Position numbers and translations under genes: made by a program. Positions 1 to 64,000 of a DNA stretch of 64,000 nucleotides are shown here, piece by piece (positions within the stretch are counted from its first letter, which is position 1; every line of letters starts with the position of its first letter). The notes under the pieces are model-generated. The model searched no databases. It was not told where the DNA came from and saw nothing but the letters and a program-made list of their open reading frames with translations. This stretch comes from Paracidobacterium acidisoli (GTDB lineage: Bacteria > Acidobacteriota > Terriglobia > Terriglobales > Acidobacteriaceae): the NCBI RefSeq assembly GCF_003428625.2, contig NZ_QVQT02000003.1, positions 248,001-312,000 on the forward strand, written 5' to 3'.

Positions 1-1012
1 CGGGCCCGCCCCAGCTGATGGAGATCACGGACGGGCGGCGAACGGAGTCGTGCACGGCGGAGCTGAGCGCGTCGATGAAGCCCTGATCGGTGTTGGGAGC
101 GAAGTAGACGGCGATGCTGGCGCCGGGCGCGATGGCTCCCGCAACTTCGATGTCGAGCTCGACTTCACCATCGGCGTCGGGATTGAGATTGGGCAGATTG
201 GCCCCTCCGTCGACGGAGACGGCGGTGACCTGGGGCGTGGTGAGCTTCAGCCCTTTGAAGAATTTGTTGAGATCGGTAAGGGTGTATCCTGAGCCGAGCT
301 TTTTGGGCTGGCTGGGATTGGCGGCAGTGTTGAGCTCGATGAGGGCGATGGTCTGGCCTTCGCCGTCGAGCTTCTTCGGGAAGTTGTAGAGGGCGGCCAC
401 GTCGAGGACGGAGAGGCTTTTCGCTTTGGGCACAGCGCTGCTTTTGCTTGCGGTGCGTCCGTTACTGTGTCCGTTCTTCGCCGTGTGGCCGTTGTGCGAA
501 GAGGCGATGCGGATGTGCGGCTTTGCGACCGGGCGGTCATCGAGTCCGAAGACGCCTTCGACGATGCCGGCGAGCTGGCGCGGAATGTATACGGAGCCGG
601 TGCGTCCGCGATAGGTGATGTTGCCGGTGCGGAACTTCTGCAGCTTCACGCCGAAGGCCTTCTGCAGATCGGCGAGGGAGCCGCGCAGCTTGACGGTGCG
701 CTTGGCGAGGCTGGTTTCGATGACGGTGAGGTTGTATTCGTGCGCGAAGGCATCGATTTTGGCGACGCTTGCGGCGGGTGCTCCGTGCAGCTCGGCCAGC
801 TGTTCCTGGGTGAGATATTTACGCTCGCCGAGCGGCTGCGCCATGATGCCGTCGACCAGCTTGTCGAAGCTCTTCGGAGATTCCTTCTGCCTGAGCCTTA
901 CCGTTACATAGCCATGATCCGCCGGATCGACTTTGCCGACGGGCCTTGCGCCTGTGAGCGGCACGCGATGACTGCCTTTAAGTTCCACATGACCTTTGCT
1001 CTTGCCTGGCAT
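1..1012 (-). CDS. Pro-kumamolisin-type S53 (sedolisin) peptidase, 3' truncated by window edge
   Basis: Open frame of 337 codons from an ATG at 1012-1010 that runs off the left edge. AAGGAG lies about 8 nt before the ATG. Residues ~25-180 look like the S53 activation (pro) domain (VTVRLRQKESPKSFDKLV; YLTQEQLAELHG; AFGVKLQKFRT). The catalytic domain begins near residue 210 (LSVLDVAALYNFP) and carries GEVELDIEVAGAIAPGA, whose Glu and Asp match the kumamolisin Glu/Asp pair, then SISWGGP at the edge. The catalytic Ser region lies outside the window. No classical N-terminal signal peptide is visible. Known family role: acid-active serine-carboxyl endopeptidase, usually secreted. Family assignment is firm; localisation is uncertain. 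Confidence 0.9.
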   Translation of the reverse strand, partial: MPGKSKGHVELKGSHRVPLTGARPVGKVDPADHGYVTVRLRQKESPKSFDKLVDGIMAQPLGERKYLTQEQLAELHGAPAASVAKIDAFAHEYNLTVIETSLAKRTVKLRGSLADLQKAFGVKLQKFRTGNITYRGRTGSVYIPRQLAGIVEGVFGLDDRPVAKPHIRIASSHNGHTAKNGHSNGRTASKSSAVPKAKSLSVLDVAALYNFPKKLDGEGQTIALIELNTAANPSQPKKLGSGYTLTDLNKFFKGLKLTTPQVTAVSVDGGANLPNLNPDADGEVELDIEVAGAIAPGASIAVYFAPNTDQGFIDALSSAVHDSVRRPSVISISWGGP

Positions 1013-1142
1013 GTTCGTGCTCCTTCAGAAGCGCATAAGGTTCTGCGCCCTGCCGGATAGGGAGCGGATTTTTCGAAACGTTACAGAGAAGTGAAGAGAT
1101 AGTTATGGCGGCCCGGCAGCTCAATGCCCGGCCGCCGGTTTC

Positions 1143-3584
1143 TCAAGAACGATGTCCGGCTCCGGTTTCGATGGTCTGTGTGCCGGGATGAAGCGGCATG
1201 CTGCGGCCCTGCCAGACAAAGTCGCCGCTGAGATCTTTCGGCAGGGTGATGGTGGCCCGGAGCGAGCTGCCGGTGCGCTGGTAGACGACGTGGATCTCGC
1301 CTTCGGCATGGGGCATGGCGGCGTCGAGGTGGTCGAGGCGGCCGAGGTGCGGCTCGATGCGGACGCGGCTGAAGCCGGGCGCGGAGGGGTGAATGCCGGC
1401 GACGACGGTGAGCAGGTCGTAGTTGGGGCTGGCGCTCCAGGCGTGACAGTCGGAACGGGTGGGCTCGGGGGTCTCGGCCCAGGTGCTGAGGCCGAGCTTG
1501 AGCATGTTGTACCAGGGGCCGAGCTGATCGAGGTAAAGGTCGGCGAGGCCGGCGTGCTCCAGCGCGCGTGCGAAGTAGAAGCGGAAGTAAAAGCTCATCT
1601 GCGAGACCGGCGGCAGCGGCTTGCCTTCATAGCTGGCGGTGCCGGCTTCGTTCGAGGCGATGACGCGGCGGAGGATCGGAGCCTGCTCGGCTTTGGGCGC
1701 GACATCGAGCCAGACGGCCATGACATTGGCCTCCTGACTGAAGGTGGGCTTTACGGTGCTGCCGAGCGGCAGGTCGGCGTAGAGGCCGGTCTTCGCGTCC
1801 CATGCGCTGCGGTTGATGGCCTCCGAGGCTTGGGCGATGAGCTCCCGGTAGTGCGCGGCGCGCTCGGGGCTTCCGTATGCGGATTCGAGGTCGGCGGCAT
1901 CTTTGAGCGCTCCGATGAGCTGGAGGGTCAGGTAGGTCGATCCGCCGTCGGCGTTCTGCGGAGGAACGCCGCCCTGGTAGCCGCTGCTCCAGTCGGCGAA
2001 CTCCCACCATTCGGCTTTGCCGAGCAGGCCGTCGGATCGGAGGCGCGAGGCATACCAGTCGAGGACGCCGCGGGTGTGCGGCAGGGTCTGCTTTACCAGC
2101 GGCAGATCATCGACGTAGAGCCAGTAGTCGTGGAGCATGTCGACCCAGAGAAGCGAGAAGGTCGGGATCATCTGCACGAGGCCGGAGGGGAAGCGGCTTT
2201 GCGTGAGGCCGTCGGTGGTGCGCGAGGCGTCGATGTTGGTGACGGCCTGGCGGGCAAGGCGGCTGTCGCCGGTCATGGCGTAGGAGATCAGCGCCTGGAT
2301 GCGGGTATCGCCGACGTACTGAAGCTGCTCCCAGTAGGGCGCGTCCATGTAGGTTTCGTGCGCGCAGAGGCGGGCGGTGCGCCAGCCGGTGTCCCAGAGC
2401 TGTCTGAGCTGAGGAATATCGGCGGAGATGGAGGCTTTGGCGTTGAAGGGGTAGGCGTTGAACCAGGCCTGAAGGCGGTCGAGGCGCAGCGGCTCGGCGT
2501 GGGTGGTGACGTCGATCTGCAGGTAGCGCCAGGTGCGCCACCAGAGCGGGGAATAAGAGCGGTTGCTGCCGCCGCCGCTGATGAAGTCGTCCTCGACGCC
2601 TTCGATATGGCGTCCCGCGATCTCGTTGCGATTGCCTTTTTCTCCTTTGGCGTCGTAGAGGGCCTCGGAGTACGTGAGATGGACCTCGGCGCCGCTGCCG
2701 CCGCTGAGGATGAGCTCGGGATAGGCGGTCTGGAGGACGCGGTTGTCGAGCAGGAGGGTGACATGGCTGTTGGCGGGAATCTCAAGCGGCTGCGCGGGAA
2801 ATGCGGGGATGCCGGGCAGGCCTTCGGCGCGGACGGCGGTTCCGGCGGCGGTGAGGCGGTGCTCCATGGGCGGAAGCAGATCCTGGACGAGCTCCCAGTT
2901 GTTATCGGCATCCTGGGCCTCGCGGGTGGAGGCGTGGCCGATGATCCGGGCGGCCTGCCAGCCGGAGGGATCGGCATTCGGCTGATCCCAGTCCCAGGTA
3001 AGGGTGCGGCCGTCGATCTTTTCAGCGGGTCCGGCGGCGTAGTAGTTACGAACGCCATTGTGGCCGAGGGAGCTGCGGCCCGGCTCCTGCTTTACCAGCC
3101 AGGAGGCATCGGTGTTGACGGCGGCTTCGGCTTTGGTATCGCCGGCCATGAGGAAGCCGGTGCGGTTGCTCATCTGCGCGACGGGCGCCTGGGTGCCGAA
3201 GTTCCAGACGGTGGCGGCGAGGATGTTTTTGCCGGGGTGCAGCAGGGGCGCAAGGTCGACGGTCTCGAAGCGCCAGTGAAAGAGATCGCCGCGGGCCGGG
3301 CCTTCGGCAGCGTAGGCGCCGTTGATGTGCAGCAGATAGCGGTTGTCGGCGCTGACGTGCACCCAGTAGTGCGGGGGGACGGCGGCGAGGGTGATCTCTT
3401 TACGGAAGTACCAGACGCCGGCATCGCGCTCCGGGGCGTGAGGGCAGGCGATCCAGTCGGCGGGCCAGCGGGCGGCGACGAGCGTGGGATTGAGCGGAGG
3501 CGCGGAGGACTGGGCGTGGCTCGCGGCGAGAGGCAGAAGAAAAGCAGAGACGAGAAGCAGCGCGGGCAGGGTGATTCGCGGCAT
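1143..3584 (-). CDS. Secreted alpha-L-rhamnosidase-like glycoside hydrolase (GH78)
   Basis: Protein of 813 residues. The start at 3584 was chosen because it gives a clean signal peptide (MPRITLPALLLVSAFLLPLA, cleavage near SHAQ); the frame stays open 49 codons further upstream. An N-terminal beta-rich region (~60-330) precedes an (alpha/alpha)6 barrel. MDAPYWEQLQYVGDTR (~450) matches the GH78 Asp/Glu/Asp catalytic-loop signature, followed by EWWEFADWSSGYQGG and TWAETPEPTRSDCHAW near the C-terminal Glu. Expected role: periplasmic or extracellular release of terminal rhamnose from plant or bacterial polysaccharides. It stands alone, without transporter or other CAZyme neighbours. Exact substrate is unknown. 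Confidence 0.88.
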   Translation of the reverse strand: MPRITLPALLLVSAFLLPLAASHAQSSAPPLNPTLVAARWPADWIACPHAPERDAGVWYFRKEITLAAVPPHYWVHVSADNRYLLHINGAYAAEGPARGDLFHWRFETVDLAPLLHPGKNILAATVWNFGTQAPVAQMSNRTGFLMAGDTKAEAAVNTDASWLVKQEPGRSSLGHNGVRNYYAAGPAEKIDGRTLTWDWDQPNADPSGWQAARIIGHASTREAQDADNNWELVQDLLPPMEHRLTAAGTAVRAEGLPGIPAFPAQPLEIPANSHVTLLLDNRVLQTAYPELILSGGSGAEVHLTYSEALYDAKGEKGNRNEIAGRHIEGVEDDFISGGGSNRSYSPLWWRTWRYLQIDVTTHAEPLRLDRLQAWFNAYPFNAKASISADIPQLRQLWDTGWRTARLCAHETYMDAPYWEQLQYVGDTRIQALISYAMTGDSRLARQAVTNIDASRTTDGLTQSRFPSGLVQMIPTFSLLWVDMLHDYWLYVDDLPLVKQTLPHTRGVLDWYASRLRSDGLLGKAEWWEFADWSSGYQGGVPPQNADGGSTYLTLQLIGALKDAADLESAYGSPERAAHYRELIAQASEAINRSAWDAKTGLYADLPLGSTVKPTFSQEANVMAVWLDVAPKAEQAPILRRVIASNEAGTASYEGKPLPPVSQMSFYFRFYFARALEHAGLADLYLDQLGPWYNMLKLGLSTWAETPEPTRSDCHAWSASPNYDLLTVVAGIHPSAPGFSRVRIEPHLGRLDHLDAAMPHAEGEIHVVYQRTGSSLRATITLPKDLSGDFVWQGRSMPLHPGTQTIETGAGHRS

Positions 3585-4069
3585 GCCGGAAAGGGTAACA
3601 AATCGTTTGCCCGGAGGGATAAGTTCTCTATTGGATGAAGCGGGACGGGCGGTTCCGGGGCATAAAAAAGTGGAGAGCGAATGTGAAGAATTGGTTGCAG
3701 AGGGCTTCTGCGGCCTCAGTTGCATTGACATGCCCTGGAGCGAGTTCTATAGTTTTGATAACAGACTTGCGCGTGCGGGATTCATTAGCGCTGGCCTGTG
3801 ATCGCCGCTTCTGCTCATCCCTGCCTGCCGGATACTCCCGAATGGAGACCGATGTTGTGCTCTCACACTTCACCGTCTCTTCGAGATTGACCCGCGCGGC
3901 AAATCCGGAGAGAGGGAGCTGTGATTCCCGAACCTTCGCGGGCCTGCTGCACATCTGAAGTAGTCAGCGAGGGAATCTGCAGCCGTGACCGGCCGTTTTG
4001 ACCAGTTACATCCTCAGGCTGCAGGGCGGACCTGCGGGAGCCGCCAATCGAATCCCGGAGCTGGCAGCG
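3585..4069 (+). other. Intergenic region containing the long rpsA 5' leader
   Basis: 485 nt between the divergent GH78 gene and rpsA. The left ~140 nt holds a strong sigma-70-like promoter (separate entry). From the predicted start near 3760 the leader runs about 310 nt to the rpsA ATG. Open frames here (for example 3635-3958 plus) have no recognisable product and no convincing ribosome-binding site, so no gene is called. Confidence 0.5.
3725..3753 (+). promoter_or_regulatory. Predicted sigma-70 promoter for rpsA
   Basis: TTGACA at 3725-3730, a 17-nt spacer, and TATAGT at 3748-3753. This is the closest consensus promoter seen in the window. It points toward rpsA, with an expected start near 3760. 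Seen by eye only. Confidence 0.65.
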
Positions 4070-5959
<1,890 letters not shown>

Positions 5960-5991
5960 GACAGGCTCAAAGCGCAGAGCACAGAAAGACG

Positions 5992-6022
5992 AACGCCACT
6001 CCTTCGGGAGTGGCGTTTTGTT
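5992..6022 (+). terminator. Rho-independent terminator after rpsA
   Basis: Perfect 11-bp stem (AACGCCACTCC / GGAGTGGCGTT) closed by a TTCG tetraloop at 6003-6006, followed by TTGTTT. It lies 32 nt after the rpsA stop and between convergent genes, so it may serve both strands, though the minus-strand T tract is weaker. Confidence 0.9.
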
Positions 6023-6069
6023 TGGCAGAGCCTGAAGAGTGCCGGGCCGGCGCGAGGCGCGCTGCGCCG

Positions 6070-6429
6070 TCAGTCGGTCTTGATGTGCAGGTCGATGATG
6101 AGGGTTTTACGCGAGTCGAAGGAGCTGATCTCCTTCGAAGGGCTCTTCCGGCTCTTCCATGCGGCCCAGAGCGTGTAATCCGAGTCGCCGGAGATCTGAC
6201 CGAAGCGGTAGCTGCCGTCTGCTGTGGAGATAAACGTCTTGATGTCTTTGGTCGAGGAGTTTTCGAGGTAGACGATCGCTCCGGTAACCGGTTTGCTGTC
6301 GGAGGAATAGACCTTCCCCTGCACGCTCTTCTGGGTAAAGTTCTGCGCGAAGCCCGCAGAAGCAAACAGGAGCGACGCGGTAAATGTCAGGGATGCTGCG
6401 CGAAGAAAGGAACGCCGGCCTGTTGTCAT
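6070..6429 (-). CDS. Small secreted protein with carboxypeptidase-regulatory-like (CnaB/transthyretin-like) domain
   Basis: 119 residues. The N-terminus has a twin-Arg-containing signal (MTTGRRSFLRAASL, then a hydrophobic stretch ending ASAGFAQ). The rest is one beta-sandwich repeat: VQGKVYSSDSKPVTGAIVYLE, then TADGSYRFGQI and DYTLWAAW, typical of carboxypeptidase-regulatory-like folds that decorate acidobacterial secreted proteins. Its ATG overlaps the stop of the upstream zinc-ribbon gene by 4 nt, so the two are probably translationally coupled. No enzymatic motif; likely an exported binding or structural domain. Confidence 0.75.
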   Translation of the reverse strand: MTTGRRSFLRAASLTFTASLLFASAGFAQNFTQKSVQGKVYSSDSKPVTGAIVYLENSSTKDIKTFISTADGSYRFGQISGDSDYTLWAAWKSRKSPSKEISSFDSRKTLIIDLHIKTD

Positions 6430-6620
6430 TCCTCTTCCTCGCCGGCGGCTTCCTCGTCCTCGTCGTCTTCATATCCTTCCTCGACTTTGGACAGCTCAAG
6501 AGGGTCGGTGGCGACGACTTCGTATTCCGTGCCGCATTCATCGCAGGCGATCACGTCGCCTTCCTCGACTTCATCCTCTTCAAAGTCGAGCGCGCTCTCA
6601 CATTCAGGGCAAATTGGCAT
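6426..6620 (-). CDS. LysW-like zinc-ribbon protein with acidic tail
   Basis: 64 residues. Two CPEC/CDEC knuckles (Cys4, Cys7, Cys26, Cys29) form a zinc ribbon. EVEEGDVIACDECGTEYEV and VATDPLEL resemble the amino-group carrier LysW/ArgW. The C-terminus is a run of Asp/Glu ending GEEEE instead of the LysW EDWGE signature. GGAGG lies 6 nt before the ATG. LysW proteins carry the alpha-amino group of intermediates on their C-terminal Glu during lysine or arginine synthesis, but no LysX/LysZ/LysY partner is nearby. It may instead be a general acidic zinc-ribbon protein. Function unknown; fold likely. Confidence 0.75.
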   Translation of the reverse strand: MPICPECESALDFEEDEVEEGDVIACDECGTEYEVVATDPLELSKVEEGYEDDEDEEAAGEEEE

Positions 6621-7137
6621 GCAATCCTCCAGATGGGGGTAGGGGTCTATGGTTTTTCCGGGTGACCCCGATATTTTAGCAACAGGTCCACAACCTGGTT
6701 AGTGTTGAGGAGAAGCCACGGCTGCGTCAAGCGAGCCGGGGCCTTTCCGGACGAAAACGGGAGCGTACGTGCCACAGAGGGGATGTGCACAGGCGCCGTT
6801 TCGCACCCCCTGTCTGCGTCAGGATGAGAGTGCGCGCGCCGGTGTTGCCTGCACTCATGCTGCAATCCGCAAAGCAAAGGCCGGCCGCCGGCCTGGCCTC
6901 TTCCGCGCTGCGGGCATCTCCACAGCATTGGACGAATTTGTCGGACAACAGATTCAGCATACAAGTGAATGAGCCGGCATTCTTCCACAGCCGGAGTACT
7001 CCGGCCAGTATGGATAAAGACCTGCCGAGGTGCCCGGGGGTGAGCGAGAACCGGATCGGGAATCCTTGCGGACGCCGGTTATGGGATGGCTGAGACGGGG
7101 GCAAAGCCAGGACGGTAGAATCGTTATTCAGGTGGCT
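6621..7137. other. Intergenic region between divergent zinc-ribbon and rhomboid genes, no gene seen
   Basis: 517 nt. Several short overlapping frames exist, but none has a recognisable product. GC-rich inverted sequences are present around 6870-6900 (GGCCGGCCGCCGGCC). It was compared by eye with RNase P, SRP and tmRNA core motifs and none fits. It may hold promoters for both divergent genes or an unrecognised RNA. Confidence 0.4.
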
Positions 7138-7944
7138 ATGCCAAAGTTCGGTGGAGTTCTCACATTTCCTGACTTCCGGGGATTCACACGCGCTCTGATT
7201 CTGTGGAATCTCGGCGCATACTTCGCGCTGGTGCTGCTGGGGGTGGCCTCGAAGCCGGCGGCTTCCACGCTGGTGATCTACACCGCGCTGTCGCCGCTCG
7301 CCGTGCTGCACGGCTGGATCTGGCAGATCATTACCTACAGCTTTGTCCACTCGGGGATTCTCGCCACTGCCTTCGAGCTGCTCTCGCTCTGGTTCCTGGG
7401 CAGCTTCCTGGAGTCCAGCCACGGATCGCGCTGGGTGGCCGAGATTTACTTTGTCTCGGTCGCGGGAGCGGCGCTGACGGCGATCGGGCTTTACTTCGCC
7501 ATGCCCGCCTCGGCCGTGATGCTGACGGGCGCATACGGAGGCATCTTCGGGCTGCTGATCGCCTTCGGCGTGCTGTATGCGGACATGCAGTTCATGATGT
7601 TTCCGCTGCCGATGATGATCAAGGCGAAGTATCTGGTGGCGGTCTATATGCTGATCGCGCTGGCCATGCTCTTCTCGCAGGACCGGGCCTTTGCCTTCTC
7701 CGAGCTGGGCGGCGCGCTGTTCGGCTGGCTGTACATCAAATTTGCCCCGCGGCGCGGCTTTGCCAGGGCCGGCACCGAGCGCTGGTATGGCATACGCAAC
7801 AGCTACTACCGCTGGAAACGGCGGCGCGCGGCGAAGAAGTTCGAGGTCTACATGCGGAAGCAGAATCGCGATGTGCGCTTCGACCGCGATGGAAAGTACA
7901 TCGATCCGGACAACGATCCGAACGACCGGAAGTGGATGAACTGA
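7138..7944 (+). CDS. Rhomboid-family membrane protein lacking the catalytic dyad (pseudo-rhomboid)
   Basis: 268 residues from ATG 7138; AGGTGG just upstream decides this start over one 36 codons earlier. Six hydrophobic segments span residues ~17-200. The rhomboid fold is clear: SFVHSG, LLSLWFLGSFLE, GGIFGLLIAFGVLYAD and GGALFGWLYIKF. The active site is gone. The GxSG serine position reads GAYG (Tyr133), the TM6 histidine position reads SEL (Glu189), and the TM2 His/Asn positions read Ala76/Glu80. The C-terminal ~65 residues are basic then acidic and cytoplasmic. It is predicted to be non-proteolytic, perhaps a binding or quality-control factor like iRhoms and derlins. Confidence 0.88.
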   Translation: MPKFGGVLTFPDFRGFTRALILWNLGAYFALVLLGVASKPAASTLVIYTALSPLAVLHGWIWQIITYSFVHSGILATAFELLSLWFLGSFLESSHGSRWVAEIYFVSVAGAALTAIGLYFAMPASAVMLTGAYGGIFGLLIAFGVLYADMQFMMFPLPMMIKAKYLVAVYMLIALAMLFSQDRAFAFSELGGALFGWLYIKFAPRRGFARAGTERWYGIRNSYYRWKRRRAAKKFEVYMRKQNRDVRFDRDGKYIDPDNDPNDRKWMN

Positions 7945-7968
7945 GACGGAGCTGGTGATGCGGGCAGC

Positions 7969-8083
7969 AGTCAGGCACAAAACGGCCAGTGAAAAAGCGG
8001 TCAGCAAAGCTACTGTCTGCTGTCCGCCTTATTCCTGGCCGCTTCATCCCTGACAGTTTTTGTGCTTCACCGCTGACTTGCCG
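7969..8083. repeat. 15-nt periodic repeat array A (plus units then minus units)
   Basis: Plus-oriented 15-mers at 7969-7983, 7984-7998 (GGCCAGTGAAAAAGC) and 7999-8013. From 8014 to 8083 the same unit appears in the opposite orientation, including minus-strand GGCCAGGAATAAGGC and TGTCAGGGATGAAGC. The array fills the gap between the convergent rhomboid and beta-barrel genes. A 26-nt stretch (8029-8054) is identical to 16120-16145 in array D. Confidence 0.75.
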
Positions 8084-8767
8084 CTACTTGTGCAGCGATC
8101 CCAGCTTGTAGACGATGCCCACGGCGCCGGCGAACTCATTCTGGCGGGAGTAGCCGTAATAGGTAGGCTGCCAGTCGGTAATCAGGCGGACGGACCACTT
8201 CGGGCTCAGGTTGTAGTCGCCGGAGGCGCCCACTGCGGCTCCGAAGGCCAGCTTGTCGTTGTAGATGCTGAACTGCTGCGGCGTCTCTCCGCTGGGAAAG
8301 CCGGTGCTGAACTTTCCGTAGGCGGCTCCGAAGAGCGCGTGCATGCCGAAGGTATATTTCGGAGTGCGCAGAAAACGGAAGTTCGGACCGAAGAGGAAGA
8401 GATGCTCGGACATGGGCGGGTTGTTCGGGCCGCCGCTGCCGGCCGGCAGAACGATGTTGCCGTAGGCTCCGCGCGCGCTGGCCTCAATGCCCCATACGGG
8501 ACGGACCCAGACAGTGGCTGAGCCGTTCCAGCCGAGGAGGTTGATCGCCTCCACCCCACGATTGGGGCTGGGGTTGAAGTGCGCGTACTGCGCGCCGCCG
8601 AAGACATCCCAGCGCTGGGAGTACTGCGAGAGCTCCGTTACCGGTGCGGTGGCAGTGACCTGAGCGTGCAGGCAGCTGAAGGGAAAAAGCGAAGCGGCGA
8701 AGACCAGCAGGACAGACAGACGGCGGGTGACAACGTTCACGCGATTCCAGAACCTCGTTAACATCAT
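8084..8767 (-). CDS. Outer-membrane beta-barrel protein (OmpA-like porin fold)
   Basis: About 227 residues from ATG 8767 (a second ATG follows directly). A signal peptide is present (RRLSVLLVFAASLFPFSCLHAQ). The mature part alternates polar and aromatic strands (WDVFGGAQYAHFNPS, YTFGMHALFGAAYGKF, FGAAVGASGDYNLSPKWSVR, NEFAGAVGIVYKL) and ends with a hydrophobic strand, as in small 8-stranded barrels. The upstream 200 nt contains no gene but holds repeat array B. Role unknown beyond an envelope location. Confidence 0.75.
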   Translation of the reverse strand: MMLTRFWNRVNVVTRRLSVLLVFAASLFPFSCLHAQVTATAPVTELSQYSQRWDVFGGAQYAHFNPSPNRGVEAINLLGWNGSATVWVRPVWGIEASARGAYGNIVLPAGSGGPNNPPMSEHLFLFGPNFRFLRTPKYTFGMHALFGAAYGKFSTGFPSGETPQQFSIYNDKLAFGAAVGASGDYNLSPKWSVRLITDWQPTYYGYSRQNEFAGAVGIVYKLGSLHK

Positions 8768-8791
8768 AGCTGATGGAATAGCTGATGGAGC

Positions 8792-8980
8792 GGCCAGCGA
8801 AAAGGCGGTCAGCTGAACTCCGGTCAGCAGAAAAGCGGTCGGCGGTTTTTGTATCTGGCCTGGGGAATCGTATTGCCCTGCCCTGGCCGTCACAAGCCCA
8901 TGCAGCCTGCACAACCCATGCACTCGCTGATCGGTTTTTGGCTGACCGCCCTGCCAGCTAACCGCTTCTTCGCTGACCGG
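8792..8980. repeat. 15-nt periodic repeat array B (inverted pair)
   Basis: Plus units in perfect 15-nt phase at 8792-8806 (GGCCAGCGAAAAGGC), 8807-8821, 8822-8836 (GGTCAGCAGAAAAGC) and 8837-8851. After about 75 nt of unrelated sequence, minus-oriented units follow at about 8930-8980 (minus-strand GGTCAGCGAAGAAGC at 8978-8964, then a GGTTAG unit and GGTCAGCCAAAAACC with one extra base between). It lies between the aspS stop and the beta-barrel start. Confidence 0.75.
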
Positions 8981-8981
8981 A

Positions 8982-10853
8982 CTATAGCCTCGTCCTTATA
9001 TGCAGCTCCTTCAGCTGCTGCTCGCTGACCGGCGTGGGCGCGTCGACCATCAGGTCGATGGCTTTGGCGGTCTTGGGGAAGGCGATCACTTCGCGCAGGC
9101 TCGACGCTCCGGCAAGGAGCATCACCAGCCGGTCGAGGCCGAGGGCGATGCCGCCGTGGGGCGGCGTGCCGTACTGCAGGGCTTCGAGGAAGAAGCCGAA
9201 GCGGGCCTTTGCCTCCTCGTCCGACATGCCGAGAGCGCGGAAGATCTGCTGCTGCACGTCCTGGCGGTGGATACGGATTGAGCCCGAGCCGAGCTCGAGG
9301 CCGTTCATGGCGAGATCGTAGTACCGCGCGCGGACCGAGGCCGGATCGGAGACGAGGCGCTCCATGTCCTCTTCGTGCGGCGAGGTGAAGGGGTGGTGCG
9401 CGGGCATCCAGTGGCCGGTGGCCTCGTCGTGCTCGAACATGGGGAAGTCGGTTACCCAGATGGGCCGGAAGGCCGCAGTTCCATCGACCAGCGTCGCGGA
9501 CTCGCGATCGGGCGAATTGACCACCGCATCAGTAACGGCGAAAGCTCCATGCCGGTCGGCGTACTTCTTCGCCAGCTCCACGCGGAAGTTGCCCGCCGCG
9601 CTCAGCACCGCAATCTCGCGCTCCGACAGGCGGCCTTCGGACTTCGTATCGGAGGCGGCGATGTGCGTGGCCGCGTCTCCGGCGACGATGATGAGCAGGT
9701 CGTCGGCTGCGGCATCGGCCAGCGCGCGGACCTTTGCCGCGGCCTCGGGGAAGCCCTTTTCGAGGCGCTTCAGGTCGTCGATGTACTTTGCGCCCCTGCG
9801 CGTGTCGAAGAGCGGCTTGTTGTCGTCGCGCTCTTTGCGCGAAAGCTCGCTGACCTTTGGAATACGCAGAGCGACGACGGGCAGCGCCGGATCGATGGCC
9901 AGTGCGGCAAGGTTTTCCTGCGTAAAGGCTTCGCTCACATCGGTCAGCCCCGGCAGGCGCAGGTCGGGCTTGTCGATGCCGAACCGCCGCATGGACTCGT
10001 CGTAGGTGATCTGCGGAAAGGGCGTGGGCAGATGGATGCCGACGGCGGCGAAGCTGGCGGCGAGGAAGCCTTCGACCACGCGGAAGATGGTCTCCTGCTG
10101 CGGGAAGGTCATCTCCAGATCGATCTGCGTGAACTCGGGCTGGCGGTCGGCGCGGAGGTCCTCGTCGCGGAAGCAGCGCGCAATCTGGAAATAGCGGTCC
10201 ATGCCGGAGATCATCAGAATCTGCTTGAAGAGCTGCGGCGACTGCGGCAGCGCATAAAATTCGCCCGGATGCACGCGGCTCGGCACCAGATAATCGCGCG
10301 CTCCTTCCGGCGTCGAGCGCGTCATGAACGGCGTTTCGATTTCCAGGAAGCCTTCCTGGGACAGATGGCTGCGCACGGCCAGCGCCAGCTTGTGCCGCAC
10401 CTCGAAGTTGCGCTGCATCTCGGGGCGGCGGAGGTCGATGTAGCGGTACTTGAGGCGCACTTCCTCGTTGCCGATGGCTTCTTCGGCGGGCGAGAAGGGC
10501 GCGAGCTTCGCGTCGTTGAGGATGAGCAGCTCATGCGCGGCGATCTCGATCTCACCGGTGGGCATTTTAGGGTTCACGGCTTCTTTGCCGCGCTCGCGAA
10601 CCAGCCCCTGGGCGAGGACGACGTACTCGGGGCGCGCCTGCTCGGCTTTGAGGTGGCCTTCGGGCGCGAGATCCTTGTCGAGCACGATCTGCGTGATGCC
10701 GTAGCGGTCGCGCAGATCCAGAAAGATGAGGTTGCCGTGGTCGCGGCGACGATTCACCCATCCCATCAGGGTGACAGTTTTCCCGGCGTCGGCGGCACGA
10801 AGCTCGCCACAGGTATGCGTGCGCTGTTTGGTTCCTAAAAAGTCGAGTGTCAC
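8982..10853 (-). CDS. aspS: Aspartyl-tRNA synthetase, bacterial type, probably non-discriminating
   Basis: 623 residues from a GTG start at 10853. AGGG 6 nt upstream supports it; an upstream TTG in the same frame overlaps the previous gene's stop. The N-terminal OB anticodon-binding domain includes [15 protein letters not shown]. The class II core follows ([59 protein letters not shown] motif 2), then a GAD insertion (~300-430) and GLDRLVMLL motif 3. Asp is charged onto tRNA(Asp). His39, in RRRDHG, is the residue type associated with relaxed AspRS enzymes that also make Asp-tRNA(Asn) for GatCAB. It is downstream of hisS and a small unknown gene on the same strand. Confidence 0.96.
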
Positions 10854-10887
10854 TGAATCCCTTAATGCTTCTGCATGAAAGCCGTAA

Positions 10888-11388
10888 TTACTGCACAAAT
10901 CTGGTGTTGAATGTCACAACATACACAAAGTTACCGGGCGCATCGCTGTCCGGACACCTATATCCTGCATCCGCGCCCAGAAGGTGAGCCGCTATCGCGG
11001 TGAACTCCCATCCCAGATACTCATTACTTTCCAGAAACAAAGTAGTGAGTGGTGCCCATTCCTTTTCCTCGCCGAAGTCGCGCACTGCGCTCATCCGGTC
11101 CCGCGATTCTGAGGGCATGTGAGGGTTACCCCAGCTCCACTCCCATTTGTTGCTGTGGACAGAGCCTGTTACAACGATATCCGCGATAACTCGTGGCTGA
11201 CCATTTTCCGAAAAGGTCAGCGTACTCGATTCCAGGCTGTAATCCCATCGTGGCCAGCTAGCAATCCTGAATCGCTCCGTCCACTCTTTGTTGCGGTCTA
11301 TAGCCTCGTGAACTCGAGCATGTCGGTAGGTCTCATACTCTCGTTCCAGGCAGGCGTCGCAAAGATGGCGGTCAGTATGTTCAGTCAC
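10888..11388 (-). CDS. Uncharacterised protein (possibly DUF6882-like)
   Basis: 166 residues from a GTG start at 11388 with GGAA upstream. It begins with a possible metal-binding CDAC motif (residues 10-13). A mixed region follows with [58 protein letters not shown] and VVTFN. The W-rich WxWxWGNP and AHLLGA patterns recall small bacterial DUF6882-type proteins, but this is from memory and weak. It sits between hisS and aspS, all on the minus strand, so it is probably co-transcribed. No signal peptide or membrane segment. Function unknown. Confidence 0.65.
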
Positions 11389-11421
11389 TTTTGATCGTTC
11401 CTTAACGGGGGTGCTGAATGA

Positions 11422-12702
11422 TCAGCGCAAAGCCTCAGTCAGATTTGTCCGAGCTATTTTGACCTGCTCGCCCGTCGCGAAATCCTTCACCGTCAGCATA
11501 CCGGAGCTCAGTTCATCCTCGCCCAGCAGCACAATCTTCCGCGCCAGCTTGTTCCCCATCTCGAACGACTTCTTCAGCCGGAATCCGCCATCGCCCAGCT
11601 CAACGCGCAACCCAGCGCCGCGCAGCTCCCGCGCCAGCTTCAGCGCCTCGGCATTCAACCCTTCACCCAGCGGAGCCACAAACGCATCGGCAAGCGCCGC
11701 CTTCGCCTCCGCCGCCTGCGCCTGCAGCGTCAGCACCAGCCGGTCCTCGCCCATCGCAAAGCCAATCCCCGGAGCCTTCGGGCCGCCCAGCACCTCGCTC
11801 AGGCCGTCATACCGTCCGCCGCCCAGCAAAGCATTCTGCGCGCCCAGACCGCCATGCGTGAACTCGAACGTCGTCCGCGTGTAGTAGTCCAGCCCGCGCA
11901 CCAGCCTCGGATTCACCGTATACGGCACTGCGCACGCATTCAGCGCCGCCAGCACCTGTCGGAAATTCTCCGTCGACTCGGCATCGAGATACTCCGCGAT
12001 CTTCGGCAGGCCGTCGATAATCTCCTGATCGCCCGCGTCCTTCGAGTCGAGCACGCGCAGCGGATTCGTCTCCGCCCGCCTCTGGTTGTCTTCGCACATC
12101 CGGTCCTTCACCGGCGCCAGCGCCTCGCGCAGCGCCGCCACATACCGCGCGCGGTCCGCCGAAGACCCAACCGAATTGATCTCGAGCTTCCAGCCCACGA
12201 TGCCCAGCTCATCCAGCAGCGTGGCCAGCATCTCGATCACTTCCGCATCGCGCAGCGGCGACTCCGATCCCGCGCTTGGCGGCCCGATTACTTCCGCGCC
12301 AATCTGCCAGAACTGCCGATACCGCCCCTTCTGCGGACGCTCGCGGCGAAACTGCGGACCAATATAAAAAAGCTTCTGCAGCAGCCCGGTTTCGCCCAGT
12401 TTGTGCTCAATATAGGCGCGAACGACCCCGGCCGTATTCTCCGGCCGCAGCGTCAGCGACTGCGATTTCTCCGACTGTGCCCGGGCGCGGTCCTCCCACG
12501 TGTACATCTCCTTCGAGACGATATCCGTCTCCTCGCCCACGCCGCGGGCAAACAGCGAGGTGTCTTCAAAAATGGGCGTGCGAATCTCGCCGAAGTTGTA
12601 GCGCGCAAAGACGCGCCGTGCGGTCGCTTCGATATGGTTCCAGAGTTCGGTTTCCGGCGGCAGCAGATCGCGGGTGCCGCGTACGGCTTTAAGTGTGCTC
12701 AT
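11422..12702 (-). CDS. hisS: Histidyl-tRNA synthetase
   Basis: 426 residues from ATG 12702 (VRGTRDLLPPE at the N-terminus is diagnostic). Class II motifs: LRPENTAGVVRAYIEH, FRRERPQKGRYRQFWQ (motif 2), GLDYYTRTTFEF and LLGGGRYDGL (histidine signatures), and GIGFAMGEDRL (motif 3). A C-terminal anticodon-binding alpha/beta domain spans ~330-426. It charges tRNA(His) in the cytoplasm. It is the first gene of a minus-strand hisS-unknown-aspS cluster; hisS-aspS pairing is common in bacteria. Confidence 0.97.
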   Translation of the reverse strand: MSTLKAVRGTRDLLPPETELWNHIEATARRVFARYNFGEIRTPIFEDTSLFARGVGEETDIVSKEMYTWEDRARAQSEKSQSLTLRPENTAGVVRAYIEHKLGETGLLQKLFYIGPQFRRERPQKGRYRQFWQIGAEVIGPPSAGSESPLRDAEVIEMLATLLDELGIVGWKLEINSVGSSADRARYVAALREALAPVKDRMCEDNQRRAETNPLRVLDSKDAGDQEIIDGLPKIAEYLDAESTENFRQVLAALNACAVPYTVNPRLVRGLDYYTRTTFEFTHGGLGAQNALLGGGRYDGLSEVLGGPKAPGIGFAMGEDRLVLTLQAQAAEAKAALADAFVAPLGEGLNAEALKLARELRGAGLRVELGDGGFRLKKSFEMGNKLARKIVLLGEDELSSGMLTVKDFATGEQVKIARTNLTEALR

Positions 12703-12805
12703 GGTGTCAGGTAAAGGTCTTGTCTTCAGGTTATCAGGGACACATTCCGTTGCTATGCGCGGAGCAGGCTACGTTGAAGGTGCTTCGCTGCCGAAAGATC
12801 AGGCT

Positions 12806-13054
12806 TCACCCCAGCTCATCGCCTTCGATGGGGGGATGATCTCCTCCGGCCTTTCTGAGGATGCCGAGAGCCTTGCCAATATCGGCGCGCCCGGCGCGCT
12901 CGCGGAAGTAGTCCTCCGTGCGCAGGGCGGAGAGCTTTTCCGCAAGGGCGACATTGATGAGCTGATTCAATGCCACGCCTTCTGCGTCTGCTACCTTTCG
13001 AGCTTCATCGAGCAGTGACGCCTGCACTCGCAATGCAAAGTTGCTCTTCCTCAT
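12806..13054 (-). CDS. Ribbon-helix-helix-type antitoxin of PIN toxin pair
   Basis: 82 residues. The start is RKSNFALRVQASLLDEARKVADAEG..LNQLINVALAEKLSALR, the N-terminal beta strand and two helices of a ribbon-helix-helix/HicB-C-terminal-like DNA-binding domain. The C-terminal half is polar and probably wraps the toxin. It follows the PIN toxin gene with a 4-nt overlap, so the order is toxin first. It should neutralise the toxin and repress the promoter, where a 16-bp palindrome lies. Confidence 0.82.
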   Translation of the reverse strand: MRKSNFALRVQASLLDEARKVADAEGVALNQLINVALAEKLSALRTEDYFRERAGRADIGKALGILRKAGGDHPPIEGDELG

Positions 13055-13476
13055 CGTTTTCCAATCCTTCCGAGGGCTTCTTTCGGTGTCAGAACGGCTA
13101 TGTCGAAACCTTTGGCAAGCTCATCGAAGTCTCTCAGGTTAAAAGTTACCAGGGCATCGACCCCGCCATTTACCGCCGCTTCAAGCACCATATCGTCATC
13201 GGGGTCGCGCAGCATCGGTCTCCAGAGAAAGGACAAATGGACCGGCTCCGCCACCGCCGCGATTGCATCGGTCAAAGCACCCACTTCACTGGCGGTGAGC
13301 CCGGATGCGGTGAGATGCTCCGGTCTCGTCAGTACTGCTTCGTACTCAATCATCAGCGGGACGGAGAGGAGCAGTACAAACCGTCGTTCGAGCGCAGACT
13401 GCAACAACTGGCTGGATGCACCTTGGTTGCTGCGAATGGCTGCGACCAGAACCGAAGTATCGAGGACCAGTCGCAT
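13051..13476 (-). CDS. PIN-domain toxin (COG1569-like putative RNase)
   Basis: 141 residues from ATG 13476 (LVLDTSVLVAAI at the N-terminus). PIN acidic residues are visible: Asp in LVLDTS, Glu in IEYEAVLTR, the acidic cluster RDPDDDMVLEAA, and TFNLRDF near the C-terminus. PIN toxins are Mg-dependent RNases that stop growth by cutting tRNA or other RNAs. A second in-frame ATG six codons upstream lies inside the operator palindrome, so the start at 13476 is preferred. That start fits a leaderless transcript, because no Shine-Dalgarno sequence is present. Confidence 0.85.
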   Translation of the reverse strand: MRLVLDTSVLVAAIRSNQGASSQLLQSALERRFVLLLSVPLMIEYEAVLTRPEHLTASGLTASEVGALTDAIAAVAEPVHLSFLWRPMLRDPDDDMVLEAAVNGGVDALVTFNLRDFDELAKGFDIAVLTPKEALGRIGKR

Positions 13477-13511
13477 GCTGGAATGATATTGCATGCAATA
13501 TGGCCGCGCAA
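13477..13511 (-). promoter_or_regulatory. Promoter and palindromic operator of the PIN/RHH module
   Basis: On the minus strand: TTGCGC (13511-13506), a 17-nt spacer, TATCAT (13488-13483), then 6 nt and the ATG. A perfect 16-bp palindrome, ATATTGCATGCAATAT (13486-13501), covers the spacer and the first half of the -10. This suggests autorepression and a leaderless mRNA. Confidence 0.6.
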
Positions 13512-13533
13512 CAGGGGAGCTGAAGTCCGGCTG

Positions 13534-14055
13534 CTACCAGCTCTTCCGCTCTTCCAGATAAATCTTCGTGTAGTCGAGGTAGTTGCGGGCGTATTTGAGG
13601 ATCAGCTCCAGGTCATCGGAGGTGAGCTCGCGACGGACTTTGCCGGGAACTCCGGCGACAAGCGAGCGCGGCGGGATGACGGTATGCTCGGGAATCACCG
13701 CTCCGGCCGCAATAATCGAGCCCTCGCCGATACGCGCGTTATTCAGAATCGTCGCGCCCATGCCGATCAGGCAGTGATCCTCCACCACGCAGCCGTGTAC
13801 CGTCGCATTGTGCCCAATTGAGACATACTCGCCCACAATCACCGGATACAGATTCCGCATCCCGTGCAGCACCGCGCAGTCCTGCACATTCGAGTTCGCG
13901 CCCACGCGAACCGAGTGCACATCACCGCGTACCACGGCATTCATCCACACGCTGGCGTGCTCGCCCAGCGTTACGTCGCCGATAATCTGCGCCGAAACGT
14001 CGATATAGCAGCTTTCCGGAATAACGGGAGTGTGTCCCTGATACGAGCGGATCAT
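13534..14055 (-). CDS. Gamma-carbonic-anhydrase-family left-handed beta-helix protein
   Basis: 173 residues. Hexapeptide repeats dominate residues ~15-135 (IIGDVTLGEHASVWMNAVVRG, VRVGANSNVQDC, PVIVGEYVSIG, CVVEDHCLIGMG). A C-terminal helix (DDLELILKYARNYLDYTKIYLEE) caps the helix. His residues in VLHG, GHNATVHG match the trimeric interface zinc ligands of gamma-CA/YrdA proteins. Expected role: CO2/bicarbonate interconversion or a related zinc enzyme. It stands between two TA modules. Activity of this subgroup is often unproven. Confidence 0.88.
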   Translation of the reverse strand: MIRSYQGHTPVIPESCYIDVSAQIIGDVTLGEHASVWMNAVVRGDVHSVRVGANSNVQDCAVLHGMRNLYPVIVGEYVSIGHNATVHGCVVEDHCLIGMGATILNNARIGEGSIIAAGAVIPEHTVIPPRSLVAGVPGKVRRELTSDDLELILKYARNYLDYTKIYLEERKSW

Positions 14056-14143
14056 GGGTTTAGTGTAGAACGGTGTGACGTCCCTCTGGAGAATCAGGGC
14101 TGGAACAAGGGTTCTGCGATAGACTTTATGGAGAGCCGCGCCG

Positions 14144-14329
14144 ATGAAAGTACGCGACGTAATCCAGCTGATTGAGCAGGATGGCTGGTATCAGGTGACG
14201 CAGCGAGGAAGCCACCGTCAGTTCAAACATCCGTCAAAGCCTGGCAAGGTAACGATCGCCGGTCATCCCTCAGCGGATATGGCGAAGGGAACATTCAGCA
14301 ATATTCTCAAGCAGGCAGGGTTGAAATGA
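14144..14329 (+). CDS. hicA: HicA-type mRNA interferase toxin
   Basis: 61 residues, the usual HicA size. It shows the dsRBD-like fold signature KVRDVIQLIEQDGW, then QRGSHRQFKHPSKPG with the catalytic His (His24), then VTIAGHPSADMAKGTFSNILKQAGL. It cleaves mRNA, blocking translation. GGAG about 10 nt upstream provides a ribosome-binding site, so this module is not leaderless. It overlaps hicB by 4 nt and has the classical toxin-first order. Confidence 0.93.
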   Translation: MKVRDVIQLIEQDGWYQVTQRGSHRQFKHPSKPGKVTIAGHPSADMAKGTFSNILKQAGLK

Positions 14330-14541
14330 AAGAGTACGCAGTCATCTTCGAGAAAACCGAAACCGGCTGGAGCGCGTATGCGCCCGACCTTCCCGGTCTC
14401 GGGGTTGCAGGAACAACTTACGAAGAAGCCGAGCAGCTGATTCGTGAAGGAATAGAGTTCCACATCGAAGGACTGCGCGCCGACGGCGAACCCGTGCCCG
14501 AGCCGACCACCCGCGTTGCGAAAATGCCCATCCCAGCCTGA
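14326..14541 (+). CDS. hicB: HicB-type antitoxin
   Basis: 71 residues. The degenerate RNase-H-like HicB fold is evident in YAVIFEKTETGWSAYAPDLPG, GVAGTTYEEAEQLIREGIEFHIEGLRADG and the proline-rich end. This short form lacks a C-terminal DNA-binding domain, so autorepression, if any, would need the complex. The start overlaps the hicA stop (ATGA). pheS begins 12 nt downstream, so the TA module may be co-transcribed with pheS. Confidence 0.92.
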   Translation: MKEYAVIFEKTETGWSAYAPDLPGLGVAGTTYEEAEQLIREGIEFHIEGLRADGEPVPEPTTRVAKMPIPA

Positions 14542-14553
14542 GTTCACCAGAAA

Positions 14554-15660
14554 ATGTCCGATCCACAACCGACGCCCACTTCTCTCGACTATTCCCCCGA
14601 ACATCTGACGCAGCGATTCCAGACTCTCCAGGCTGAATTTGATCTCGGTCTCCGAGAGGCTTCTACTCCCGAGGAGCTAGAAGATCTCCGCCTCAAATGG
14701 GAGGGCCGCAAGCAGGGCCGTCTCACCCTGCTCAGCTCTCTCTGGCTGAAAGAGGCGCCAGCAGAGAAAAAGAAAGAGATCGGCCAGCGTTTTAACGCGC
14801 TGAAAGATCACATCGTTTCAGAGCTGCAACGCGCCGCGGGTTCGAGAGGTCAGAACGTTCTCGACGCCGAAGCCATCGACATCACCCAGCCCGGCACCCG
14901 CCGCCGCCTTGGTGCCGAGCACCCGCTCATCAGGACGTGGAACGAAATCGTCAAAATCTTCCAGGCCATGGGTTACTCCGTCGGCGTCGGCCCCGAGGTC
15001 GAAACCGACTACTACAACTTCGAGTCGCTCAACTTTCCGCCGGGGCACCCGGCACGCGATACGCAGGACACCCTCGTCATCACCGGGCAGGAGCGCAAGC
15101 CGCTCCGCGACCGCCTGCTCATGCGCACGCACACCTCGCCCGTCCAGATCCGCACCATGGAGCAGCAGCCGCCGCCCGTGCGCATCGTCATCCCCGGCAA
15201 GGTGCACCGCAACGACGCCGCCGACGCCACCCACTCGCCCATCTTCCATCAGGTTGAAGGCCTCTGCGTCGACACCAACATTACCTTCTCCGATCTGAAG
15301 GGCACGCTCGACCACTTCATGAAGGCGCTCTTCGGATCGAGCGTCAAAACGCGCTTCTTCCCGTCCTTCTTTCCCTTCACCGAGCCTTCCGCTGACGTGC
15401 AGATCAGCTGCCCCTTCTGCGGCGGCAAAGGCTGCCGCAAGTGCAAGTACTCCGGCTGGATCGAGCTGCTCGGCTGCGGCATGGTCGACCCCGCCGTCTT
15501 CGGATTCGTGCAGCAAAAGCAGCCCGCCTACGATCCGAAAAAGATCAGCGGATTCGCCTTCGGCATGGGCATCGACCGCGTCGCCATGATGAGCTACGGC
15601 ATCAGCGACATCAGCCTCATGTACTCCGGAGACCTGCGCTTTCTGGAGCAGTTTGCGTGA
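14554..15660 (+). CDS. pheS: Phenylalanyl-tRNA synthetase alpha subunit
   Basis: 368 residues. An N-terminal coiled-coil region (~15-95) binds tRNA. The class II core includes HPLIRTWNEIVKIFQAMGY, RDTQDTL, LLMRTHTSPVQIRTM, GKVHRNDAADATHSPIFHQ (motif 2), and SGFAFGMGIDRVAMMSYGI (motif 3). A four-Cys CPFCGGKGCRKC insertion (~285-300) looks zinc-binding. It forms the (alpha beta)2 enzyme with PheT, encoded 500 nt downstream. Between the two genes lies an S23-like gene flanked by inverted 15-mer arrays, so the usual tight pheST linkage is interrupted. Confidence 0.97.
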   Translation: MSDPQPTPTSLDYSPEHLTQRFQTLQAEFDLGLREASTPEELEDLRLKWEGRKQGRLTLLSSLWLKEAPAEKKKEIGQRFNALKDHIVSELQRAAGSRGQNVLDAEAIDITQPGTRRRLGAEHPLIRTWNEIVKIFQAMGYSVGVGPEVETDYYNFESLNFPPGHPARDTQDTLVITGQERKPLRDRLLMRTHTSPVQIRTMEQQPPPVRIVIPGKVHRNDAADATHSPIFHQVEGLCVDTNITFSDLKGTLDHFMKALFGSSVKTRFFPSFFPFTEPSADVQISCPFCGGKGCRKCKYSGWIELLGCGMVDPAVFGFVQQKQPAYDPKKISGFAFGMGIDRVAMMSYGISDISLMYSGDLRFLEQFA

Positions 15661-15667
15661 ACGAGTG

Positions 15668-15727
15668 GGGCAGCGGAAGAACGGTCAGGAGTAAGACGGC
15701 CAGTGAAAAACCGGCCAGCGAGTTCAT
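15668..15727 (+). repeat. 15-nt periodic repeat array C
   Basis: Four plus-oriented units in perfect phase: 15668-15682 (GGGCAGCGGAAGAAC), 15683-15697 (GGTCAGGAGTAAGAC), 15698-15712 (GGCCAGTGAAAAACC) and 15713-15727 (GGCCAGCGAGTTCAT). It starts 8 nt after the pheS stop and ends 3 nt before the S23-like ATG. Confidence 0.8.
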
Positions 15728-15730
15728 GGC

Positions 15731-16099
15731 ATGAGGGTGAAGCAGTTTCGTGACCTGCTGGTTTGGCAGAAGGGAATGGCGCTTGCGCGTGAAATCTATC
15801 GAGTGACGCAGTCTTTTCCCAAAGCAGAAGTATTTGGCCTGACAGCGCAGATGAGACGTGCTGCCGTCTCTATCCCGAGCAATATCGCGGAAGGCCAGGG
15901 AAGGCTCTCTGACAAAGTCTTCATTCTTTTTCTCGGCCACGCGCGAGGATCGCTTTATGAACTGGAGACACAGGCTGAACTTGCAGAAAGCCTCGGTTAT
16001 CTCGGGAAGCAGGAGCTTCAGCAGGTACTGTCCGAGTGCAGTGAACTGGGCCGTATGCTTCACGGCTTATTGAATTCGATGAGAGAGGAAAATGGCTGA
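15731..16099 (+). CDS. Four-helix bundle protein of the S23/IVS family
   Basis: 122 residues. Motifs VKQFRDLLVWQKGMALAREIY, FGLTAQMRRAAVSIPSNIAEG, FLGHARGSLYELETQ are hallmarks of the 23S-rRNA-intervening-sequence/S23 four-helix proteins, a family related to Avd of diversity-generating retroelements. Biochemical role is unproven; nucleic-acid binding has been proposed for relatives. There is no rRNA gene or reverse transcriptase here. The gene is inserted between pheS and pheT, and inverted 15-mer arrays (C plus, D minus) lie immediately on both sides. This suggests it arrived as a unit. Confidence 0.9.
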   Translation: MRVKQFRDLLVWQKGMALAREIYRVTQSFPKAEVFGLTAQMRRAAVSIPSNIAEGQGRLSDKVFILFLGHARGSLYELETQAELAESLGYLGKQELQQVLSECSELGRMLHGLLNSMREENG

Positions 16100-16101
16100 G
16101 G

Positions 16102-16153
16102 GAGGGTTTGCTGGCCGTTTTATTCCTGGCCGCTTCATCCCTGACTGCTGACC
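16102..16153 (-). repeat. 15-nt periodic repeat array D
   Basis: Minus-oriented units at 16116-16102 (GGCCAGCAAACCCTC), 16131-16117 (GGCCAGGAATAAAAC), 16146-16132 (AGTCAGGGATGAAGC) and a partial GGTCAGC at 16153-16147. It starts 2 nt after the S23-like stop and ends 14 nt before the pheT ATG. It mirrors array C. Confidence 0.8.
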
Positions 16154-16167
16154 GCCACACAATACGC

Positions 16168-18246
16168 ATGAAAATTCTCTCCAACTGGCTCCGCTCGTAC
16201 CTTCCTGAACTCGCCGTCTCCGACCGCCAGCTCGCCGATGACCTCACGCTGCGCGGCATCGCCGTTGAAGGCGTGTTTGATTTTGAAGCAGACGGCTCGC
16301 TCTTCGAGATGGACATCACCACCAACCGCGTCGATGCCATGAACCACTACGGCATCGCGCGCGAGGCGGCAACCATCTATGGCCTGCAGCTTAAGCCGCT
16401 GGAAACGGCGCTGCCCGCAGCAAAGCCGACCTCGCAGCCGTTCCCCGTCACCATCGAAGAGCAGAAGCTCTGCGGACGCTTCACCGCCCGCGTCCTGCGC
16501 GACGTAACCATCGCGCCCTCCACCGGCATCGTCGCCGACCGCTTCCGTCTCCTCGAGCAAAAGCTCATCTCGAACGCCGTCGACGCCACCAACTTCGTCA
16601 CCCTCGCCATCGGCCAGCCCACACATGCCTTCGACCTCGACAAGCTCGAAGGCGGCATCGTCGTCCGCCGCGCGCGCAAAGGCGAAAAGCTCAAGACCCT
16701 CGACGGTATCGAGCGCACACTTGATCCCGACGATCTCATCGTCGCCGACCACAAGAAGGCCCTCGGCATCGCGGGAGTGATTGGCGGGTGGGACACCATG
16801 ATCACGCCCGAGACGAAAAACATCCTCGTCGAAGCCGCATGGTTCGACCCCGCCACCGTGCGCCGCAGCTCCAAACGTCACCTCATCCACACCGACGCCT
16901 CGCACCGCTTCGAGCGTGGAGCCGACTTCAACGCCGCTTCTGTCGCCAACGCCCTCGTCAGCCGCATCATCCTTGAAGCAGGCGGTTACGCCGAAGGCGA
17001 TCTCGTCGATGTCCTCATCCCCGAAGCCGAGCAGCGCACCGCAAAACGCGCCAGCATCCATTTCGCCGTCAGCGAAGCGCGCCGCATCCTCGGACCGACC
17101 GAAGACAAAGAAGGTATTACCGCGGCAATTTCAGAAACTATCCTCACCGGCCTCGGCTGCACGCTCCACAAGACAGAAGAAGAACACTACAGCGTCACGC
17201 TGCCCAGCTGGCGTCTCGACCTCGAGCGCGAGATCGACCTCATCGAAGAGATCGCCCGCGTTTACGGCTATAACCGTTTTCAGAACACGCTGCCATCCTT
17301 TTCAGGTTCGGTTGTCGCCCTTCCCTGGGCCGAAAAAGAAGCCGCGCTGCGCGAGGCTCTCCTCGCACTCTGCTGGAACGAGGCCATCTCCTCTACTTTT
17401 TGTTCTGTAACCGACGCAGATACATTTTCCCGTGATCCGAAATCCGCCGTCGCCATCGGCAATCCGCTCAGCGAAGAAGCGGGCATGCTGCGCCCCTCGC
17501 TCGTGCCCGGCATGCTCGGCATGCTTTCGCTCAACATCAGCCGCGACGTCGAATCGGCCGCGCTCTTCGAGATGGGCACCGTCTTCACCGGCGCCGCGGA
17601 AAAGGTAGACGAGCGCCCCTCGCTCGCCATCGGCGCAACCGGCGCCGCGCTCGGCGCAGCAGAGACAGACTTCTTCGACATCAAGGGAACCGTCGAAACC
17701 CTGCTCGGAAAGTTCTCCTCGCGCTCGCTCTACTACGACCGCTTCCCATCCGCCACCGGACTCATGCCCGCATGGCTGCATCCCGGCCGCAGCGCCCGCG
17801 CCGTGCTCGACGGAGCCACCGTCGGCTACTTCGGCCAGCTTCACCCCGCCGAAGCCGAGCGCCGCAAGCTCAAGCAGACCGTCTTCCTCGGCGAGCTCTA
17901 TCTCGACCGCCTCTACAAACAGTCGCTGCGCCAGCCCGCCATGCGCGAGCTCTCCCGCTTCCAGCCCGTGCGCCGCGACTTCTCCTTAATTGTGCCGGAC
18001 ACGGTGACATATTCCGTCATCGCCGACGCCGTCGCCTCGCTCACCATCTCCGAGCTGCAAAGCTTCGCGCTCAAAGAAATCCTCCGCGACCCAAAAGGAA
18101 AGCTCGCACCCGTCGGCCATTACTCGCTGCTCCTCGGAACCGTCTTTCAGTCGCTCGAGCGCACCCTGCGCGAAGAGGAAGTGCAGAGCTGGTCGCAGCA
18201 GGTCGTCGCAGCCCTCGAAGCGCGGGGAGCAAGGCTGCGCAGCTGA
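16168..18246 (+). CDS. pheT: Phenylalanyl-tRNA synthetase beta subunit, short form without EMAP/OB domain
   Basis: 692 residues from ATG 16168 (MKILSNWLRSYLPEL). The usual PheT is ~790-800 residues, with a tRNA-binding EMAP/OB domain after the first ~40. Here GIAVEGVFDFEADGSL runs directly into FEMDITTNRVDAMNHYGIAREAA, the start of B3/B4-type sequence, so about 100 residues are absent. B3/B4 editing region (~110-300), B5 (~300-370), the catalytic-like core and the C-terminal ferredoxin-like anticodon domain (FQPVRRDFSLIVPD) remain. The gene is intact. No clear Shine-Dalgarno sequence is visible; array D lies directly upstream. Confidence 0.95.
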   Translation: MKILSNWLRSYLPELAVSDRQLADDLTLRGIAVEGVFDFEADGSLFEMDITTNRVDAMNHYGIAREAATIYGLQLKPLETALPAAKPTSQPFPVTIEEQKLCGRFTARVLRDVTIAPSTGIVADRFRLLEQKLISNAVDATNFVTLAIGQPTHAFDLDKLEGGIVVRRARKGEKLKTLDGIERTLDPDDLIVADHKKALGIAGVIGGWDTMITPETKNILVEAAWFDPATVRRSSKRHLIHTDASHRFERGADFNAASVANALVSRIILEAGGYAEGDLVDVLIPEAEQRTAKRASIHFAVSEARRILGPTEDKEGITAAISETILTGLGCTLHKTEEEHYSVTLPSWRLDLEREIDLIEEIARVYGYNRFQNTLPSFSGSVVALPWAEKEAALREALLALCWNEAISSTFCSVTDADTFSRDPKSAVAIGNPLSEEAGMLRPSLVPGMLGMLSLNISRDVESAALFEMGTVFTGAAEKVDERPSLAIGATGAALGAAETDFFDIKGTVETLLGKFSSRSLYYDRFPSATGLMPAWLHPGRSARAVLDGATVGYFGQLHPAEAERRKLKQTVFLGELYLDRLYKQSLRQPAMRELSRFQPVRRDFSLIVPDTVTYSVIADAVASLTISELQSFALKEILRDPKGKLAPVGHYSLLLGTVFQSLERTLREEEVQSWSQQVVAALEARGARLRS

Positions 18247-18322
18247 GGCGTTCTCTGGTTCAGACGGCAGAGGCGTTAAAAAGCCTTAGGGGCTGAAATC
18301 CGGTCTTCTTCATGTCTGCTAT

Positions 18323-18342
18323 GGCACGGCTGAAGCCGTGCC
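18323..18342. repeat. Palindromic GC-rich hairpin between pheT and kdsA
   Basis: GGCACGGC (18323-18330), loop TGAA, GCCGTGCC (18335-18342), followed by CTGATATAAAG rather than a T tract. Upstream lies GCCTTAGGGGCTGAAAT. Similar 'ggcacggct-aagccgtgcc' hairpins are, from memory, dispersed repeats in acidobacteria; only one copy is in this window. It could also weakly terminate the convergent genes. Confidence 0.5.
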
Positions 18343-18417
18343 CTGATATAAAGCTCGGTCCAAAGCTCTGCGCTTTTGTCTGAACACGCAGTCCCAATGT
18401 TCAGACGCTGCTTCCTG

Positions 18418-19251
18418 CTATACGGTTTGCGCAGCGGCGTGGATGGCCAGCAGCGTTTCGAGCAGAGGTCGCAGGTTCTTCAGGTCAAGCGCGTTCGCTC
18501 CATCGGACTTTGCCTCGGCAGGATTGTCGTGCACTTCAAGGAAGAGTCCGTCGATGCCTGCAGCGACGGCGGCGCGCGCCAGCAGCGGAATGAACTCGGG
18601 CTGGCCGCCGGAGACGCCGTTAGCGGCGGAAGGCATCTGCACGGAGTGCGTGCCGTCGAAGACGACGGGAGCCAGCCGCCGCATGATGGCCAGCGAGCGC
18701 ATATCGACAACAAGATTGTGGTAGCCGAAGCTCGCGCCGCGCTCGGTGAGAAAGACGCGCGTATTGCCGGTGGTGGCGACCTTCTCGACCGCATGCTGCA
18801 TGTCGGTCGGGGCGACGAACTGGCCTTTCTTCACATTGATGGCGCGGCCGGTTTTACCCGCGGCCACGAGCAGATCGGTCTGCCGGCAAAGAAAGGCCGG
18901 AATCTGCAGCACATCGGCGCCTTCGGCGGCCACTTCACACTGCGAAGGCTCATGCACATCGGTCAGAACGGGCAGTCCGGTGGCCTCGGCCAGGCGGCGC
19001 AGAATCGCCGTGCCTTCGATCAGGCCGGGTCCGCGAAAGCTGCTGACGGAGGTGCGGTTGGCCTTGTCGTAGCTGGCCTTGAAGATATACGGCACGCCCA
19101 GGTCGGAGGTGATGCGCTGGATCGCATCGGCTATTTTGTGCACATGCGCTTCGCTTTCGATGACGCAGGGACCGGCGACCAGAAATAACTGACCGGTGCC
19201 CACATGGACGGGGCCGATTTCAAATGCACGGCTGTCAGATGGATGGCTCAC
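18418..19251 (-). CDS. kdsA: 3-deoxy-D-manno-octulosonate 8-phosphate synthase
   Basis: 277 residues from GTG 19251. The TIM-barrel DAHP/KDO8P synthase core is clear: FLVAGPCVIESE, KASYDKANRTS, FRGPGLIEG, VLTDVHEPSQ, LQIPAFLCRQTDLL, NVKKGQF, VFDGTHSVQMP and LEVHDNPAEAKSDGANAL. It condenses PEP with arabinose-5-phosphate to make KDO8P for LPS core, consistent with a diderm envelope. Cys29 in GPCVIES marks the metal-dependent class; E. coli KdsA has Asn there. It follows the DUF4230 gene by 21 nt on the same strand. Confidence 0.95.
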   Translation of the reverse strand: MSHPSDSRAFEIGPVHVGTGQLFLVAGPCVIESEAHVHKIADAIQRITSDLGVPYIFKASYDKANRTSVSSFRGPGLIEGTAILRRLAEATGLPVLTDVHEPSQCEVAAEGADVLQIPAFLCRQTDLLVAAGKTGRAINVKKGQFVAPTDMQHAVEKVATTGNTRVFLTERGASFGYHNLVVDMRSLAIMRRLAPVVFDGTHSVQMPSAANGVSGGQPEFIPLLARAAVAAGIDGLFLEVHDNPAEAKSDGANALDLKNLRPLLETLLAIHAAAQTV

Positions 19252-19272
19252 AAGGGTTATTCAACCACAGAT

Positions 19273-19932
19273 TCAGGAGCAGTCGACCTGATGGAAGCCG
19301 AGGCCAAGCAGCATCGTGGTCACGGTGGAGCAGGCGTTCTGATGCGCGGTGTTGAGGATTCCGGCGGCGAGGGCAGACTGGCGCAGATCCTGCTCGGCTT
19401 TGGCGCGCACCTCGCTTTCGAGGTTCGGGTCGGCGGGCACCAGAATGCCGGTGTAGCGCGAGTAGACGCGGGTCTTCTCGTCGTCGAGGGTGACGGTAAA
19501 GATCTGTGCGGCGGGCAGATGGAGATGCACGCTGCTTCCGCTAACCTGCACATCGGCCGGGGTGAGCTGGTGCAGATCGATGCCGGCGATGGCCTCGCCG
19601 TGCACGGTCAGCAGAATTTTGTCTCCGGTCAGGAATTCGGGCAGAACGCGGCCCTCGCGGTCGCCTTCGACGACCTTGTCCATGGTGTAAGTGACGGTTT
19701 CGAGGCGGGCCAGGCGCTGGATGCGGCTGACGACCGTCGGCTGTGTGGTGTCGATGTGCAGCGGACGGCCGCTCACTACGGTGGCGACGCGGTCCCACAC
19801 GCCCTGCGTGGCCGCGTGCAGAAACCAGGCGAGGATACCGAACCCGAACAGAAGTCCAAGCAGCGGGCCGAGGAGCAGGTATTTCCAGAACGAGGTACGC
19901 CGCTGAGCATGAGGAGGAGGCAGGGTCACCAT
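19273..19932 (-). CDS. DUF4230 family membrane-anchored protein
   Basis: 219 residues. One N-terminal membrane segment (YLLLGPLLGLLFGFGILAWF, ~18-38) is followed by an extracytoplasmic domain with LARLETVTYTMDKVVEGD, GDKILLTVHGEAIAGIDL and VTLDDEKTRVYSRYTGIL, which match DUF4230 proteins. The C-terminal half has a helical RAKAEQDLRQSALAAGIL region. Function unknown; DUF4230 proteins are envelope-associated. It lies just upstream of kdsA in the same direction and probably shares its transcript. Confidence 0.8.
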   Translation of the reverse strand: MVTLPPPHAQRRTSFWKYLLLGPLLGLLFGFGILAWFLHAATQGVWDRVATVVSGRPLHIDTTQPTVVSRIQRLARLETVTYTMDKVVEGDREGRVLPEFLTGDKILLTVHGEAIAGIDLHQLTPADVQVSGSSVHLHLPAAQIFTVTLDDEKTRVYSRYTGILVPADPNLESEVRAKAEQDLRQSALAAGILNTAHQNACSTVTTMLLGLGFHQVDCS

Positions 19933-19979
19933 GCAGGATTGGATGTGGGATGAGCCCGTTTTATCGTAATTTCGGCTGG

Positions 19980-20016
19980 TGCCATTTGAAATGGTAAAAT
20001 GGCATTATGAATGCCA
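19980..20016 (+). promoter_or_regulatory. Promoter and nested palindromic operator of the AbrB/PIN module
   Basis: TAAAAT at 19995-20000 sits exactly 6 nt before the ATG at 20007. TGCCATTT (19980-19987) pairs with AAATGGCA (19997-20004). TGGCATT (20000-20006) pairs with AATGCCA (20010-20016) around the start codon itself. The half-site is ATGGCA/TGCCAT. No strong -35 and no Shine-Dalgarno sequence. Confidence 0.6.
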
Positions 20017-20287
20017 CTACCAGCATCGATAAAGCCGGACGCCTGGTGGTCCCGAAGGCCATGCGGGATGCCCTGCACCTGAAATCGGGCGAGCTGCTGG
20101 ATGTCGAGCAGCATGACGACACGATTGTATTGCGGCCTCACCGCCGTGGCGGGCTGGTGAAAAGGGATGGAATGTGGGTCATTACCGGGGAAGCCGGAGG
20201 CATCTCTGCCTCAGGCCTGATCGATGAACACCGGGAAGAAAGAATTCAGGACCTGATTCGCCTGGGCGCGAACCCGGGTGATGCCGA

Positions 20288-20291
<4 letters not shown>
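20007..20291 (+). CDS. vapB: AbrB/SpoVT-type antitoxin (VapB-like)
   Basis: 94 residues. The first 45 (ATTSIDKAGRLVVPKAMRDALHL, LDVEQHDDTIVLRP) form the swapped-hairpin AbrB/MazE DNA-binding domain. The C-terminal half (GEAGGISASGLIDEHREERI) would bind the PIN toxin. Its start codon lies inside a perfect 7-bp inverted repeat, so self-repression is likely. It overlaps the toxin gene by 4 nt. Confidence 0.88.
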
Positions 20292-23521
<3,230 letters not shown>

Positions 23522-23585
23522 ACCTTTGAGGATAACCAAAAGCGGCGCTCGATGCAGAAAGAGGCTGATGCCTCTCCGGAAAGGT

Positions 23586-25097
23586 TCAAGGGCGCTGGCG
23601 CGGAAACAGAGTGAAGGACCGTACGGCGATCCTCGCTCCCTCGGTCGAGTGATCCATTCCGGTCAGATAGACGACCGTAATCTCATCGAATTTGCGAATG
23701 CGGCCCTCGTCGCGCATCGGGAATGTCAGGGTCTGCTCCCGAACGCGGGCCGTCGAAAGGCCGGAGTCCATGCCCATTTCCGCGCCTGGAAGAACCGGCT
23801 CCGCACCCAGATACTGCGATGGTTTGCCGGGCAGGGTGGAATCCGTCAGATAAATTCCCACGGCTATGCTTTCCGCGTGCGGGTCGCCATTGCGAATGGT
23901 GAGCTCGATACGGCTGCAGCAGTTCAGATCGATCGCCGTGCCCAGCTGCTGATGGGCCGCCATCAGCAGCGGCTTCCAGTCCGTTGAGTGGATCTTTGTT
24001 GTCAGCGGACTTCCGTGGGCGACATGGGCATTCGCGCCCGGCCACTTTCCCGGCTCTCTCGAATACCAGTACGGACCATTGAAGGGAATTACCAGCGGAG
24101 CGGAAAGCCTGCTCAGAGGAGAACGAACCGGATGCGGCACGGGAGGAAGAACAACGGGCTTCTTCTCCGGCGCGGGCCACAGAATCATCGCCCGGAATCC
24201 TTTCTCCGGCGCGCCTGCGGAAGCCTCCTTTGCCGCGGCCGATGCAGCCCGGGCGGCGGCCTGCGCCCGATCCTGCACCGCCGCCATCCCCGGCGGAATC
24301 GTCCCGCCCGGCAGCCACGGCAGCATCGCCAGGAACAAAATGAAAAGCGCGAAGACCGTTCCCAGCGTCAGCCGCAGCGTCGCGCGGACCGCGTTTTTCC
24401 GTGGTTCATCCGGTGCCGCCTTCCATCCGGCAACCTGCGCTGCCGGACCGAAGACGGCCGCAGCCAGCAGCACGCTGCCGGCAAAGATTGCGGGAATCAG
24501 CAGCACCAGCACTGTTCCATGCAGACAGATCGACGACAGCACCGCCATCCGGCGCCTCGGCAAAAAGCGCAGCGGCTCCGCAAAGTACGGTGTTTCCTGC
24601 CGATATGTCATCCATACGGCGGAAGGGGACGTCTCCTCCGGCGCAGCCCTGCGCAGACACACGGCAAGCGCGGCCGACGCAGCCGCGGTCACCGGCAGCG
24701 CCCACATTGAGGCTTCGCGCAGCAGCAGCACGGCAGGCGCAAGCAGTATCCAGCTCAGAGCCGCGCCGCGTGCCGCCGCGCCGGAAAGACAGATCCGCTC
24801 AAAGATCCGTTCCGGGCTGCGTTTCAGGTCCCATTCCGATTCCCCTTCCGGTCCCAGCTCCGATTTCCGGCGGCGCGGAATCAGCGCACCGGCAAACCCC
24901 GCGGCAGTCGCAAAGCAGATATATCCCGCAGCCAGAAGAAAAATCGCGGGACCGGAAAGAGCGTGCGCAGGCGGATTGCAAAAGGCCAGCACCACAAGAA
25001 GGGCCGCCAGTGTTCCGCAGAGAATGCGGGCGCGCGTCTCCGGGGCAGAAGAGGGGTCAGCCGACGCATCCGATTTGCTGAAGACAGGCAGTTCCAT
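23586..25097 (-). CDS. Polytopic membrane protein of unknown function, downstream of a PadR regulator
   Basis: 503 residues. The first ~270 residues hold about six membrane segments (ILCGTLAALLVVLAFC, AIFLLAAGYICFATAAGFAGA, GAALSWILLAPAVLLL, ALPVTAAASAALAVCL, VLVLLIPAIFAGSVLLAAAVF, TVFALFILFLAMLPWL). A soluble C-terminal domain starts with an Ala-rich helix. It ends with a beta-rich segment (FNGPYWYSREPGKWPGANAHVAHGS; VYLTGMDHSTEGARIAVRSFTLFP). It is the last gene of a minus-strand group with a permease-prefix protein and PadR. No family recognised. Confidence 0.7.
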   Translation of the reverse strand: MELPVFSKSDASADPSSAPETRARILCGTLAALLVVLAFCNPPAHALSGPAIFLLAAGYICFATAAGFAGALIPRRRKSELGPEGESEWDLKRSPERIFERICLSGAAARGAALSWILLAPAVLLLREASMWALPVTAAASAALAVCLRRAAPEETSPSAVWMTYRQETPYFAEPLRFLPRRRMAVLSSICLHGTVLVLLIPAIFAGSVLLAAAVFGPAAQVAGWKAAPDEPRKNAVRATLRLTLGTVFALFILFLAMLPWLPGGTIPPGMAAVQDRAQAAARAASAAAKEASAGAPEKGFRAMILWPAPEKKPVVLPPVPHPVRSPLSRLSAPLVIPFNGPYWYSREPGKWPGANAHVAHGSPLTTKIHSTDWKPLLMAAHQQLGTAIDLNCCSRIELTIRNGDPHAESIAVGIYLTDSTLPGKPSQYLGAEPVLPGAEMGMDSGLSTARVREQTLTFPMRDEGRIRKFDEITVVYLTGMDHSTEGARIAVRSFTLFPRQRP

Positions 25098-25135
25098 GAC
25101 CGCGCCTCACGGTTAACGTGCAAAAGGGTCGAGCT

Positions 25136-25801
25136 TCAGGCCGCAATCTTTCCGGAATGCCGCTTCCTGGCGGGCAGCGCTGCCCAGGTGGAGAGCAGCA
25201 GGCTCAGAAAGAACGGCACGCGCATGGGCAGAAAGTGCGGATCGAGGATCAGCTCCACGGCGGCGGTGTGCCGGATATCCACCGGATGTCCCGGCGTCTG
25301 CATCAGCCCCGTCAGCACCGCCCACGCGATCGAGAGCGGAAGGTACAGCAGAGAACAATGCGCCAGCCCGCGCAGCACGCGCACCCGCTCCTCCCGCATC
25401 GTCAGCGCATGCAGCGCAAGGTAAGTCAGCAGCCCGGTCCACAGGAACAGCAGATTCGCCGCCACATAAAAGCTCATCTCGCACATTGTCGACCAGGGCC
25501 ACGGCAGCTCCCAGGCGCTGTTGAAGAGCCTCGACAGCCGCGCATCGGTGGCGATCCGGAAAAATGTCGCCGGCACCGGGATGACCCACGCCGCGGCAAA
25601 GATCGCCGCCGGCCAGCGCGTGCGCAGCGCTTCGCGGTATCCGGCTGCAACCACCGCCGCGCACTGCCACCGGTACCAGCCGGCCGTCTTCCCATGCAGG
25701 AACTCTTCGAGCAGGTCGCCGGCCAGCGCTTCGTCCCTGCCGCCGGGAGTCAGATGTTCCATCAGCCAGGTCGCAATTACGGGCGGACGTCCGGAGTTCA
25801 T
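25136..25801 (-). CDS. Membrane protein with ADOP-type permease-prefix domain but no permease
   Basis: 221 residues from ATG 25801, overlapping the padR stop by 4 nt. The N-terminus (RPPVIATWLMEHL, DEALAGDLLEEFLHGKTAGWYRWQ) matches the 'permease prefix' segment found ahead of acidobacterial duplicated orphan permeases. Instead of the ~750-residue permease, only four hydrophobic segments follow (IFAAAWVIPVPATFF; YVAANLLFLWTGLLTYLAL; LLYLPLSIAWAVLTGL; VPFFLSLLLSTWAAL). PadR control is typical for such genes. It may be a degenerate permease or a distinct small membrane component. Confidence 0.72.
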   Translation of the reverse strand: MNSGRPPVIATWLMEHLTPGGRDEALAGDLLEEFLHGKTAGWYRWQCAAVVAAGYREALRTRWPAAIFAAAWVIPVPATFFRIATDARLSRLFNSAWELPWPWSTMCEMSFYVAANLLFLWTGLLTYLALHALTMREERVRVLRGLAHCSLLYLPLSIAWAVLTGLMQTPGHPVDIRHTAAVELILDPHFLPMRVPFFLSLLLSTWAALPARKRHSGKIAA

Positions 25802-26142
25802 GCCTGCCTCCCCTTCCATTCCGTTATCTGCGGCAGGCCCTGCCAGAGCCGGGTCAGCACCTGGCGCGTCTCCTGCACCTCGCGCAGTCCCTCTCCGGTC
25901 ACGCGAAAATAGCGCTTCGCCTTTCCCCCGCGTTCCGGCGTGGGATCGCCGACGCTGGAGCTGACCAGACCCTTGTTCTCCATGCGCTCCAGCGATGCGT
26001 AAACGCTGCCCAGCGCAATGCTGCGGCCGCAGTAATTTTCAAGCTCGCGCGATACAGGAACCCCATAGGCCTCGTCTCCCAGATGGAGGATCGCCAGCAG
26101 GATCATCAGCTCGAACTCGCCGAGAAAGGTTCGCTTTGCCAT
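25798..26142 (-). CDS. PadR-family transcriptional regulator
   Basis: 114 residues. The PadR winged helix is clear: FLGEFELMILLAILHLGDEAYG, REL..YCGRSIALGSVYASLERMENKGLV, and RYFRVTGEGLREV. The C-terminal helix (QETRQVLTRLWQGL) would dimerise. These regulators usually repress their own operon of membrane genes. It is first in a three-gene minus-strand operon with a 4-nt overlap to the next gene. Confidence 0.93.
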   Translation of the reverse strand: MAKRTFLGEFELMILLAILHLGDEAYGVPVSRELENYCGRSIALGSVYASLERMENKGLVSSSVGDPTPERGGKAKRYFRVTGEGLREVQETRQVLTRLWQGLPQITEWKGRQA

Positions 26143-26199
26143 TTCTTCAATAATAGTGAATATATGGCGGACAGCAAGAAAAATCGTCAGAGATAAAGC

Positions 26200-27525
26200 T
26201 CAGGATGCCTGCGCGACGCTCTTCGGCGGGCGGGCTTCAAGGCTTGCAACCATCTTTCTTCGCAGTGCCGGCACATGGTTTGCCATGCGCATGGCCGACA
26301 TGGCCACGCGGAAGCCGAACTTCTTCTCGCTGATGGCCTGTTCGAGCGACTTCAGCGATTCGGAGACGGCGTGGAAGCCGTAGACACGCATCTGCGCCTC
26401 ATACTCGCCGATGGCCTCGGTCAGCGGCCGTTCTCCGCGAGCGGCAGCGGCGAGAGCGGCGCAGAGCTGGCCGGCGTCGCGGAGAGCGATGTTGGCGCCG
26501 ACGCCGCGGTAGGGCGTCATGCTGTGAATGGCATCGCCGAGCAGCGTGATGTTCGTCGGCGTCCATGGCGCCACCGGCCGGGAGGTGCGAATGTTCAGAA
26601 AGCCCAGGTCATGATTCATCATCTCGACCAGCTTGCGCAGATTCGGATGCCAGGCGGAGACTTTGCTCCGCATCAGGTCGAGCATCTGTGCGGGAGTCAT
26701 CTCTTCGGGCTCGCAGTTGAGGCGGAAGTACTCGCGGCGCGCGCCGAGCGCCATCACGACGTAATCGCCTTCGTCGTCGGTCACGGCGCGGGAGGCGGGC
26801 GAGGCATCCCGGAGCTGGCGGGCCATCTCCTTTGCATGGGCGGAGCGCCGCCATGCCGCCATAAACAGGTTAGCGGGCGATGGAGGCAGAACGATGGCCG
26901 GTCCGTCGAGCAGGCAGGGCGGCAGCAGCGCCATGACGCCATCGGTGAGGGGAATCTTTCCGCCCAGGCTGATCGAGCCTGTATCGACGGGTTCGTTGCC
27001 GGGCAGGTACTGCTCGCGGACGCGTGAATTGACGCCGTCGGCGGCTACCATCACATCGGCCTGCTCCGTCGAGCCGTCTTCAAAGAAGGCGGTGATGCGT
27101 CCTTCCGGGCCGCGCTCGTAGCGAACGAAGCGGCGGTTGAAGCGGACGGTGTCGCCGAGTCCGGCCAGAAGCACCTGGCGCAGCGTCGAGCGGCTGACGG
27201 AGCGATGACGCCGGACGGGGTCGGCGGTCTCATGCGGCTCGCGATACTGCATCAGCTCGTCGAGCTTTTCGCTCAGAAGCGTGAAGCCGCGTCCATAGTC
27301 GCCGCAGGTGGCGGTGAAGAGGTTCCAGCGGTGCTCGGGGAGACAGTCGTGGAGCGCCTGGCTGCCCTGCGGGTCGATATGGATGCGAAAGCCCTGCAGA
27401 CGCGCCGCCGCTGAGGTATCGCGCTCGCAGACGGTGACGGAGACGCCGGATTTTTTCAGTCCCTGCGCCAGACAGAGGCCTCCGATGCCTCCGCCGATGA
27501 CGAGCACATGCAGATCGCGGTTCAT
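26200..27525 (-). CDS. FAD-dependent monooxygenase (class A, PHBH fold)
   Basis: 441 residues from ATG 27525 (GGGAG upstream; overlaps the tetR stop by 4 nt). The Rossmann motif HVLVIGGGIGGLCLAQGLKK ends in VCERD. VAADGVNSRVREQ is the DG motif. NITLLGDAIHSMTPYRGVGANIALRDA is the GD flavin-ribityl motif. It would hydroxylate an aromatic or polyketide-like substrate with NAD(P)H and O2. The adjacent TetR regulator suggests a ligand-inducible detoxification role. Similarity to drug-modifying flavoenzymes of the same class is generic, so the substrate cannot be named. Confidence 0.9.
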   Translation of the reverse strand: MNRDLHVLVIGGGIGGLCLAQGLKKSGVSVTVCERDTSAAARLQGFRIHIDPQGSQALHDCLPEHRWNLFTATCGDYGRGFTLLSEKLDELMQYREPHETADPVRRHRSVSRSTLRQVLLAGLGDTVRFNRRFVRYERGPEGRITAFFEDGSTEQADVMVAADGVNSRVREQYLPGNEPVDTGSISLGGKIPLTDGVMALLPPCLLDGPAIVLPPSPANLFMAAWRRSAHAKEMARQLRDASPASRAVTDDEGDYVVMALGARREYFRLNCEPEEMTPAQMLDLMRSKVSAWHPNLRKLVEMMNHDLGFLNIRTSRPVAPWTPTNITLLGDAIHSMTPYRGVGANIALRDAGQLCAALAAAARGERPLTEAIGEYEAQMRVYGFHAVSESLKSLEQAISEKKFGFRVAMSAMRMANHVPALRRKMVASLEARPPKSVAQAS

Positions 27526-28160
27526 GCGTTTGCTCCCTTCAGCTTTTCCTTTATGGCGGGCGCGAGAAGCCATTCCTCGACGCCCAGACGAATGTTTTCG
27601 ACGGCCTCCATGCCCAGTGCCGGCGCGCCGCCGAGGATGGCCATCAGTGTGGACGTGGTGATCTCCGGATCGAGCCCGGGGCGAAAGGTGCCGTCTCCGA
27701 TGCCGGTGGATACGATGGTTCCGATCCAGTACCGCCATTTGCCCATCATGATGTCGAGGGCTGCTCGAACGGTGGCGTCGCGGCCGGCGCGCAGCGCCAG
27801 CTCCGCCAGAACGATGCCGAGCTGCGGATGGTGCTCGCGGTAGAAGTGCATGTCGGTGAACTCCTGACGGAGGTGGTCGAGGGCGCGATAGCCGGTCGAG
27901 GGCGCCTCCGGCGCATGGAGCGTGGCAAAGATCGTTGCCAGAAACTCGGCGAGGCCGTGGATCAGCGTCTCTTTGGTGGGGAAGTAGTAGTGGAGGGTCG
28001 CGACGTTGACCCCGGCGCGCTGCGCGACGGCGCGGGTACGCAACCCTTCGAATCCCGCCTCGGCGATGACATCGAAGGCGGCCTGGAGGAGGCTCATCCG
28101 CCTGTCAATCTGTTCGGTGGTGACCGGGAGAAGCCCGGCGGCGGTGTCGGTTCTGGCCAT
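27522..28160 (-). CDS. TetR/AcrR-family transcriptional regulator
   Basis: 212 residues. Residues ~19-68 form the TetR helix-turn-helix (MSLLQAAFDVIAEAGFEGLRTRAVAQRAGVNVATLHYYFPTKETLI, written here in parts: AAFDVIAEAGFEGL, RTRAVAQRAGVNVATLHYYF). A helical ligand-binding domain follows. It is co-transcribed with the downstream monooxygenase and probably represses both from TGATT/AATCA operator half-sites upstream. Confidence 0.92.
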   Translation of the reverse strand: MARTDTAAGLLPVTTEQIDRRMSLLQAAFDVIAEAGFEGLRTRAVAQRAGVNVATLHYYFPTKETLIHGLAEFLATIFATLHAPEAPSTGYRALDHLRQEFTDMHFYREHHPQLGIVLAELALRAGRDATVRAALDIMMGKWRYWIGTIVSTGIGDGTFRPGLDPEITTSTLMAILGGAPALGMEAVENIRLGVEEWLLAPAIKEKLKGANA

Positions 28161-28171
28161 TTCAAGAGGAG

Positions 28172-28205
28172 ACTATCATCTGATTGGATATTTAATCAAG
28201 TGATT
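28172..28205 (-). promoter_or_regulatory. Predicted promoter and operator of the tetR-monooxygenase pair
   Basis: Minus strand TTGATT (28199-28194), a 16-nt spacer, GATAGT (28177-28172), and the ATG 11 nt further. TGATT at 28181-28185, AATCA at 28194-28198 and TGATT at 28201-28205 form two overlapping inverted repeats across the -35. This is a plausible TetR operator. Confidence 0.5.
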
Positions 28206-28348
28206 GATTGAAAGCCTGAAAGATTTATCCGACCGGTGGAGTGCCGGCGTGAAGATGAGGCTTTGAGGCGATCTTTCCGGCTGGGCCCATACGCCATCCC
28301 GAGCCTCGCGGAAATGAATCGGGATGAAAGACAAAGGGATGGAGGGCG

Positions 28349-29404
28349 ATGACGGCTTTGGCGACGCGGTGTCTAATGGTGCAGATGCGACCTGTGCGCC
28401 TGATTCCGGCTCTTCTGCTGCTTGTGGCTCTGCTCTTTGGGGTGGCGATTCCCGGCTTTGCGCAGGCGGAGCGGAAGCGGCTGATTCTGAAGGACGGCTC
28501 GTACCAGGTGGTGCTGAAGTACGAGGTCGTCGGCGACCGGGTGCGTTACACCAGCGCGGAGCGAAACGGGCAGGTGGAGGAGATTCCGTATGCGCTGGTC
28601 GACTGGCCGGCGACGGACAAGTGGAACCGGGATCATGCGCCGGGGGCAAATCCGGCGGCCGCTCCGGACGATAATGCCGCGCAGAATACTGCCGCGGAGA
28701 TCGATAAGGAAGAGCAGGCGGAGCGCGCCGCGGAGAAGAACCGGATGCCGGTGGTGGCTCCGGGACTGCGGCTGCCGGATGAGAGCGGCATCTTTGCGCT
28801 CGATACGTGGCAGGGGATTCCGGAGCTGGTGCATCTGGAGCAGAGCAACGGCAATGTAAACCGGGATACGGGCCACACTATTCTGCGCGCGGCGATTGCG
28901 CCGTTGGGCGGCGCGAAGGAGCTGATTCAGCTCGACGGGCCGGAGTCGAAGATACAGCTGCACGTGAACCAGCCGGTGCTGTATGTGAGTCTCGATCACG
29001 GCGATGCGGAGACTGCGGGGCCGGACGGGGCGCTGACGGTGAATACGGGCGGAGCCAGCTCAGTGAAGGATGATAAAAAGGCGGTTTCGCACAGCTCGCC
29101 GGACAGCCGCTATGCGATTGTGCGGGTGGAGACGCGCCGCACACTGCGCACGATCGGAGCGATGCGCGTGAGCATGCTGGGCAAGGTGACGCAGTCGGAG
29201 GACATCGTGCCGACGAAGGCGGAGATTCTGCCGGGCGGCTACTGGATGAAGCTGACGCCGAAGTATCCGCTGGACTTCGGCGAGTACGCGCTGATGGAGA
29301 TTCTCTCTCCGGGCGAGGTCAACCTCGATGTGTGGGACTTCGGGGTGGACCCTCGCAAGCCGGAGAACCGGCACGCGCTGACGCCGATCGAGGACGGGAA
29401 TTAA
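28349..29404 (+). CDS. Secreted protein of unknown function
   Basis: 351 residues from ATG 28349; two further in-frame ATGs at 28376 and 28385 are also possible. A signal peptide (VRLIPALLLLVALLFGVAIPGFAQ) ends near residue 39. A short KRLILKDGSYQVVLKYEVVGDRVRY segment resembles acidobacterial secreted proteins with a small beta domain. A charged Ala/Glu-rich linker follows, then a beta-rich C-terminal half (RTIGAMRVSMLGKV, PLDFGEYALMEIL, VNLDVWDFGVDP). No catalytic motif. Likely periplasmic. Confidence 0.7.
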   Translation: MTALATRCLMVQMRPVRLIPALLLLVALLFGVAIPGFAQAERKRLILKDGSYQVVLKYEVVGDRVRYTSAERNGQVEEIPYALVDWPATDKWNRDHAPGANPAAAPDDNAAQNTAAEIDKEEQAERAAEKNRMPVVAPGLRLPDESGIFALDTWQGIPELVHLEQSNGNVNRDTGHTILRAAIAPLGGAKELIQLDGPESKIQLHVNQPVLYVSLDHGDAETAGPDGALTVNTGGASSVKDDKKAVSHSSPDSRYAIVRVETRRTLRTIGAMRVSMLGKVTQSEDIVPTKAEILPGGYWMKLTPKYPLDFGEYALMEILSPGEVNLDVWDFGVDPRKPENRHALTPIEDGN

Positions 29405-29443
29405 ACGGCTGCTCTCCTGAATAAAACGGCTCCCGCCTTCGCT

Positions 29444-30187
29444 TCAGGAAGCAAGCACAACGCTGAGCAGTACCAGGATGATCCACCAGCCGAAGACGGC
29501 GGCGGCGGCTTTGCCGCGCGAGACCTTTGCCACGACTGCCACGCCGATGGTGGAGAGGATCACCGACCAGATCTCAAAGAGATCGATGTGCGTGCAGAGC
29601 AGCGTCAGCCAGCGGGGAAGATCGCTGCTGAGGTAGTAGCCGAGATTGGTGCCGACCGGGTTCTGAAGCGTGAATGAGTCGGGCGCGAGTCCGGCGAAGA
29701 GCGCGACGATGGCCAGCAGATACTTTATGTTCATGACCAGCGTGGCGTACATGCTGACCGCATAAATCTGGCCGAACTTCGAGGTGCCTCCGAAGCCGAA
29801 GTTGACCGTAACCCAGATCAGCAGCGCGCTGACGACGGTGATGATCAGGACCACGACGGAGTAGCTGTAGGCGATGACGGCGGTGATCTTCTGCCCGAGT
29901 GCTTTTGCGTTCGCCGCCTGTTCGGCGGGCATCTGGGCAAAGCGCTCTTCCTGCTTCGGGCTCTGGTGCAGGTTGCTCTCAAAGACTCTTGCCCACCCGA
30001 CCTTCTGCTGCACGGCAAAGGAGAAGCCGATGCTGACGATGAGCAGAACCAGAAACGGTCCCCACCATGCCGAGCTGCGGAGGATGTCGGTGAAGGTCTT
30101 TGAGGGAGCGGTGAACGTGTCGACGATGCGCTGGCCTTCGCTGAGCCGGGTACCTTCGGGAATGGTCGCAGCGTGGATGTCGGTCAT
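29444..30187 (-). CDS. YIP1-family membrane protein
   Basis: 247 residues. RIVDTFTAPSKTFTDILRSSAWWGPF is the typical N-terminal helix of bacterial Yip1-domain proteins. Five membrane segments follow (FLVLLIVSIGFSFAVQQ; VIAYSYSVVVLIITVVSALLIW; YATLVMNIKYLLAIVALF; LFEIWSVILSTIGVAVVAK; VFGWWIILVLLSVVLA). Bacterial function is unknown; eukaryotic homologues shape Golgi membranes. Divergent from the DUF5715 gene. Confidence 0.82.
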   Translation of the reverse strand: MTDIHAATIPEGTRLSEGQRIVDTFTAPSKTFTDILRSSAWWGPFLVLLIVSIGFSFAVQQKVGWARVFESNLHQSPKQEERFAQMPAEQAANAKALGQKITAVIAYSYSVVVLIITVVSALLIWVTVNFGFGGTSKFGQIYAVSMYATLVMNIKYLLAIVALFAGLAPDSFTLQNPVGTNLGYYLSSDLPRWLTLLCTHIDLFEIWSVILSTIGVAVVAKVSRGKAAAAVFGWWIILVLLSVVLAS

Positions 30188-30404
30188 GGAGCCTCCGGAG
30201 ATCGGGTTAAAAAGCGGCGTCTTCCAACTGGCCCGGATTTTACTCCGGCAGGGTGAAAGCGTTCAGAAAATTTGCCCCGAAAACCTGCTCAGCAGCGGCG
30301 CGGGCCAAGAGGTTTTTGTACATGAACCCGCCGAAGTACTTCCCCGGCCGTTCCGGGTTCGATATTCTCAGAGTGCTCGGGTCGATTTTCGGCGGTCCCC
30401 AACA

Positions 30405-31280
30405 ATGCGCAGTTCTGGTTTTTCGCTGGTCCTTCTGCTGGTTTTCGCGTCTGCGCTGCCGGCCTCAGCGGCCGTGCGCCGCCATCATCATCGCCGCCAT
30501 AGTGTGAGTCATGCTCGCGCCGTGAGCCATGTGCGCACGACGGCGCACCACCGCGCGACGGAGACGGCGAGCCGCAGCCCACAGACAGAGGCAAAGGCCG
30601 AGATGCAGGCTGCCGAGCTGGAGCCGACGGTGCCGGTGGTGACCACATCGATTCCGGCGTACCGGCTGACACGCGCGGGAGCGCTGCCGCCGATGCGCGG
30701 AACTCTGGCCTCGCTGATGCGCCAGAACGAGCGGACCGAAGCCGACGGCCTGAAGCGGATTCAGGACACGGCCGAGCTGGACGAGCTGCGCGACGATCAC
30801 AAGCTGGTGGTGGTGCCCGCGGTTGCCGGTCTTCAGGTGAATCCGGAGATTCCGGCCGACCGGCGCTACTGCCGTCCCTGGACGGCGCGATTTCTGATGG
30901 ATCTGGCCCGTGCGCACAATACGCGCTTTCGCAGGCCGCTGCGGGTGAACTCGGCGGTGCGGACGGTGAGTTATCAGCGGCGGCTGATGGAGATCAACGG
31001 CAACGCCGCGGCCGCGACGGGCGAGATCGCTTCGCCGCACCTGACCGGGGCGGCGGTGGATATCGGCAAGCGCGGCATGTCGTTTTCCGAGATTGCCTGG
31101 ATGCGCGCCTGGCTGATGCCGCTGCAGGCGGCAGGACGGATCGACGTGGAAGAGGAGTTCTACCAGGCCTGCTTCCATATCACGGTGTACAAAAGCTACT
31201 CGCCGGCAGGCAGGGTTCCGGGGCATCCGGTTCGACGGAACCAGGCGAATGCCACGCTGCTGGCCGCCGGGGTGCACTGA
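30405..31280 (+). CDS. DUF5715 protein with M15-like peptidase signature
   Basis: 291 residues from ATG 30405. A signal peptide (MRSSGFSLVLLLVFASALPA) precedes a His/Arg-rich linker (RRHHHRRHSVSHARAV). The C-terminal domain (~165-290) contains RVNSAVRTVSYQRRLMEING, SPHLTGAAVDIGKRGMS and FHITVYKS. These have the spacing of the zinc ligands His/Asp/His in D-Ala-D-Ala carboxypeptidase-like M15 folds. It may act on peptidoglycan in the periplasm. DUF5715 members are uncharacterised, so enzymatic activity is inference. Stop is 37 nt from the convergent neighbour. Confidence 0.8.
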   Translation: MRSSGFSLVLLLVFASALPASAAVRRHHHRRHSVSHARAVSHVRTTAHHRATETASRSPQTEAKAEMQAAELEPTVPVVTTSIPAYRLTRAGALPPMRGTLASLMRQNERTEADGLKRIQDTAELDELRDDHKLVVVPAVAGLQVNPEIPADRRYCRPWTARFLMDLARAHNTRFRRPLRVNSAVRTVSYQRRLMEINGNAAAATGEIASPHLTGAAVDIGKRGMSFSEIAWMRAWLMPLQAAGRIDVEEEFYQACFHITVYKSYSPAGRVPGHPVRRNQANATLLAAGVH

Positions 31281-31317
31281 TCGGCGTGAGCCGGTGCGCT
31301 CTGTCTCCTGCGCGCTT

Positions 31318-32604
31318 CTACTTTTTGCCTGAGCCCTGTTTACTGGCCTGGGTCTGCGCTGCCGGACCGGGCGCAGGCTCCGCCACGGGCGGAAGGTCGT
31401 AGATCTCGATGGCATCGTCGCGCAGGATGGCGAAGCGCCGCCCGTCGGCAGAGAGCGCGTAGTTCTGCCCCGCGCTCATGACGGGCGAGGCGTTGCGGAC
31501 CAGAGCAAGTTTGCCGGTTGCGGTGTCAAAGACGCCCACCATCTGCGCCTTCACGTCGGTGCTGTCGAAGGGGTCCATGGTGCCGATGGGGCGTCCGAGG
31601 TCGAGGGTGGAGTAGACGAAGCGGCTGCCGTTCCGCGCGAAGTCGAAGGTCGGCCAGACGTATCGGGCCTGCCATCTCTGCTCCCACAACTGGTGCCCGT
31701 CAGCCGAGAGCGCGACGACATGCTGGTCGCCGAGGCTCTGATAGCAGCCGACCACCAGGGTGACGGTGGCGCTGACCGGGTTGAGCGTAGGCTGGCACCG
31801 CGACTGGACCTCGGCTACGATCTTCGGGTCTCCGCGAAAGAGAACGCTGCGGATGGCCCAGGTGTCCGCTTTCTTTCCTTCGAGCGTTTCGAGCAGGCCG
31901 CCGGGAATCATCGGCAGCATGACGGGGTTGTGAGTCTCCGATGCCGCCTCGGCATCGTGCGAGCCTACGGGAACGATGATGATTTTGATCTTCTTTTCGG
32001 GTGCGGCCGGCTTGTCGCCCAGCACGGTGTTCTGCGAGGCGGGCGGAGCGGGCTCGTTCATTTCAAGGGCGAGAGTAGTGCCGTCGGGCGAGATTTGCAC
32101 GGCGCGCAGATCTTCGGGAAGGTTCAGCCAGGGCCGGAGGCGCAGTGAGCTGTCGGTCAGAAAGAGCGAGTTTCGCATGCGGATAAGAAACTCGCCGCCG
32201 GCGACGGGCCACATATAGCGGGAGCGGTCGTGCATGCGCCATTCCGCCGGCTGACCGGCCTTGCCGGTGGCGATGTCGAGGACGACGGCGCGAATGTCCT
32301 GATCCTCGTCGCCATCCTCGTCGCCGGGAAGGCGCTTCATCAGCCCGCCGGGGCGGAAGGTGAAGAGCAGGTGATCGTTGTCGAGAAAGCCGAGCGAGGC
32401 CGACGAGAGGCGGTAGCTCATGTAGAAGCCGCCCTGCGGCATAAATCCCAGGGGCTCTACCGGAATGCGCGTGGTGGGCTGCAGATCGGGCACAGCGGCG
32501 GCTGCGTTTTTTTGCGGCTGCGCGGCGGCGACGCAAAGCCCCGCCGCCATAAAAAGCGTGATGAGCGCCGATCTTCGGCGGCCGGCATGTCTTCCGGAGC
32601 GCAC
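31318..32604 (-). CDS. Secreted beta-propeller-like protein
   Basis: 428 residues from a GTG at 32604, selected because it precedes a signal-like segment (SALITLFMAAGLCVAAAQ); the frame is open farther but without it. Repeated blade-like strands with SPDGTTLALE, SADGHQLWEQRW, ARNGSRFVYSTLDLG and SADGRRFAILRDDAIEIYDL suggest a WD40/TolB-like propeller. Cys in CQPT..GCYQS may pair. The C-terminus is Pro/Ala-rich. Function unknown; likely periplasmic. Start position is uncertain. Confidence 0.7.
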   Translation of the reverse strand: MRSGRHAGRRRSALITLFMAAGLCVAAAQPQKNAAAAVPDLQPTTRIPVEPLGFMPQGGFYMSYRLSSASLGFLDNDHLLFTFRPGGLMKRLPGDEDGDEDQDIRAVVLDIATGKAGQPAEWRMHDRSRYMWPVAGGEFLIRMRNSLFLTDSSLRLRPWLNLPEDLRAVQISPDGTTLALEMNEPAPPASQNTVLGDKPAAPEKKIKIIIVPVGSHDAEAASETHNPVMLPMIPGGLLETLEGKKADTWAIRSVLFRGDPKIVAEVQSRCQPTLNPVSATVTLVVGCYQSLGDQHVVALSADGHQLWEQRWQARYVWPTFDFARNGSRFVYSTLDLGRPIGTMDPFDSTDVKAQMVGVFDTATGKLALVRNASPVMSAGQNYALSADGRRFAILRDDAIEIYDLPPVAEPAPGPAAQTQASKQGSGKK

Positions 32605-32722
32605 TCTGCAGGTTACTCCATCCTCGCTATTTTGTGCGTACCCGCAGCCGGGGCGCAAACAAAGACCTTCGACAGGCTGAAAGCGAAGAGAGCGCTGCGA
32701 ATGAAAAGGGCTGCGAAGGCGT

Positions 32723-33268
32723 TTATGCGGCCAGCTCGGCCTCGCACTCGGCGGCCTCGGACGCGGAATCTCCGGCGGTCCCGAGCCAGGAAAGCGGTGT
32801 GCGGATGAAGGAGAGCACGAGGCGTGGCATCTGACGGAGGTCGGTCCAGAGCGAGCGCGAGCTCTCGCCGACAATCATGGCGCCGTTCTGCATGACATGC
32901 CAGTGAAACATGGCCGAGACCAGGGTAAAGACGAGCGCCGAGATGCCCAGGGCGCGCATGTTGCCGTGGTCGAGACGGAGGTGCAGCAATGTGTCAAGAC
33001 CGAGCGAGCTGAGCGGAACGGCGAAGACGCAGGTGAACCATCCGAGACGCCGTGAGCGGATACTGAGCGACTGCTGCTGCCATGCGGAGAAGACGCCGGA
33101 GGTGAGCAGAACATAGGCGGCTTCGACGATGCCGAAGTGCTGGCGGGCGTGCAGCTCCATGTGGCGCAGGGCGGCGATGCAGGCAGAGCCGCGCAGGACG
33201 GCGGTGAGCAGTGCCGCCTTCCAGTTCCAGTGTGTGAGAGGAAACAGCACAGAACGTGCGATACGCAT
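32723..33268 (-). CDS. Small polytopic membrane protein, unknown
   Basis: 181 residues. Hydrophobic segments: WKAALLTAVLRGSACIAAL, IVEAAYVLLTSGVFSAW, RLGWFTCVFAVPLSSLGLDTLLHL, LGISALVFTLVSAMFHWHV. A cytoplasmic acidic C-terminus follows (SEAAECEAELAA). His residues flank the membrane segments (HMELHARQHF; FHWHVMQNG). No family recognised. Upstream of the secreted propeller protein in the same direction. Confidence 0.65.
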   Translation of the reverse strand: MRIARSVLFPLTHWNWKAALLTAVLRGSACIAALRHMELHARQHFGIVEAAYVLLTSGVFSAWQQQSLSIRSRRLGWFTCVFAVPLSSLGLDTLLHLRLDHGNMRALGISALVFTLVSAMFHWHVMQNGAMIVGESSRSLWTDLRQMPRLVLSFIRTPLSWLGTAGDSASEAAECEAELAA

Positions 33269-33376
33269 CGGCTCTCCCTGAGGACAGAATCGGGAAAAAG
33301 CGCGAACGGACGGTCAAAAAGATATGACAATACGCACAAATTTAAGAGCAGGTGCCGGAAAGGGAACTTCCGGCGA

Positions 33377-33556
33377 TCAATGGGCGGGGGCGCGAAGCTG
33401 ATAGATGAAGAAGCTGGTCAGGCTCGCGACGAAAAGGATGATCAGCAGCAGAAAGCCTCCGATGATGAGGCTGGCGGTGCGCTCCTGCTCGGGCCTGGGA
33501 CGGGTGATGCCGAAGGTGTTGATAAAGGTTTCCATCAGCCAGGTAAGGAGTTTCAT
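33377..33556 (-). CDS. Single-pass membrane micro-protein
   Basis: 59 residues from ATG 33556, with AAGGA 6 nt upstream, which is better than the start 14 codons earlier. Layout: amphipathic MKLLTWLMETFINTFGI, a polar RPRPEQERT turn, then one membrane helix (SLIIGGFLLLIILFVASLTSFFIYQL). It stands alone between two unrelated genes. Possibly a regulator or accessory of a membrane complex; no homologue recognised. Confidence 0.65.
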   Translation of the reverse strand: MKLLTWLMETFINTFGITRPRPEQERTASLIIGGFLLLIILFVASLTSFFIYQLRAPAH

Positions 33557-33633
33557 AGACGTTCCTTTGAGATGTTTCAGGATAACGCTGCTGGGCATAT
33601 CGCATATCTTCTGCTGTTAGCGAGCAGAGATTG

Positions 33634-34050
33634 TTACTTCTCAAGCACCCAGCCATATATGGTCTTTAGTTCTGCTGTACGCTGACGAGTGACAGCCTCG
33701 ATACAAGCTGCACGTACCATTGGCCCCGCACTCCCGCCTTCATATAGATCGTATTCAGCCTTGCAGTTCGCATCACGGAACTGCATCCAAAGCCGTTGTG
33801 CTGCCTGTAAGTTACTCAGGTCGTCGGACCTCAAGTGTGCTCGAAGTTTTCCATAGAAGGAGTTCAACTCCCTATCGGCAGCCTGTGATGCCGTTATGAA
33901 GCATTGCGTCTCTGAAGAATCCGGACCTATCGACTGGCATGGATTTCCAGCCGCATTCATATGTTGAGCCAAAATATTCCCAGTCAAGAGGCAGGCGAGT
34001 GAAGAAAGCAGAAAAAAACGCAAAGTATGACCTATTTGCATGAAGGCCAT
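33634..34050 (-). CDS. LprI-like (DUF1311) lysozyme-inhibitor-family protein
   Basis: 138 residues with a signal peptide (TLRFFLLSSLACLLTGNILAQ). The mature domain has the DUF1311 pattern: ETQCFITASQAADRELNSFYGKLRAHL, LQAAQRLWMQFRDANCKAEY and RAACIEAVTRQRTAELK, with four Cys expected to pair. LprI of Mycobacterium inhibits lysozyme; many relatives are uncharacterised. It lies upstream of no obvious operon partner. Base composition is a little AT-richer than its neighbours. Confidence 0.85.
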   Translation of the reverse strand: MAFMQIGHTLRFFLLSSLACLLTGNILAQHMNAAGNPCQSIGPDSSETQCFITASQAADRELNSFYGKLRAHLRSDDLSNLQAAQRLWMQFRDANCKAEYDLYEGGSAGPMVRAACIEAVTRQRTAELKTIYGWVLEK

Positions 34051-34127
34051 CGTATCTCAGGCGAAACTCTCACAAAACGGGATTTTCGGTAAATGCTTCT
34101 CACCGCAATTCAACTTTCCACCGTCCC

Positions 34128-34553
34128 CTACCGCGCACTCAGTCTGGCTCTCGCCACCGCATCCAGCACGCCGTTGAGGAAGTTGATGGACTCCGGCGCG
34201 GAGTAGCGCCGCGCGATCTCCAGCGCCTCGTTAATCACAATAGGGAAGGGCGTTCCGGAGAAGCCGATGATTTCGGCGATGGCCATGCGCAGCACGTTGC
34301 GGTCGACAGCGGCCATGCGCGCCAGCTTCCAGTTCTTCGAGTGCTCGACGATCAGCGCGTCGATCTCTTCCTCACGCGCCGTAGCCACGCGGAAAAGGTC
34401 TTCGGCGAAGCCGCGCGTGTCGTCATCGACATCGTCGCGGGTCTTCCAGAAGCTTTTGCGGACCTCGTCGGGGTTCTGTTTGCCTACGTCGCCCTGAAAG
34501 AGCATCTGCATGGCCAGTTCCCGCGATTTACGGCGTTTGCCGGTGATGGTCAT
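34128..34553 (-). CDS. nusB: Transcription antitermination factor NusB
   Basis: 141 residues, all-helical. RRKSRELAMQMLFQGDVG, DALIVEHSKNWKLARMAAVDRNVLRMAIAEI and FPIVINEALEIARRYSAPESINFLNGVLDAV are NusB hallmarks. It joins NusE to bind boxA RNA in rRNA antitermination. Its start overlaps the ribH stop by 4 nt (ATGA), the common ribH-nusB arrangement. Confidence 0.96.
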   Translation of the reverse strand: MTITGKRRKSRELAMQMLFQGDVGKQNPDEVRKSFWKTRDDVDDDTRGFAEDLFRVATAREEEIDALIVEHSKNWKLARMAAVDRNVLRMAIAEIIGFSGTPFPIVINEALEIARRYSAPESINFLNGVLDAVARARLSAR

Positions 34554-35446
34554 GCGGAGACGCCTGTCTTCTGTTCGACATCTTTCGCGCCCGTCTTCAC
34601 CTCAATTTTTTTGTGCAGCGAGACCATCTCGATGGCGGCCGAGGCGGCCTCGAAGCCTTTGTTGCCGGCCTTCAGACCGGCGCGGTCCAGCGCCTGCTCG
34701 AGCGTCTCGCAGGTCAGCACACCGAAGGCGTGGGGAATGCCCGTCTCCTGCTGCGACTGGCCGATGCCGCGCGAGACCTCGTTATAGATGGCCTCGTAGT
34801 GGGCGGTTTCGCCGCGCAGCAGCAGGCCGAGGGTGATGACGGCATCGACGGTCTTCGATTCGGCGATTTTGCGGGCGGCGGAGGGAATCTCCCACGCGCC
34901 GGGCACGCGCAGAACCTGCACGTCTTCTTTCTTCGCGCCGCTGCGATACAAGCAATCCAGAGCCCCCTGCAGCAGACGGTCGGTGATCACGGCATTCCAG
35001 CGGGCAACGATAATGGCAAACTTCATGCCTTCGGCGGAGAGGTCGCCTTCAAGGGCGACCGGCCTGCCCCTGAGCGGCTCCTGCCACTCCCAGAAGGCGA
35101 TGGAAAAGCCGGGAACCGGCTCGACAGCGAAGAGGCGGCTCTTCCAGTCGGTGTCGGCGATCGCGTCGAGGGCGGCGGAGGGAGCGTGCTTCTTCAGCCA
35201 TGCCTGCGTGGTCTCGCGTACGGAGTCGAGGCTGGTGACCTCGACGAAGATTCCTGCTTTTTGCGAAGGCAGCTCGCCCTCGATCAGCTCCAGATTGCCG
35301 ACGGGCGCGAGAAAGGCGCGGCCCCGGCCCGAAGCGTCGTCCCAGCCCTTGCCGGGCTCGAACCCCAGCGCGGAAAAGAAGCTTTCGAGCAGCGCCAGCT
35401 GCTCAGTCGAGGCGACCGGCTGAATGCATGTAATGCCCTTAACCAT
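34550..35446 (-). CDS. ribH: Fusion of VOC/glyoxalase-like domain and 6,7-dimethyl-8-ribityllumazine synthase
   Basis: 298 residues from ATG 35446. Residues 1-~135 form a VOC-like unit (VKGITCIQPVAST, LLESFFSALGFEPGKG, FVEVTSLDSVRETTQAWLKK, FSIAFWEWQEP). The lumazine synthase starts at Met141 (KFAIIVARWNAVITDRLLQGAL), with VPGAWEIP, LGLLLRGETAHYEAIYNEVS and GVLTCETLEQALDRAG...GNKG. His in TAHYE is the catalytic position. RibH condenses two riboflavin precursors. No stop separates the halves. Met141 at 35026 could also serve as an internal start giving a standard 158-residue RibH. The VOC half lacks an obvious complete metal-ligand set. Confidence 0.9.
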   Translation of the reverse strand: MVKGITCIQPVASTEQLALLESFFSALGFEPGKGWDDASGRGRAFLAPVGNLELIEGELPSQKAGIFVEVTSLDSVRETTQAWLKKHAPSAALDAIADTDWKSRLFAVEPVPGFSIAFWEWQEPLRGRPVALEGDLSAEGMKFAIIVARWNAVITDRLLQGALDCLYRSGAKKEDVQVLRVPGAWEIPSAARKIAESKTVDAVITLGLLLRGETAHYEAIYNEVSRGIGQSQQETGIPHAFGVLTCETLEQALDRAGLKAGNKGFEAASAAIEMVSLHKKIEVKTGAKDVEQKTGVSA

Positions 35447-35464
35447 ACTCTTTGAGGGTAACAG

Positions 35465-35499
35465 GGACTCGCCGTCCAGGCACTCGCGCCTTCGGCGCC
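35465..35499 (-). repeat. 35-nt palindromic repeat, copy 1
   Basis: Minus-strand sequence starts GGCGCCGAAGGCGC, then GAGTGCCT and GGACGGCGAGTCC. It differs from copy 2 at only a few positions. It lies 19 nt upstream of the VOC-ribH start. Related fragments lie near 35605-35650, overlapping the end of the PIN toxin gene. Confidence 0.75.
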
Positions 35500-35621
35500 G
35501 GTTTGCGTGATGCCGAATCATACCGGACGACAAAGAGAGCTGCTGCAAAAGCGACTGAAGAGGTTGCTGGGAAATCAGTTCTGTATCGGTGCACGGCTTC
35601 AGCATGCCCGGACGGCCAGCC

Positions 35622-36008
35622 CTACCAGAGGCGGCGAACGCCGAAGGCGTCGAGCTTCGTGTCTTTGCTGATCACAAGCATGTCTTCTGCCAGCGCCTGA
35701 GCCGCAATCATGCGATCGAATGGATCGCCATGATCCCCGGCGAGACGGCCGGCCCGCAGAGCGACGGCAGCGGAGATGGGCAGCAGTTCATAGCCGGCGC
35801 CTGTTACCTGATCGAGGAACTCGCGCTCAAGGCGTTCGGCTCCGGGCAATTTACCAAGACGGACTTTGGTTGCAATCTCCCAGGCCGTGGCTGTGGAGAC
35901 AAAGAGACGGTTCGCTTCGTCAGTGAGCAGCGCGCGGGCGCTTGAGCTGAGCTCGGCCGGCGCCAGGCCAGCCCAGATCAGAGTGTGCGTGTCGAGAAGG
36001 AGTTTCAT
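35622..36008 (-). CDS. vapC: PIN-domain toxin of Phd/PIN module
   Basis: 128 residues. LLLDTHTLIWAGL at the start, STATAWEIATKVRLGKLPGAE, PISAAVALRAGRLAGDHGDPFDRMIAAQALAEDM and VISKDTKLDAFGVRRLW are diagnostic of the COG3744 PIN group. Predicted RNase. It overlaps the antitoxin by 4 nt, antitoxin first. The last codons (DAFGVRRLW) coincide with GC-rich sequence resembling a piece of the 35-nt repeat. Confidence 0.92.
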   Translation of the reverse strand: MKLLLDTHTLIWAGLAPAELSSSARALLTDEANRLFVSTATAWEIATKVRLGKLPGAERLEREFLDQVTGAGYELLPISAAVALRAGRLAGDHGDPFDRMIAAQALAEDMLVISKDTKLDAFGVRRLW

Positions 36009-36298
36009 CTGTCGCCGCGGCGGATCGCCGGATCAGGAGTGGAAAGCAGCGGGTCTTCTTCTCCGGGACCGAAGCCCATCTCCTCATCGGAGAGCGGCTC
36101 CCAGAAAGCATCTCCGAGGACGAAATTCGGATCTGCGAGAAATCCCAGCCGCTTTTTCTCGACCGGCTGAATGGCTTCCAGGCGAGCGACCGGGGTTTTC
36201 TCGCGGCCGGAGGTGATGACGACCTCCTCGCCGGCCTGAGCCTTCTTTACCAGCTCGGAAAGGTTTGTTTTTGCTTCGAAGATGGTGGCAGTAATCAT
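36005..36298 (-). CDS. Phd/YefM-type antitoxin
   Basis: 97 residues. TATIFEAKTNLSELVKKAQAGEEVVITSGREKTPVARLEAI is the Phd DNA-binding fold. The C-terminal 50 residues are acidic and disordered-looking (DPNFVLGDAFWEPLSDEEMGFGPGEED), suited to toxin binding. AGGA lies about 10 nt upstream, so unlike some other TA modules here this one has a ribosome-binding site. Confidence 0.9.
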   Translation of the reverse strand: MITATIFEAKTNLSELVKKAQAGEEVVITSGREKTPVARLEAIQPVEKKRLGFLADPNFVLGDAFWEPLSDEEMGFGPGEEDPLLSTPDPAIRRGDR

Positions 36299-36651
36299 GG
36301 CAGAGTCATCCTGCTAAGTTATCTTAGTCAAGATGGATACTGAAGGTCAAGAAGCCATCTCAAAAAATGCCGATTGAGAGGAAAGCGTACTCAAATGAGG
36401 GGTTTATCACAGACTCTTATTATTGATATGAATGCACTCATATTTTATGAATCATTTGTGCTATAGTGGCGTCGAATAAGCTGCAGGTTGAGGTCTGCCA
36501 GAGCGCAGGGACTCGGTCCGTGCGCCTGGGGCAGGCAGTTAGCAGTCAGCCATAAAACGGTCGGCAGGTTGTCTCGCTGGCCGCCTTGCCGCTGACGGTT
36601 TCATCGCCGGCCGTTTCACCAGCTACTCGCATCATCAGCTACAGGAGAATC
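36299..36651. other. Divergent regulatory region between Phd/PIN module and clpB
   Basis: 353 nt. For the antitoxin (minus): TTGACC and TAAGAT about 18 nt apart, and the inverted repeat CTAAG-TTAT-CTTAG at 36314-36327. For clpB (plus): an AT-rich stretch at 36420-36466 with ATATGA (36425-36430) and TCATAT (36437-36442) arms, and TATAGT at 36461. No CIRCE-type element was seen. The right 100 nt is repeat array E. Confidence 0.5.
36544..36642. repeat. 15-nt periodic repeat array E (plus unit then minus units)
   Basis: Plus unit AGTCAGCCATAAAAC (36544-36558) and the start of another (GGTCGGCAGG). Then five minus-oriented 15-mers in perfect phase at 36568-36582 (GGCCAGCGAGACAAC), 36583-36597, 36598-36612 (GGCCGGCGATGAAAC), 36613-36627 and 36628-36642. 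It ends 9 nt before the clpB ATG, just ahead of its Shine-Dalgarno sequence. Confidence 0.75.
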
Positions 36652-39306
<2,655 letters not shown>

Positions 39307-39317
39307 GCAGTGAAACC

Positions 39318-39354
39318 ACATTATTGACCAGTCGAAATGACTGGTCAATAATGT
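39318..39354 (+). promoter_or_regulatory. Long perfect palindrome overlapping promoter of Phd/PIN module
   Basis: Arms ACATTATTGACCAGTC (39318-39333) and its exact complement (39339-39354) around GAAAT: 16-bp perfect arms. Inside are TTGACC (39324-39329), a 17-nt spacer and AATAAT (39347-39352), 6 nt before the ATG at 39359. It is probably an operator covering the whole promoter. Without a T tract it is a poor clpB terminator. Confidence 0.75.
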
Positions 39355-39358
39355 CTGT

Positions 39359-39604
39359 ATGAGAGAAGTTCAGGCATCCCAGGCAAAAACACACTTTCTG
39401 CAGCTCCTCGACGACGTGGAGCGCGGAGAAACCGTGGTGATTACCCGCCACGGCCGCCCCGTTGCCCGGTTGACATCGGAAGCCAGACCCGATCAAAACA
39501 AAGTCGCAGAGGCTTTTGCGGCACTTAAGGAATTTCGCCGCAGCAACGGTCGTATCACTGTCGAGGAGATACTCTCAGCGCGGGACGAAGGAAGAAAGTA
39601 CTGA
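39359..39604 (+). CDS. Phd/YefM-type antitoxin
   Basis: 81 residues. REVQASQAKTHFLQLLDDVERGETVVITRHGRPVARL is a canonical Phd/YefM N-domain. The C-terminus (AEAFAALKEFRRSNGRITVEEILSARDEG) is the toxin-binding helix. No Shine-Dalgarno sequence; the promoter geometry predicts a transcript starting at or next to the ATG. The stop overlaps the toxin ATG by one base. Confidence 0.92.
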   Translation: MREVQASQAKTHFLQLLDDVERGETVVITRHGRPVARLTSEARPDQNKVAEAFAALKEFRRSNGRITVEEILSARDEGRKY

Positions 39605-40014
39605 TGCCCTTTGTTCTGGACGCTTCCATTACCTTAAGCTGGTCATTCTCCGACGAAGGTCATCCTCATGCCGCTCTGGCAGAGAAACGTCTGCAGACCG
39701 ATCCCGCCGTAGTGCCCAGCCTTTGGTGGCTGGAAATTCGAAATGCTCTGTTGATGAACGAACGTCGCGGACGACTGACCGAAGCGAAGACCGCAGCTTT
39801 TCTGCGCTTCCTGTCCGGGCTTCCCATCACGCTCGATCGCGCGCCCAGTGAAGCGGAGGTGTTGCGCCTTGCCCGGACCCACCGGCTCACTGTCTACGAC
39901 GCGTGCTATCTCGAACTTGCGCAGCGCAATGGAACAGTCCTCGCCACGCTCGATGCGGACCTGATCCGCGCCGCGAAAGCAGAGGCCGTCCCCCTCATTG
40001 GTGAAGTCAGCTAA
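39604..40014 (+). CDS. vapC: PIN-domain toxin (VapC)
   Basis: 136 residues. PFVLDASITLSWSF (first Asp), PSLWWLEIRNALLMNERRGRL (Glu), RLTVYDACYLELAQRNGTVLATLDADL (remaining Asp residues) match the COG4113/VapC group. Predicted Mg-dependent RNase. It partners the upstream Phd antitoxin. It converges on the oxidoreductase gene with only 10 nt between stops. Confidence 0.92.
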   Translation: MPFVLDASITLSWSFSDEGHPHAALAEKRLQTDPAVVPSLWWLEIRNALLMNERRGRLTEAKTAAFLRFLSGLPITLDRAPSEAEVLRLARTHRLTVYDACYLELAQRNGTVLATLDADLIRAAKAEAVPLIGEVS

Positions 40015-40024
40015 CGGTCCGTCC

Positions 40025-41017
40025 TTACGGAACCGTCACCACAACCTTCCCGATCTGCGCGTTCGACTCCAGATACTGGTACGCCTCCACCACCTGTGCA
40101 AACGGAAATGTCTTCGCAATCTTCGGCTGAAAGCGCCCATCCGCCAGCCGGTCGAAGACATACTTCTTCGCCGCAGGCAGCCGCTCCGGATTCTGCGTGA
40201 ACTCCATCAGCGTATAGCCGCGAATGTTCAGGCCCTTCACCAGCGCCGTTACCAGCGGATACAGCGTCGGCTCCATCGAAAGCCATCCGTACTGAAAGAT
40301 GATCCCCTCCGGCGCCGCCACCTGCGCCAGCGTCTCCAGAAACGGCCCGGCCACCGGATCGAAGATCACCCGCGGACCCTTGCCGCCGGTAATCTCCGAC
40401 ACCCGCGCCACAAAATCCTCGTCCTCCGTCGCAATCACATGGTCCGCGCCCAGCGCAGCAATCTCGGCCTTCTTGCTGTTCTTTCTGGTCGTCGCGATCG
40501 ACACCGCGCCTTCCGCCTTCGCAATCTGGATCGCGGCCAGCCCCACGCTGCTCGACGCCGCCGGAATGATCACGAAATCCCCCTGCGTCAGCTTCGCAAT
40601 TCCGATCAGCGCGCCCCACGCCGTCACATATTGCATCCAGATCGCCGCGCCCTCCGCCGCAGAGAGGTTCGCCGGATACTCGCCCAGCGCGAACACCGGC
40701 GCAATCGCCTCCTCGGCCACCATCGGATACTGATTCATCGAAAACGCCGGAATCGTCGACACCCGCTTGCCCAGCCAGTTTTTGTCCACGTCCGGCCCCA
40801 CCGCTTCGACGACTCCCGCAGCCTCATATCCCAGCCCGGCGGGCAAACGCGCCTCCTCCACATACTGGCCGTGATAAAACATCGACTCCGCCCGGTTCAG
40901 CCCAATCGCCTCGACCCTCAGCCGCACTTCTCCCTTGCCCGGCTGCCGTGACGGCTGCTCTTCGAACTTCAGCTTCTCCGGCCCGCCGGCTTCATGAAAA
41001 CGAACGATCTTCGGCAT
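40025..41017 (-). CDS. Zinc-free medium-chain oxidoreductase (quinone-reductase-like)
   Basis: 330 residues from ATG 41017 (AAGGAG upstream). GroES-like N-domain: IVRFHEAGGPEKLKFEEQP, VEAIGLNRAESMFYHGQY, LGYEAAGVVEAVG. Nucleotide-binding domain: IPAASSSVGLAAIQIAKAEGA, a quinone-oxidoreductase-type AxxSxxG dinucleotide motif, then GADHVIATEDEDF. The Cys zinc ligands of alcohol dehydrogenases are missing. Likely NADPH-dependent reduction of quinones or enones. The gene converges on VapC and is divergent from a glutathione peroxidase, hinting at redox defence. Confidence 0.9.
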   Translation of the reverse strand: MPKIVRFHEAGGPEKLKFEEQPSRQPGKGEVRLRVEAIGLNRAESMFYHGQYVEEARLPAGLGYEAAGVVEAVGPDVDKNWLGKRVSTIPAFSMNQYPMVAEEAIAPVFALGEYPANLSAAEGAAIWMQYVTAWGALIGIAKLTQGDFVIIPAASSSVGLAAIQIAKAEGAVSIATTRKNSKKAEIAALGADHVIATEDEDFVARVSEITGGKGPRVIFDPVAGPFLETLAQVAAPEGIIFQYGWLSMEPTLYPLVTALVKGLNIRGYTLMEFTQNPERLPAAKKYVFDRLADGRFQPKIAKTFPFAQVVEAYQYLESNAQIGKVVVTVP

Positions 41018-41241
41018 TCCAATCTCCTTGTGCGCCGCCGTTCCCAGCCCGCTTCTGAAAACCCAGCCCGCTCCCGAACGACGGCATGCGTTTTGGATGG
41101 ACGACCCCACCGAGCCGATGCAGAAGTCGTTTCCCGATAAACCCCGGCAATCCCCCGCCAAAGCCACGCAGCCTGATTTTCACGTAACTCCGCGCGCGTC
41201 CCAAGCATCTACCTGGAAACAACCTCATCGACGGAGCCATC

Positions 41242-41805
41242 ATGAGCACACCGATCTACGACATCCCTGTAAACCGCATCACCGGCGAGCCTGCCACGCT
41301 GCGCGAGTTTCAGGGCAATGTCGCCCTCGTCGTCAACGTCGCCTCAAAGTGCGGTCTCACGCCTCAGTACGAAGGCCTCGAAAAGATCTACCGCCAGTAC
41401 CGCGACCGCGGCTTCGTCGTGCTCGGCTTTCCCGCCAACGACTTCGCCGGCCAGGAGCCCGGAACCAACGCCGAAATCCAGTCCTTCTGCACGCTGAACT
41501 TTGGCGTCGAGTTCCCGCTCTACGAAAAAATCACCGTCACCGGCGACGCCACGCATCCGCTCTATCAGGCCCTTATCGCTGCCGAACCCGAATCAACGAC
41601 GCCGAACCCGGGAAAGTTTCGCGCCGACCTCGAAGGCTATGGCCTCGTCACGAACCCCGCCCCCGGCATCCTCTGGAACTTTGAAAAGTTCCTGCTTAAC
41701 CGTAAAGGCAACGTTGTCGCCCGCTTCTCGCCCGAGTTGACGCCGGAAGATCCGGTGATCACGGCCGCGATTGAGAAGGAGATAACAGCGGATTCATTTT
41801 CATGA
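41242..41805 (+). CDS. Glutathione peroxidase family protein (thioredoxin fold)
   Basis: 187 residues. VALVVNVASKCGLTPQYEGLEKIY contains the peroxidatic Cys37 (a Cys, not Sec). FVVLGFPANDFAGQEPGTNAEIQSFC and LWNFEKFLLNRKGNVVARFSP follow with the Gln and Trp of the tetrad. It reduces peroxides, in bacteria often with thioredoxin. GGAG 6 nt upstream. Slightly longer than BtuE-type enzymes because of an EPESTTPNPGKF insertion around residue 115. Confidence 0.94.
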   Translation: MSTPIYDIPVNRITGEPATLREFQGNVALVVNVASKCGLTPQYEGLEKIYRQYRDRGFVVLGFPANDFAGQEPGTNAEIQSFCTLNFGVEFPLYEKITVTGDATHPLYQALIAAEPESTTPNPGKFRADLEGYGLVTNPAPGILWNFEKFLLNRKGNVVARFSPELTPEDPVITAAIEKEITADSFS

Positions 41806-42015
41806 AATCCGTATCCCGCACAATATTCCATGTCTGAACAGTCATATCTGAAGGTTGCGGTTTCTACTCTGCCAGGAGATAGTAGCCTGTAAGTACACAG
41901 TGGAAGCTTTGCCGGTGATGCCTGTTGCGGGCGAAAGAAGATCTGGAACCGTGCGGATTCCCCTCATGGATTCAGGACTGCCTGGCATCTCCGGAAAATT
42001 GGGCAAAGGAGATTT
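41806..42015. other. Intergenic gap, no gene seen
   Basis: 210 nt between glutathione peroxidase and a methyltransferase gene. AT-richer near 41800-41890. No clear terminator hairpin or promoter was recognised, apart from the GGAG ribosome-binding site of the next gene. Confidence 0.4.
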
Positions 42016-42855
42016 ATGAGCACGCAGGAGCGCGTTTTTTCCCTCATGGCCAGGCCGGTTCCGCTGAGAACGCTGGCCATCCGCAAACTGCTCCGTACCT
42101 GGCCGACAGGCTCTTATCGTTCCCGGTTGTATCTTGGAGCCGTCAATCGTCCTCATTACGGATGGTGCCTCTACCATGCCGCAGAGGAAGCAAAAGCGCT
42201 TGGATACAAGGCGATCACTGTTCTGGAGTTCGGAGTGGCCGGCGGGAACGGGCTTATCTGTCTCTGCGAGCACAAAAGAGCGATTGAGAAAGAGATGGGT
42301 GTAGAGGTTCGGGTCGTGGGGTTCGATACGGGGAAGGGACTTCCGCCAAGCAGCGACCCGCGTGATCTGCTGTACTGCTGGCCTCCGGGCTCCTACGAGA
42401 TGGACCGTCCCGCTCTGGAGGCGCGCATCGCTGGGCGGGCTGAGCTGGTCATCGGAGATGTAGCACAGACAGTGATCGGATGGGAGCCAGCGGCGCATGC
42501 CCCGATTGGGGCTATTATGTTCGACCTGGACTTCTACTCATCCACGATGGCGGCGTTCGGTATTCTCAGCCAGGCGAACACTCTTCCGCGTATCTGGTGC
42601 TACTTCGATGACATCCGGGGATATCCGGAGAATGCCTATACCGACGGCATCGGCGAGCGGGAGGCGATCCGGCAGTTCAACCTCGCTCCGGAGCGGAAGC
42701 AGCTCCGTGATCACCTCTCTCCGGCCTATACATTCAAGGCCGTGCCGCCGGAAGCCTGGCATGAGGACATCTATCTCTACCATCGCCTTAACCATCCCAA
42801 TTACAATACCTGTCTTACGAAAGAAGAAAAGTCTCAGCTGAGACTTGCGAACTGA
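42016..42855 (+). CDS. Class I SAM-dependent methyltransferase-like protein
   Basis: 279 residues with AAAGGAG upstream. ITVLEFGVAGGNGLICLCEHKRAI is the SAM motif I. VRVVGFDTGKGLPPSSDPRD is motif II with the acidic ribose ligand. GAIMFDLDFYSSTMAAFGIL carries a DxD-like motif as in TylF/MycF-type metal-dependent methyltransferases, and WCYFDDIRGYPENAYTDGIGE follows. The acceptor is unknown; similar proteins modify surface sugars. No glycan cluster is nearby. Confidence 0.75.
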   Translation: MSTQERVFSLMARPVPLRTLAIRKLLRTWPTGSYRSRLYLGAVNRPHYGWCLYHAAEEAKALGYKAITVLEFGVAGGNGLICLCEHKRAIEKEMGVEVRVVGFDTGKGLPPSSDPRDLLYCWPPGSYEMDRPALEARIAGRAELVIGDVAQTVIGWEPAAHAPIGAIMFDLDFYSSTMAAFGILSQANTLPRIWCYFDDIRGYPENAYTDGIGEREAIRQFNLAPERKQLRDHLSPAYTFKAVPPEAWHEDIYLYHRLNHPNYNTCLTKEEKSQLRLAN

Positions 42856-42902
42856 CAGCGGCAGGACGTTTGCTGTAAGGCGTATCCGGAGACGGAACCG
42901 CC

Positions 42903-44183
42903 TTACACCCACTCGCCCTGCCGCATCAGCGGCTCGACGGTGCCCGTCGCGGTAATGCCATCGAGGTCGATCTTTCCCGACCCAATCATCCAGTCCACAT
43001 GGATCAGGCTGTCGTTCGCGCCCTTCGCCGCCAGCTCTTCCGGCGTCAGCTTGTCGCCATTTTTCAGGCAGCTGCTGTACGCCTGTCCCAGAGCGATATG
43101 GCACGCGGCATTCTCATCGAACAGCGTGTTCAGAAACAGCAGGCCGCTCGCCGCAATCGGAGACGAATGCGGAACCAGCGCCACTTCGCCCAGCTTCCGC
43201 GCGCCCTCGTCCGTGTCGATCATCTTCTGCAGCACTTCCTGGCCTTTGGTCGCGCGCGCCTCCACAATGCGCCCGCCCTCAAAGCGCACCGAGATGCCCT
43301 CGATCATCGTCCCCTGATGCGACAGCGGCTTGGTCGCCGTCACCGTGCCTTCCGTGCGGTCCTTGTGCGGCGTTGTGAAAACCTCTTCCGTCGGCATGTT
43401 GGGAATGCAGTACCGCCCGTTGCCCGCCGTCGTTCCGCCGCCCAGCCACAGGTGATCGTCTGCCAGGCCGACACGTAAATCGGTCCCCGGCCCACGAAAA
43501 TGCAGCGTCGCGTAGCGCTTCTCGTTCATCGTCGCTGCACGCCGATGCAGGTTGGCATCATGCTGCTTCCACGCTTCTACCGGGTCCGTCAGGTCGGCCC
43601 TCGACGCGGCAAAGATTGCATCCCACAACTTCGCCAGCGCCGCTTCCGGCGCCAGATCGGGAAACACCGCCGCGGCCCACGCCGGCGTCGCGCACGAAAC
43701 GATCGTCCAGTTAATCTCGTGCCGCGTAATCAGCTCCAGCGCCGGACGGTACGCCTTCGACACCGCGCGATTCGCGCGCCCCACCTTTTCCGGGTCCTCC
43801 TGCGACAGCAGCGAAGGATTCCCGCCCGCCACCGCCAGCCGCGCCGCGCCCTCTTTAAACGCCGCCGCCATGCCGTCATAGAGCCATGAAGCCGCCGTAT
43901 CGAAGCCCGCATCCGCTCCATAGCGATAGCGCAGCAGCGTCGACTCCTCATCGGTGAAGAACGTCGTCACCAGCGCCGCGCCTGCCTTGTACGCATGTTC
44001 GGTAATGCGCCGCACCAGCGGCAGTGCGTCCAGCGTCGCGGTCATCACCAGCTGCTGTCCGGGAGCCAGCCCCAGGCCGGTGCGAATGGCAACCTCGCCC
44101 AGGCGATCGAGCTTCCGTTCAAACTCCTGCTGTGAAGACTGCGTGTCGGCTTTGGTATCGGCGAATGCGGTTGCGGGATTCAT
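42903..44183 (-). CDS. M29-family aminopeptidase
   Basis: 426 residues from ATG 44183; GGAG 5 nt upstream picks it over a start six codons earlier. The M29 (aminopeptidase T/S) pattern is present: NMPTEEVFTTPHKDRTEGTV, SHQGTMIEGISVRFEGGRI, EVALVPHSSPI, FLNTLFDENAACHIALG and HVDWMIGSGKIDLDGI, supplying the Glu/Glu/His/Tyr/His/Asp two-metal site. It removes N-terminal amino acids from peptides in the cytoplasm. It follows prmC by 14 nt and is likely part of a prfA-brnTA-prmC-M29 transcript. Confidence 0.93.
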   Translation of the reverse strand: MNPATAFADTKADTQSSQQEFERKLDRLGEVAIRTGLGLAPGQQLVMTATLDALPLVRRITEHAYKAGAALVTTFFTDEESTLLRYRYGADAGFDTAASWLYDGMAAAFKEGAARLAVAGGNPSLLSQEDPEKVGRANRAVSKAYRPALELITRHEINWTIVSCATPAWAAAVFPDLAPEAALAKLWDAIFAASRADLTDPVEAWKQHDANLHRRAATMNEKRYATLHFRGPGTDLRVGLADDHLWLGGGTTAGNGRYCIPNMPTEEVFTTPHKDRTEGTVTATKPLSHQGTMIEGISVRFEGGRIVEARATKGQEVLQKMIDTDEGARKLGEVALVPHSSPIAASGLLFLNTLFDENAACHIALGQAYSSCLKNGDKLTPEELAAKGANDSLIHVDWMIGSGKIDLDGITATGTVEPLMRQGEWV

Positions 44184-44197
44184 CACGTCTCCTATTG

Positions 44198-45031
44198 TCA
44201 CGCCCCGCGCCGCGCGATGGCAACGCGCGGAATCCCCTGCAGGTCATCCACAAACTCCACGTCGCTCCAGCCCGCCAGCAATCCGGTCAGCGCCTCGCGC
44301 TGCCCATGGCCCATCTCCAGCATCAGCCAGCCACCTGCAGCCAGCGCCTCACGCGCCTGCGGAATCAGCCGCTCATAGATATCAAGCCCCGTCGCGCCCG
44401 CAAACAGCGCCGTATGCGGCTCGTAGTCGCGCACCTGTGTTTCAAGAAGTTCGCCGCTTGCAATATATGGAGGGTTCGAAACGACCGCATCGAATCGCTC
44501 GCCCTGCACTGCGCCCAGCAGATCGGACGGAAGAAACCGCATCCGCTCCTCGACGCCATGAGCCTGAGCATTACCCTGTGCAACCGCCAGCGCGGCCTGC
44601 GAAATATCGAGCGCCGTCACCTGCGCCCGCGGCAGCACATGCGCCAGCGCCACAGCAATCGCGCCCGACCCGGTTCCGACATCGGCCACGCGCAGCGCAG
44701 CATCCCGGCTCACTCTCGCCAGCAAAGCCTCTACAAGATGTTCGGTTTCGGGGCGGGGAATCAGCACATCGGGCGTCACGCGAAAGCGCAGCCCATAAAA
44801 CTCCTGCTCGCCCAGAATGTACTGCACCGGCTCCTGTGCCGCCCGCCGCCTAATCCACGCCTGATAGCAGTCAATATGTTCCTGCGAAATCTCTTCATCC
44901 GGATGCGTCAGCAGCCACGCCCGGTCGCGCCCTACCGCCCGCAGCAAGAGCAGCTCCGTATCGCGTCGGCCGGTCGGCAGATGCGCCAACCGTGCAGCGC
45001 CTTCACTCAGTACCGTACGAAGCGTTGCCAT
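44198..45031 (-). CDS. prmC: Release factor glutamine N5-methyltransferase
   Basis: 277 residues from ATG 45031 (an alternative start lies three codons upstream). N-terminal helical domain: RRDTELLLLRAVGRDRAWL and PVQYILGEQEFYGLRFRVTPDVLIPRPETEHLV. SAM domain: RVADVGTGSGAIAVALAHVLP, TALDIS. FDAVVSNPPYIA holds the catalytic NPPY. It methylates the GGQ glutamine of RF1/RF2. prfA lies upstream in the same direction, but a BrnTA module separates the two. Confidence 0.96.
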   Translation of the reverse strand: MATLRTVLSEGAARLAHLPTGRRDTELLLLRAVGRDRAWLLTHPDEEISQEHIDCYQAWIRRRAAQEPVQYILGEQEFYGLRFRVTPDVLIPRPETEHLVEALLARVSRDAALRVADVGTGSGAIAVALAHVLPRAQVTALDISQAALAVAQGNAQAHGVEERMRFLPSDLLGAVQGERFDAVVSNPPYIASGELLETQVRDYEPHTALFAGATGLDIYERLIPQAREALAAGGWLMLEMGHGQREALTGLLAGWSDVEFVDDLQGIPRVAIARRGA

Positions 45032-45072
45032 AGCTCTCAATCAGGAATGGCGGCGAAGCCGCGCCCGCAAGC

Positions 45073-45369
45073 CTACGACGCGGCGTTGCGCCGTCGGGCC
45101 TGCCGGGCAAGCCACGCGCGGATAGCTTCTTCCAGATGCAGTTCCCAGTTGGCGGTGGACTGGAGCTGATCGACGACATCACTCGAAAGGCTGACGGAAA
45201 TCTGCTTCCGAGCCGGTTTCTTTTCCGCCTCGGGAGCAGACTTCAGAGAGCGCAGCTTGCGCTGAAGCGATTCGGGAAGCTGCGAAAAGCTTTTGGCGCG
45301 GGCAAAGTCTTCCTCGGTCCACTCCGGATTTTCATCGTCGATCAGCTCAGGGTTGACAGGCTTCGGCAT
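45073..45369 (-). CDS. brnA: BrnA-type antitoxin
   Basis: 98 residues. The N-terminal half is acidic (NPELIDDENPEWTEEDFARAKSFSQLPE) and binds toxin. The C-terminal half (KKPARKQISVSLSSDVVDQL, TANWELHLEEAIRAWLAR) is a ribbon-helix-helix DNA-binding domain. It overlaps brnT by 23 nt, as usual in this family, and should repress the shared promoter. Confidence 0.92.
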   Translation of the reverse strand: MPKPVNPELIDDENPEWTEEDFARAKSFSQLPESLQRKLRSLKSAPEAEKKPARKQISVSLSSDVVDQLQSTANWELHLEEAIRAWLARQARRRNAAS

Positions 45370-45622
45370 ATCGCTTTCTCTCCTTTCGGTTCGCTGTTCT
45401 CAGGCTTATGACGCGAACAGATTCGCCCCGGAATGTAAACACCAGCGCATAAAGCTTATCGTTAATCCAGCCAAGAGAGCGATATCGTTTTTCGCCGTAG
45501 TCGCGGCGGGTGTCTTCCACTGTGACCGCTGTCTGAAAATCAAACTCCGCAGCGAGCGTAAAGGGAAGGCCGCGTTCACGGACATTGCGCTCATTCTTGG
45601 CCGCATCAAACGTGATCTTCAC
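45347..45622 (-). CDS. brnT: BrnT-type ribonuclease toxin
   Basis: 91 residues from a GTG at 45622. ITFDAAKNERNVRERGLPF, AVTVEDTRRDYGEKRYRSLGWINDKLYALVFT and VRVISLRTANRKERKRYAEA are the BrnT RelE-fold signatures; R/E/R residues near the end form the active site. It cleaves RNA and halts translation. The module is wedged between prfA and prmC. Confidence 0.93.
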   Translation of the reverse strand: MKITFDAAKNERNVRERGLPFTLAAEFDFQTAVTVEDTRRDYGEKRYRSLGWINDKLYALVFTFRGESVRVISLRTANRKERKRYAEACQP

Positions 45623-45657
45623 CCCCGCACAATAAGAGCCTGCTGTCTTCTCCGCAA
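45623..45657 (-). promoter_or_regulatory. Predicted promoter of brnTA
   Basis: Minus strand TTGCGG (45657-45652), a 17-nt spacer, TATTGT (45634-45629), then GCGGGG and the GTG start: again exactly 6 nt between -10 and start codon. It lies only 24-59 nt after the prfA stop, so brnTA may have its own promoter. No clear palindrome found. Confidence 0.45.
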
Positions 45658-45680
45658 GAGTACGTCCGTGCAGTCTGCAC

Positions 45681-46757
45681 TCAGGCGGCTGCTTCGGCCT
45701 CAGCCTTCAGCCGCTCTGCATTGAAGTGTGCAATCAGCGCGTCGATCACCGGCTGCAGCCGTCCTTCCATCACATCGGCAAGCTGATGGATGGTCAGTCC
45801 GATGCGATGATCCGTCAGCCGGTTCTGCGGAAAGTTGTACGTGCGAATCTTTTCGCTGCGGTCGCCCGATCCCACCTGCTGCTTCCGCTCCTTCGCCAGC
45901 GCCTGCTGCTGCCGCTCCATCTCCACTTCATACAGGCGCGAGCGCAGCACGCGCATCGCCTTCTCGCGATTCTTGATCTGCGATTTCTCGTCCTGGCAGC
46001 TCACCACCGTATTCGTCGGCAGATGCGTAATGCGCACCGCCGAATACGTCGTGTTCACCGACTGCCCGCCCGGCCCCGACGAGCAGAACGTATCGATGCG
46101 AATGTCCTTCGCCTCGATCTTCACATCCACTTCCTCCGCCTCCGGCAGCACCGCTACCGTAATCGCCGACGTATGCACGCGCCCCTGCGTCTCCGTTGCC
46201 GGAACCCGCTGCACCCGATGCACGCCGCTCTCGTACTTGAGCTGCGAGTACACCCGGTCGCCTTCGATAATCGCGATCACTTCCTTCAGTCCGCCCACCG
46301 ACGACTCCGACGAAGACAGCACCTCCACCTTCCACCGGTGCTGCTCCGCAAACCGCGAGTACATGCGAAACATCTCCGCCGCAAACAACGACGCCTCATC
46401 GCCGCCCGTGCCTGCACGGATTTCGACAACCACGTTCTTCTCATCGTTCGGGTCTTTGGGCAGCAGCAGCACCTTCAGCTCTTCCTCGACCTTCGGCTCG
46501 CGCTCTTCGAGCTGCGCCAGCTCCTCTTCGGCCATCGTGCGAATCTCCGCATCGCTCTCGTTCAGCATGCCCTTCGCATCGGCAATGCCCGTGCGAACCT
46601 CGCGATACTCGCGAAACTTATCGACCACCGGCTCCAGCTCGCGGTGCTGCTTCGCGATCTTCTGATACTTCTGCTGGTCGGAGATAATCTCCGGCTCGGC
46701 CATCTGCCGTCCCAGCTCTTCATAGCGGGCTTCAATCTGTTCCAGGCGTTCAAACAT
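45681..46757 (-). CDS. prfA: Peptide chain release factor 1
   Basis: 358 residues. N-terminal coiled helices (~1-100), [41 protein letters not shown] with the PAT tripeptide that reads [18 protein letters not shown] with the GGQ loop, and [15 protein letters not shown]. It ends peptide synthesis. The Gln in GGQ is the PrmC target, and prmC lies downstream. Confidence 0.97.
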
Positions 46758-47086
46758 GGTGTGCTCTCAGGGGCGTTTCAAAGATCAATTTCGATGGGAA
46801 GGGTGAAGCGGAGCGACAGCGGCTGGGAGCCGCTAACGCGTTTCCAGGAACGCTGTCTCTCGAAGCCCACGCTCCTGAGCTGGCGCGACCATCAGGGAGC
46901 GCCGGCGCTGCGCGAACTTCAACGAGGACGCCGTATCCCTGGAAACGTCGTAGAGAAGGGTGCCGAAGGTGAAACTCTGCCGCATCTGTCTTAGTTTACC
47001 GCTCTTTTGGATGCGCCGCAGCCAGAAAAGACGCTGCACGCCGCCCGCCCATCGACCATCTATAGTCAACTGGGGAGCCATCCGGA
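46758..47086. other. Divergent intergenic region prfA/ligase with nested inverted repeats
   Basis: 329 nt. A perfect hairpin AGCGGCT-GGG-AGCCGCT lies at 46818-46834. Farther arms CGTTTCCAGG (46839-46848) and CCTGGAAACG (46938-46947) could enclose a ~110-nt structured RNA. A minus open frame at 46833-47081 covers part of this but has no known product. No gene is called. Confidence 0.45.
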
Positions 47087-48967
47087 ATGAGCCTCTTCCT
47101 GCCCTTCGCCGAGCTGTGCGACGCCCTCGCCGCGACCACGAAGAAGCTCGAAAAGCGCGCCCTCATCGCCCAGTACCTCAAATCGCTGCCTATCGCCGAC
47201 GCCTCTCGCGCCGTCCTCTGGCTCTCCGGCTCGCCCTTCGCCGAAACCGACCGCCGCGCCCTCAACGCCGGAGGCTCGCTCCTCAGCAAGGCCGTCGCCC
47301 AGCTCACCGGAGCCGACCGCAACTCCATGCACGCCGCCTACCGCCGCCACGGAGACTTCGGCGCAGCCTCAGCCGATCTGCTCGCCGCCCGCCTCGCGCA
47401 CGCCGCGACCCTCACTCTCGCCGCTCTTGAAACCGCCTTCGACCACCTCGCCGCCGCCCGCGGCTCCGCGCCAAAGCTGCGGCTGGTGACCGATCTCCTC
47501 GCGCAGGCCACGCCCGTCGAAGCCAAATACCTCATCAAGCTCATCCTCGGAGACATGCGCACCGGCGTGCAGCAGAGCCTCGTCGAAGAGGCCATCGCCG
47601 CAGCCTTTGATACGGAAGTCCCCGCCGTGCGTCGCGCCGGCATGCTCCTCGGCAACCTCGGCAAAGTGGTGGCGATGGCCGCGCAGGGCACGCTCGCCGA
47701 GGCCCGCATGAAGCTCTTCCATCCCCTCGGCTTCATGCTCGCCAGCCCCGTCGCCACCGTCGACGAAGCCATAGACCGTTTCGCCAGGGAAACTGAGGCG
47801 GAAGAAACCGGATTCCTTCGAGCATCCAGCGAAAGCGCCGCGACGGTTGCTAATGAGGTCTCTTCCGAGGCGCCGAAGGCGCGGTTGCCTGGACGGCCAG
47901 TCCAAATGGAGGACAAATACGACGGCATCCGCGCGCAGCTTCATTGCGGAGATTCCTCCGAGCCAGGCCGCGTCGGCCTCTTTTCCCGCAGCCGCGAAGA
48001 CCTGAGCGACGGTTTCCCCGACCTCATCGAAGCCTTCGCCGCTATCCCCGAGCCGGTCATCCTCGACGGCGAAATTCTCGCCTGGAATGCCGCCGCGCAG
48101 CGTGCCCTGCCGTTCTCCTCGCTCCAGCAGCGTATCGGCCGCAAGCGCGTCACCGAGCAGATGCGCGAGCAGATCCCCGTCGTCTTCATGGCCTTCGATC
48201 TGCTCTATGGCAACTCCGAATTACAGCTCGAACAGCCTCTGCGCCAACGGCGAACGCTGCTCGAAAATTTCCTCGCCACCCACGGCCCCGTCACCGCAGA
48301 AGCCGTACAGCGAGGACAGGCCAGTCTCTTCGCGCCGGAAACCGCGCAGCCATTTTTCCCGCGCCTGATGCTCGCGCCCGCCACGCCTCTCGCATCGGCA
48401 GAACAACTGGACCGCGCCTATTCTGAAGCCCGCAATCGCGGCAACGAAGGCGTCATGCTCAAATCGCTCGCCAGCACCTATCAGCCCGGACGCCGCGGAC
48501 TCGCCTGGCTCAAGCTCAAGCGCGAGCTGGCCACGCTCGACGTCGTCGTTACCGGAGCCGAGTTCGGCAACGGACGCCGCGCCGCCGTCCTTAGCGACTA
48601 CACCTTCGCCGTGCGCGATGGCGCGACAGCGAATGGCTCTGAATCAAATAATCTCAACCTGAAGAATGTCGGGAAGGCCTACTCCGGCCTCACCGACGCC
48701 GAAATCGCCGAACTCACCGACTTCTTCAAAGCCCACACCCTCGAAGACTTCGGAACCTTCCGTACGGTAGAGCCCCTGATCGTCCTCGAAGTCGCCTTCA
48801 ACAACGTCATGCGCTCCGACCGCCACGCGAGCGGCTTCGCGCTGCGCTTCCCGCGCATCGTCCGAATCCGAACCGACAAGCCTGTCGAGGAGATCGACAC
48901 GCTGCAGCGCGTCGAGGAAATTTATGCGGGGCAGCCTGAACTGGGCGCTTCTTCGCTGCCCAGCTAG
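47087..48967 (+). CDS. ATP-dependent DNA ligase
   Basis: 626 residues. N-terminal DNA-binding domain (~1-215, with DLLAQATPVEAKYLIKLILGDMRTGVQQSL). Adenylation domain with MEDKYDGIRAQ, where Lys277 is the AMP-acceptor. Later motifs: LFSRSREDLSDGFPDL, VILDGEILAW, FMAFDLLYG, EGVMLKSLASTYQPGRRGLAWLKLK. The OB domain ends near RFPRIVRIRTDKP. It seals nicks using ATP, accessory to an NAD-dependent LigA presumably elsewhere. Residues 261-273 (EAPKARLPGRPVQ), just before the catalytic motif, are encoded by a copy of the 35-nt palindromic repeat. The stop overlaps the convergent CDF gene. Confidence 0.94.
   Translation: MSLFLPFAELCDALAATTKKLEKRALIAQYLKSLPIADASRAVLWLSGSPFAETDRRALNAGGSLLSKAVAQLTGADRNSMHAAYRRHGDFGAASADLLAARLAHAATLTLAALETAFDHLAAARGSAPKLRLVTDLLAQATPVEAKYLIKLILGDMRTGVQQSLVEEAIAAAFDTEVPAVRRAGMLLGNLGKVVAMAAQGTLAEARMKLFHPLGFMLASPVATVDEAIDRFARETEAEETGFLRASSESAATVANEVSSEAPKARLPGRPVQMEDKYDGIRAQLHCGDSSEPGRVGLFSRSREDLSDGFPDLIEAFAAIPEPVILDGEILAWNAAAQRALPFSSLQQRIGRKRVTEQMREQIPVVFMAFDLLYGNSELQLEQPLRQRRTLLENFLATHGPVTAEAVQRGQASLFAPETAQPFFPRLMLAPATPLASAEQLDRAYSEARNRGNEGVMLKSLASTYQPGRRGLAWLKLKRELATLDVVVTGAEFGNGRRAAVLSDYTFAVRDGATANGSESNNLNLKNVGKAYSGLTDAEIAELTDFFKAHTLEDFGTFRTVEPLIVLEVAFNNVMRSDRHASGFALRFPRIVRIRTDKPVEEIDTLQRVEEIYAGQPELGASSLPS
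47869..47903 (+). repeat. 35-nt palindromic repeat, copy 2, inside the ligase gene
   Basis: Starts GGCGCCGAAGGCGC, then GGTTGCCT, then GGACGGCCAGTCC. It is translated in frame as EAPKARLPGRPVQ (ligase residues 261-273). The reading frame stays intact. Confidence 0.8.
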
Positions 48968-49902
48968 TGATGGTGGTGATGATGCCCGGCCATCTCTTCG
49001 ACGGGCATTACGCATCCGTGCGCCACTTCGCACTCCGTGTGCTCGAACTGCAGTGTGGTGTGGTGAATGTGGAACCTGTCGCTGAGCGTGTGCTTCATCT
49101 TTTCGAGAATACGATTGCTCTCCGACAGCGGAATGTCGGCGATTGTTACATGGCTGGCAAGGGCGTGCGTCTGTGAGCCGAGGCTCCAGACGTGAAGATC
49201 GTGAACATCTTCGACGCCTTCGATGCCGCAGAGCGCAGAGCGTATCTCGCTCAAAGAGATGCCGTGTGGCGTGCCTTCGAGCAGAATGTTCAGCGTCTCG
49301 CGCACGATGGAGATCGAAGACCACAGGATGAGGGCTGCAATCACGAGCGACAGCGCGGGATCGATCCATGTCTGCGCGGTGAAGAGAATCGCGGCGCCGC
49401 CCACAATCACCGCTGCCGTCGACAGCGTATCGCCGAGCATGTGGATGAAGACGCTGCGGATGTTGACGTCGTGGCTGACCCGCCAGAGCAGAGCGGCGAT
49501 CACACCGTTCATTAGCACGCCGGCTGCGGCCACCAGCATCATGATGCGCGGCTGCACCGCCTCCGGATGGCCGAAGCGATGAATGGCCTCAGCCCCGATC
49601 CAGATGGCGATGAGCACGAGCGTGAGCGCGTTCAGAAATGCGGCCAGCACGCCGGCCCGCTGATAGCCGAAGGTCTTTTTGTCGGTAGCCGGGCGTCCCT
49701 GAAAGTAAACGGCGACGAAGGAGAGGACCAGCGCCAGCGCATCCGATGCGTTGTGGCCGGCCTCGGAGATCAGCGCCAGCGAATGGGCGCGCCATCCGGC
49801 AAGCAGTGTGAGCGCCACATAGGCGAGGGTTGCGATCAGAGAAAAGCGCAGCACGCGCTGCATCTTCTTCTGTGCGGCGGCCGTCGTGGCATGAACATGC
49901 AT
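48964..49902 (-). CDS. Cation diffusion facilitator (Zn/Co/Cd-type efflux)
   Basis: 312 residues. Six membrane segments; TM2 HSLALISEAGHNASDALALVLSF and TM5 SVFIHMLGDTLSTAAVIVG carry the HxxxD pairs of the metal site. The cytoplasmic domain has VHDLHVWSLGSQTHALASHV and HIHHTTLQFEH. The C-terminus is GHHHHHH, with His-rich MHVHAT at the N-terminus, likely metal-sensing. It exports divalent cations by H+ antiport. The TAG stop overlaps the convergent ligase stop within a CTAG. Confidence 0.94.
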   Translation of the reverse strand: MHVHATTAAAQKKMQRVLRFSLIATLAYVALTLLAGWRAHSLALISEAGHNASDALALVLSFVAVYFQGRPATDKKTFGYQRAGVLAAFLNALTLVLIAIWIGAEAIHRFGHPEAVQPRIMMLVAAAGVLMNGVIAALLWRVSHDVNIRSVFIHMLGDTLSTAAVIVGGAAILFTAQTWIDPALSLVIAALILWSSISIVRETLNILLEGTPHGISLSEIRSALCGIEGVEDVHDLHVWSLGSQTHALASHVTIADIPLSESNRILEKMKHTLSDRFHIHHTTLQFEHTECEVAHGCVMPVEEMAGHHHHHH

Positions 49903-49960
49903 CAGCTTCAGTCTATCGGCTTGGCGATCCGAGATTCAACGGAGTTTCACGATCCGGTTT

Positions 49961-50455
49961 TTACACCGTTGGATTCCAGGTGCGGGGCTTCCCTGGATTC
50001 GATCTGCGGCGCGGCGGCGGAGGAGGCACGTAGTGCATGGTGTCGCGCAGGCCGCTCCAGCCCTCCGCCACCACAATGCTGTTTTCCGGACGATGCACGT
50101 CGTAGCGCACCGAGCAGGGAATGCCGAGCTGCGTCTCTTTGAGATTGATCTGATCGCGCAGCGCGGTCACGTCCTGCGAGCACTCGTACTCGACGCCGCC
50201 GATCTCATATTTATAAAGAATGAGCTGCATGCCGTCGGGCTGACCGTTCTCTCCCGGTCCCATTTCGGAGATATCGATTACGGTGCCGTCGATGATGCGG
50301 CCGCTGAGCACCAGATCCGCGCGCCGCTGCCGCTCCAGCTCTTCGAGCGAGGGGCGTTTGCGCAATGCAAAAAGCGCGGCGACGCCACCGGCGCAGAGTA
50401 CGGCGAGCGCCATGGCTCCAATAACCTCGGGGTCGCGCAGTGAAAATCCGCTCAT
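49961..50455 (-). CDS. Single-pass membrane protein of unknown function
   Basis: 164 residues. One N-terminal membrane helix (VIGAMALAVLCAGGVAALFAL) is followed by a basic and helical stretch (RKRPSLEELERQRRADLV). A beta-rich domain follows (GRIIDGTVIDISEMG, LILYKYEIGGVEYECSQDV, IPCSVRYDVHRPENSIVV), similar in outline to DUF3592-type extracytoplasmic domains. The tail is Pro/Arg-rich (PPPPPRRRSNPGKPRTW). No known role. Divergent from the PEBP gene. Confidence 0.65.
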   Translation of the reverse strand: MSGFSLRDPEVIGAMALAVLCAGGVAALFALRKRPSLEELERQRRADLVLSGRIIDGTVIDISEMGPGENGQPDGMQLILYKYEIGGVEYECSQDVTALRDQINLKETQLGIPCSVRYDVHRPENSIVVAEGWSGLRDTMHYVPPPPPRRRSNPGKPRTWNPTV

Positions 50456-50783
50456 CGGACTCTCCGGGTGTCCGGATCGGGCAGGCCCGGACAGGAAGGC
50501 GCTTTGTCTGTGCCGCCGTCATCCGTGGAACTACTCTGATACAGACAGATGCAGCATATCATTCCACCGTATGCTTTACAGGCAGCGCAGATTACGGTTT
50601 GAAGAACGGTGCGGCGATTCACCACGGACGGAAAGTCGCGTTATAGTTTTGTCCATCGAATCAGAAGAGCCTGCCGCGTTATCCGGCTGGCGGCGGGTCT
50701 TCAGTGCAGACATCTCCGGCGTCCGAACGGCCGGCGTCAAAATACGACCGGCCATGGAAAAACAGTCAGAGACAGGAGCAGCG
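50456..50783. other. Divergent intergenic region, no gene seen
   Basis: 328 nt between the membrane protein (minus) and the PEBP protein (plus). A TATAGT hexamer near 50642-50647 could be a -10 for the PEBP gene, but the -35 is weak. The frame upstream of the PEBP start is open but lacks homology, so it is treated as non-coding. Confidence 0.4.
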
Positions 50784-51353
50784 ATGAAAGCAGCGATCCT
50801 TTGTGCAGTGTTAGTGTCGGCGCCGCTGTTTGCGCAGGATAAACCGGCAGCCCCGAAGCCTCCGGCCGGCCCCGGGCTGACGCTCACCACCAGTGCCTTC
50901 GCCGATGGCGGCATCATTCCCGATCCATACACGATGAATGCCGGCCCGGCGGCGGTCTCTCCGAAGCTCGAATGGAGCCACGTTCCGGCCGGAACGGTCA
51001 CGTTCGCACTGATTCTTCACGATCCGGATACTTCCATCCGTCACAGCACGCAGGAGGTGCTGCACTGGCTGATATTCAATATTCCCGGCACGGCGACCAG
51101 CCTGCCCGAGGGCGTGCCGGCGACGGCGCAGCTTCCTGACGGGACGATCCAGGGGAAGAATCAGCGCGGCACGGTGGGCTATATGGGCATGGGCGCGCCG
51201 GCTGCCGGCCCCTACCACCATTACACCTGGGAGCTCTTTGCGCTGGACACGAAGCTCGATCTCGGTCCGGATGCGACGCGTGAGGATGTGCTGAAGGCCA
51301 TGGACGGACACATTCTTGGCAAAGGCGTGGTCTTCGGCCGGTTTCATCGCTGA
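50784..51353 (+). CDS. Secreted YbhB/YbcL-type PEBP (Raf-kinase-inhibitor-like) protein
   Basis: 189 residues from ATG 50784 (CAGGAG upstream). Signal peptide MKAAILCAVLVSAPLFA-QDK. The PEBP fold shows LTTSAFADGGIIP, VSPKLEWSHVPAG, FALILHDPD, VLHWLIFNIPG, GYMGMGAPAAGPYHHYTWELFALD. The DPD and GxYHHY ligand-pocket motifs are intact. Small-molecule or phosphate-ester binding in the periplasm is likely. Physiological role in bacteria is unclear. Confidence 0.93.
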   Translation: MKAAILCAVLVSAPLFAQDKPAAPKPPAGPGLTLTTSAFADGGIIPDPYTMNAGPAAVSPKLEWSHVPAGTVTFALILHDPDTSIRHSTQEVLHWLIFNIPGTATSLPEGVPATAQLPDGTIQGKNQRGTVGYMGMGAPAAGPYHHYTWELFALDTKLDLGPDATREDVLKAMDGHILGKGVVFGRFHR

Positions 51354-51482
51354 TTCGGTCTGGTCCTGATCCCCTGTCCGGAAATCCGGACGGGGGCAAC
51401 CATCCGGTCCGGAAGGATAATTCCGGGAAGCAGGGAACAGAGAGCGGAAAAATAAGGCCCGCGGAGGCCGGGTCTTTGTCTT

Positions 51483-51517
51483 TGCGCCGAAGGCGCGTCC
51501 GCCTGGACGGCCAGTCC
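51483..51517 (+). repeat. 35-nt palindromic repeat, copy 3, upstream of hslV
   Basis: TGCGCCGAAGGCGC, then GTCCGCCT, then GGACGGCCAGTCC. It ends 7 nt before a TATACT hexamer (51525-51530) that could be the hslV -10, 10 nt before the ATG. The repeat would then occupy the -35 region. Confidence 0.75.
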
Positions 51518-51540
51518 CCTGCGCTATACTCCAAAGAGAC

Positions 51541-52155
51541 ATGTCGAATCGCAGGGTTTCCGCGACCGCCCCTTCCGGCGGTCGTTTTTCCGCACAGAAC
51601 AACGCGTCATCCAGCGCTCCCCGCATCCGTTCCACAACGGTTGTCTGCGTGCGCCGCGGCAACAGCGTGGTCATGGCCGCTGATGGCCAGGTCACGATGG
51701 GCGAAGCCGTATTCAAGCATGGCGCGCGCAAGATTCGCCGCCTGTATCAGGACAAGATTCTGGCCGGGTTTGCCGGATCGACCGCCGACGCCTTTTCGCT
51801 CTTCAGCCGCTTCGAGAGCAAGCTCGAGCAGTATGCGGGAAATCTGGGACGGGCCGCCGTGGAGCTGGCCAAGGACTGGCGCACCGACAAGATGCTGCGC
51901 AGCCTGGAAGCGCTGCTGATTGTGGCCGACGTGGGACAGACCTTTCTGATCAGCGGATCGGGCGATGTGATCGAGCCCGACGAGGGCATTGCGGCGATCG
52001 GCAGCGGCGGCTCCTACGCCATGGCGGCGGCGCGCGCTCTGATGGAGAATACCGATCTGCCGGCCCGCGAGGTTGCCGAAAAATCGCTCCGCATCGCCGG
52101 ACAGATCTGTATCTATACCAACGACAAGATCACGATTGAAGAGCTGAAAGCATAA
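51541..52155 (+). CDS. hslV: HslV (ClpQ) proteasome-like protease subunit with long propeptide
   Basis: 204 residues. The mature chain begins at Thr32 ([23 protein letters not shown]). In E. coli HslV the Thr directly follows Met. Here 31 Ser/Ala/Arg-rich residues precede it ([14 protein letters not shown]...), and no alternative start codon lies closer in frame, so proteolytic or autocatalytic removal is required. Other motifs: [53 protein letters not shown]. It forms a dodecamer peptidase driven by HslU, encoded 37 nt downstream. Confidence 0.95.
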
Positions 52156-52192
52156 GCCGTTCGCAGCGGCCGCTCGAAAGGAGCAGGCATCT

Positions 52193-53743
52193 ATGGCTAT
52201 TTACCTTCCCGGAACCGCAGAAGACCAGGAGCTGGCGCTCGATGAGCTGACACCGCGCGAGATTGTGGTGGAGCTGGACAAGTATGTCGTGGGACAGAAG
52301 GCGGCCAAGCGCGCCGTGGCGATTGCGCTGCGCAACCGCATGCGGCGGCAGAAGCTGACGCCGGAGCTGGCCGACGAGATCATGCCCAAGAACATCATCA
52401 TGATCGGGCCGACGGGCGTGGGCAAGACGGAGATCGCACGGCGCCTGGCCAGGCTGACCAATTCGCCCTTTCTCAAGGTCGAGGCCTCGAAGTTTACCGA
52501 GGTCGGCTATGTGGGGCGCGATGTCGAGTCGATGGTGCGCGATCTGGTCGAGATCGCCATCGATATGGTGCGCGAAGAGAAGCTCGAAGAGGTGGAAGAC
52601 AAGGCCGAGCTGAATGCGGAGGAGCGGCTGCTCGATCTGCTGCTGCCGCCGCCTGCCGCAGCACCTGCGGCTTCGCCGGGCGGGCAGCAGCAGCCTCACG
52701 TGGAAGGCAATACGATCACGCTGCCGGCTCCGGCGTCAGCTTCGGGCGGCGATTCGCACCAGCGGACGCGGGAGAAGCTGCGCCAGCAGTTTCGCGAGGG
52801 CAAGCTCGACGACCGCATGGTGGAGATGGACGTGCGCGAGCGCAACGCGCCGTCGTTCGAGATCATCTCCAACCAGGGCGTGGAGGAGATGGACATCAAT
52901 CTGAAGGATGTTCTGCCGAACATCTTCGGACAGCGCACGCGCAAAAAGAAGATGAAGGTTGCCGAGGCCTTCGAGTATCTGGTGCAGGAAGAGGAAGGCC
53001 GACTGATCGATATGGATCAGGTCACTCGCACCGCCGTCGAACGCGTAGAGAACTCGGGCATCGTCTTCCTCGATGAGATCGACAAGATCGCCGGGCGCGA
53101 GGGCGGACACGGCCCGGATGTGTCGCGCGAGGGCGTGCAGCGGGACATTCTGCCGATCGTGGAAGGCACGACCGTAAACACCCGCTACGGCATGGTGCGC
53201 ACGGACTACATTCTGTTCATCGCCGCCGGAGCCTTTCATGTATCGAAGCCGAGCGATCTGATTCCGGAGCTGCAGGGGCGTTTCCCGATCCGCGTGGAGC
53301 TGCAGTCGCTCACCGTCGAAGACTTCATCCGCATTCTCACCGAGCCGAAGTCGTCGCTGGTCCGCCAGTACACGGCGCTGCTTGAAACCGAAGGGCTGAA
53401 GCTGGAGTTTACCCGCGAGGCCATCGAGGAGATGGCGCACTTCGCCTTCCGCGTGAACGAGACGACGGAGAACATCGGCGCGCGCCGGCTGCACACGATT
53501 ATGGAGCGCGTGCTCGACGAGATCAGCTTCCTCGCTCCCGACCTGACCAGGGGGCAGCAGAAGAAGGACGGGACGGTGCCCTCTTTGGCAGCGGTCATCG
53601 ACGGAACCACTGCGCCGCTGCCGGTGATGGAGCGCGAGACGGCGACAGGCAGCGAGAAGGTCGTCGTCATCGATCCGGAGTACGTGCGCCAGATGGTCGC
53701 GTCGATCGTGAAGGATCAGGATCTGTCGAGATACATTCTCTAG
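52193..53743 (+). CDS. hslU: HslU (ClpY) ATPase subunit
   Basis: 516 residues (E. coli 443), with AAGGAG upstream. [30 protein letters not shown], Walker [36 protein letters not shown] (pore GYVG), Walker [12 protein letters not shown], and a C-terminal sensor-2 [13 protein letters not shown]. The I-domain (~125-255) contains a Pro/Ala/Gln-rich insertion ([20 protein letters not shown]), and a further insertion near 448-470 accounts for the extra length. It unfolds substrates for HslV. Its stop is directly adjacent to the convergent acetyltransferase stop. Confidence 0.96.
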
Positions 53744-54259
53744 CTACGCCAGATCGCTGAGTCTCGGCCATCCGAAGGCGATCTCTTCAAAAGACTCTCC
53801 GCCGATGTCGATCGACTGGCGCGCAATCGGAATGCCCCCCAGACGCGCATAGAATTCCCGGGATGGGTTTCTTTCGAGGACCCATACCGCAAGGCTCTGA
53901 AAGTTCTGCCCCTTCAGCTCCTTTGCCAGGGCGCGGACCAGCCGGGTACCTGCCCCGCGCCGCTGATGCTGCGGAAGCAGATACAGGGCGTACAGCTCGG
54001 CATCGTAGCCGGCAATCTCGCCGCGCAGCTTCCCGCCGCCTGCGAAGCCGAAAATTCCCGAGTTATCTTCCGCGATCAGAATGAACGGATTTCCATGACC
54101 GATCCATTCTCGCCACGCCTCGGTCCGCTCCTCAACCCGCAGAGAAGCCAGGAAGTCGGCAGGAACGATTCCCGCATAGGTGCTTTTCCAGCTCTCCACA
54201 TGTACGCATGCAATCGAAGCCGCGTCAGCGGCCTCTGCCCGCCGGATGAGAAAATTCAT
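53744..54259 (-). CDS. GNAT-family N-acetyltransferase
   Basis: 171 residues from ATG 54259. NFLIRRAEAADAASIACVHVESWKSTYAG is the N-terminal GNAT strand/helix. ELYALYLLPQHQRRGAGTRLVRAL contains the QRRGAG acetyl-CoA pyrophosphate loop, and LERNPSREFYARLGG is motif B. An acetyl group is transferred to an unknown amine. Convergent with hslU, without a spacer. Start context is weak. Confidence 0.9.
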   Translation of the reverse strand: MNFLIRRAEAADAASIACVHVESWKSTYAGIVPADFLASLRVEERTEAWREWIGHGNPFILIAEDNSGIFGFAGGGKLRGEIAGYDAELYALYLLPQHQRRGAGTRLVRALAKELKGQNFQSLAVWVLERNPSREFYARLGGIPIARQSIDIGGESFEEIAFGWPRLSDLA

Positions 54260-54332
54260 CTCCGCAAAATACCACAGGCGCACAGAGCTTATCCGTTGAG
54301 CTGGGCGAAGCGGTATGCTGGACGGCCCAGTC

Positions 54333-54869
54333 CTACATCAGCATCTTCGGCGCACCCAGGCGGTCGAGCTCTTCGCGCACCTTGGTGAGCCCGTACATGC
54401 AGCGCTCGAACTCCTCCGAGAGCCGGGCAAAGAACGGAGCTTCCTGCTTGTACTCGAAGAGATCGAACTGCGAGACGATGTAGTAGCTCTCCTTGCCGGT
54501 GCGGACCATTTCCATAAAATCCGCGTCCAGAGGATTGCGGCGCATGTGCATCGATTCCGGATACATGCCGGTCGAGAAGAGCGCGAAGTCGCCGATGTGG
54601 CGGCGCATCTCGCGTTCCGCGTCGAAGGAGGGAGCGGAGCCAAGCACCGGGTCCGATGCCGTCAGCATTTCGCCGATTTCACGCAGCGGTTTTCCGCTGG
54701 CGTCGCGAATGCGGTAGAGATTTTCCGAGGCAGTGAATTCTGTCAGCAGGTCGGCGATGTAAGTCGTCACCTCAGAGTCGTCGAGGCCGGTGTATGTGGG
54801 GTAGCACCCGGACACGACTTCGTGAAAGAACTGGCGCAGCATATGCTCCCGTGGGACCAGTGGAACCAT
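54333..54869 (-). CDS. Conserved-looking cytoplasmic protein of unknown function
   Basis: 178 residues, GGAGA 4-8 nt upstream. No signal or membrane segment. Mostly helical: REHMLRQFFHEVV, SEVTTYIADLLTEFT, REIGEMLTASD, AEREMRRHIGDFALFSTGMYPESM, ESYYIVSQFDLFEYKQEAPFFARLSEEFERCMYGLTKVREELDRL. I do not recognise a domain. A short sequence resembling the end of the 35-nt repeat (GGACGGCCCAGTCC) lies just past the stop at ~54313-54330. Confidence 0.72.
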   Translation of the reverse strand: MVPLVPREHMLRQFFHEVVSGCYPTYTGLDDSEVTTYIADLLTEFTASENLYRIRDASGKPLREIGEMLTASDPVLGSAPSFDAEREMRRHIGDFALFSTGMYPESMHMRRNPLDADFMEMVRTGKESYYIVSQFDLFEYKQEAPFFARLSEEFERCMYGLTKVREELDRLGAPKMLM

Positions 54870-55188
54870 TGCATCTCCATCTCGCCGCTGCCGGCTATGC
54901 TCTCACGCATGCCAGGACGGCTGTTTCGATCTGCTCGTATGCCCTCCGGTCGGCACCAGGATGCAGCGCCCGGTCAGGAATCGGCACATCTTCCGCATGT
55001 ATGGATCACTACTGTACCCAAATCGTTTCGGTTAACAAGATGTTAAACAGGTAACCTGCCCAACTTTCTTAGCACTCGGCATGCCCAAGTGCGAAGGAAG
55101 GGCGGATGAATTGTGAAAAAATCTTCACCCCGGCCGGTATCCGGACCTACTATGCTGGCCGTGTCGCACTCTGCTTCGGAGGTCTCCC
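54870..55188. other. Divergent intergenic region, no gene seen
   Basis: 319 nt between the unknown gene (minus) and the phosphoesterase (plus). It contains an AT-richer stretch around 55018-55050 (GGTTAACAAGATGTTAAACAGG region) that may be a regulatory site, and TTGTGAAAAAATC near 55110. No clear promoter hexamer pair or RNA. Confidence 0.4.
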
Positions 55189-56451
55189 ATGGCACACGAA
55201 TCGCATTCTTCTCCTGCACATCGTCATAAGGGTCACGGCGGAAAAGGCAAGCCGGGAGCCCCGCAGGCCAGCGGTGATCCGGTCTTCGCGCAGCCCGCGC
55301 CTTCTCCGGACCCGACCTCGTTTCGGAACCCGGTCACCGACCAGAGCGATAAGGACACGCCCGGCGTGCAGGTGGTGCCGCCGGCGCGCGGCGGAGCCGT
55401 CGAGCCGGTTCTGACGCTGGCTCAGGTATTCGGCAGCCAGGGAGAGACGATCACGCAGACCATCCAGAGCTCGGGCCAGATCGTCTTTCACAGCGTGGGC
55501 GATACGGGCAGCGTGGAGGGTCCGTCGACGCAGTCGCTGGTCGCCGACAAGATGGTGACCGACTTCAGCGAAACCAGCGCCGCGGATGTGCCGTCATTCT
55601 TCTTCCATCTGGGCGACGTGGTCTACTACTTCGGCGAAGCGACGTATTACTACGATCAGTTCTTCGAGCCGTACCGCTCGTATCCGGCGCCGATTATCGC
55701 CATCCCCGGCAACCACGACGGCATCGTTTACCCGAGCGATTCGGCTCCGACGCTCGATGCCTTTTTGCGCAACTTCTGTGCCGCCTCTGCGGCCCAGTCA
55801 CCGGACGCGGGTGGTCTGCTGCGGACGACGATGATCGCTCCCGGCGTGTACTTCACGCTGGAGGCGCCGTTTGTCCGGATTCTGGGGGTTTACAGCAATG
55901 TGCTCGAAGACCCCGGAGTGATCTCGGCGCAGGGCACGACTTATCCCACGCTGGACAGCCGCCAGGTGGATTTTCTTACCGCGGCGCTGAAGCGGGTGAC
56001 GACCGACGACTTCACCGGGGCGGTGATCATCGCTGTGCATCATCCGCCGTTCTCCGGCGGATCGGTCCATGGCGGAAGCCCGCTGATGCTGGCCGATATC
56101 GACAGCGCCTGCCAGGCGGCGGGAGTGTGGCCGCACGCGGTCTTCTCCGGGCACGCTCATAACTACCAGCGCTTTACCCGCATCGTGAACAGCTATCAGA
56201 CTCCGTATATTGTCGCGGGCTGCGGGGGGCATTCGCCGCTGAGCAAAATGAGCGGGACCTATCGTACGCCGTACAAGGTCGACGACACGCTCACCCTCGA
56301 GAGCTACGACGACACCGACTACGGCTATCTGCGGGTTGTGGTGAACGCGCAGACGATGACCGTCGAGTTTCATCCCCAGTCGGATGGCTCGACCACCAAG
56401 ACGCCCGATGACACGGTGACGATCGATCTGGCGACGCGGACGATCAGCTGA
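55189..56451 (+). CDS. Metallophosphoesterase (calcineurin-like)
   Basis: 420 residues, GGAGG 6 nt upstream. His/Pro/Gly-rich N-terminus without a classical signal peptide. The five phosphoesterase motifs are present in order: FHSVGDTG, FHLGDVVYYFG, AIPGNHDG, AVHHPPFSGG, FSGHAHNYQRF. These bind two metals and hydrolyse a phosphate ester. The C-terminal strand region (TMTVEFHPQSDGSTTKTPDDTVTIDLATRTIS) is needed for comparison with a decayed copy at ~58.2 kb. Substrate unknown; resembles acid-phosphatase-like families. Confidence 0.92.
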   Translation: MAHESHSSPAHRHKGHGGKGKPGAPQASGDPVFAQPAPSPDPTSFRNPVTDQSDKDTPGVQVVPPARGGAVEPVLTLAQVFGSQGETITQTIQSSGQIVFHSVGDTGSVEGPSTQSLVADKMVTDFSETSAADVPSFFFHLGDVVYYFGEATYYYDQFFEPYRSYPAPIIAIPGNHDGIVYPSDSAPTLDAFLRNFCAASAAQSPDAGGLLRTTMIAPGVYFTLEAPFVRILGVYSNVLEDPGVISAQGTTYPTLDSRQVDFLTAALKRVTTDDFTGAVIIAVHHPPFSGGSVHGGSPLMLADIDSACQAAGVWPHAVFSGHAHNYQRFTRIVNSYQTPYIVAGCGGHSPLSKMSGTYRTPYKVDDTLTLESYDDTDYGYLRVVVNAQTMTVEFHPQSDGSTTKTPDDTVTIDLATRTIS

Positions 56452-56581
56452 GCCTGATTTCAGGTAACTGCTTCGCAAAGAAGATTGTTTCCTGTAAACA
56501 ATCTCCGGTGCATGCGCCGAGATAATGATTTGTGTCAGATTTTTTTTGTTTATATGTATTCAGGAATGAAATCTCTGAAAA

Positions 56582-58153
56582 ATGAACTCCCTGAAAAGAT
56601 ACTGCTTCCTTTCTGCCGGATTGTCGTTATCTGTGATCTGCGTGTTGTGGCTTACCGCCTGCGGGGGCGGGCCGATTGTCACTCGCTGTACGGAGAACTG
56701 CGGATCAAATCCTTCGCCCACAACGACGAACCTTACGGTCTCTTCCGCGGCAGTGGTTCAGGGAGACAGTGTCACTCTGACGGCGACGGTGACGCCCTCC
56801 ATGTTCGGAACCGTAGTCTTTCAGGACGCATTCAATGGCGGAAGCACTCTGCTTGAAGGGCTGAGCTCGATTCCGGCAGGGCGACGATCAGTATATCGAC
56901 TGAGAGCTTCGATATCGGAACACATTTTCTGACGGCGCTGTATGAAGGAACCGGCGGAGCCAGCACGTCCATTCCCGTCGCTCTTATGGTGAGCAGTCTT
57001 AGCCCGTCTGCTTCCGCCAGTTGCGGCATGGGAACCGGCGCATATGTGGCCGGCAACGGCACGGTGACGCAGAGCGGTCAGAGCTATACCGCCTCCGGCA
57101 CAGACCAGAGCGCTGTCTGCGTGAAAAACAGCGGCTCCGGCCTTACGCTGGTCAATCCAGCGATCACGAGCAACAGCAGTACCAGCTCGCTCGATGACAG
57201 CAGGAGCAATGGTCTGAACTCGGCGGTATTCGTGTACGGGAGCGGCGCCACATTGGGTTCCGGAAGCGCTCTGACGATGACGGGCGGTACGATCAGCGCG
57301 CAGATCCCTGACGCAGGCGGAGTTTCCGCTGTCGGAAATGGTGCATTGGCGACGCTTTCCGGCACCGCCGTCACCATTGGAGGATTCTGCTGCCAGGGCG
57401 ACGCGAACGCCGCGTATGGAGTCAATGCGATTACCGCGGACCAGGGAGGCATGATCACGCTGAACAATGTCACAGCTGTGGCGCCATCCGGTTCGAATGC
57501 CGTCTTAAGCGCCGTCGATGGCGGGGATGATACTCGCGAACGGCGGAACGTTCGGTGCATCCGGAAAATATCTTGCGGAGATCGAAGGAAACGGCTCGGT
57601 GACTCTGACAAGCGGTATCGTTACCTCCGGCGGCCTTGTCAGCATCGGCCCCGGCAACGGAGATGCCGTGTCTGGAGAGGCCGGATCGTTCAACATGACG
57701 GGTGGATCGTCTGCGGCGGGAATAACGTTTGCTGTCAGCGAACCGGCCACGATTTCTCTGAGCGACATTTCCCTTCCGCCGAATACCGGGACCTTCCTCA
57801 GTGTGTCGGCCGGTGGGGTGACTCTGAATGCCAGCAATGCGGTGTTAAGCGGAGATATCTATGCAGTACAGTCAGACTCCCTTACGGTAAGCCTTTCGCA
57901 TGGCTCCAGCCTGCGCGGGGCTGCCTCCGCCGGAGAGTCCCTGATGCTGGACGCAACCAGCACCTGGAGTGTAACCGCGAATTCGACAATCACGACGCTT
58001 ACCGACCCGGAGGGCATCTCCGGGACATCCGTTTCAAATATTGCCGGAAATGGCTTTACGGTCTACTACAGCGCCTCAAAAAGTCCAGCGCTTGGGGGAC
58101 GAACGTATGCTTTGACCAATGGCGGTGTTCTTACCCCCAGCCCAAACCCCTGA
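56582..58153 (+). pseudogene. Frameshifted lipoprotein with Ig-like and beta-helix repeats
   Basis: Three frames together encode one protein. The N-terminus (56582 on) has a lipobox (SVICVLWLTACGGG) and an Ig-like Big domain (TTTNLTVSSAAVVQGDSVTLTATVTP..FGTVVFQ). A shift near 56870-56882, at GGCAGGGCGACG, moves into the frame of ATISISTESFDIGTHFLTALYEG, which continues through a Gly/Ser/Thr-rich beta-helix. A second shift near 57515-57535 (GATGGCGGGGATG) moves to MILANGGTFGASGKYLAEIEGNG and ends at PSPNP, 58153. Both shifts are at G-rich runs, so either real decay or assembly error is possible. Expected role: outer-surface adhesin-like lipoprotein. Confidence 0.8.
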
Positions 58154-58165
58154 TCTTCGGAGCAA

Positions 58166-58241
58166 AGTTGAGACGTGCTCACGCTCAAGAGCTGCGACGA
58201 CAGGGTAACGGTTAGTCCGGCGACGCGGACGATTGGCTGAG
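58166..58241 (+). pseudogene. Decayed 3' remnant of a metallophosphoesterase paralogue
   Basis: AAAGTTGAGACGTGCTCACG... aligns with the phosphoesterase coding region around KVDDTLTLESYDD (~56275-56310). Then GACGACAGGGTAACG... aligns with its last 15 codons: DDRVTVSPATRTIG-stop here versus DDTVTIDLATRTIS-stop there, and GAGCC follows both stops. The intervening ~100 nt is absent, consistent with deletion between GACGAC/GATGAC direct repeats. Confidence 0.75.
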
Positions 58242-58274
58242 CCAGGCCTGATCGGCTGAAAACCGGGCAAAGGA

Positions 58275-58304
58275 AAACGCCGGGAGCGATCCCGGCGTTT
58301 TTGT
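58275..58304. terminator. Bidirectional hairpin terminator
   Basis: AAACGCCGGG (58275-58284), loop AGCGAT, CCCGGCGTTT (58291-58300), then TTGT on the plus strand and TTCCTTTG on the minus strand. It lies just after the rpsT stop (minus) and after the phosphoesterase remnant (plus). Confidence 0.85.
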
Positions 58305-58325
58305 CTGAACGGAAATCGAATCGGG

Positions 58326-58604
58326 TTAGGCGGCCTTCTTCGTCGCCAGCGCCTTGACGCGGGCGTTCAGGCGGCTCTTGTAGCGCGACGCAGTGTTGGC
58401 GTGGAGCACGCCCTTCTGCACGCTCTTGTCGAGCGCCGAAGCGGTCTTGTTGTACTGCTCGGTGGCAGCCTTGTGATCGCCCTTCTGAAGGGCCTCGCGC
58501 AGGGCGCGCAGGGTGCCGCGCACGCGGCTTTTGTTGGCGCGATTCACTGCGGTGCGCTTTTCGGACTGACGGGCGCGCTTGAGCGCCGAAACATGGTTCG
58601 CCAT
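58326..58604 (-). CDS. rpsT: 30S ribosomal protein S20
   Basis: 92 residues from ATG 58604 (CAGGA upstream). [34 protein letters not shown] and [19 protein letters not shown] are diagnostic of the S20 helical bundle, highly basic. It stabilises 16S rRNA. A consensus promoter lies 80 nt upstream and a hairpin terminator downstream, so it is monocistronic. Confidence 0.97.
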
Positions 58605-58682
58605 GATGAAATCCTGTGCTTTCCTTATGGAAATGGGATGCAGGCAGAAGAGACTCGCTTGCCACATCCCCTGCAATCCCTA

Positions 58683-58711
58683 AGTTTAGGGGTTTTCCGC
58701 CTCAAGGTCAA
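58683..58711 (-). promoter_or_regulatory. Predicted sigma-70 promoter for rpsT
   Basis: Minus strand TTGACC (58711-58706), a 17-nt spacer, TAAACT (58688-58683). Expected start near 58676, giving a ~70-nt leader. The rest of the 58605-58949 gap shows no gene. Confidence 0.65.
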
Positions 58712-58949
58712 TCGGAATGGCGCACCATAACCCGCAATGCGCCGTCGGAGCGGCCTTCCCCTCTGCTTTCATGGCCCGTACTGTCCGTGGATGAACAGGG
58801 CTGCCTGCAAACCGGACACGAGGGCCTCGTCCGTCCGGCATTCATCGTAACGAATTCAATGACTTAAAGCCTGGCTGCAGTTGGCATCACAAGTGCTTCT
58901 TCACAGGCGGACCGGTCCCTCCCCGAAGAAGTCTCTGGAGAAGAAAGTC

Positions 58950-61379
58950 ATGCGAAGCCTGCTTCAGGATCTGCGCTTTGCCCTCCGTCGAATGCGGCAT
59001 TCCCCGGGCTTTGCTCTTACGGCCATCATCACTCTCGCTCTCGGCATCGGAGCCAACGTCGCTGTCTTCGGCGTTCTGCAGGCGCTCATCCTGCGCCCCT
59101 TCGACGTGCCCCATGCCGACCGCGTCATGACGCTCCAGCCGGATGAGCCCGGCAGCGTGAATCTCTCCTGGCCGGAGGTTCGCGATGTGCGCGACCAGAA
59201 CAAAGTCTTCTCCTCCGTGGCCGCTCTCCGCATCAATGACTTCGGGCTGGAGGCAAGCAACACCACCCATCCCGTCTGGGGATACGAGATCAGCGGCGAG
59301 TATTTCAATGTGCTTCGCATCCGCCCCGCGCTGGGCCGTCTGCTGCAGCCGGCCGACGATGCTCATCCCGGAGCCTCGCAGGTGGCCGTTCTCTCCTGGG
59401 CGGCATGGAAGAGCTACTTCGGCGGCGACCCCGCCATCATCGGCAAAACCGTCCGCATCGACAAGCACCCCTGCACGATTGTCGGAGTCACGCCGGCTGG
59501 CTTTTACGGCACGGAAAAGTTTCTTCAGCCCGATCTCTTCGTTCCCATGGCCAACGAAGAAGAGTTCGAGGGGTACAGCTGGCTCGAAACCCGCTACAAC
59601 CACGGCTCCTGGTCGATCGTCAGCCTGCGTGACGGCGTCACCCTGCCGCAGGCGCAGGCCGATGTGAACGCGATTGCCGCCCGCGTGGCGAAGCAGTACC
59701 CCAAAGAGGAAGAGCACCTGAAGCTCAGGCTCACGAAGCCCGGCCTGGCGGGTGATCTCTTCGGCGCCCCGGCACGCGGCTTTCTGGCCGGAGTGATGGG
59801 CCTGGCGGGAATCGTGCTGCTTGCCGCCTGCGCCAATCTCGGCAGCCTCTTCGCCGCGCGTACCGCCGACCGAGCCCGCGAGATCGCCATCCGCATGGCT
59901 ATCGGGTCGAGCCGGCAGCGCATCGTCCGCCAGATCCTCACCGAGGCGGCCGTCATTGCCGTCGCGGGCGGCGCCTGCGCCGGCGCGCTCGCCTGGTTCG
60001 GACTCTCGGCTCTCGGCCATTACCGCCCGCCGAGCAACTTTCCCATCCAGCTTGCCGTGATGCCGCAGCCGTCGCTGCTGGCCGCCGCGTTTCTGCTCTC
60101 CATCCTTGCCGCCATGCTCTTCGGCATCATGCCGCTGCGGCAGATTCTCGCCGCCGATCCCAATGAAGCCATCAAGACGGGCAGCAGCCATCAGGGAGCG
60201 GGGCGCCGCTGGGCCTTTCGCGACGTGCTGCTTGCCGTGCAGATCGCGCTCTGCTGCGTGACGGTTACCGCTGCCTTCGTCTCTCTGCGCGGCCTGCAGA
60301 AGGCGGTCAGCATGCAGTTCGGATTCGACCCGGACAATGCCGTGATCACCAAATTCGATCTCGGCCTGGCCGGTTACAGGCAGGAAGACGCCGCCCGCTT
60401 CCAGCATCGCCTTCTGGATCGCGTCCTGCAGCTTCCCGGCGTGCGGTCCGCCGGTTATGCCAACACCACGCCGCTTGCGCTCGACCAGTCCACGTGGAGC
60501 GTTTACCCGCAGTCGGCGGTCGAGTTCCGTCCCTCGACGGAGGCCTTCGATGCCTCCGTCTACAGCATTTCTCCCGGATACCTCCACGCAGCAGGCACAA
60601 AGCTTCTCTTCGGCCGCGATGCCAGCCAGAGCGACGGCCCGAAAGCGCCGCCGGTCGCTATCGTCAACAGGGAATTCGCCCGCAGGCTCTTTCACACCGA
60701 TCAGGCCACCGGGCGCTATTTCAAGGACGGCTCCGGTCACCTGGTGCAGATTATCGGAGTTGTCGAGGACGGCAAATATCAGGGGCTCAGCGAAGCGCAG
60801 CAGCCCGCTATGTTCCACTCCATCGAGCAGAGCCCGTATACCTCCATGTCGCTCGTCGTGCGCCCCCGTCCCGGCGTGACCGGGATGGCCGCGACCCTCC
60901 GCCAGGTGGTCCGCGAGCTCGATCCCGCGGTGCCGGTTCAGGAGTCGAGCGGCTGGCGTCATCAGCTGGGCCTGCAGCTCTTCCCGGCGCGTGCCGCGAC
61001 CATGGCGCTCGGCCTCTTCGGTCTCTTCGGCCTGCTGCTTTCCATCACCGGAACCTTCGGTCTCGCCTCCTACACCGTCACGAAGCGGCTGCGCGAGCTC
61101 AGCATCCGCGTCGCCCTTGGCGCGCAGGCGAAGCAGATCGTCTCCGCTTCGCTGGGGCGTATGCTCGTCCTGCTCGCCGCAGGATCGTCTGTTGGTCTGC
61201 TGCTCGGTGTGGCCGCAAGCAGGCTTCTCGCCGCCATTGTGTATCAGGCTTCCGCACAGGACCCGCTCGTGCTGTTCACCGTTGCCCTCACCATGCTGCT
61301 CACCGGAGCGCTCTCCATCGCAGGCCCTGTGCAGCGGGCTCTGCGCATCGATCCGGCGCGGCTGCTGCGCGAGGATTAG
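58950..61379 (+). CDS. ADOP-type duplicated orphan ABC permease 1
   Basis: 809 residues from ATG 58950 (GGAG ~10 nt upstream). LLQDLRFALRRMRHSPGFALTAIITLALGIGANVAVFGVLQALIL is the N-terminal signature (shown here in parts: LRFALRRMRHSPGFALTAI, LALGIGANVAVF). A MacB-type periplasmic domain (~55-260), three FtsX segments with RTADRAREIAIRMAIGSSRQRIVRQ, then a second half (~430-809) with KRLRELSIRVALGAQAKQIV. It has duplicated permease halves and no ATPase gene nearby. Likely a mechanotransmission-type export or lipoprotein permease using an ATPase from elsewhere. Confidence 0.93.
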   Translation: MRSLLQDLRFALRRMRHSPGFALTAIITLALGIGANVAVFGVLQALILRPFDVPHADRVMTLQPDEPGSVNLSWPEVRDVRDQNKVFSSVAALRINDFGLEASNTTHPVWGYEISGEYFNVLRIRPALGRLLQPADDAHPGASQVAVLSWAAWKSYFGGDPAIIGKTVRIDKHPCTIVGVTPAGFYGTEKFLQPDLFVPMANEEEFEGYSWLETRYNHGSWSIVSLRDGVTLPQAQADVNAIAARVAKQYPKEEEHLKLRLTKPGLAGDLFGAPARGFLAGVMGLAGIVLLAACANLGSLFAARTADRAREIAIRMAIGSSRQRIVRQILTEAAVIAVAGGACAGALAWFGLSALGHYRPPSNFPIQLAVMPQPSLLAAAFLLSILAAMLFGIMPLRQILAADPNEAIKTGSSHQGAGRRWAFRDVLLAVQIALCCVTVTAAFVSLRGLQKAVSMQFGFDPDNAVITKFDLGLAGYRQEDAARFQHRLLDRVLQLPGVRSAGYANTTPLALDQSTWSVYPQSAVEFRPSTEAFDASVYSISPGYLHAAGTKLLFGRDASQSDGPKAPPVAIVNREFARRLFHTDQATGRYFKDGSGHLVQIIGVVEDGKYQGLSEAQQPAMFHSIEQSPYTSMSLVVRPRPGVTGMAATLRQVVRELDPAVPVQESSGWRHQLGLQLFPARAATMALGLFGLFGLLLSITGTFGLASYTVTKRLRELSIRVALGAQAKQIVSASLGRMLVLLAAGSSVGLLLGVAASRLLAAIVYQASAQDPLVLFTVALTMLLTGALSIAGPVQRALRIDPARLLRED

Positions 61380-61405
61380 AAAAAACCGCCCCGGAGGAGG
61401 ATGCC

Positions 61406-63850
61406 ATGCGAACCGTGTTTCAGGACTTCCGCTTCAGCCTGCGGCAACTGATCAAAGCGCCGGGCTTTACGCTGACGGCGGTCCTGTCGCTGATGCTGGG
61501 CATCGGCGCGACGACGGCCGTCTTCAGCGTGATCTATGCCGTGCTGATGAACCCGTTCCCCTATGCCGCCCCGGACCGCATGGTGCACATGCGGCTGAAG
61601 GACAGCTCGGGCCAGGAGCGCGGCTTCGGTCTCACCGCGGGCCAGTGGCAGATCATCCGTAAATCGCCGGTGGTCGAAGACGCCTTTATCAGCGACGACT
61701 GGAATCTCACCGTCACCGGCCACGATATCCCTGAAGACCTGAACGGCGTCTACGTGACTTCGAACACCTTCAACTACATGGGCGTGCCGCCGCTGCTGGG
61801 CAGGGGGCTGATGCCCTCCGATGCGGTGGACGGCCAGGACCCGCAGCCGGTTGCCGTGCTCGGATACAAATTCTGGCAGCGCCACTTCAGCTCCGATCCC
61901 ACAGTGCTCGGCCGAACCATTCAGCTGGTGCGGAAGAACTACACCATCGTGGGAGTAGCCGCGCCGCGCTTTACCTGGGACGACGGCGATGTCTATCTGC
62001 CGCTGAAGATCAACCAGGACCCGAGCCGCGGCTACTATGTCGGCCTGCGTCTCAAACCGGGGGTGACGCATGCGCAGGCATCGTCCGCGCTTACGCCGCT
62101 GATCCGGCAGTTTGCCAAAGAGACGCCGTCGCACTTTCCTCCGCACTGGGCGCAGTTCTACGTGATCGGCCTGAACGAGGACTTTGTGAAGCAGCTCGGC
62201 GGGACGCTGTACCTGCTCTTCAGCGCGGTGGCGCTGCTGCTGGCCATCGGCTGCGGCAATGTCTCCATTCTGCTGCTGGCGCGGGGCACCGCGCGGCAGC
62301 ACGAGTTTGCCGTGAGGGCGGCCATCGGCGCTTCGCGGCGGCGCATTGTGCGCCAGCTTCTGACCGAGTCGCTGCTGCTTTCGCTGACCGGAACCGGGCT
62401 GGGCGTCCTGCTTGCCTGGAAGCTGCTGGCGCTCATCGTCTCCATGCTTCCGCCATATTCCTTCCCGCATGAAGCGGCCATCCAGATCAATCTGCCGGTG
62501 CTGTTGTTCAGCGTCGGCGTTGCGCTGCTGACCGGCATTCTCTTCGGACTGTGGCCGGCGCTCCAGTTCTCGCACCCGGAGGTCAGCCAGGTGATGCAGT
62601 CCAGCACCCGCCGCATCGCCGGAGGGGTACGCGGCCGCCTGACCAACAACATGCTGATCGGCGGGCAGATTGCCCTGACGCTGCTGATGCTGGCCGGGGC
62701 GGGCGCCGCCATGGAGGGCTTTCTGCAGCTGCTGCACACGCCTCTCGGCTACGATCCGCACAACGTCATGTCCGTGGGCATTCCGGTGCATGACGGCACC
62801 TACAAGACCTGGCCCGAGCGCGCGGCCTATTTTGAGCTGCTGCGCAGCAAAGCCGCCACCGTTCCCGGAGTAAAGATGGCAGCCATCTCCAGCAACGCAA
62901 CGCCGCCCTCGAATGGTGCGAACACGAGCATGGAGATCCTCGGCCAGGCGCCGAGCGACAACCAGCAGATCCGCCTGAACTTCGTCAGCCCGGGTTATTT
63001 CCCCATCCTCCACATTCCTCTCGAGCACGGCCGTGTCTGGACAGAAGCCGAGAGCCACAATTCCGCGCACGTGGCCGTCATCAATGAGACCCTGGCACGG
63101 CGTTATTTTCCCGGCGGAGATGCTCTCGGGCACTCTCTGCGCGTGCCTGAGCTCGCGATGCGGAGCGCGCCGCCGTATGCTCTTGCCGGACCGGGAGCCG
63201 ACGGATGGATGCAGATTGTCGGCGTCATCGCCGATAAGCGCAACGACGGCCTGCGCAAGCCGATCCTGCCTGAAGTCTTTGTTCCCTTCACGACCATGAT
63301 GGGGATGTACACGCAGATTCTGATCCGCTCGGATGTTCCGCCGCTCTCTCTGCTGCACGCTGTGGCCGCGGAGGTGAACTCCGTCGATCCCGATCAGCAG
63401 GTCACCAGCCAGGTCAACGACCTCGAGCACTGGATCAGCAATGAGCCGGAGTGGCAGCAGGAGCATCTGGTGGCGTGGCTCTTCGGAGCCTTTGCCGTGC
63501 TGGCTCTGGTGCTGGCCGCCGTCGGGCTGTACAGCGTCGTCTCTTACACCGTCGAGCAGCGGACGAACGAGTTCGGCATTCGCATGGCGCTCGGCGCACA
63601 GCGCGGCCACGTTCTGCGCATCGTCTTCCGTTCGATGCTGCCCAGCGTCGGCGGAGGGATGCTTGCGGGAATTGTGCTGGTGCTGGTGCTGAACAGAGTG
63701 CTGGCCCAGTGGGCCAGCGGAAGCTCGCGCGATCCGCGGGTTTTGCCGGGGGTGATCGCGCTGCTGCTTGTGGCCTCGGCCATCGCCTGCGCGCTGCCCG
63801 CGCGCCGCGCATCGGAGATGGATCCGATGACGGCGCTGCGCTGCGACTGA
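61406..63850 (+). CDS. ADOP-type duplicated orphan ABC permease 2
   Basis: 814 residues from ATG 61406 (GGAGGA 7 nt upstream), 26 nt after permease 1. VFQDFRFSLRQLIKAPGFTL, TAVLSLMLGIGATTAVFSVI, periplasmic domain, ILLLARGTARQHEFAVRAAIGASRRRIVRQLLTE, and a second FtsX half with VEQRTNEFGIRMALGAQRGHVLRIV. It ends ARRASEMDPMTALRCD, the family hallmark. It is clearly paralogous to permease 1 but divergent, so this is an old tandem duplication. No PadR regulator adjoins, unlike many such loci. Confidence 0.94.
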   Translation: MRTVFQDFRFSLRQLIKAPGFTLTAVLSLMLGIGATTAVFSVIYAVLMNPFPYAAPDRMVHMRLKDSSGQERGFGLTAGQWQIIRKSPVVEDAFISDDWNLTVTGHDIPEDLNGVYVTSNTFNYMGVPPLLGRGLMPSDAVDGQDPQPVAVLGYKFWQRHFSSDPTVLGRTIQLVRKNYTIVGVAAPRFTWDDGDVYLPLKINQDPSRGYYVGLRLKPGVTHAQASSALTPLIRQFAKETPSHFPPHWAQFYVIGLNEDFVKQLGGTLYLLFSAVALLLAIGCGNVSILLLARGTARQHEFAVRAAIGASRRRIVRQLLTESLLLSLTGTGLGVLLAWKLLALIVSMLPPYSFPHEAAIQINLPVLLFSVGVALLTGILFGLWPALQFSHPEVSQVMQSSTRRIAGGVRGRLTNNMLIGGQIALTLLMLAGAGAAMEGFLQLLHTPLGYDPHNVMSVGIPVHDGTYKTWPERAAYFELLRSKAATVPGVKMAAISSNATPPSNGANTSMEILGQAPSDNQQIRLNFVSPGYFPILHIPLEHGRVWTEAESHNSAHVAVINETLARRYFPGGDALGHSLRVPELAMRSAPPYALAGPGADGWMQIVGVIADKRNDGLRKPILPEVFVPFTTMMGMYTQILIRSDVPPLSLLHAVAAEVNSVDPDQQVTSQVNDLEHWISNEPEWQQEHLVAWLFGAFAVLALVLAAVGLYSVVSYTVEQRTNEFGIRMALGAQRGHVLRIVFRSMLPSVGGGMLAGIVLVLVLNRVLAQWASGSSRDPRVLPGVIALLLVASAIACALPARRASEMDPMTALRCD

Positions 63851-63860
63851 GCGGGCCGGA

Positions 63861-64000
63861 TTACCCGCGCAGGCTCATCGGGGGCGGATTGACGGCGGCC
63901 AGCTCGGCATAGACATCGTCGGGGAGCCGGAGCGATGCGGCGGCAACGTTCTCCTCCAGATGCGCAACCGACGATGTGCCGGGGATGAGCAGGCTGGCGC
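63861..64000 (-). CDS. Aldo/keto reductase, C-terminal fragment (cut by window edge)
   Basis: Only the last 46 codons are inside the window (stop TAA at 63863-63861). ASLLIPGTSSVAHLEENVAA, ASLRLPDDVYAELAAV is the typical end of aldo/keto reductases: the PGTSS..HLEEN motif binds the 2'-phosphate of NADPH. Substrate cannot be judged. Convergent with permease 2. Confidence 0.85.
   Translation of the reverse strand, partial: ASLLIPGTSSVAHLEENVAAASLRLPDDVYAELAAVNPPPMSLRG

Follow-up and report, generated by a model that had tools for sequence, protein, structure and literature searches.

The window analysed here, a 64,000-nt stretch of Paracidobacterium acidisoli DNA, contains tandem arrays of the unit AAARCGGYCAGCnnn, which in this genome repeats every 15 nt as steps of 7 and 8 nt with AG at each step. 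Units were called with a 20-nt matrix at a score above 5.5, and coordinates are given as window positions. Array A, flanked by the genes of a rhomboid-family protein and a beta-barrel protein, is composed of both arms without a gene, three units on the plus strand (7955..8011) being followed by three on the minus strand (8013..8062). Array B contains four plus units (8785..8849) and four minus units (8920..8985), the latter at the stop codon of a gene encoding a class II tRNA synthetase (PF00152; lysS-like by our reading), with an extra CGGTCAGC on the minus strand beyond this arm (9024-9031). Array C (plus strand, 15676..15725), directly 3' of pheS, and array D (minus strand, 16104..16160), directly before pheT, enclose a plus-strand gene of the S23/four helix bundle family (15731..16099; 122 aa; PF05635, TIGR02436), and array E, upstream of clpB, has two plus units (36537..36571) and three minus units (36570..36619). 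The motif CGGYCAGC occurs 50 times in the window as compared to 12.4 expected, a number reached by none of 100 shuffles, and 20 clusters of at least three units were counted in 800 kb of the contig vs one in an order-3 Markov control. A search of Rfam gave no match within positions 7500-37000. Two other repeats were also observed, a 35-nt dispersed repeat (GGACTCGCCGTCCAGGC...GCCTTCGGCGCC) that is unrelated to the arrays and present in two orientations at 35465-35499, 47869-47903 and 51484-51518, and a 58-nt direct repeat with 76% identity at 56397-56454 and 58186-58243.

An earlier note on this DNA had claimed that the arrays switch from plus to minus units, always in this order, that transcripts through any of them could fold into hairpins and that this suggests a defined element, not random slippage. 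Unit coordinates place the switches where they had been reported, at once in A and E, after a gap in B and around one gene in C/D, and the proposed pairing partners GGCCAG and CTGGCC are indeed located at 7984-7989 and 8035-8040; the note had not recognised the gene enclosed by C and D as part of the element. Since a plus-then-minus order reads alike on both strands, the claim about order really means 'always convergent' and not 'always one strand', and in this sense it was found in 18 of 18 adjacent opposed runs (10 of 10 in 800 kb of the contig and eight elsewhere in the genome) without any reversed, divergent run. This count covered the 800 kb and 19 further loci of the genome, with L004, L021 and L024 skipped as overlaps. 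Folding in excess of shuffled controls was observed for A (z = -4.32, 0/200 shuffles), for B (8770-9040; z = -3.46, 0/200) and for C-gene-D (15661-16170; z = -3.66, 0/100), in which C and D paired as a long terminal stem, but array E, with z = -0.83 and 40 of 200 shuffles, exhibits no excess folding, so the hairpin claim does not extend to it. When 16 convergent arrays from across the genome were folded, z had a median of -3.62 and was below -2 in 13 of them, as compared to one of 16 random windows. Random relative orientation together with a lack of excess folding, which the note had named as speaking against its view, did not occur. The proposal of a defined element thus gains support from the uniform convergence, from excess folding in most copies and from related elements that occur or are missing as a unit at sites that otherwise match.

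The S23/four-helix-bundle family was originally named after ORFs located within 23S rRNA intervening sequences. Its member enclosed by arrays C and D matches PF05635 (E 6e-40, 136 bits) and TIGR02436 (132 bits), and the S23 profile is also matched by the solved homologues 2gsc and 2rld. Three S23 genes are present in the P. acidisoli genome, and the other two are also flanked by convergent short repeats, albeit with markedly different sequences (CAGGGTG/CAGGGCA and GATCAGGGATTAGCC). Among the S23 copies of P. acidisoli, L073 (C8:284790-285092) carries an in-frame TAA and therefore looks broken. Outside the window, solo convergent arrays at C9:247115 and C9:521286 are of the CAGGGATTAGCC / CAGGGCACAGG type, corresponding to the arms of the other two S23 copies. 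Matches of the S23 protein to Avd profiles are weak and below both cut-offs (bAvd PF22296, 36.3 bits with a cut-off of 40, E 9e-9; NF033474, 32.4 bits with a cut-off of 80, E 9e-8). Searches of the P. acidisoli genome found neither a reverse transcriptase (PF00078; 3 of 14 control genomes positive) nor a Y1 (IS200/RAYT) transposase (PF01797; 5 of 14 positive), and hence the DGR and REP/RAYT routes are currently unavailable in this genome.

Arms around S23 genes were compared using the PF05635 genes of relatives and 80 loci from many phyla, of which 75 were used and five without full flanks were dropped. For each locus, the left 300 nt were scored against the reverse complement of the right flank, both of the same locus and across loci. 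Own pairs had a median score of 21.0 vs a cross-pair mean of 10.3, and own-arm pairing exceeded the 95th percentile of cross pairs in 63 of the 75 loci and the 99th in 41, ranking first in 48; the remaining 12 loci fail the 95th percentile. In control windows shifted by 700-1200 nt, only 0 or 1 of 68-73 exceeded the 99th percentile. In relatives and the own genome (28 loci, after 4 of 32 were dropped as cut), 25 loci score at least 15.0 and 17 rank first, and three (L086, L095 and L099) show no arm pairing. Arm sequence is hence specific to each S23 locus, with the left arm matching the right arm of the same locus. Autocorrelation peaks at lags of 7, 14, 21 and 28 in the flanks only, the period being 7 outside the P. 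acidisoli genome. The left arm of the 63 paired loci was AG-phased at 7-8 nt in 48, CT-phased in three and undecided in 12, so that the orientation is fixed although the sequences differ. The S23 gene is codirectional with both neighbours in 48 of 71 loci. An inversion of the element, considered due to high cross scores for L077/L080 and L100-L102, was dropped, as the strand of the gene had simply not been used to orient these loci. At L146 and L154, the arms are near-perfect and very long (more than 150 nt), of the AGTTCTC and GTGGACG type.

Convergent arrays with AG to the left number 12 in approximately 1.5 Mb from five S23-containing genomes (six in P. acidisoli, five in G001, one in G062, none in G007 and G021) and 0 in 0.65 Mb of three S23-less genomes (G017, G012 and G013), with one in the P. 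acidisoli Markov control. Solo density does not clearly track the number of S23 genes, since G007, with nine, has no such array in 148 kb and G021, with five, none in 172 kb. Upstream of clpB, the place of array E, which is itself weak, 10 of 27 loci in relatives exceed shuffles (3 of 30 being too short), and convergent arrays of other sequence were seen there in other genera at L348, L352, L353, L356, L361 and L368.

The pheS-pheT junction was examined in 50 of 92 genomes with a pheT match plus L104, and after removal of 4 of 51 pheT loci without pheS, 47 junctions were retained. An S23 element is located in 11 of these, the two genes are adjacent or overlapping (mostly ATGA) in 15, and 21 have other gaps, among which at least L217, L222, L227, L229 and L231 are solo convergent arrays of other sequence. 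When the presence of S23 is mapped on the pheS/pheT tree, 10 changes are required, no fewer than with shuffled labels, and pairs of the same genus differ at this site (G019/G104 and G047/G110). S23 proteins from pheS-pheT group together with a single outsider, L103, which is located elsewhere, and the arms at this junction co-vary between genera (own mean 19.6, cross 11.4). This pattern fits one lineage that was repeatedly lost, or regained at the same place.

S23 genes were found on 25 of 72,556 plasmid records and in none of 50,697 phage records. At one site on Trichormus plasmid C (site 1), relatives that are 98% identical over the flanks do not contain 428 nt. The empty site reads AAAAAGTAATTAAC, and in the filled state the element has GTAAT on both sides, constituting an exact 5-bp duplication. 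A truncated state is found in Nostoc C052, retaining only the left arm and the S23 start, and a solo state in Brasilonema, with arms (fold z -4.92) without S23 or any ORF; the GTAAT duplication is exact in the filled copy only. The copy in Scytonema differs from that in Trichormus by 14 nt, exactly two heptamers. Two plasmids of Nostoc differ reciprocally at two further sites, X and Y, such that each plasmid is filled at one site and empty at the other. At site X of Nostoc N6, a solo copy interrupts the S23 gene but is absent from the near-identical C052 gene, and hence the direction of this change is insertion; at the other plasmid sites, the direction of change is inferred. Relatives without the element also exist for each of the Calothrix, nrdB-nrdA and transporter sites. 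Concerning target duplications, one is exact, a second is compatible and a third contains a mismatch, and a clear duplication was not found at the Calothrix NIES-22, nrdB-nrdA, transporter and Aulosira sites. Related element DNA (78-82%) occurs at different places in Trichormus, Aulosira and Nostoc plasmids. An S23 element rich in AAAGCTA repeats was seen between cas6 and cas4 on a plasmid of Pseudanabaena (NZ_CP112875, L320).

Published work already describes convergent pairs of heptamers in Xanthomonas and the presence of heptamers in the intervening sequence of Coxiella. According to the accessible part of PMC4990558, 23S rRNA intervening sequences with an S23 ORF are found in Coxiella, Leptospira, Xanthomonas and Brucella, and that of Coxiella has tandem heptamers before the ORF, with a mobile origin already proposed. 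C-S23-D resembles them in having the S23 ORF inside a terminal inverted-repeat stem with excess folding, but differs in its position between protein genes and in having heptamer arrays as both arms, and furthermore solo copies, empty sites and target duplication are seen for the S23 elements described here. S23-type intervening sequences are located in helix 9, 25 or 45 of the 23S rRNA gene; C-S23-D, with its position between pheS and pheT, is therefore not classed as such a sequence. In Xanthomonas, GGGAATC heptamers are intergenic, with 70 and 75 convergent pairs in two genomes, and in the part of PMC4692102 available, one G-quadruplex heptamer is described, generally no link to mobile elements was found and 'four helix' does not appear. 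The arrays studied here are likewise convergent pairs of approximately 7-nt tandem units, but their unit lacks GGG. The TAACTGA heptamers of Beggiatoaceae form abundant, taxonomically scattered intergenic arrays, almost all direct with one inverted and upstream of start codons, with no mention of S23 in the accessible text of PMC4679880; the arrays here share the intergenic heptamers, but are convergent and S23-linked. The S23 protein exhibits weak homology to the DGR accessory protein Avd, but its scores are below threshold and a reverse transcriptase was not found in this genome. MITEs and REP/RAYT elements are comparable in being small, palindromic, intergenic and present in many copies, but the arms here are degenerate heptamer arrays differing between copies and the Y1 transposase gene was not found. 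PF05635 is named in PMC10053308, in the part available. A paper linking S23 genes to convergent heptamer arms and to movement between genes was not found in the open-licence literature searched.

Taken together, the arrays are probably the two arms of a small mobile element, of which C-S23-D is a complete copy and A, B and E are solo copies without the gene, a reading to which we assign a probability of roughly 0.7. The complete element of approximately 415-575 nt consists of AG-phased repeats of about 7 nt, the S23 gene and the same repeats inverted; its observed features are a shared convergent orientation, own-arm pairing, folding in excess of shuffles for most copies, and plasmid sites that either contain or lack the whole unit, with one exact 5-bp target duplication. 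The element usually carries this one gene, but some copies, including most of those in the window, lost or never had it. A MITE-like passenger moved in trans by an unrelated transposase, with S23 having another role such as RNA chaperone or stabiliser and the heptamers being merely ends, would agree with the occurrence of solo copies, one of them newly nested, and with the 5-bp duplication, as such duplications are typical of several DDE transposase families. This explanation is unlikely, because members of the S23 family are associated with such arms in many phyla, and arm sequences that differ per locus would hardly be recognised by one shared transposase, and because no Y1/IS200-type transposase was found in the P. 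acidisoli genome.

We consider similarly doubtful that the main role is exerted at the RNA level, by an intervening-sequence-like hairpin in operon transcripts at which an RNase III cut separates neighbouring messages, with movement rare and incidental. The frequent codirectionality of S23 with both neighbours, the long terminal stem surrounding S23 and the presence of 2-3 heptamers at the site where RNase III acts on the intervening sequence of Coxiella, as given in the accessible part of PMC4990558, are in line with such a role, but the scatter over the host tree, with clustering no more than in shuffles, and presence or absence at near-identical plasmid sites point to a selfish element. Replication slippage with hairpin-templated correction of imperfect palindromes, requiring no dedicated machinery, would explain shifts of heptamer number by whole units and arms that drift yet stay alike, but is improbable, since whole S23 elements appear as units and related DNA is found at different sites. 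Bidirectional transcription terminators or REP-type regulatory hairpins are more improbable still: array A sits between convergent genes, left ends are A-rich and right ends T-rich, and the sole terminator-like site in 7900-9100 falls in A (8022-8002, minus strand), but this one site compares with 0.7 in shuffles, none vs 0.8 was found in 15600-16250, a full copy is located inside pheS-pheT and a RAYT-type gene (PF01797) was not found in the genome.

Based on the mobile-element reading, we conclude that the element is mobile and related to 23S rRNA intervening sequences, but located between genes. The S23 protein may bind the repeated heptamers on a folded strand, and this binding could promote insertion of full and solo copies, which would be favoured at gene junctions inside transcribed units, with the cut presumably made by a host enzyme or by S23 itself; 23S rRNA intervening sequences might then be copies that landed in rRNA genes. 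The element is real and defined, and there is a fair chance that it represents a transposon class of its own. A broader proposal, which we advance tentatively and at somewhat less than even odds, is that S23 genes and convergent heptamer arrays constitute one bacteria-wide class of transposable elements without a recognised transposase, in which an S23 oligomer reads the arms by register and drives full and solo insertion, and which gave rise to rRNA intervening sequences and to many dispersed heptamer repeats.

Annotated S23 proteins are known from many phyla but have no assigned function, the source of rRNA intervening sequences has been unaccounted for over decades, and heptamer repeats have so far been described genome by genome without a cause being given. 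If it is true that one element explains all three, each would be testable via the other two, and the cyanobacterial plasmids, in which sites occur in filled, empty, truncated and solo states, provide a ready system.

Follow-up and report, generated by a model that had tools for sequence, protein, structure and literature searches.

A gene of the S23 family between inverted short-repeat arrays at the pheS-pheT junction of Paracidobacterium acidisoli: probable copy of a widespread mobile element

The pheS-S23-pheT locus and its genome

The stretch of DNA analysed here, referred to throughout as the window, is 64,000 nucleotides long and comes from the genome of Paracidobacterium acidisoli (5.0 Mb in 15 contigs, estimated to be 97% complete), which is G000 in the comparisons below. 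In it, pheS and pheT flank a unit made of one small gene and two arrays of short repeats. The features of the locus are as follows:

14554-15660, plus strand: pheS, the upstream host gene (Pfam tRNA-synt_2d)
15655-15660, plus strand: GCGTGA at the stop of pheS, first (left) copy of a possible target duplication of 5-6 bp (from the sequence)
15668-15727, plus strand: left arm, or array C, made of GGYCAG repeats with a 15-nt period (7+8)
15731-16099, plus strand: four-helix-bundle gene of the S23 (23S rRNA IVP) family, 122 aa (PF05635, TIGR02436)
16101-16153, minus strand: right arm, or array D, which repeats the left arm in inverted form (predicted fold with 46 pairs between the arms)
16166-16171, plus strand: GCATGA at the start of pheT, second (right) copy of the possible target duplication
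16168-18246, plus strand: pheT, the downstream host gene (Pfam B3_4, tRNA_synthFbeta, B5, FDX-ACB)

The product of the central gene is recognised by both profiles of its family, PF05635 (E=6.2e-40, 136.1 bits against a cut-off of 33.8) and TIGR02436 (E=1.1e-38, 131.8 bits against a cut-off of 24). A preliminary description of this DNA had placed array C on the plus strand in the gap between pheS and S23 and array D on the minus strand in the gap between S23 and pheT, and this layout is confirmed from the sequence. Array C aligns to the reverse complement of array D with a score of 34, a value reached by none of 1000 dinucleotide shuffles and by none of 3964 same-spacing pairs drawn from the rest of the window; in direct orientation the score is 11. 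The arms are terminal inverted repeats capable of forming a stem: 46 pairs join the two arrays in the predicted RNA fold, and the arms alone fold at -62.4 kcal/mol. The arrays had been described as 15-mers. That unit is indeed present here, but it is the local, decayed form of the heptamer (sometimes 8-mer) array carried by most relatives. The copy between pheS and pheT in this genome is old and its repeats are degenerate. The flanking hexamers GCGTGA and GCATGA are compatible with a target duplication of 5-6 bp, being too diverged to prove one.

Just upstream of pheS lies a gene for a HicB-like antitoxin (PF15919, 14144-14541), preceded by a small ORF that looks HicA-like by eye. Further upstream, a PIN-domain gene (PF13470, 12806-13494, minus strand) is accompanied by a small upstream ORF with no Pfam match, the two likely forming a toxin-antitoxin pair.

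The genome contains three PF05635 genes by profile search, one of which is interrupted by a stop. Each of the three lies between inverted short arrays, and the array sequence differs from one gene to the next. The GGYCAG pattern has 61 exact, clustered occurrences in the genome; the listed clusters with copies on both strands have plus copies first and minus copies after, in a hairpin-like order, and none of the ten examined held a convincing S23 match. Arrays that stand without the gene are also found elsewhere in the window:

7960-8080, no strand assigned: cargo-less relative, with left and right arms joined and no gene between them
8778-8850, plus strand: one-sided array of the GGYCAG-type repeat
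36525-36625, no strand assigned: possible second cargo-less inverted array, decayed and weak

The first of these has an exact 26-nt stretch in common with array D (TTATTCCTGGCCGCTTCATCCCTGAC), and its alignment scores are 42 with array C and 60 with array D. The last folds as a hairpin, although the score between its two arms is only 17.

Repeats of other kinds were observed as well. A second dispersed family of about 35 nt, with the palindrome GGCGCCGAAGGCGC and CCTGGACGGCCAGTCC, occurs at 35464-35499, 47857-47903 and 51471-51518. A 58-nt direct repeat is present at 56397-56454 and 58186-58243; its copies are 76% identical, lie 1.8 kb apart and both end in TGAGCC. At locus L307, near-duplicate stretches (AACAACGACTGCAGATCCCTCCGCT...GGGATGACAATTCATTC) beside GGYCAG arrays represent another dispersed repeat of this genome, and at locus L309 a cargo-less array pair surrounds a terminator-like hairpin (GGCTGCGGT...ACCGCAGCC).

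Filled and empty sites in relatives and on plasmids

S23 and its arrays are present between pheS and pheT in G000, G008, G019, G031, G071 and Granulicella mallensis. In the empty state, represented by G033, G012, G020 and G010, the two genes overlap as ATGA, GTGA or TTGA, and the junction carries a single GCATGA or GCGTGA. The preliminary description had named an empty site in close relatives as a sign of insertion, and such a site is found in the closest sampled relative, G033, while plasmids provide a clean insertion with a 5-bp duplication. G000 is the sister of the empty G033 in a PheT tree (support 100/97), in which filled and empty taxa interleave, implying at least three changes. The pheST copies in the S23 tree fall in one clade of nine, which also holds three proteins not grouped as pheST. 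Given the interleaving in the first tree and the single clade in the second, either one S23 lineage has inserted at pheS-pheT more than once, or a single insertion was followed by several precise losses.

The single clade and the strong RNA hairpin formed by the arms might also be taken as the marks of an ancestral operon gene, with S23 having always stood between pheS and pheT and been lost in some genera, and with the arrays serving as regulatory hairpins in termination or translation coupling. This history is highly improbable. Overlapping pheS and pheT genes occur in both halves of the PheT tree, interleaved with filled sites; S23 with arrays occupies many unrelated junctions, and its orientation in G090 is reversed; plasmids provide an exact empty site together with a target duplication; and Rfam gives no family match at 15500-16300 or at 14 other S23 loci.

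Insertion as a mobile element, the reading preferred here, is consistent with a set of Nostocales plasmids that are 97-98% identical, the site being filled in Trichormus variabilis and Scytonema and empty in Aulosira, Nostoc carneum and Microchaete. Removal of 428 nt from the filled site, L177, yields a gap-free match of 1300 nt to three empty plasmids at 97.4-97.9% identity, and the insert is flanked on each side by GTAAT, a clean 5-bp target duplication and the sole unambiguous one. At a second plasmid junction TTCTA lies on both sides of an S23 element, with a one-base indel adjacent, and at the next gene along that operon another, different S23 element interrupts an overlapping TAATG, leaving TAATG and TTATG; both sites appear compatible with a 5-bp duplication. 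The diverged pairs SETA, SET2, SET3, L203/L221 and L336/L373 have no clean ends and were excluded from the count of target duplications. The four best-read target sites (GTAAT, TTCTA, TAATG and the pheST GC[GA]TGA) all overlap the upstream stop codon, an overlap that selection alone could explain, given such short spacers.

S23 elements are also observed in CRISPR operons of cyanobacterial plasmids, between cas6 and cas4 at L178 and between cas10 and cmr3 at L336, and plasmids related to both are known without them. S23 genes beside cas genes or genes of diversity-generating retroelements (DGRs) may be passengers rather than functional parts. The 23S rRNA IVP domain named in a figure legend of a survey of CRISPR-linked genes (PMC10910872) may be such a passenger S23 element.

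Five orthologous junctions were compared in the congeners G025 and G090. One is filled in both genomes; a second is filled in G025, with the empty state in G090. At another, S23 is present in G025 and just a small array is left in G090, and at yet another the two genomes have S23 elements in opposite orientation with different heptamers. The gap-pgk junction carries an S23 element in G025 and, in G090, L223, a distant four-helix-bundle gene (TIGR02436) with GAATCAG-type arrays on both sides.

Several genera have S23 elements at common junctions, identified by eye as dprA-topA, downstream of ychF and upstream of prfA (loci L035, L042, L050, L051 and L060; L036, L044, L045 and L056; L053, L116 and L119), and S23 clades track these junctions. 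Because the clades follow insertion sites in Acidobacteria, much of the present distribution is one of vertical descent and loss, not of frequent jumping.

Recurrence of the architecture across taxa

PF05635 genes occur in 72 of 100 genomes of the same family, with a maximum of 11 per genome. The surroundings of 32 of the family's S23 loci were examined together with those of 80 named loci from other taxa, which include Planctomycetota, Bacteroidota, Bacillota, Chloroflexota, Pseudomonadota, Cyanobacteriota and one archaeon. Usable flanks were available at 108 loci, for which the left flank of one locus paired with the right flank of another served as the control. The inverted arm match exceeded the 99th percentile of these mismatched pairs at 75 of the 108, compared with 9 of 108 in direct orientation; some S23 loci have no clear arm on one side. 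Self-matching of the flanks peaks at lags of 7 (16.4), 14 (13.7) and 21 (10.9), with values of about 4-6 at the remaining lags. Both arms have a period of 7 at 45 loci, and their units are equal within one mismatch at 36 of these, whereas between loci the heptamers agree to that extent in 4.9% of pairs. The repeat is usually a heptamer, with a sequence private to the element or lineage: 83 distinct heptamers were found among 123 arrays (CAG in 41%, TAG in 34%), with no terminal sequence conserved among copies of the kind that characterises MITEs and REP/RAYT elements. S23 is further found on 28 plasmid records and 35 viral contigs; plasmids have the same inverted-array architecture, and it is visible on most of the viral contigs when inspected.

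These results bear on several claims of the preliminary description. Its expectation that other S23 genes would be flanked by the same arrays holds in so far as S23 genes are flanked across phyla, but each element has its own heptamer, common to its two arms. Relatives do not all carry S23 without arrays, and arrays elsewhere do flank S23 genes, the two points on which its reading had been staked. Its proposal of a mobile element or repeat-cargo cassette is supported by the recurrence across phyla and by the empty and filled sites. From such sequence comparisons, we put the probability at roughly 0.78 that the unit represents a widespread kind of mobile DNA element in which two inverted short-repeat arrays surround one S23-family gene.

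Many arrays stand without S23, and heptamer repeats are known from Xanthomonas and Nostoc, the convergent arrays of Xanthomonas included, without mention of S23 (PMC4692102). Both observations would fit passive arrays, that is, REP/BIME-like intergenic repeats spread by another enzyme, with S23 caught in some of them as a passenger. Such an origin is quite unlikely. Most inspected S23 genes have arrays, with their own heptamer on both arms. Period-7 arrays are denser in genomes with more S23 copies (Spearman 0.69, p=0.018, in a small and phylogenetically correlated sample of 11 family genomes), ranging from 0-1 per 100 kb in genomes without S23 to 11.5 per 100 kb in one with 11 S23 genes; the detector, set to lags of 7 and 8, misses the decayed 15-nt arrays of G000, so that this genome is under-counted in the correlation. 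The S23 protein is, judging by dN/dS values of 0.10-0.15 between elements at different places, under purifying selection. Lastly, Y1 (RAYT-type) transposase genes, present in 89 of the 100 family genomes, were not found in G000 or in the S23-bearing G019, G043 and G066, so a Y1/RAYT transposase is out as a universal requirement.

The S23 protein, its possible mobility and known systems

The S23 family profile matches PDB entry 2gsc (E=1.2e-40). The only solved structures found among S23 relatives are 2gsc (XCC0516) and 2rld, and in XCC0516 five four-helix bundles are reported to form a ring (Lin et al. 2006, cited in PMC4990558). The relationship of S23 to Avd, stated in the preliminary description, is borne out by matches to the profiles bAvd (E=8.6e-9), DivGenRetAVD (E=8.9e-8) and PHROG Avd (E=1e-8), and a search for a role in defence systems gave no PADLOC match. 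Eight residues (W12, E33, Q40, S47, N51, E54, G55 and E77) are invariant in 112 proteins, S47, N51, E54 and G55 having been part of the search pattern for 80 of these. E33, Q40, S47 and E54 are spaced by 7 and would lie on one face if a single helix spans them. S23 is the sole gene of the element and has no match to a catalytic family; no known transposase, recombinase or reverse transcriptase is found inside. The earlier label of a non-autonomous element therefore fits as regards the absence of a known transposase gene, and needs qualifying in that S23 itself might be the mobilising protein.

A bolder reading, possible though doubtful, makes S23 the catalytic core of a new class of DNA mobile element, one that would recognise its ends by their hairpin or array architecture and not by a set sequence. 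If so, W12, E33, Q40, S47, N51, E54 and E77 would form the working site, and the intervening sequences (IVSs) of 23S rRNA, together with at least part of the heptamer repeats known from cyanobacteria, Xanthomonas and Beggiatoaceae, would all derive from this one class. Because architecture would be recognised rather than end sequence, each element lineage could have heptamer ends of its own. Against this stand L223, which also lies between arrays and in an alignment by eye lacks E33 and E54, and the fact that S47, N51, E54 and G55 are partly search-selected.

Both neighbouring genes point in the direction of S23 at 56 of 82 loci with callable neighbours and both are reversed at 6 of 82, a pattern that would follow from dependence of S23 on host transcription or from selection against the other orientations. 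This strong sense bias in operons would also suit an RNA-level element, whose transcript would fold via the arms, be excised by RNase III as in the 23S IVS and spread by reverse transcription. The strong predicted fold, the excision of the IVS by RNase III in Coxiella (PMC4990558) and the homology of S23 to Avd, an accessory protein of DGRs, favour the same view. Spread at the RNA level is nevertheless unlikely. Profile search found no RVT_1 in G000 or in the S23-rich G025, G007 and G074 (11, 9 and 8 S23 genes, respectively), which speaks against a reverse transcriptase as resident mobiliser and leaves a defining trait of DGRs absent from these genomes. Mismatches between the arms of 126 elements are symmetric (209 of G.U type and 209 of A.C type on the sense strand), a null wobble test that gives no sign of selection for RNA pairing in the stem; without such a bias, the arms appear to be matched by a process at the DNA level or to have been made together. 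In addition, the one clean site carries a short duplication typical of DNA transposition.

For a mobile DNA element, the reading preferred here, a route of movement can be proposed. S23 would bind the repeats or the hairpin of its own element, and bound S23 would bring the two ends of the element together. Cutting and joining with a stagger of about 5 bp, by S23 itself or by a protein supplied in trans, would then insert the element at gene junctions, where sense orientation in operons would probably allow S23 to be transcribed from the host operon. The arms would be kept alike at the DNA level, for example by gene conversion or hairpin slippage. The IVS would be an element of this kind within a 23S rRNA gene, where trimming of the RNA hairpin by RNase III makes the insertion tolerable. 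Confidence in any particular cutting mechanism is low.

A common and unexplained protein family, annotated as 'four helix bundle protein', S23 or 23S IVP and familiar chiefly from insertions in the ribosomal RNA of bacteria, would thereby gain a role as the gene of a mobile element. Ends that match within a copy and are free to differ between copies are unusual for a transposon, and imply that structure or the pattern of repeats is recognised, not one fixed sequence.

Several known systems share parts of this architecture. Like MITEs and REP/RAYT elements, the S23 units are small and intergenic, with inverted arms and cargo-less derivatives; unlike them, they have arms whose sequence is not fixed from copy to copy, and the search for a Y1 transposase in G000 was negative. 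Avd of DGRs is a distant S23 homologue and a four-helix bundle, but the unit contains no reverse transcriptase, nor does G000 have a detectable RVT_1. The P6b stem of the Nostoc trnL intron carries complementary seven-nucleotide repeats on both sides, in two interchangeable classes (PMC4476775); unlike the S23 units, this stem belongs to a group I intron, and no S23 gene is reported there. Period 7 and an intergenic position are shared with the heptanucleotide repeats GGGAATC, GGGGA(C/T)T and TAACTGA of cyanobacteria, Xanthomonas and Beggiatoaceae, and convergent inverted pairs, as in S23 units, have been noted in Xanthomonas (PMC4692102). For the TAACTGA repeats of Beggiatoaceae a repeat-binding protein has been suggested as the possible mobile part, with S23 unmentioned (PMC4679880), and S23 is a candidate for that protein. 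The S23 element is a possible origin for heptamer repeats that were reported separately in these three groups; in the open-licence literature, no publication was found that connects S23 with heptamer arrays outside 23S rRNA.

The IVSs of 23S rRNA consist of an S23 ORF and an inverted-repeat stem; they are excised by RNase III, have been called selfish, and have been proposed to be mobile (PMC4990558). That of Coxiella is 428 nt long and has tandem heptamers (GACAGAT) before its S23 ORF, along with the inverted-repeat stem (PMC4990558). Like the IVSs of Leptospira, Coxiella and others, the units described here hold one S23-family ORF between inverted repeats over about 430 nt, and the insert at L177 likewise measures 428 nt, including one target copy. 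Unlike IVSs, they are located between protein genes, on plasmids and on viral contigs rather than in rRNA, both of their arms are heptamer arrays that vary by element, and an empty site with a target duplication is available. The element of the window lies between pheS and pheT, outside the 23S rRNA gene whose interior defines an IVS, and is therefore not an IVS. On the basis of one published description and of homology, the 23S rRNA IVS appears to be the special, ribosomal case of a general S23-array element, and the origin of these intervening sequences becomes testable.
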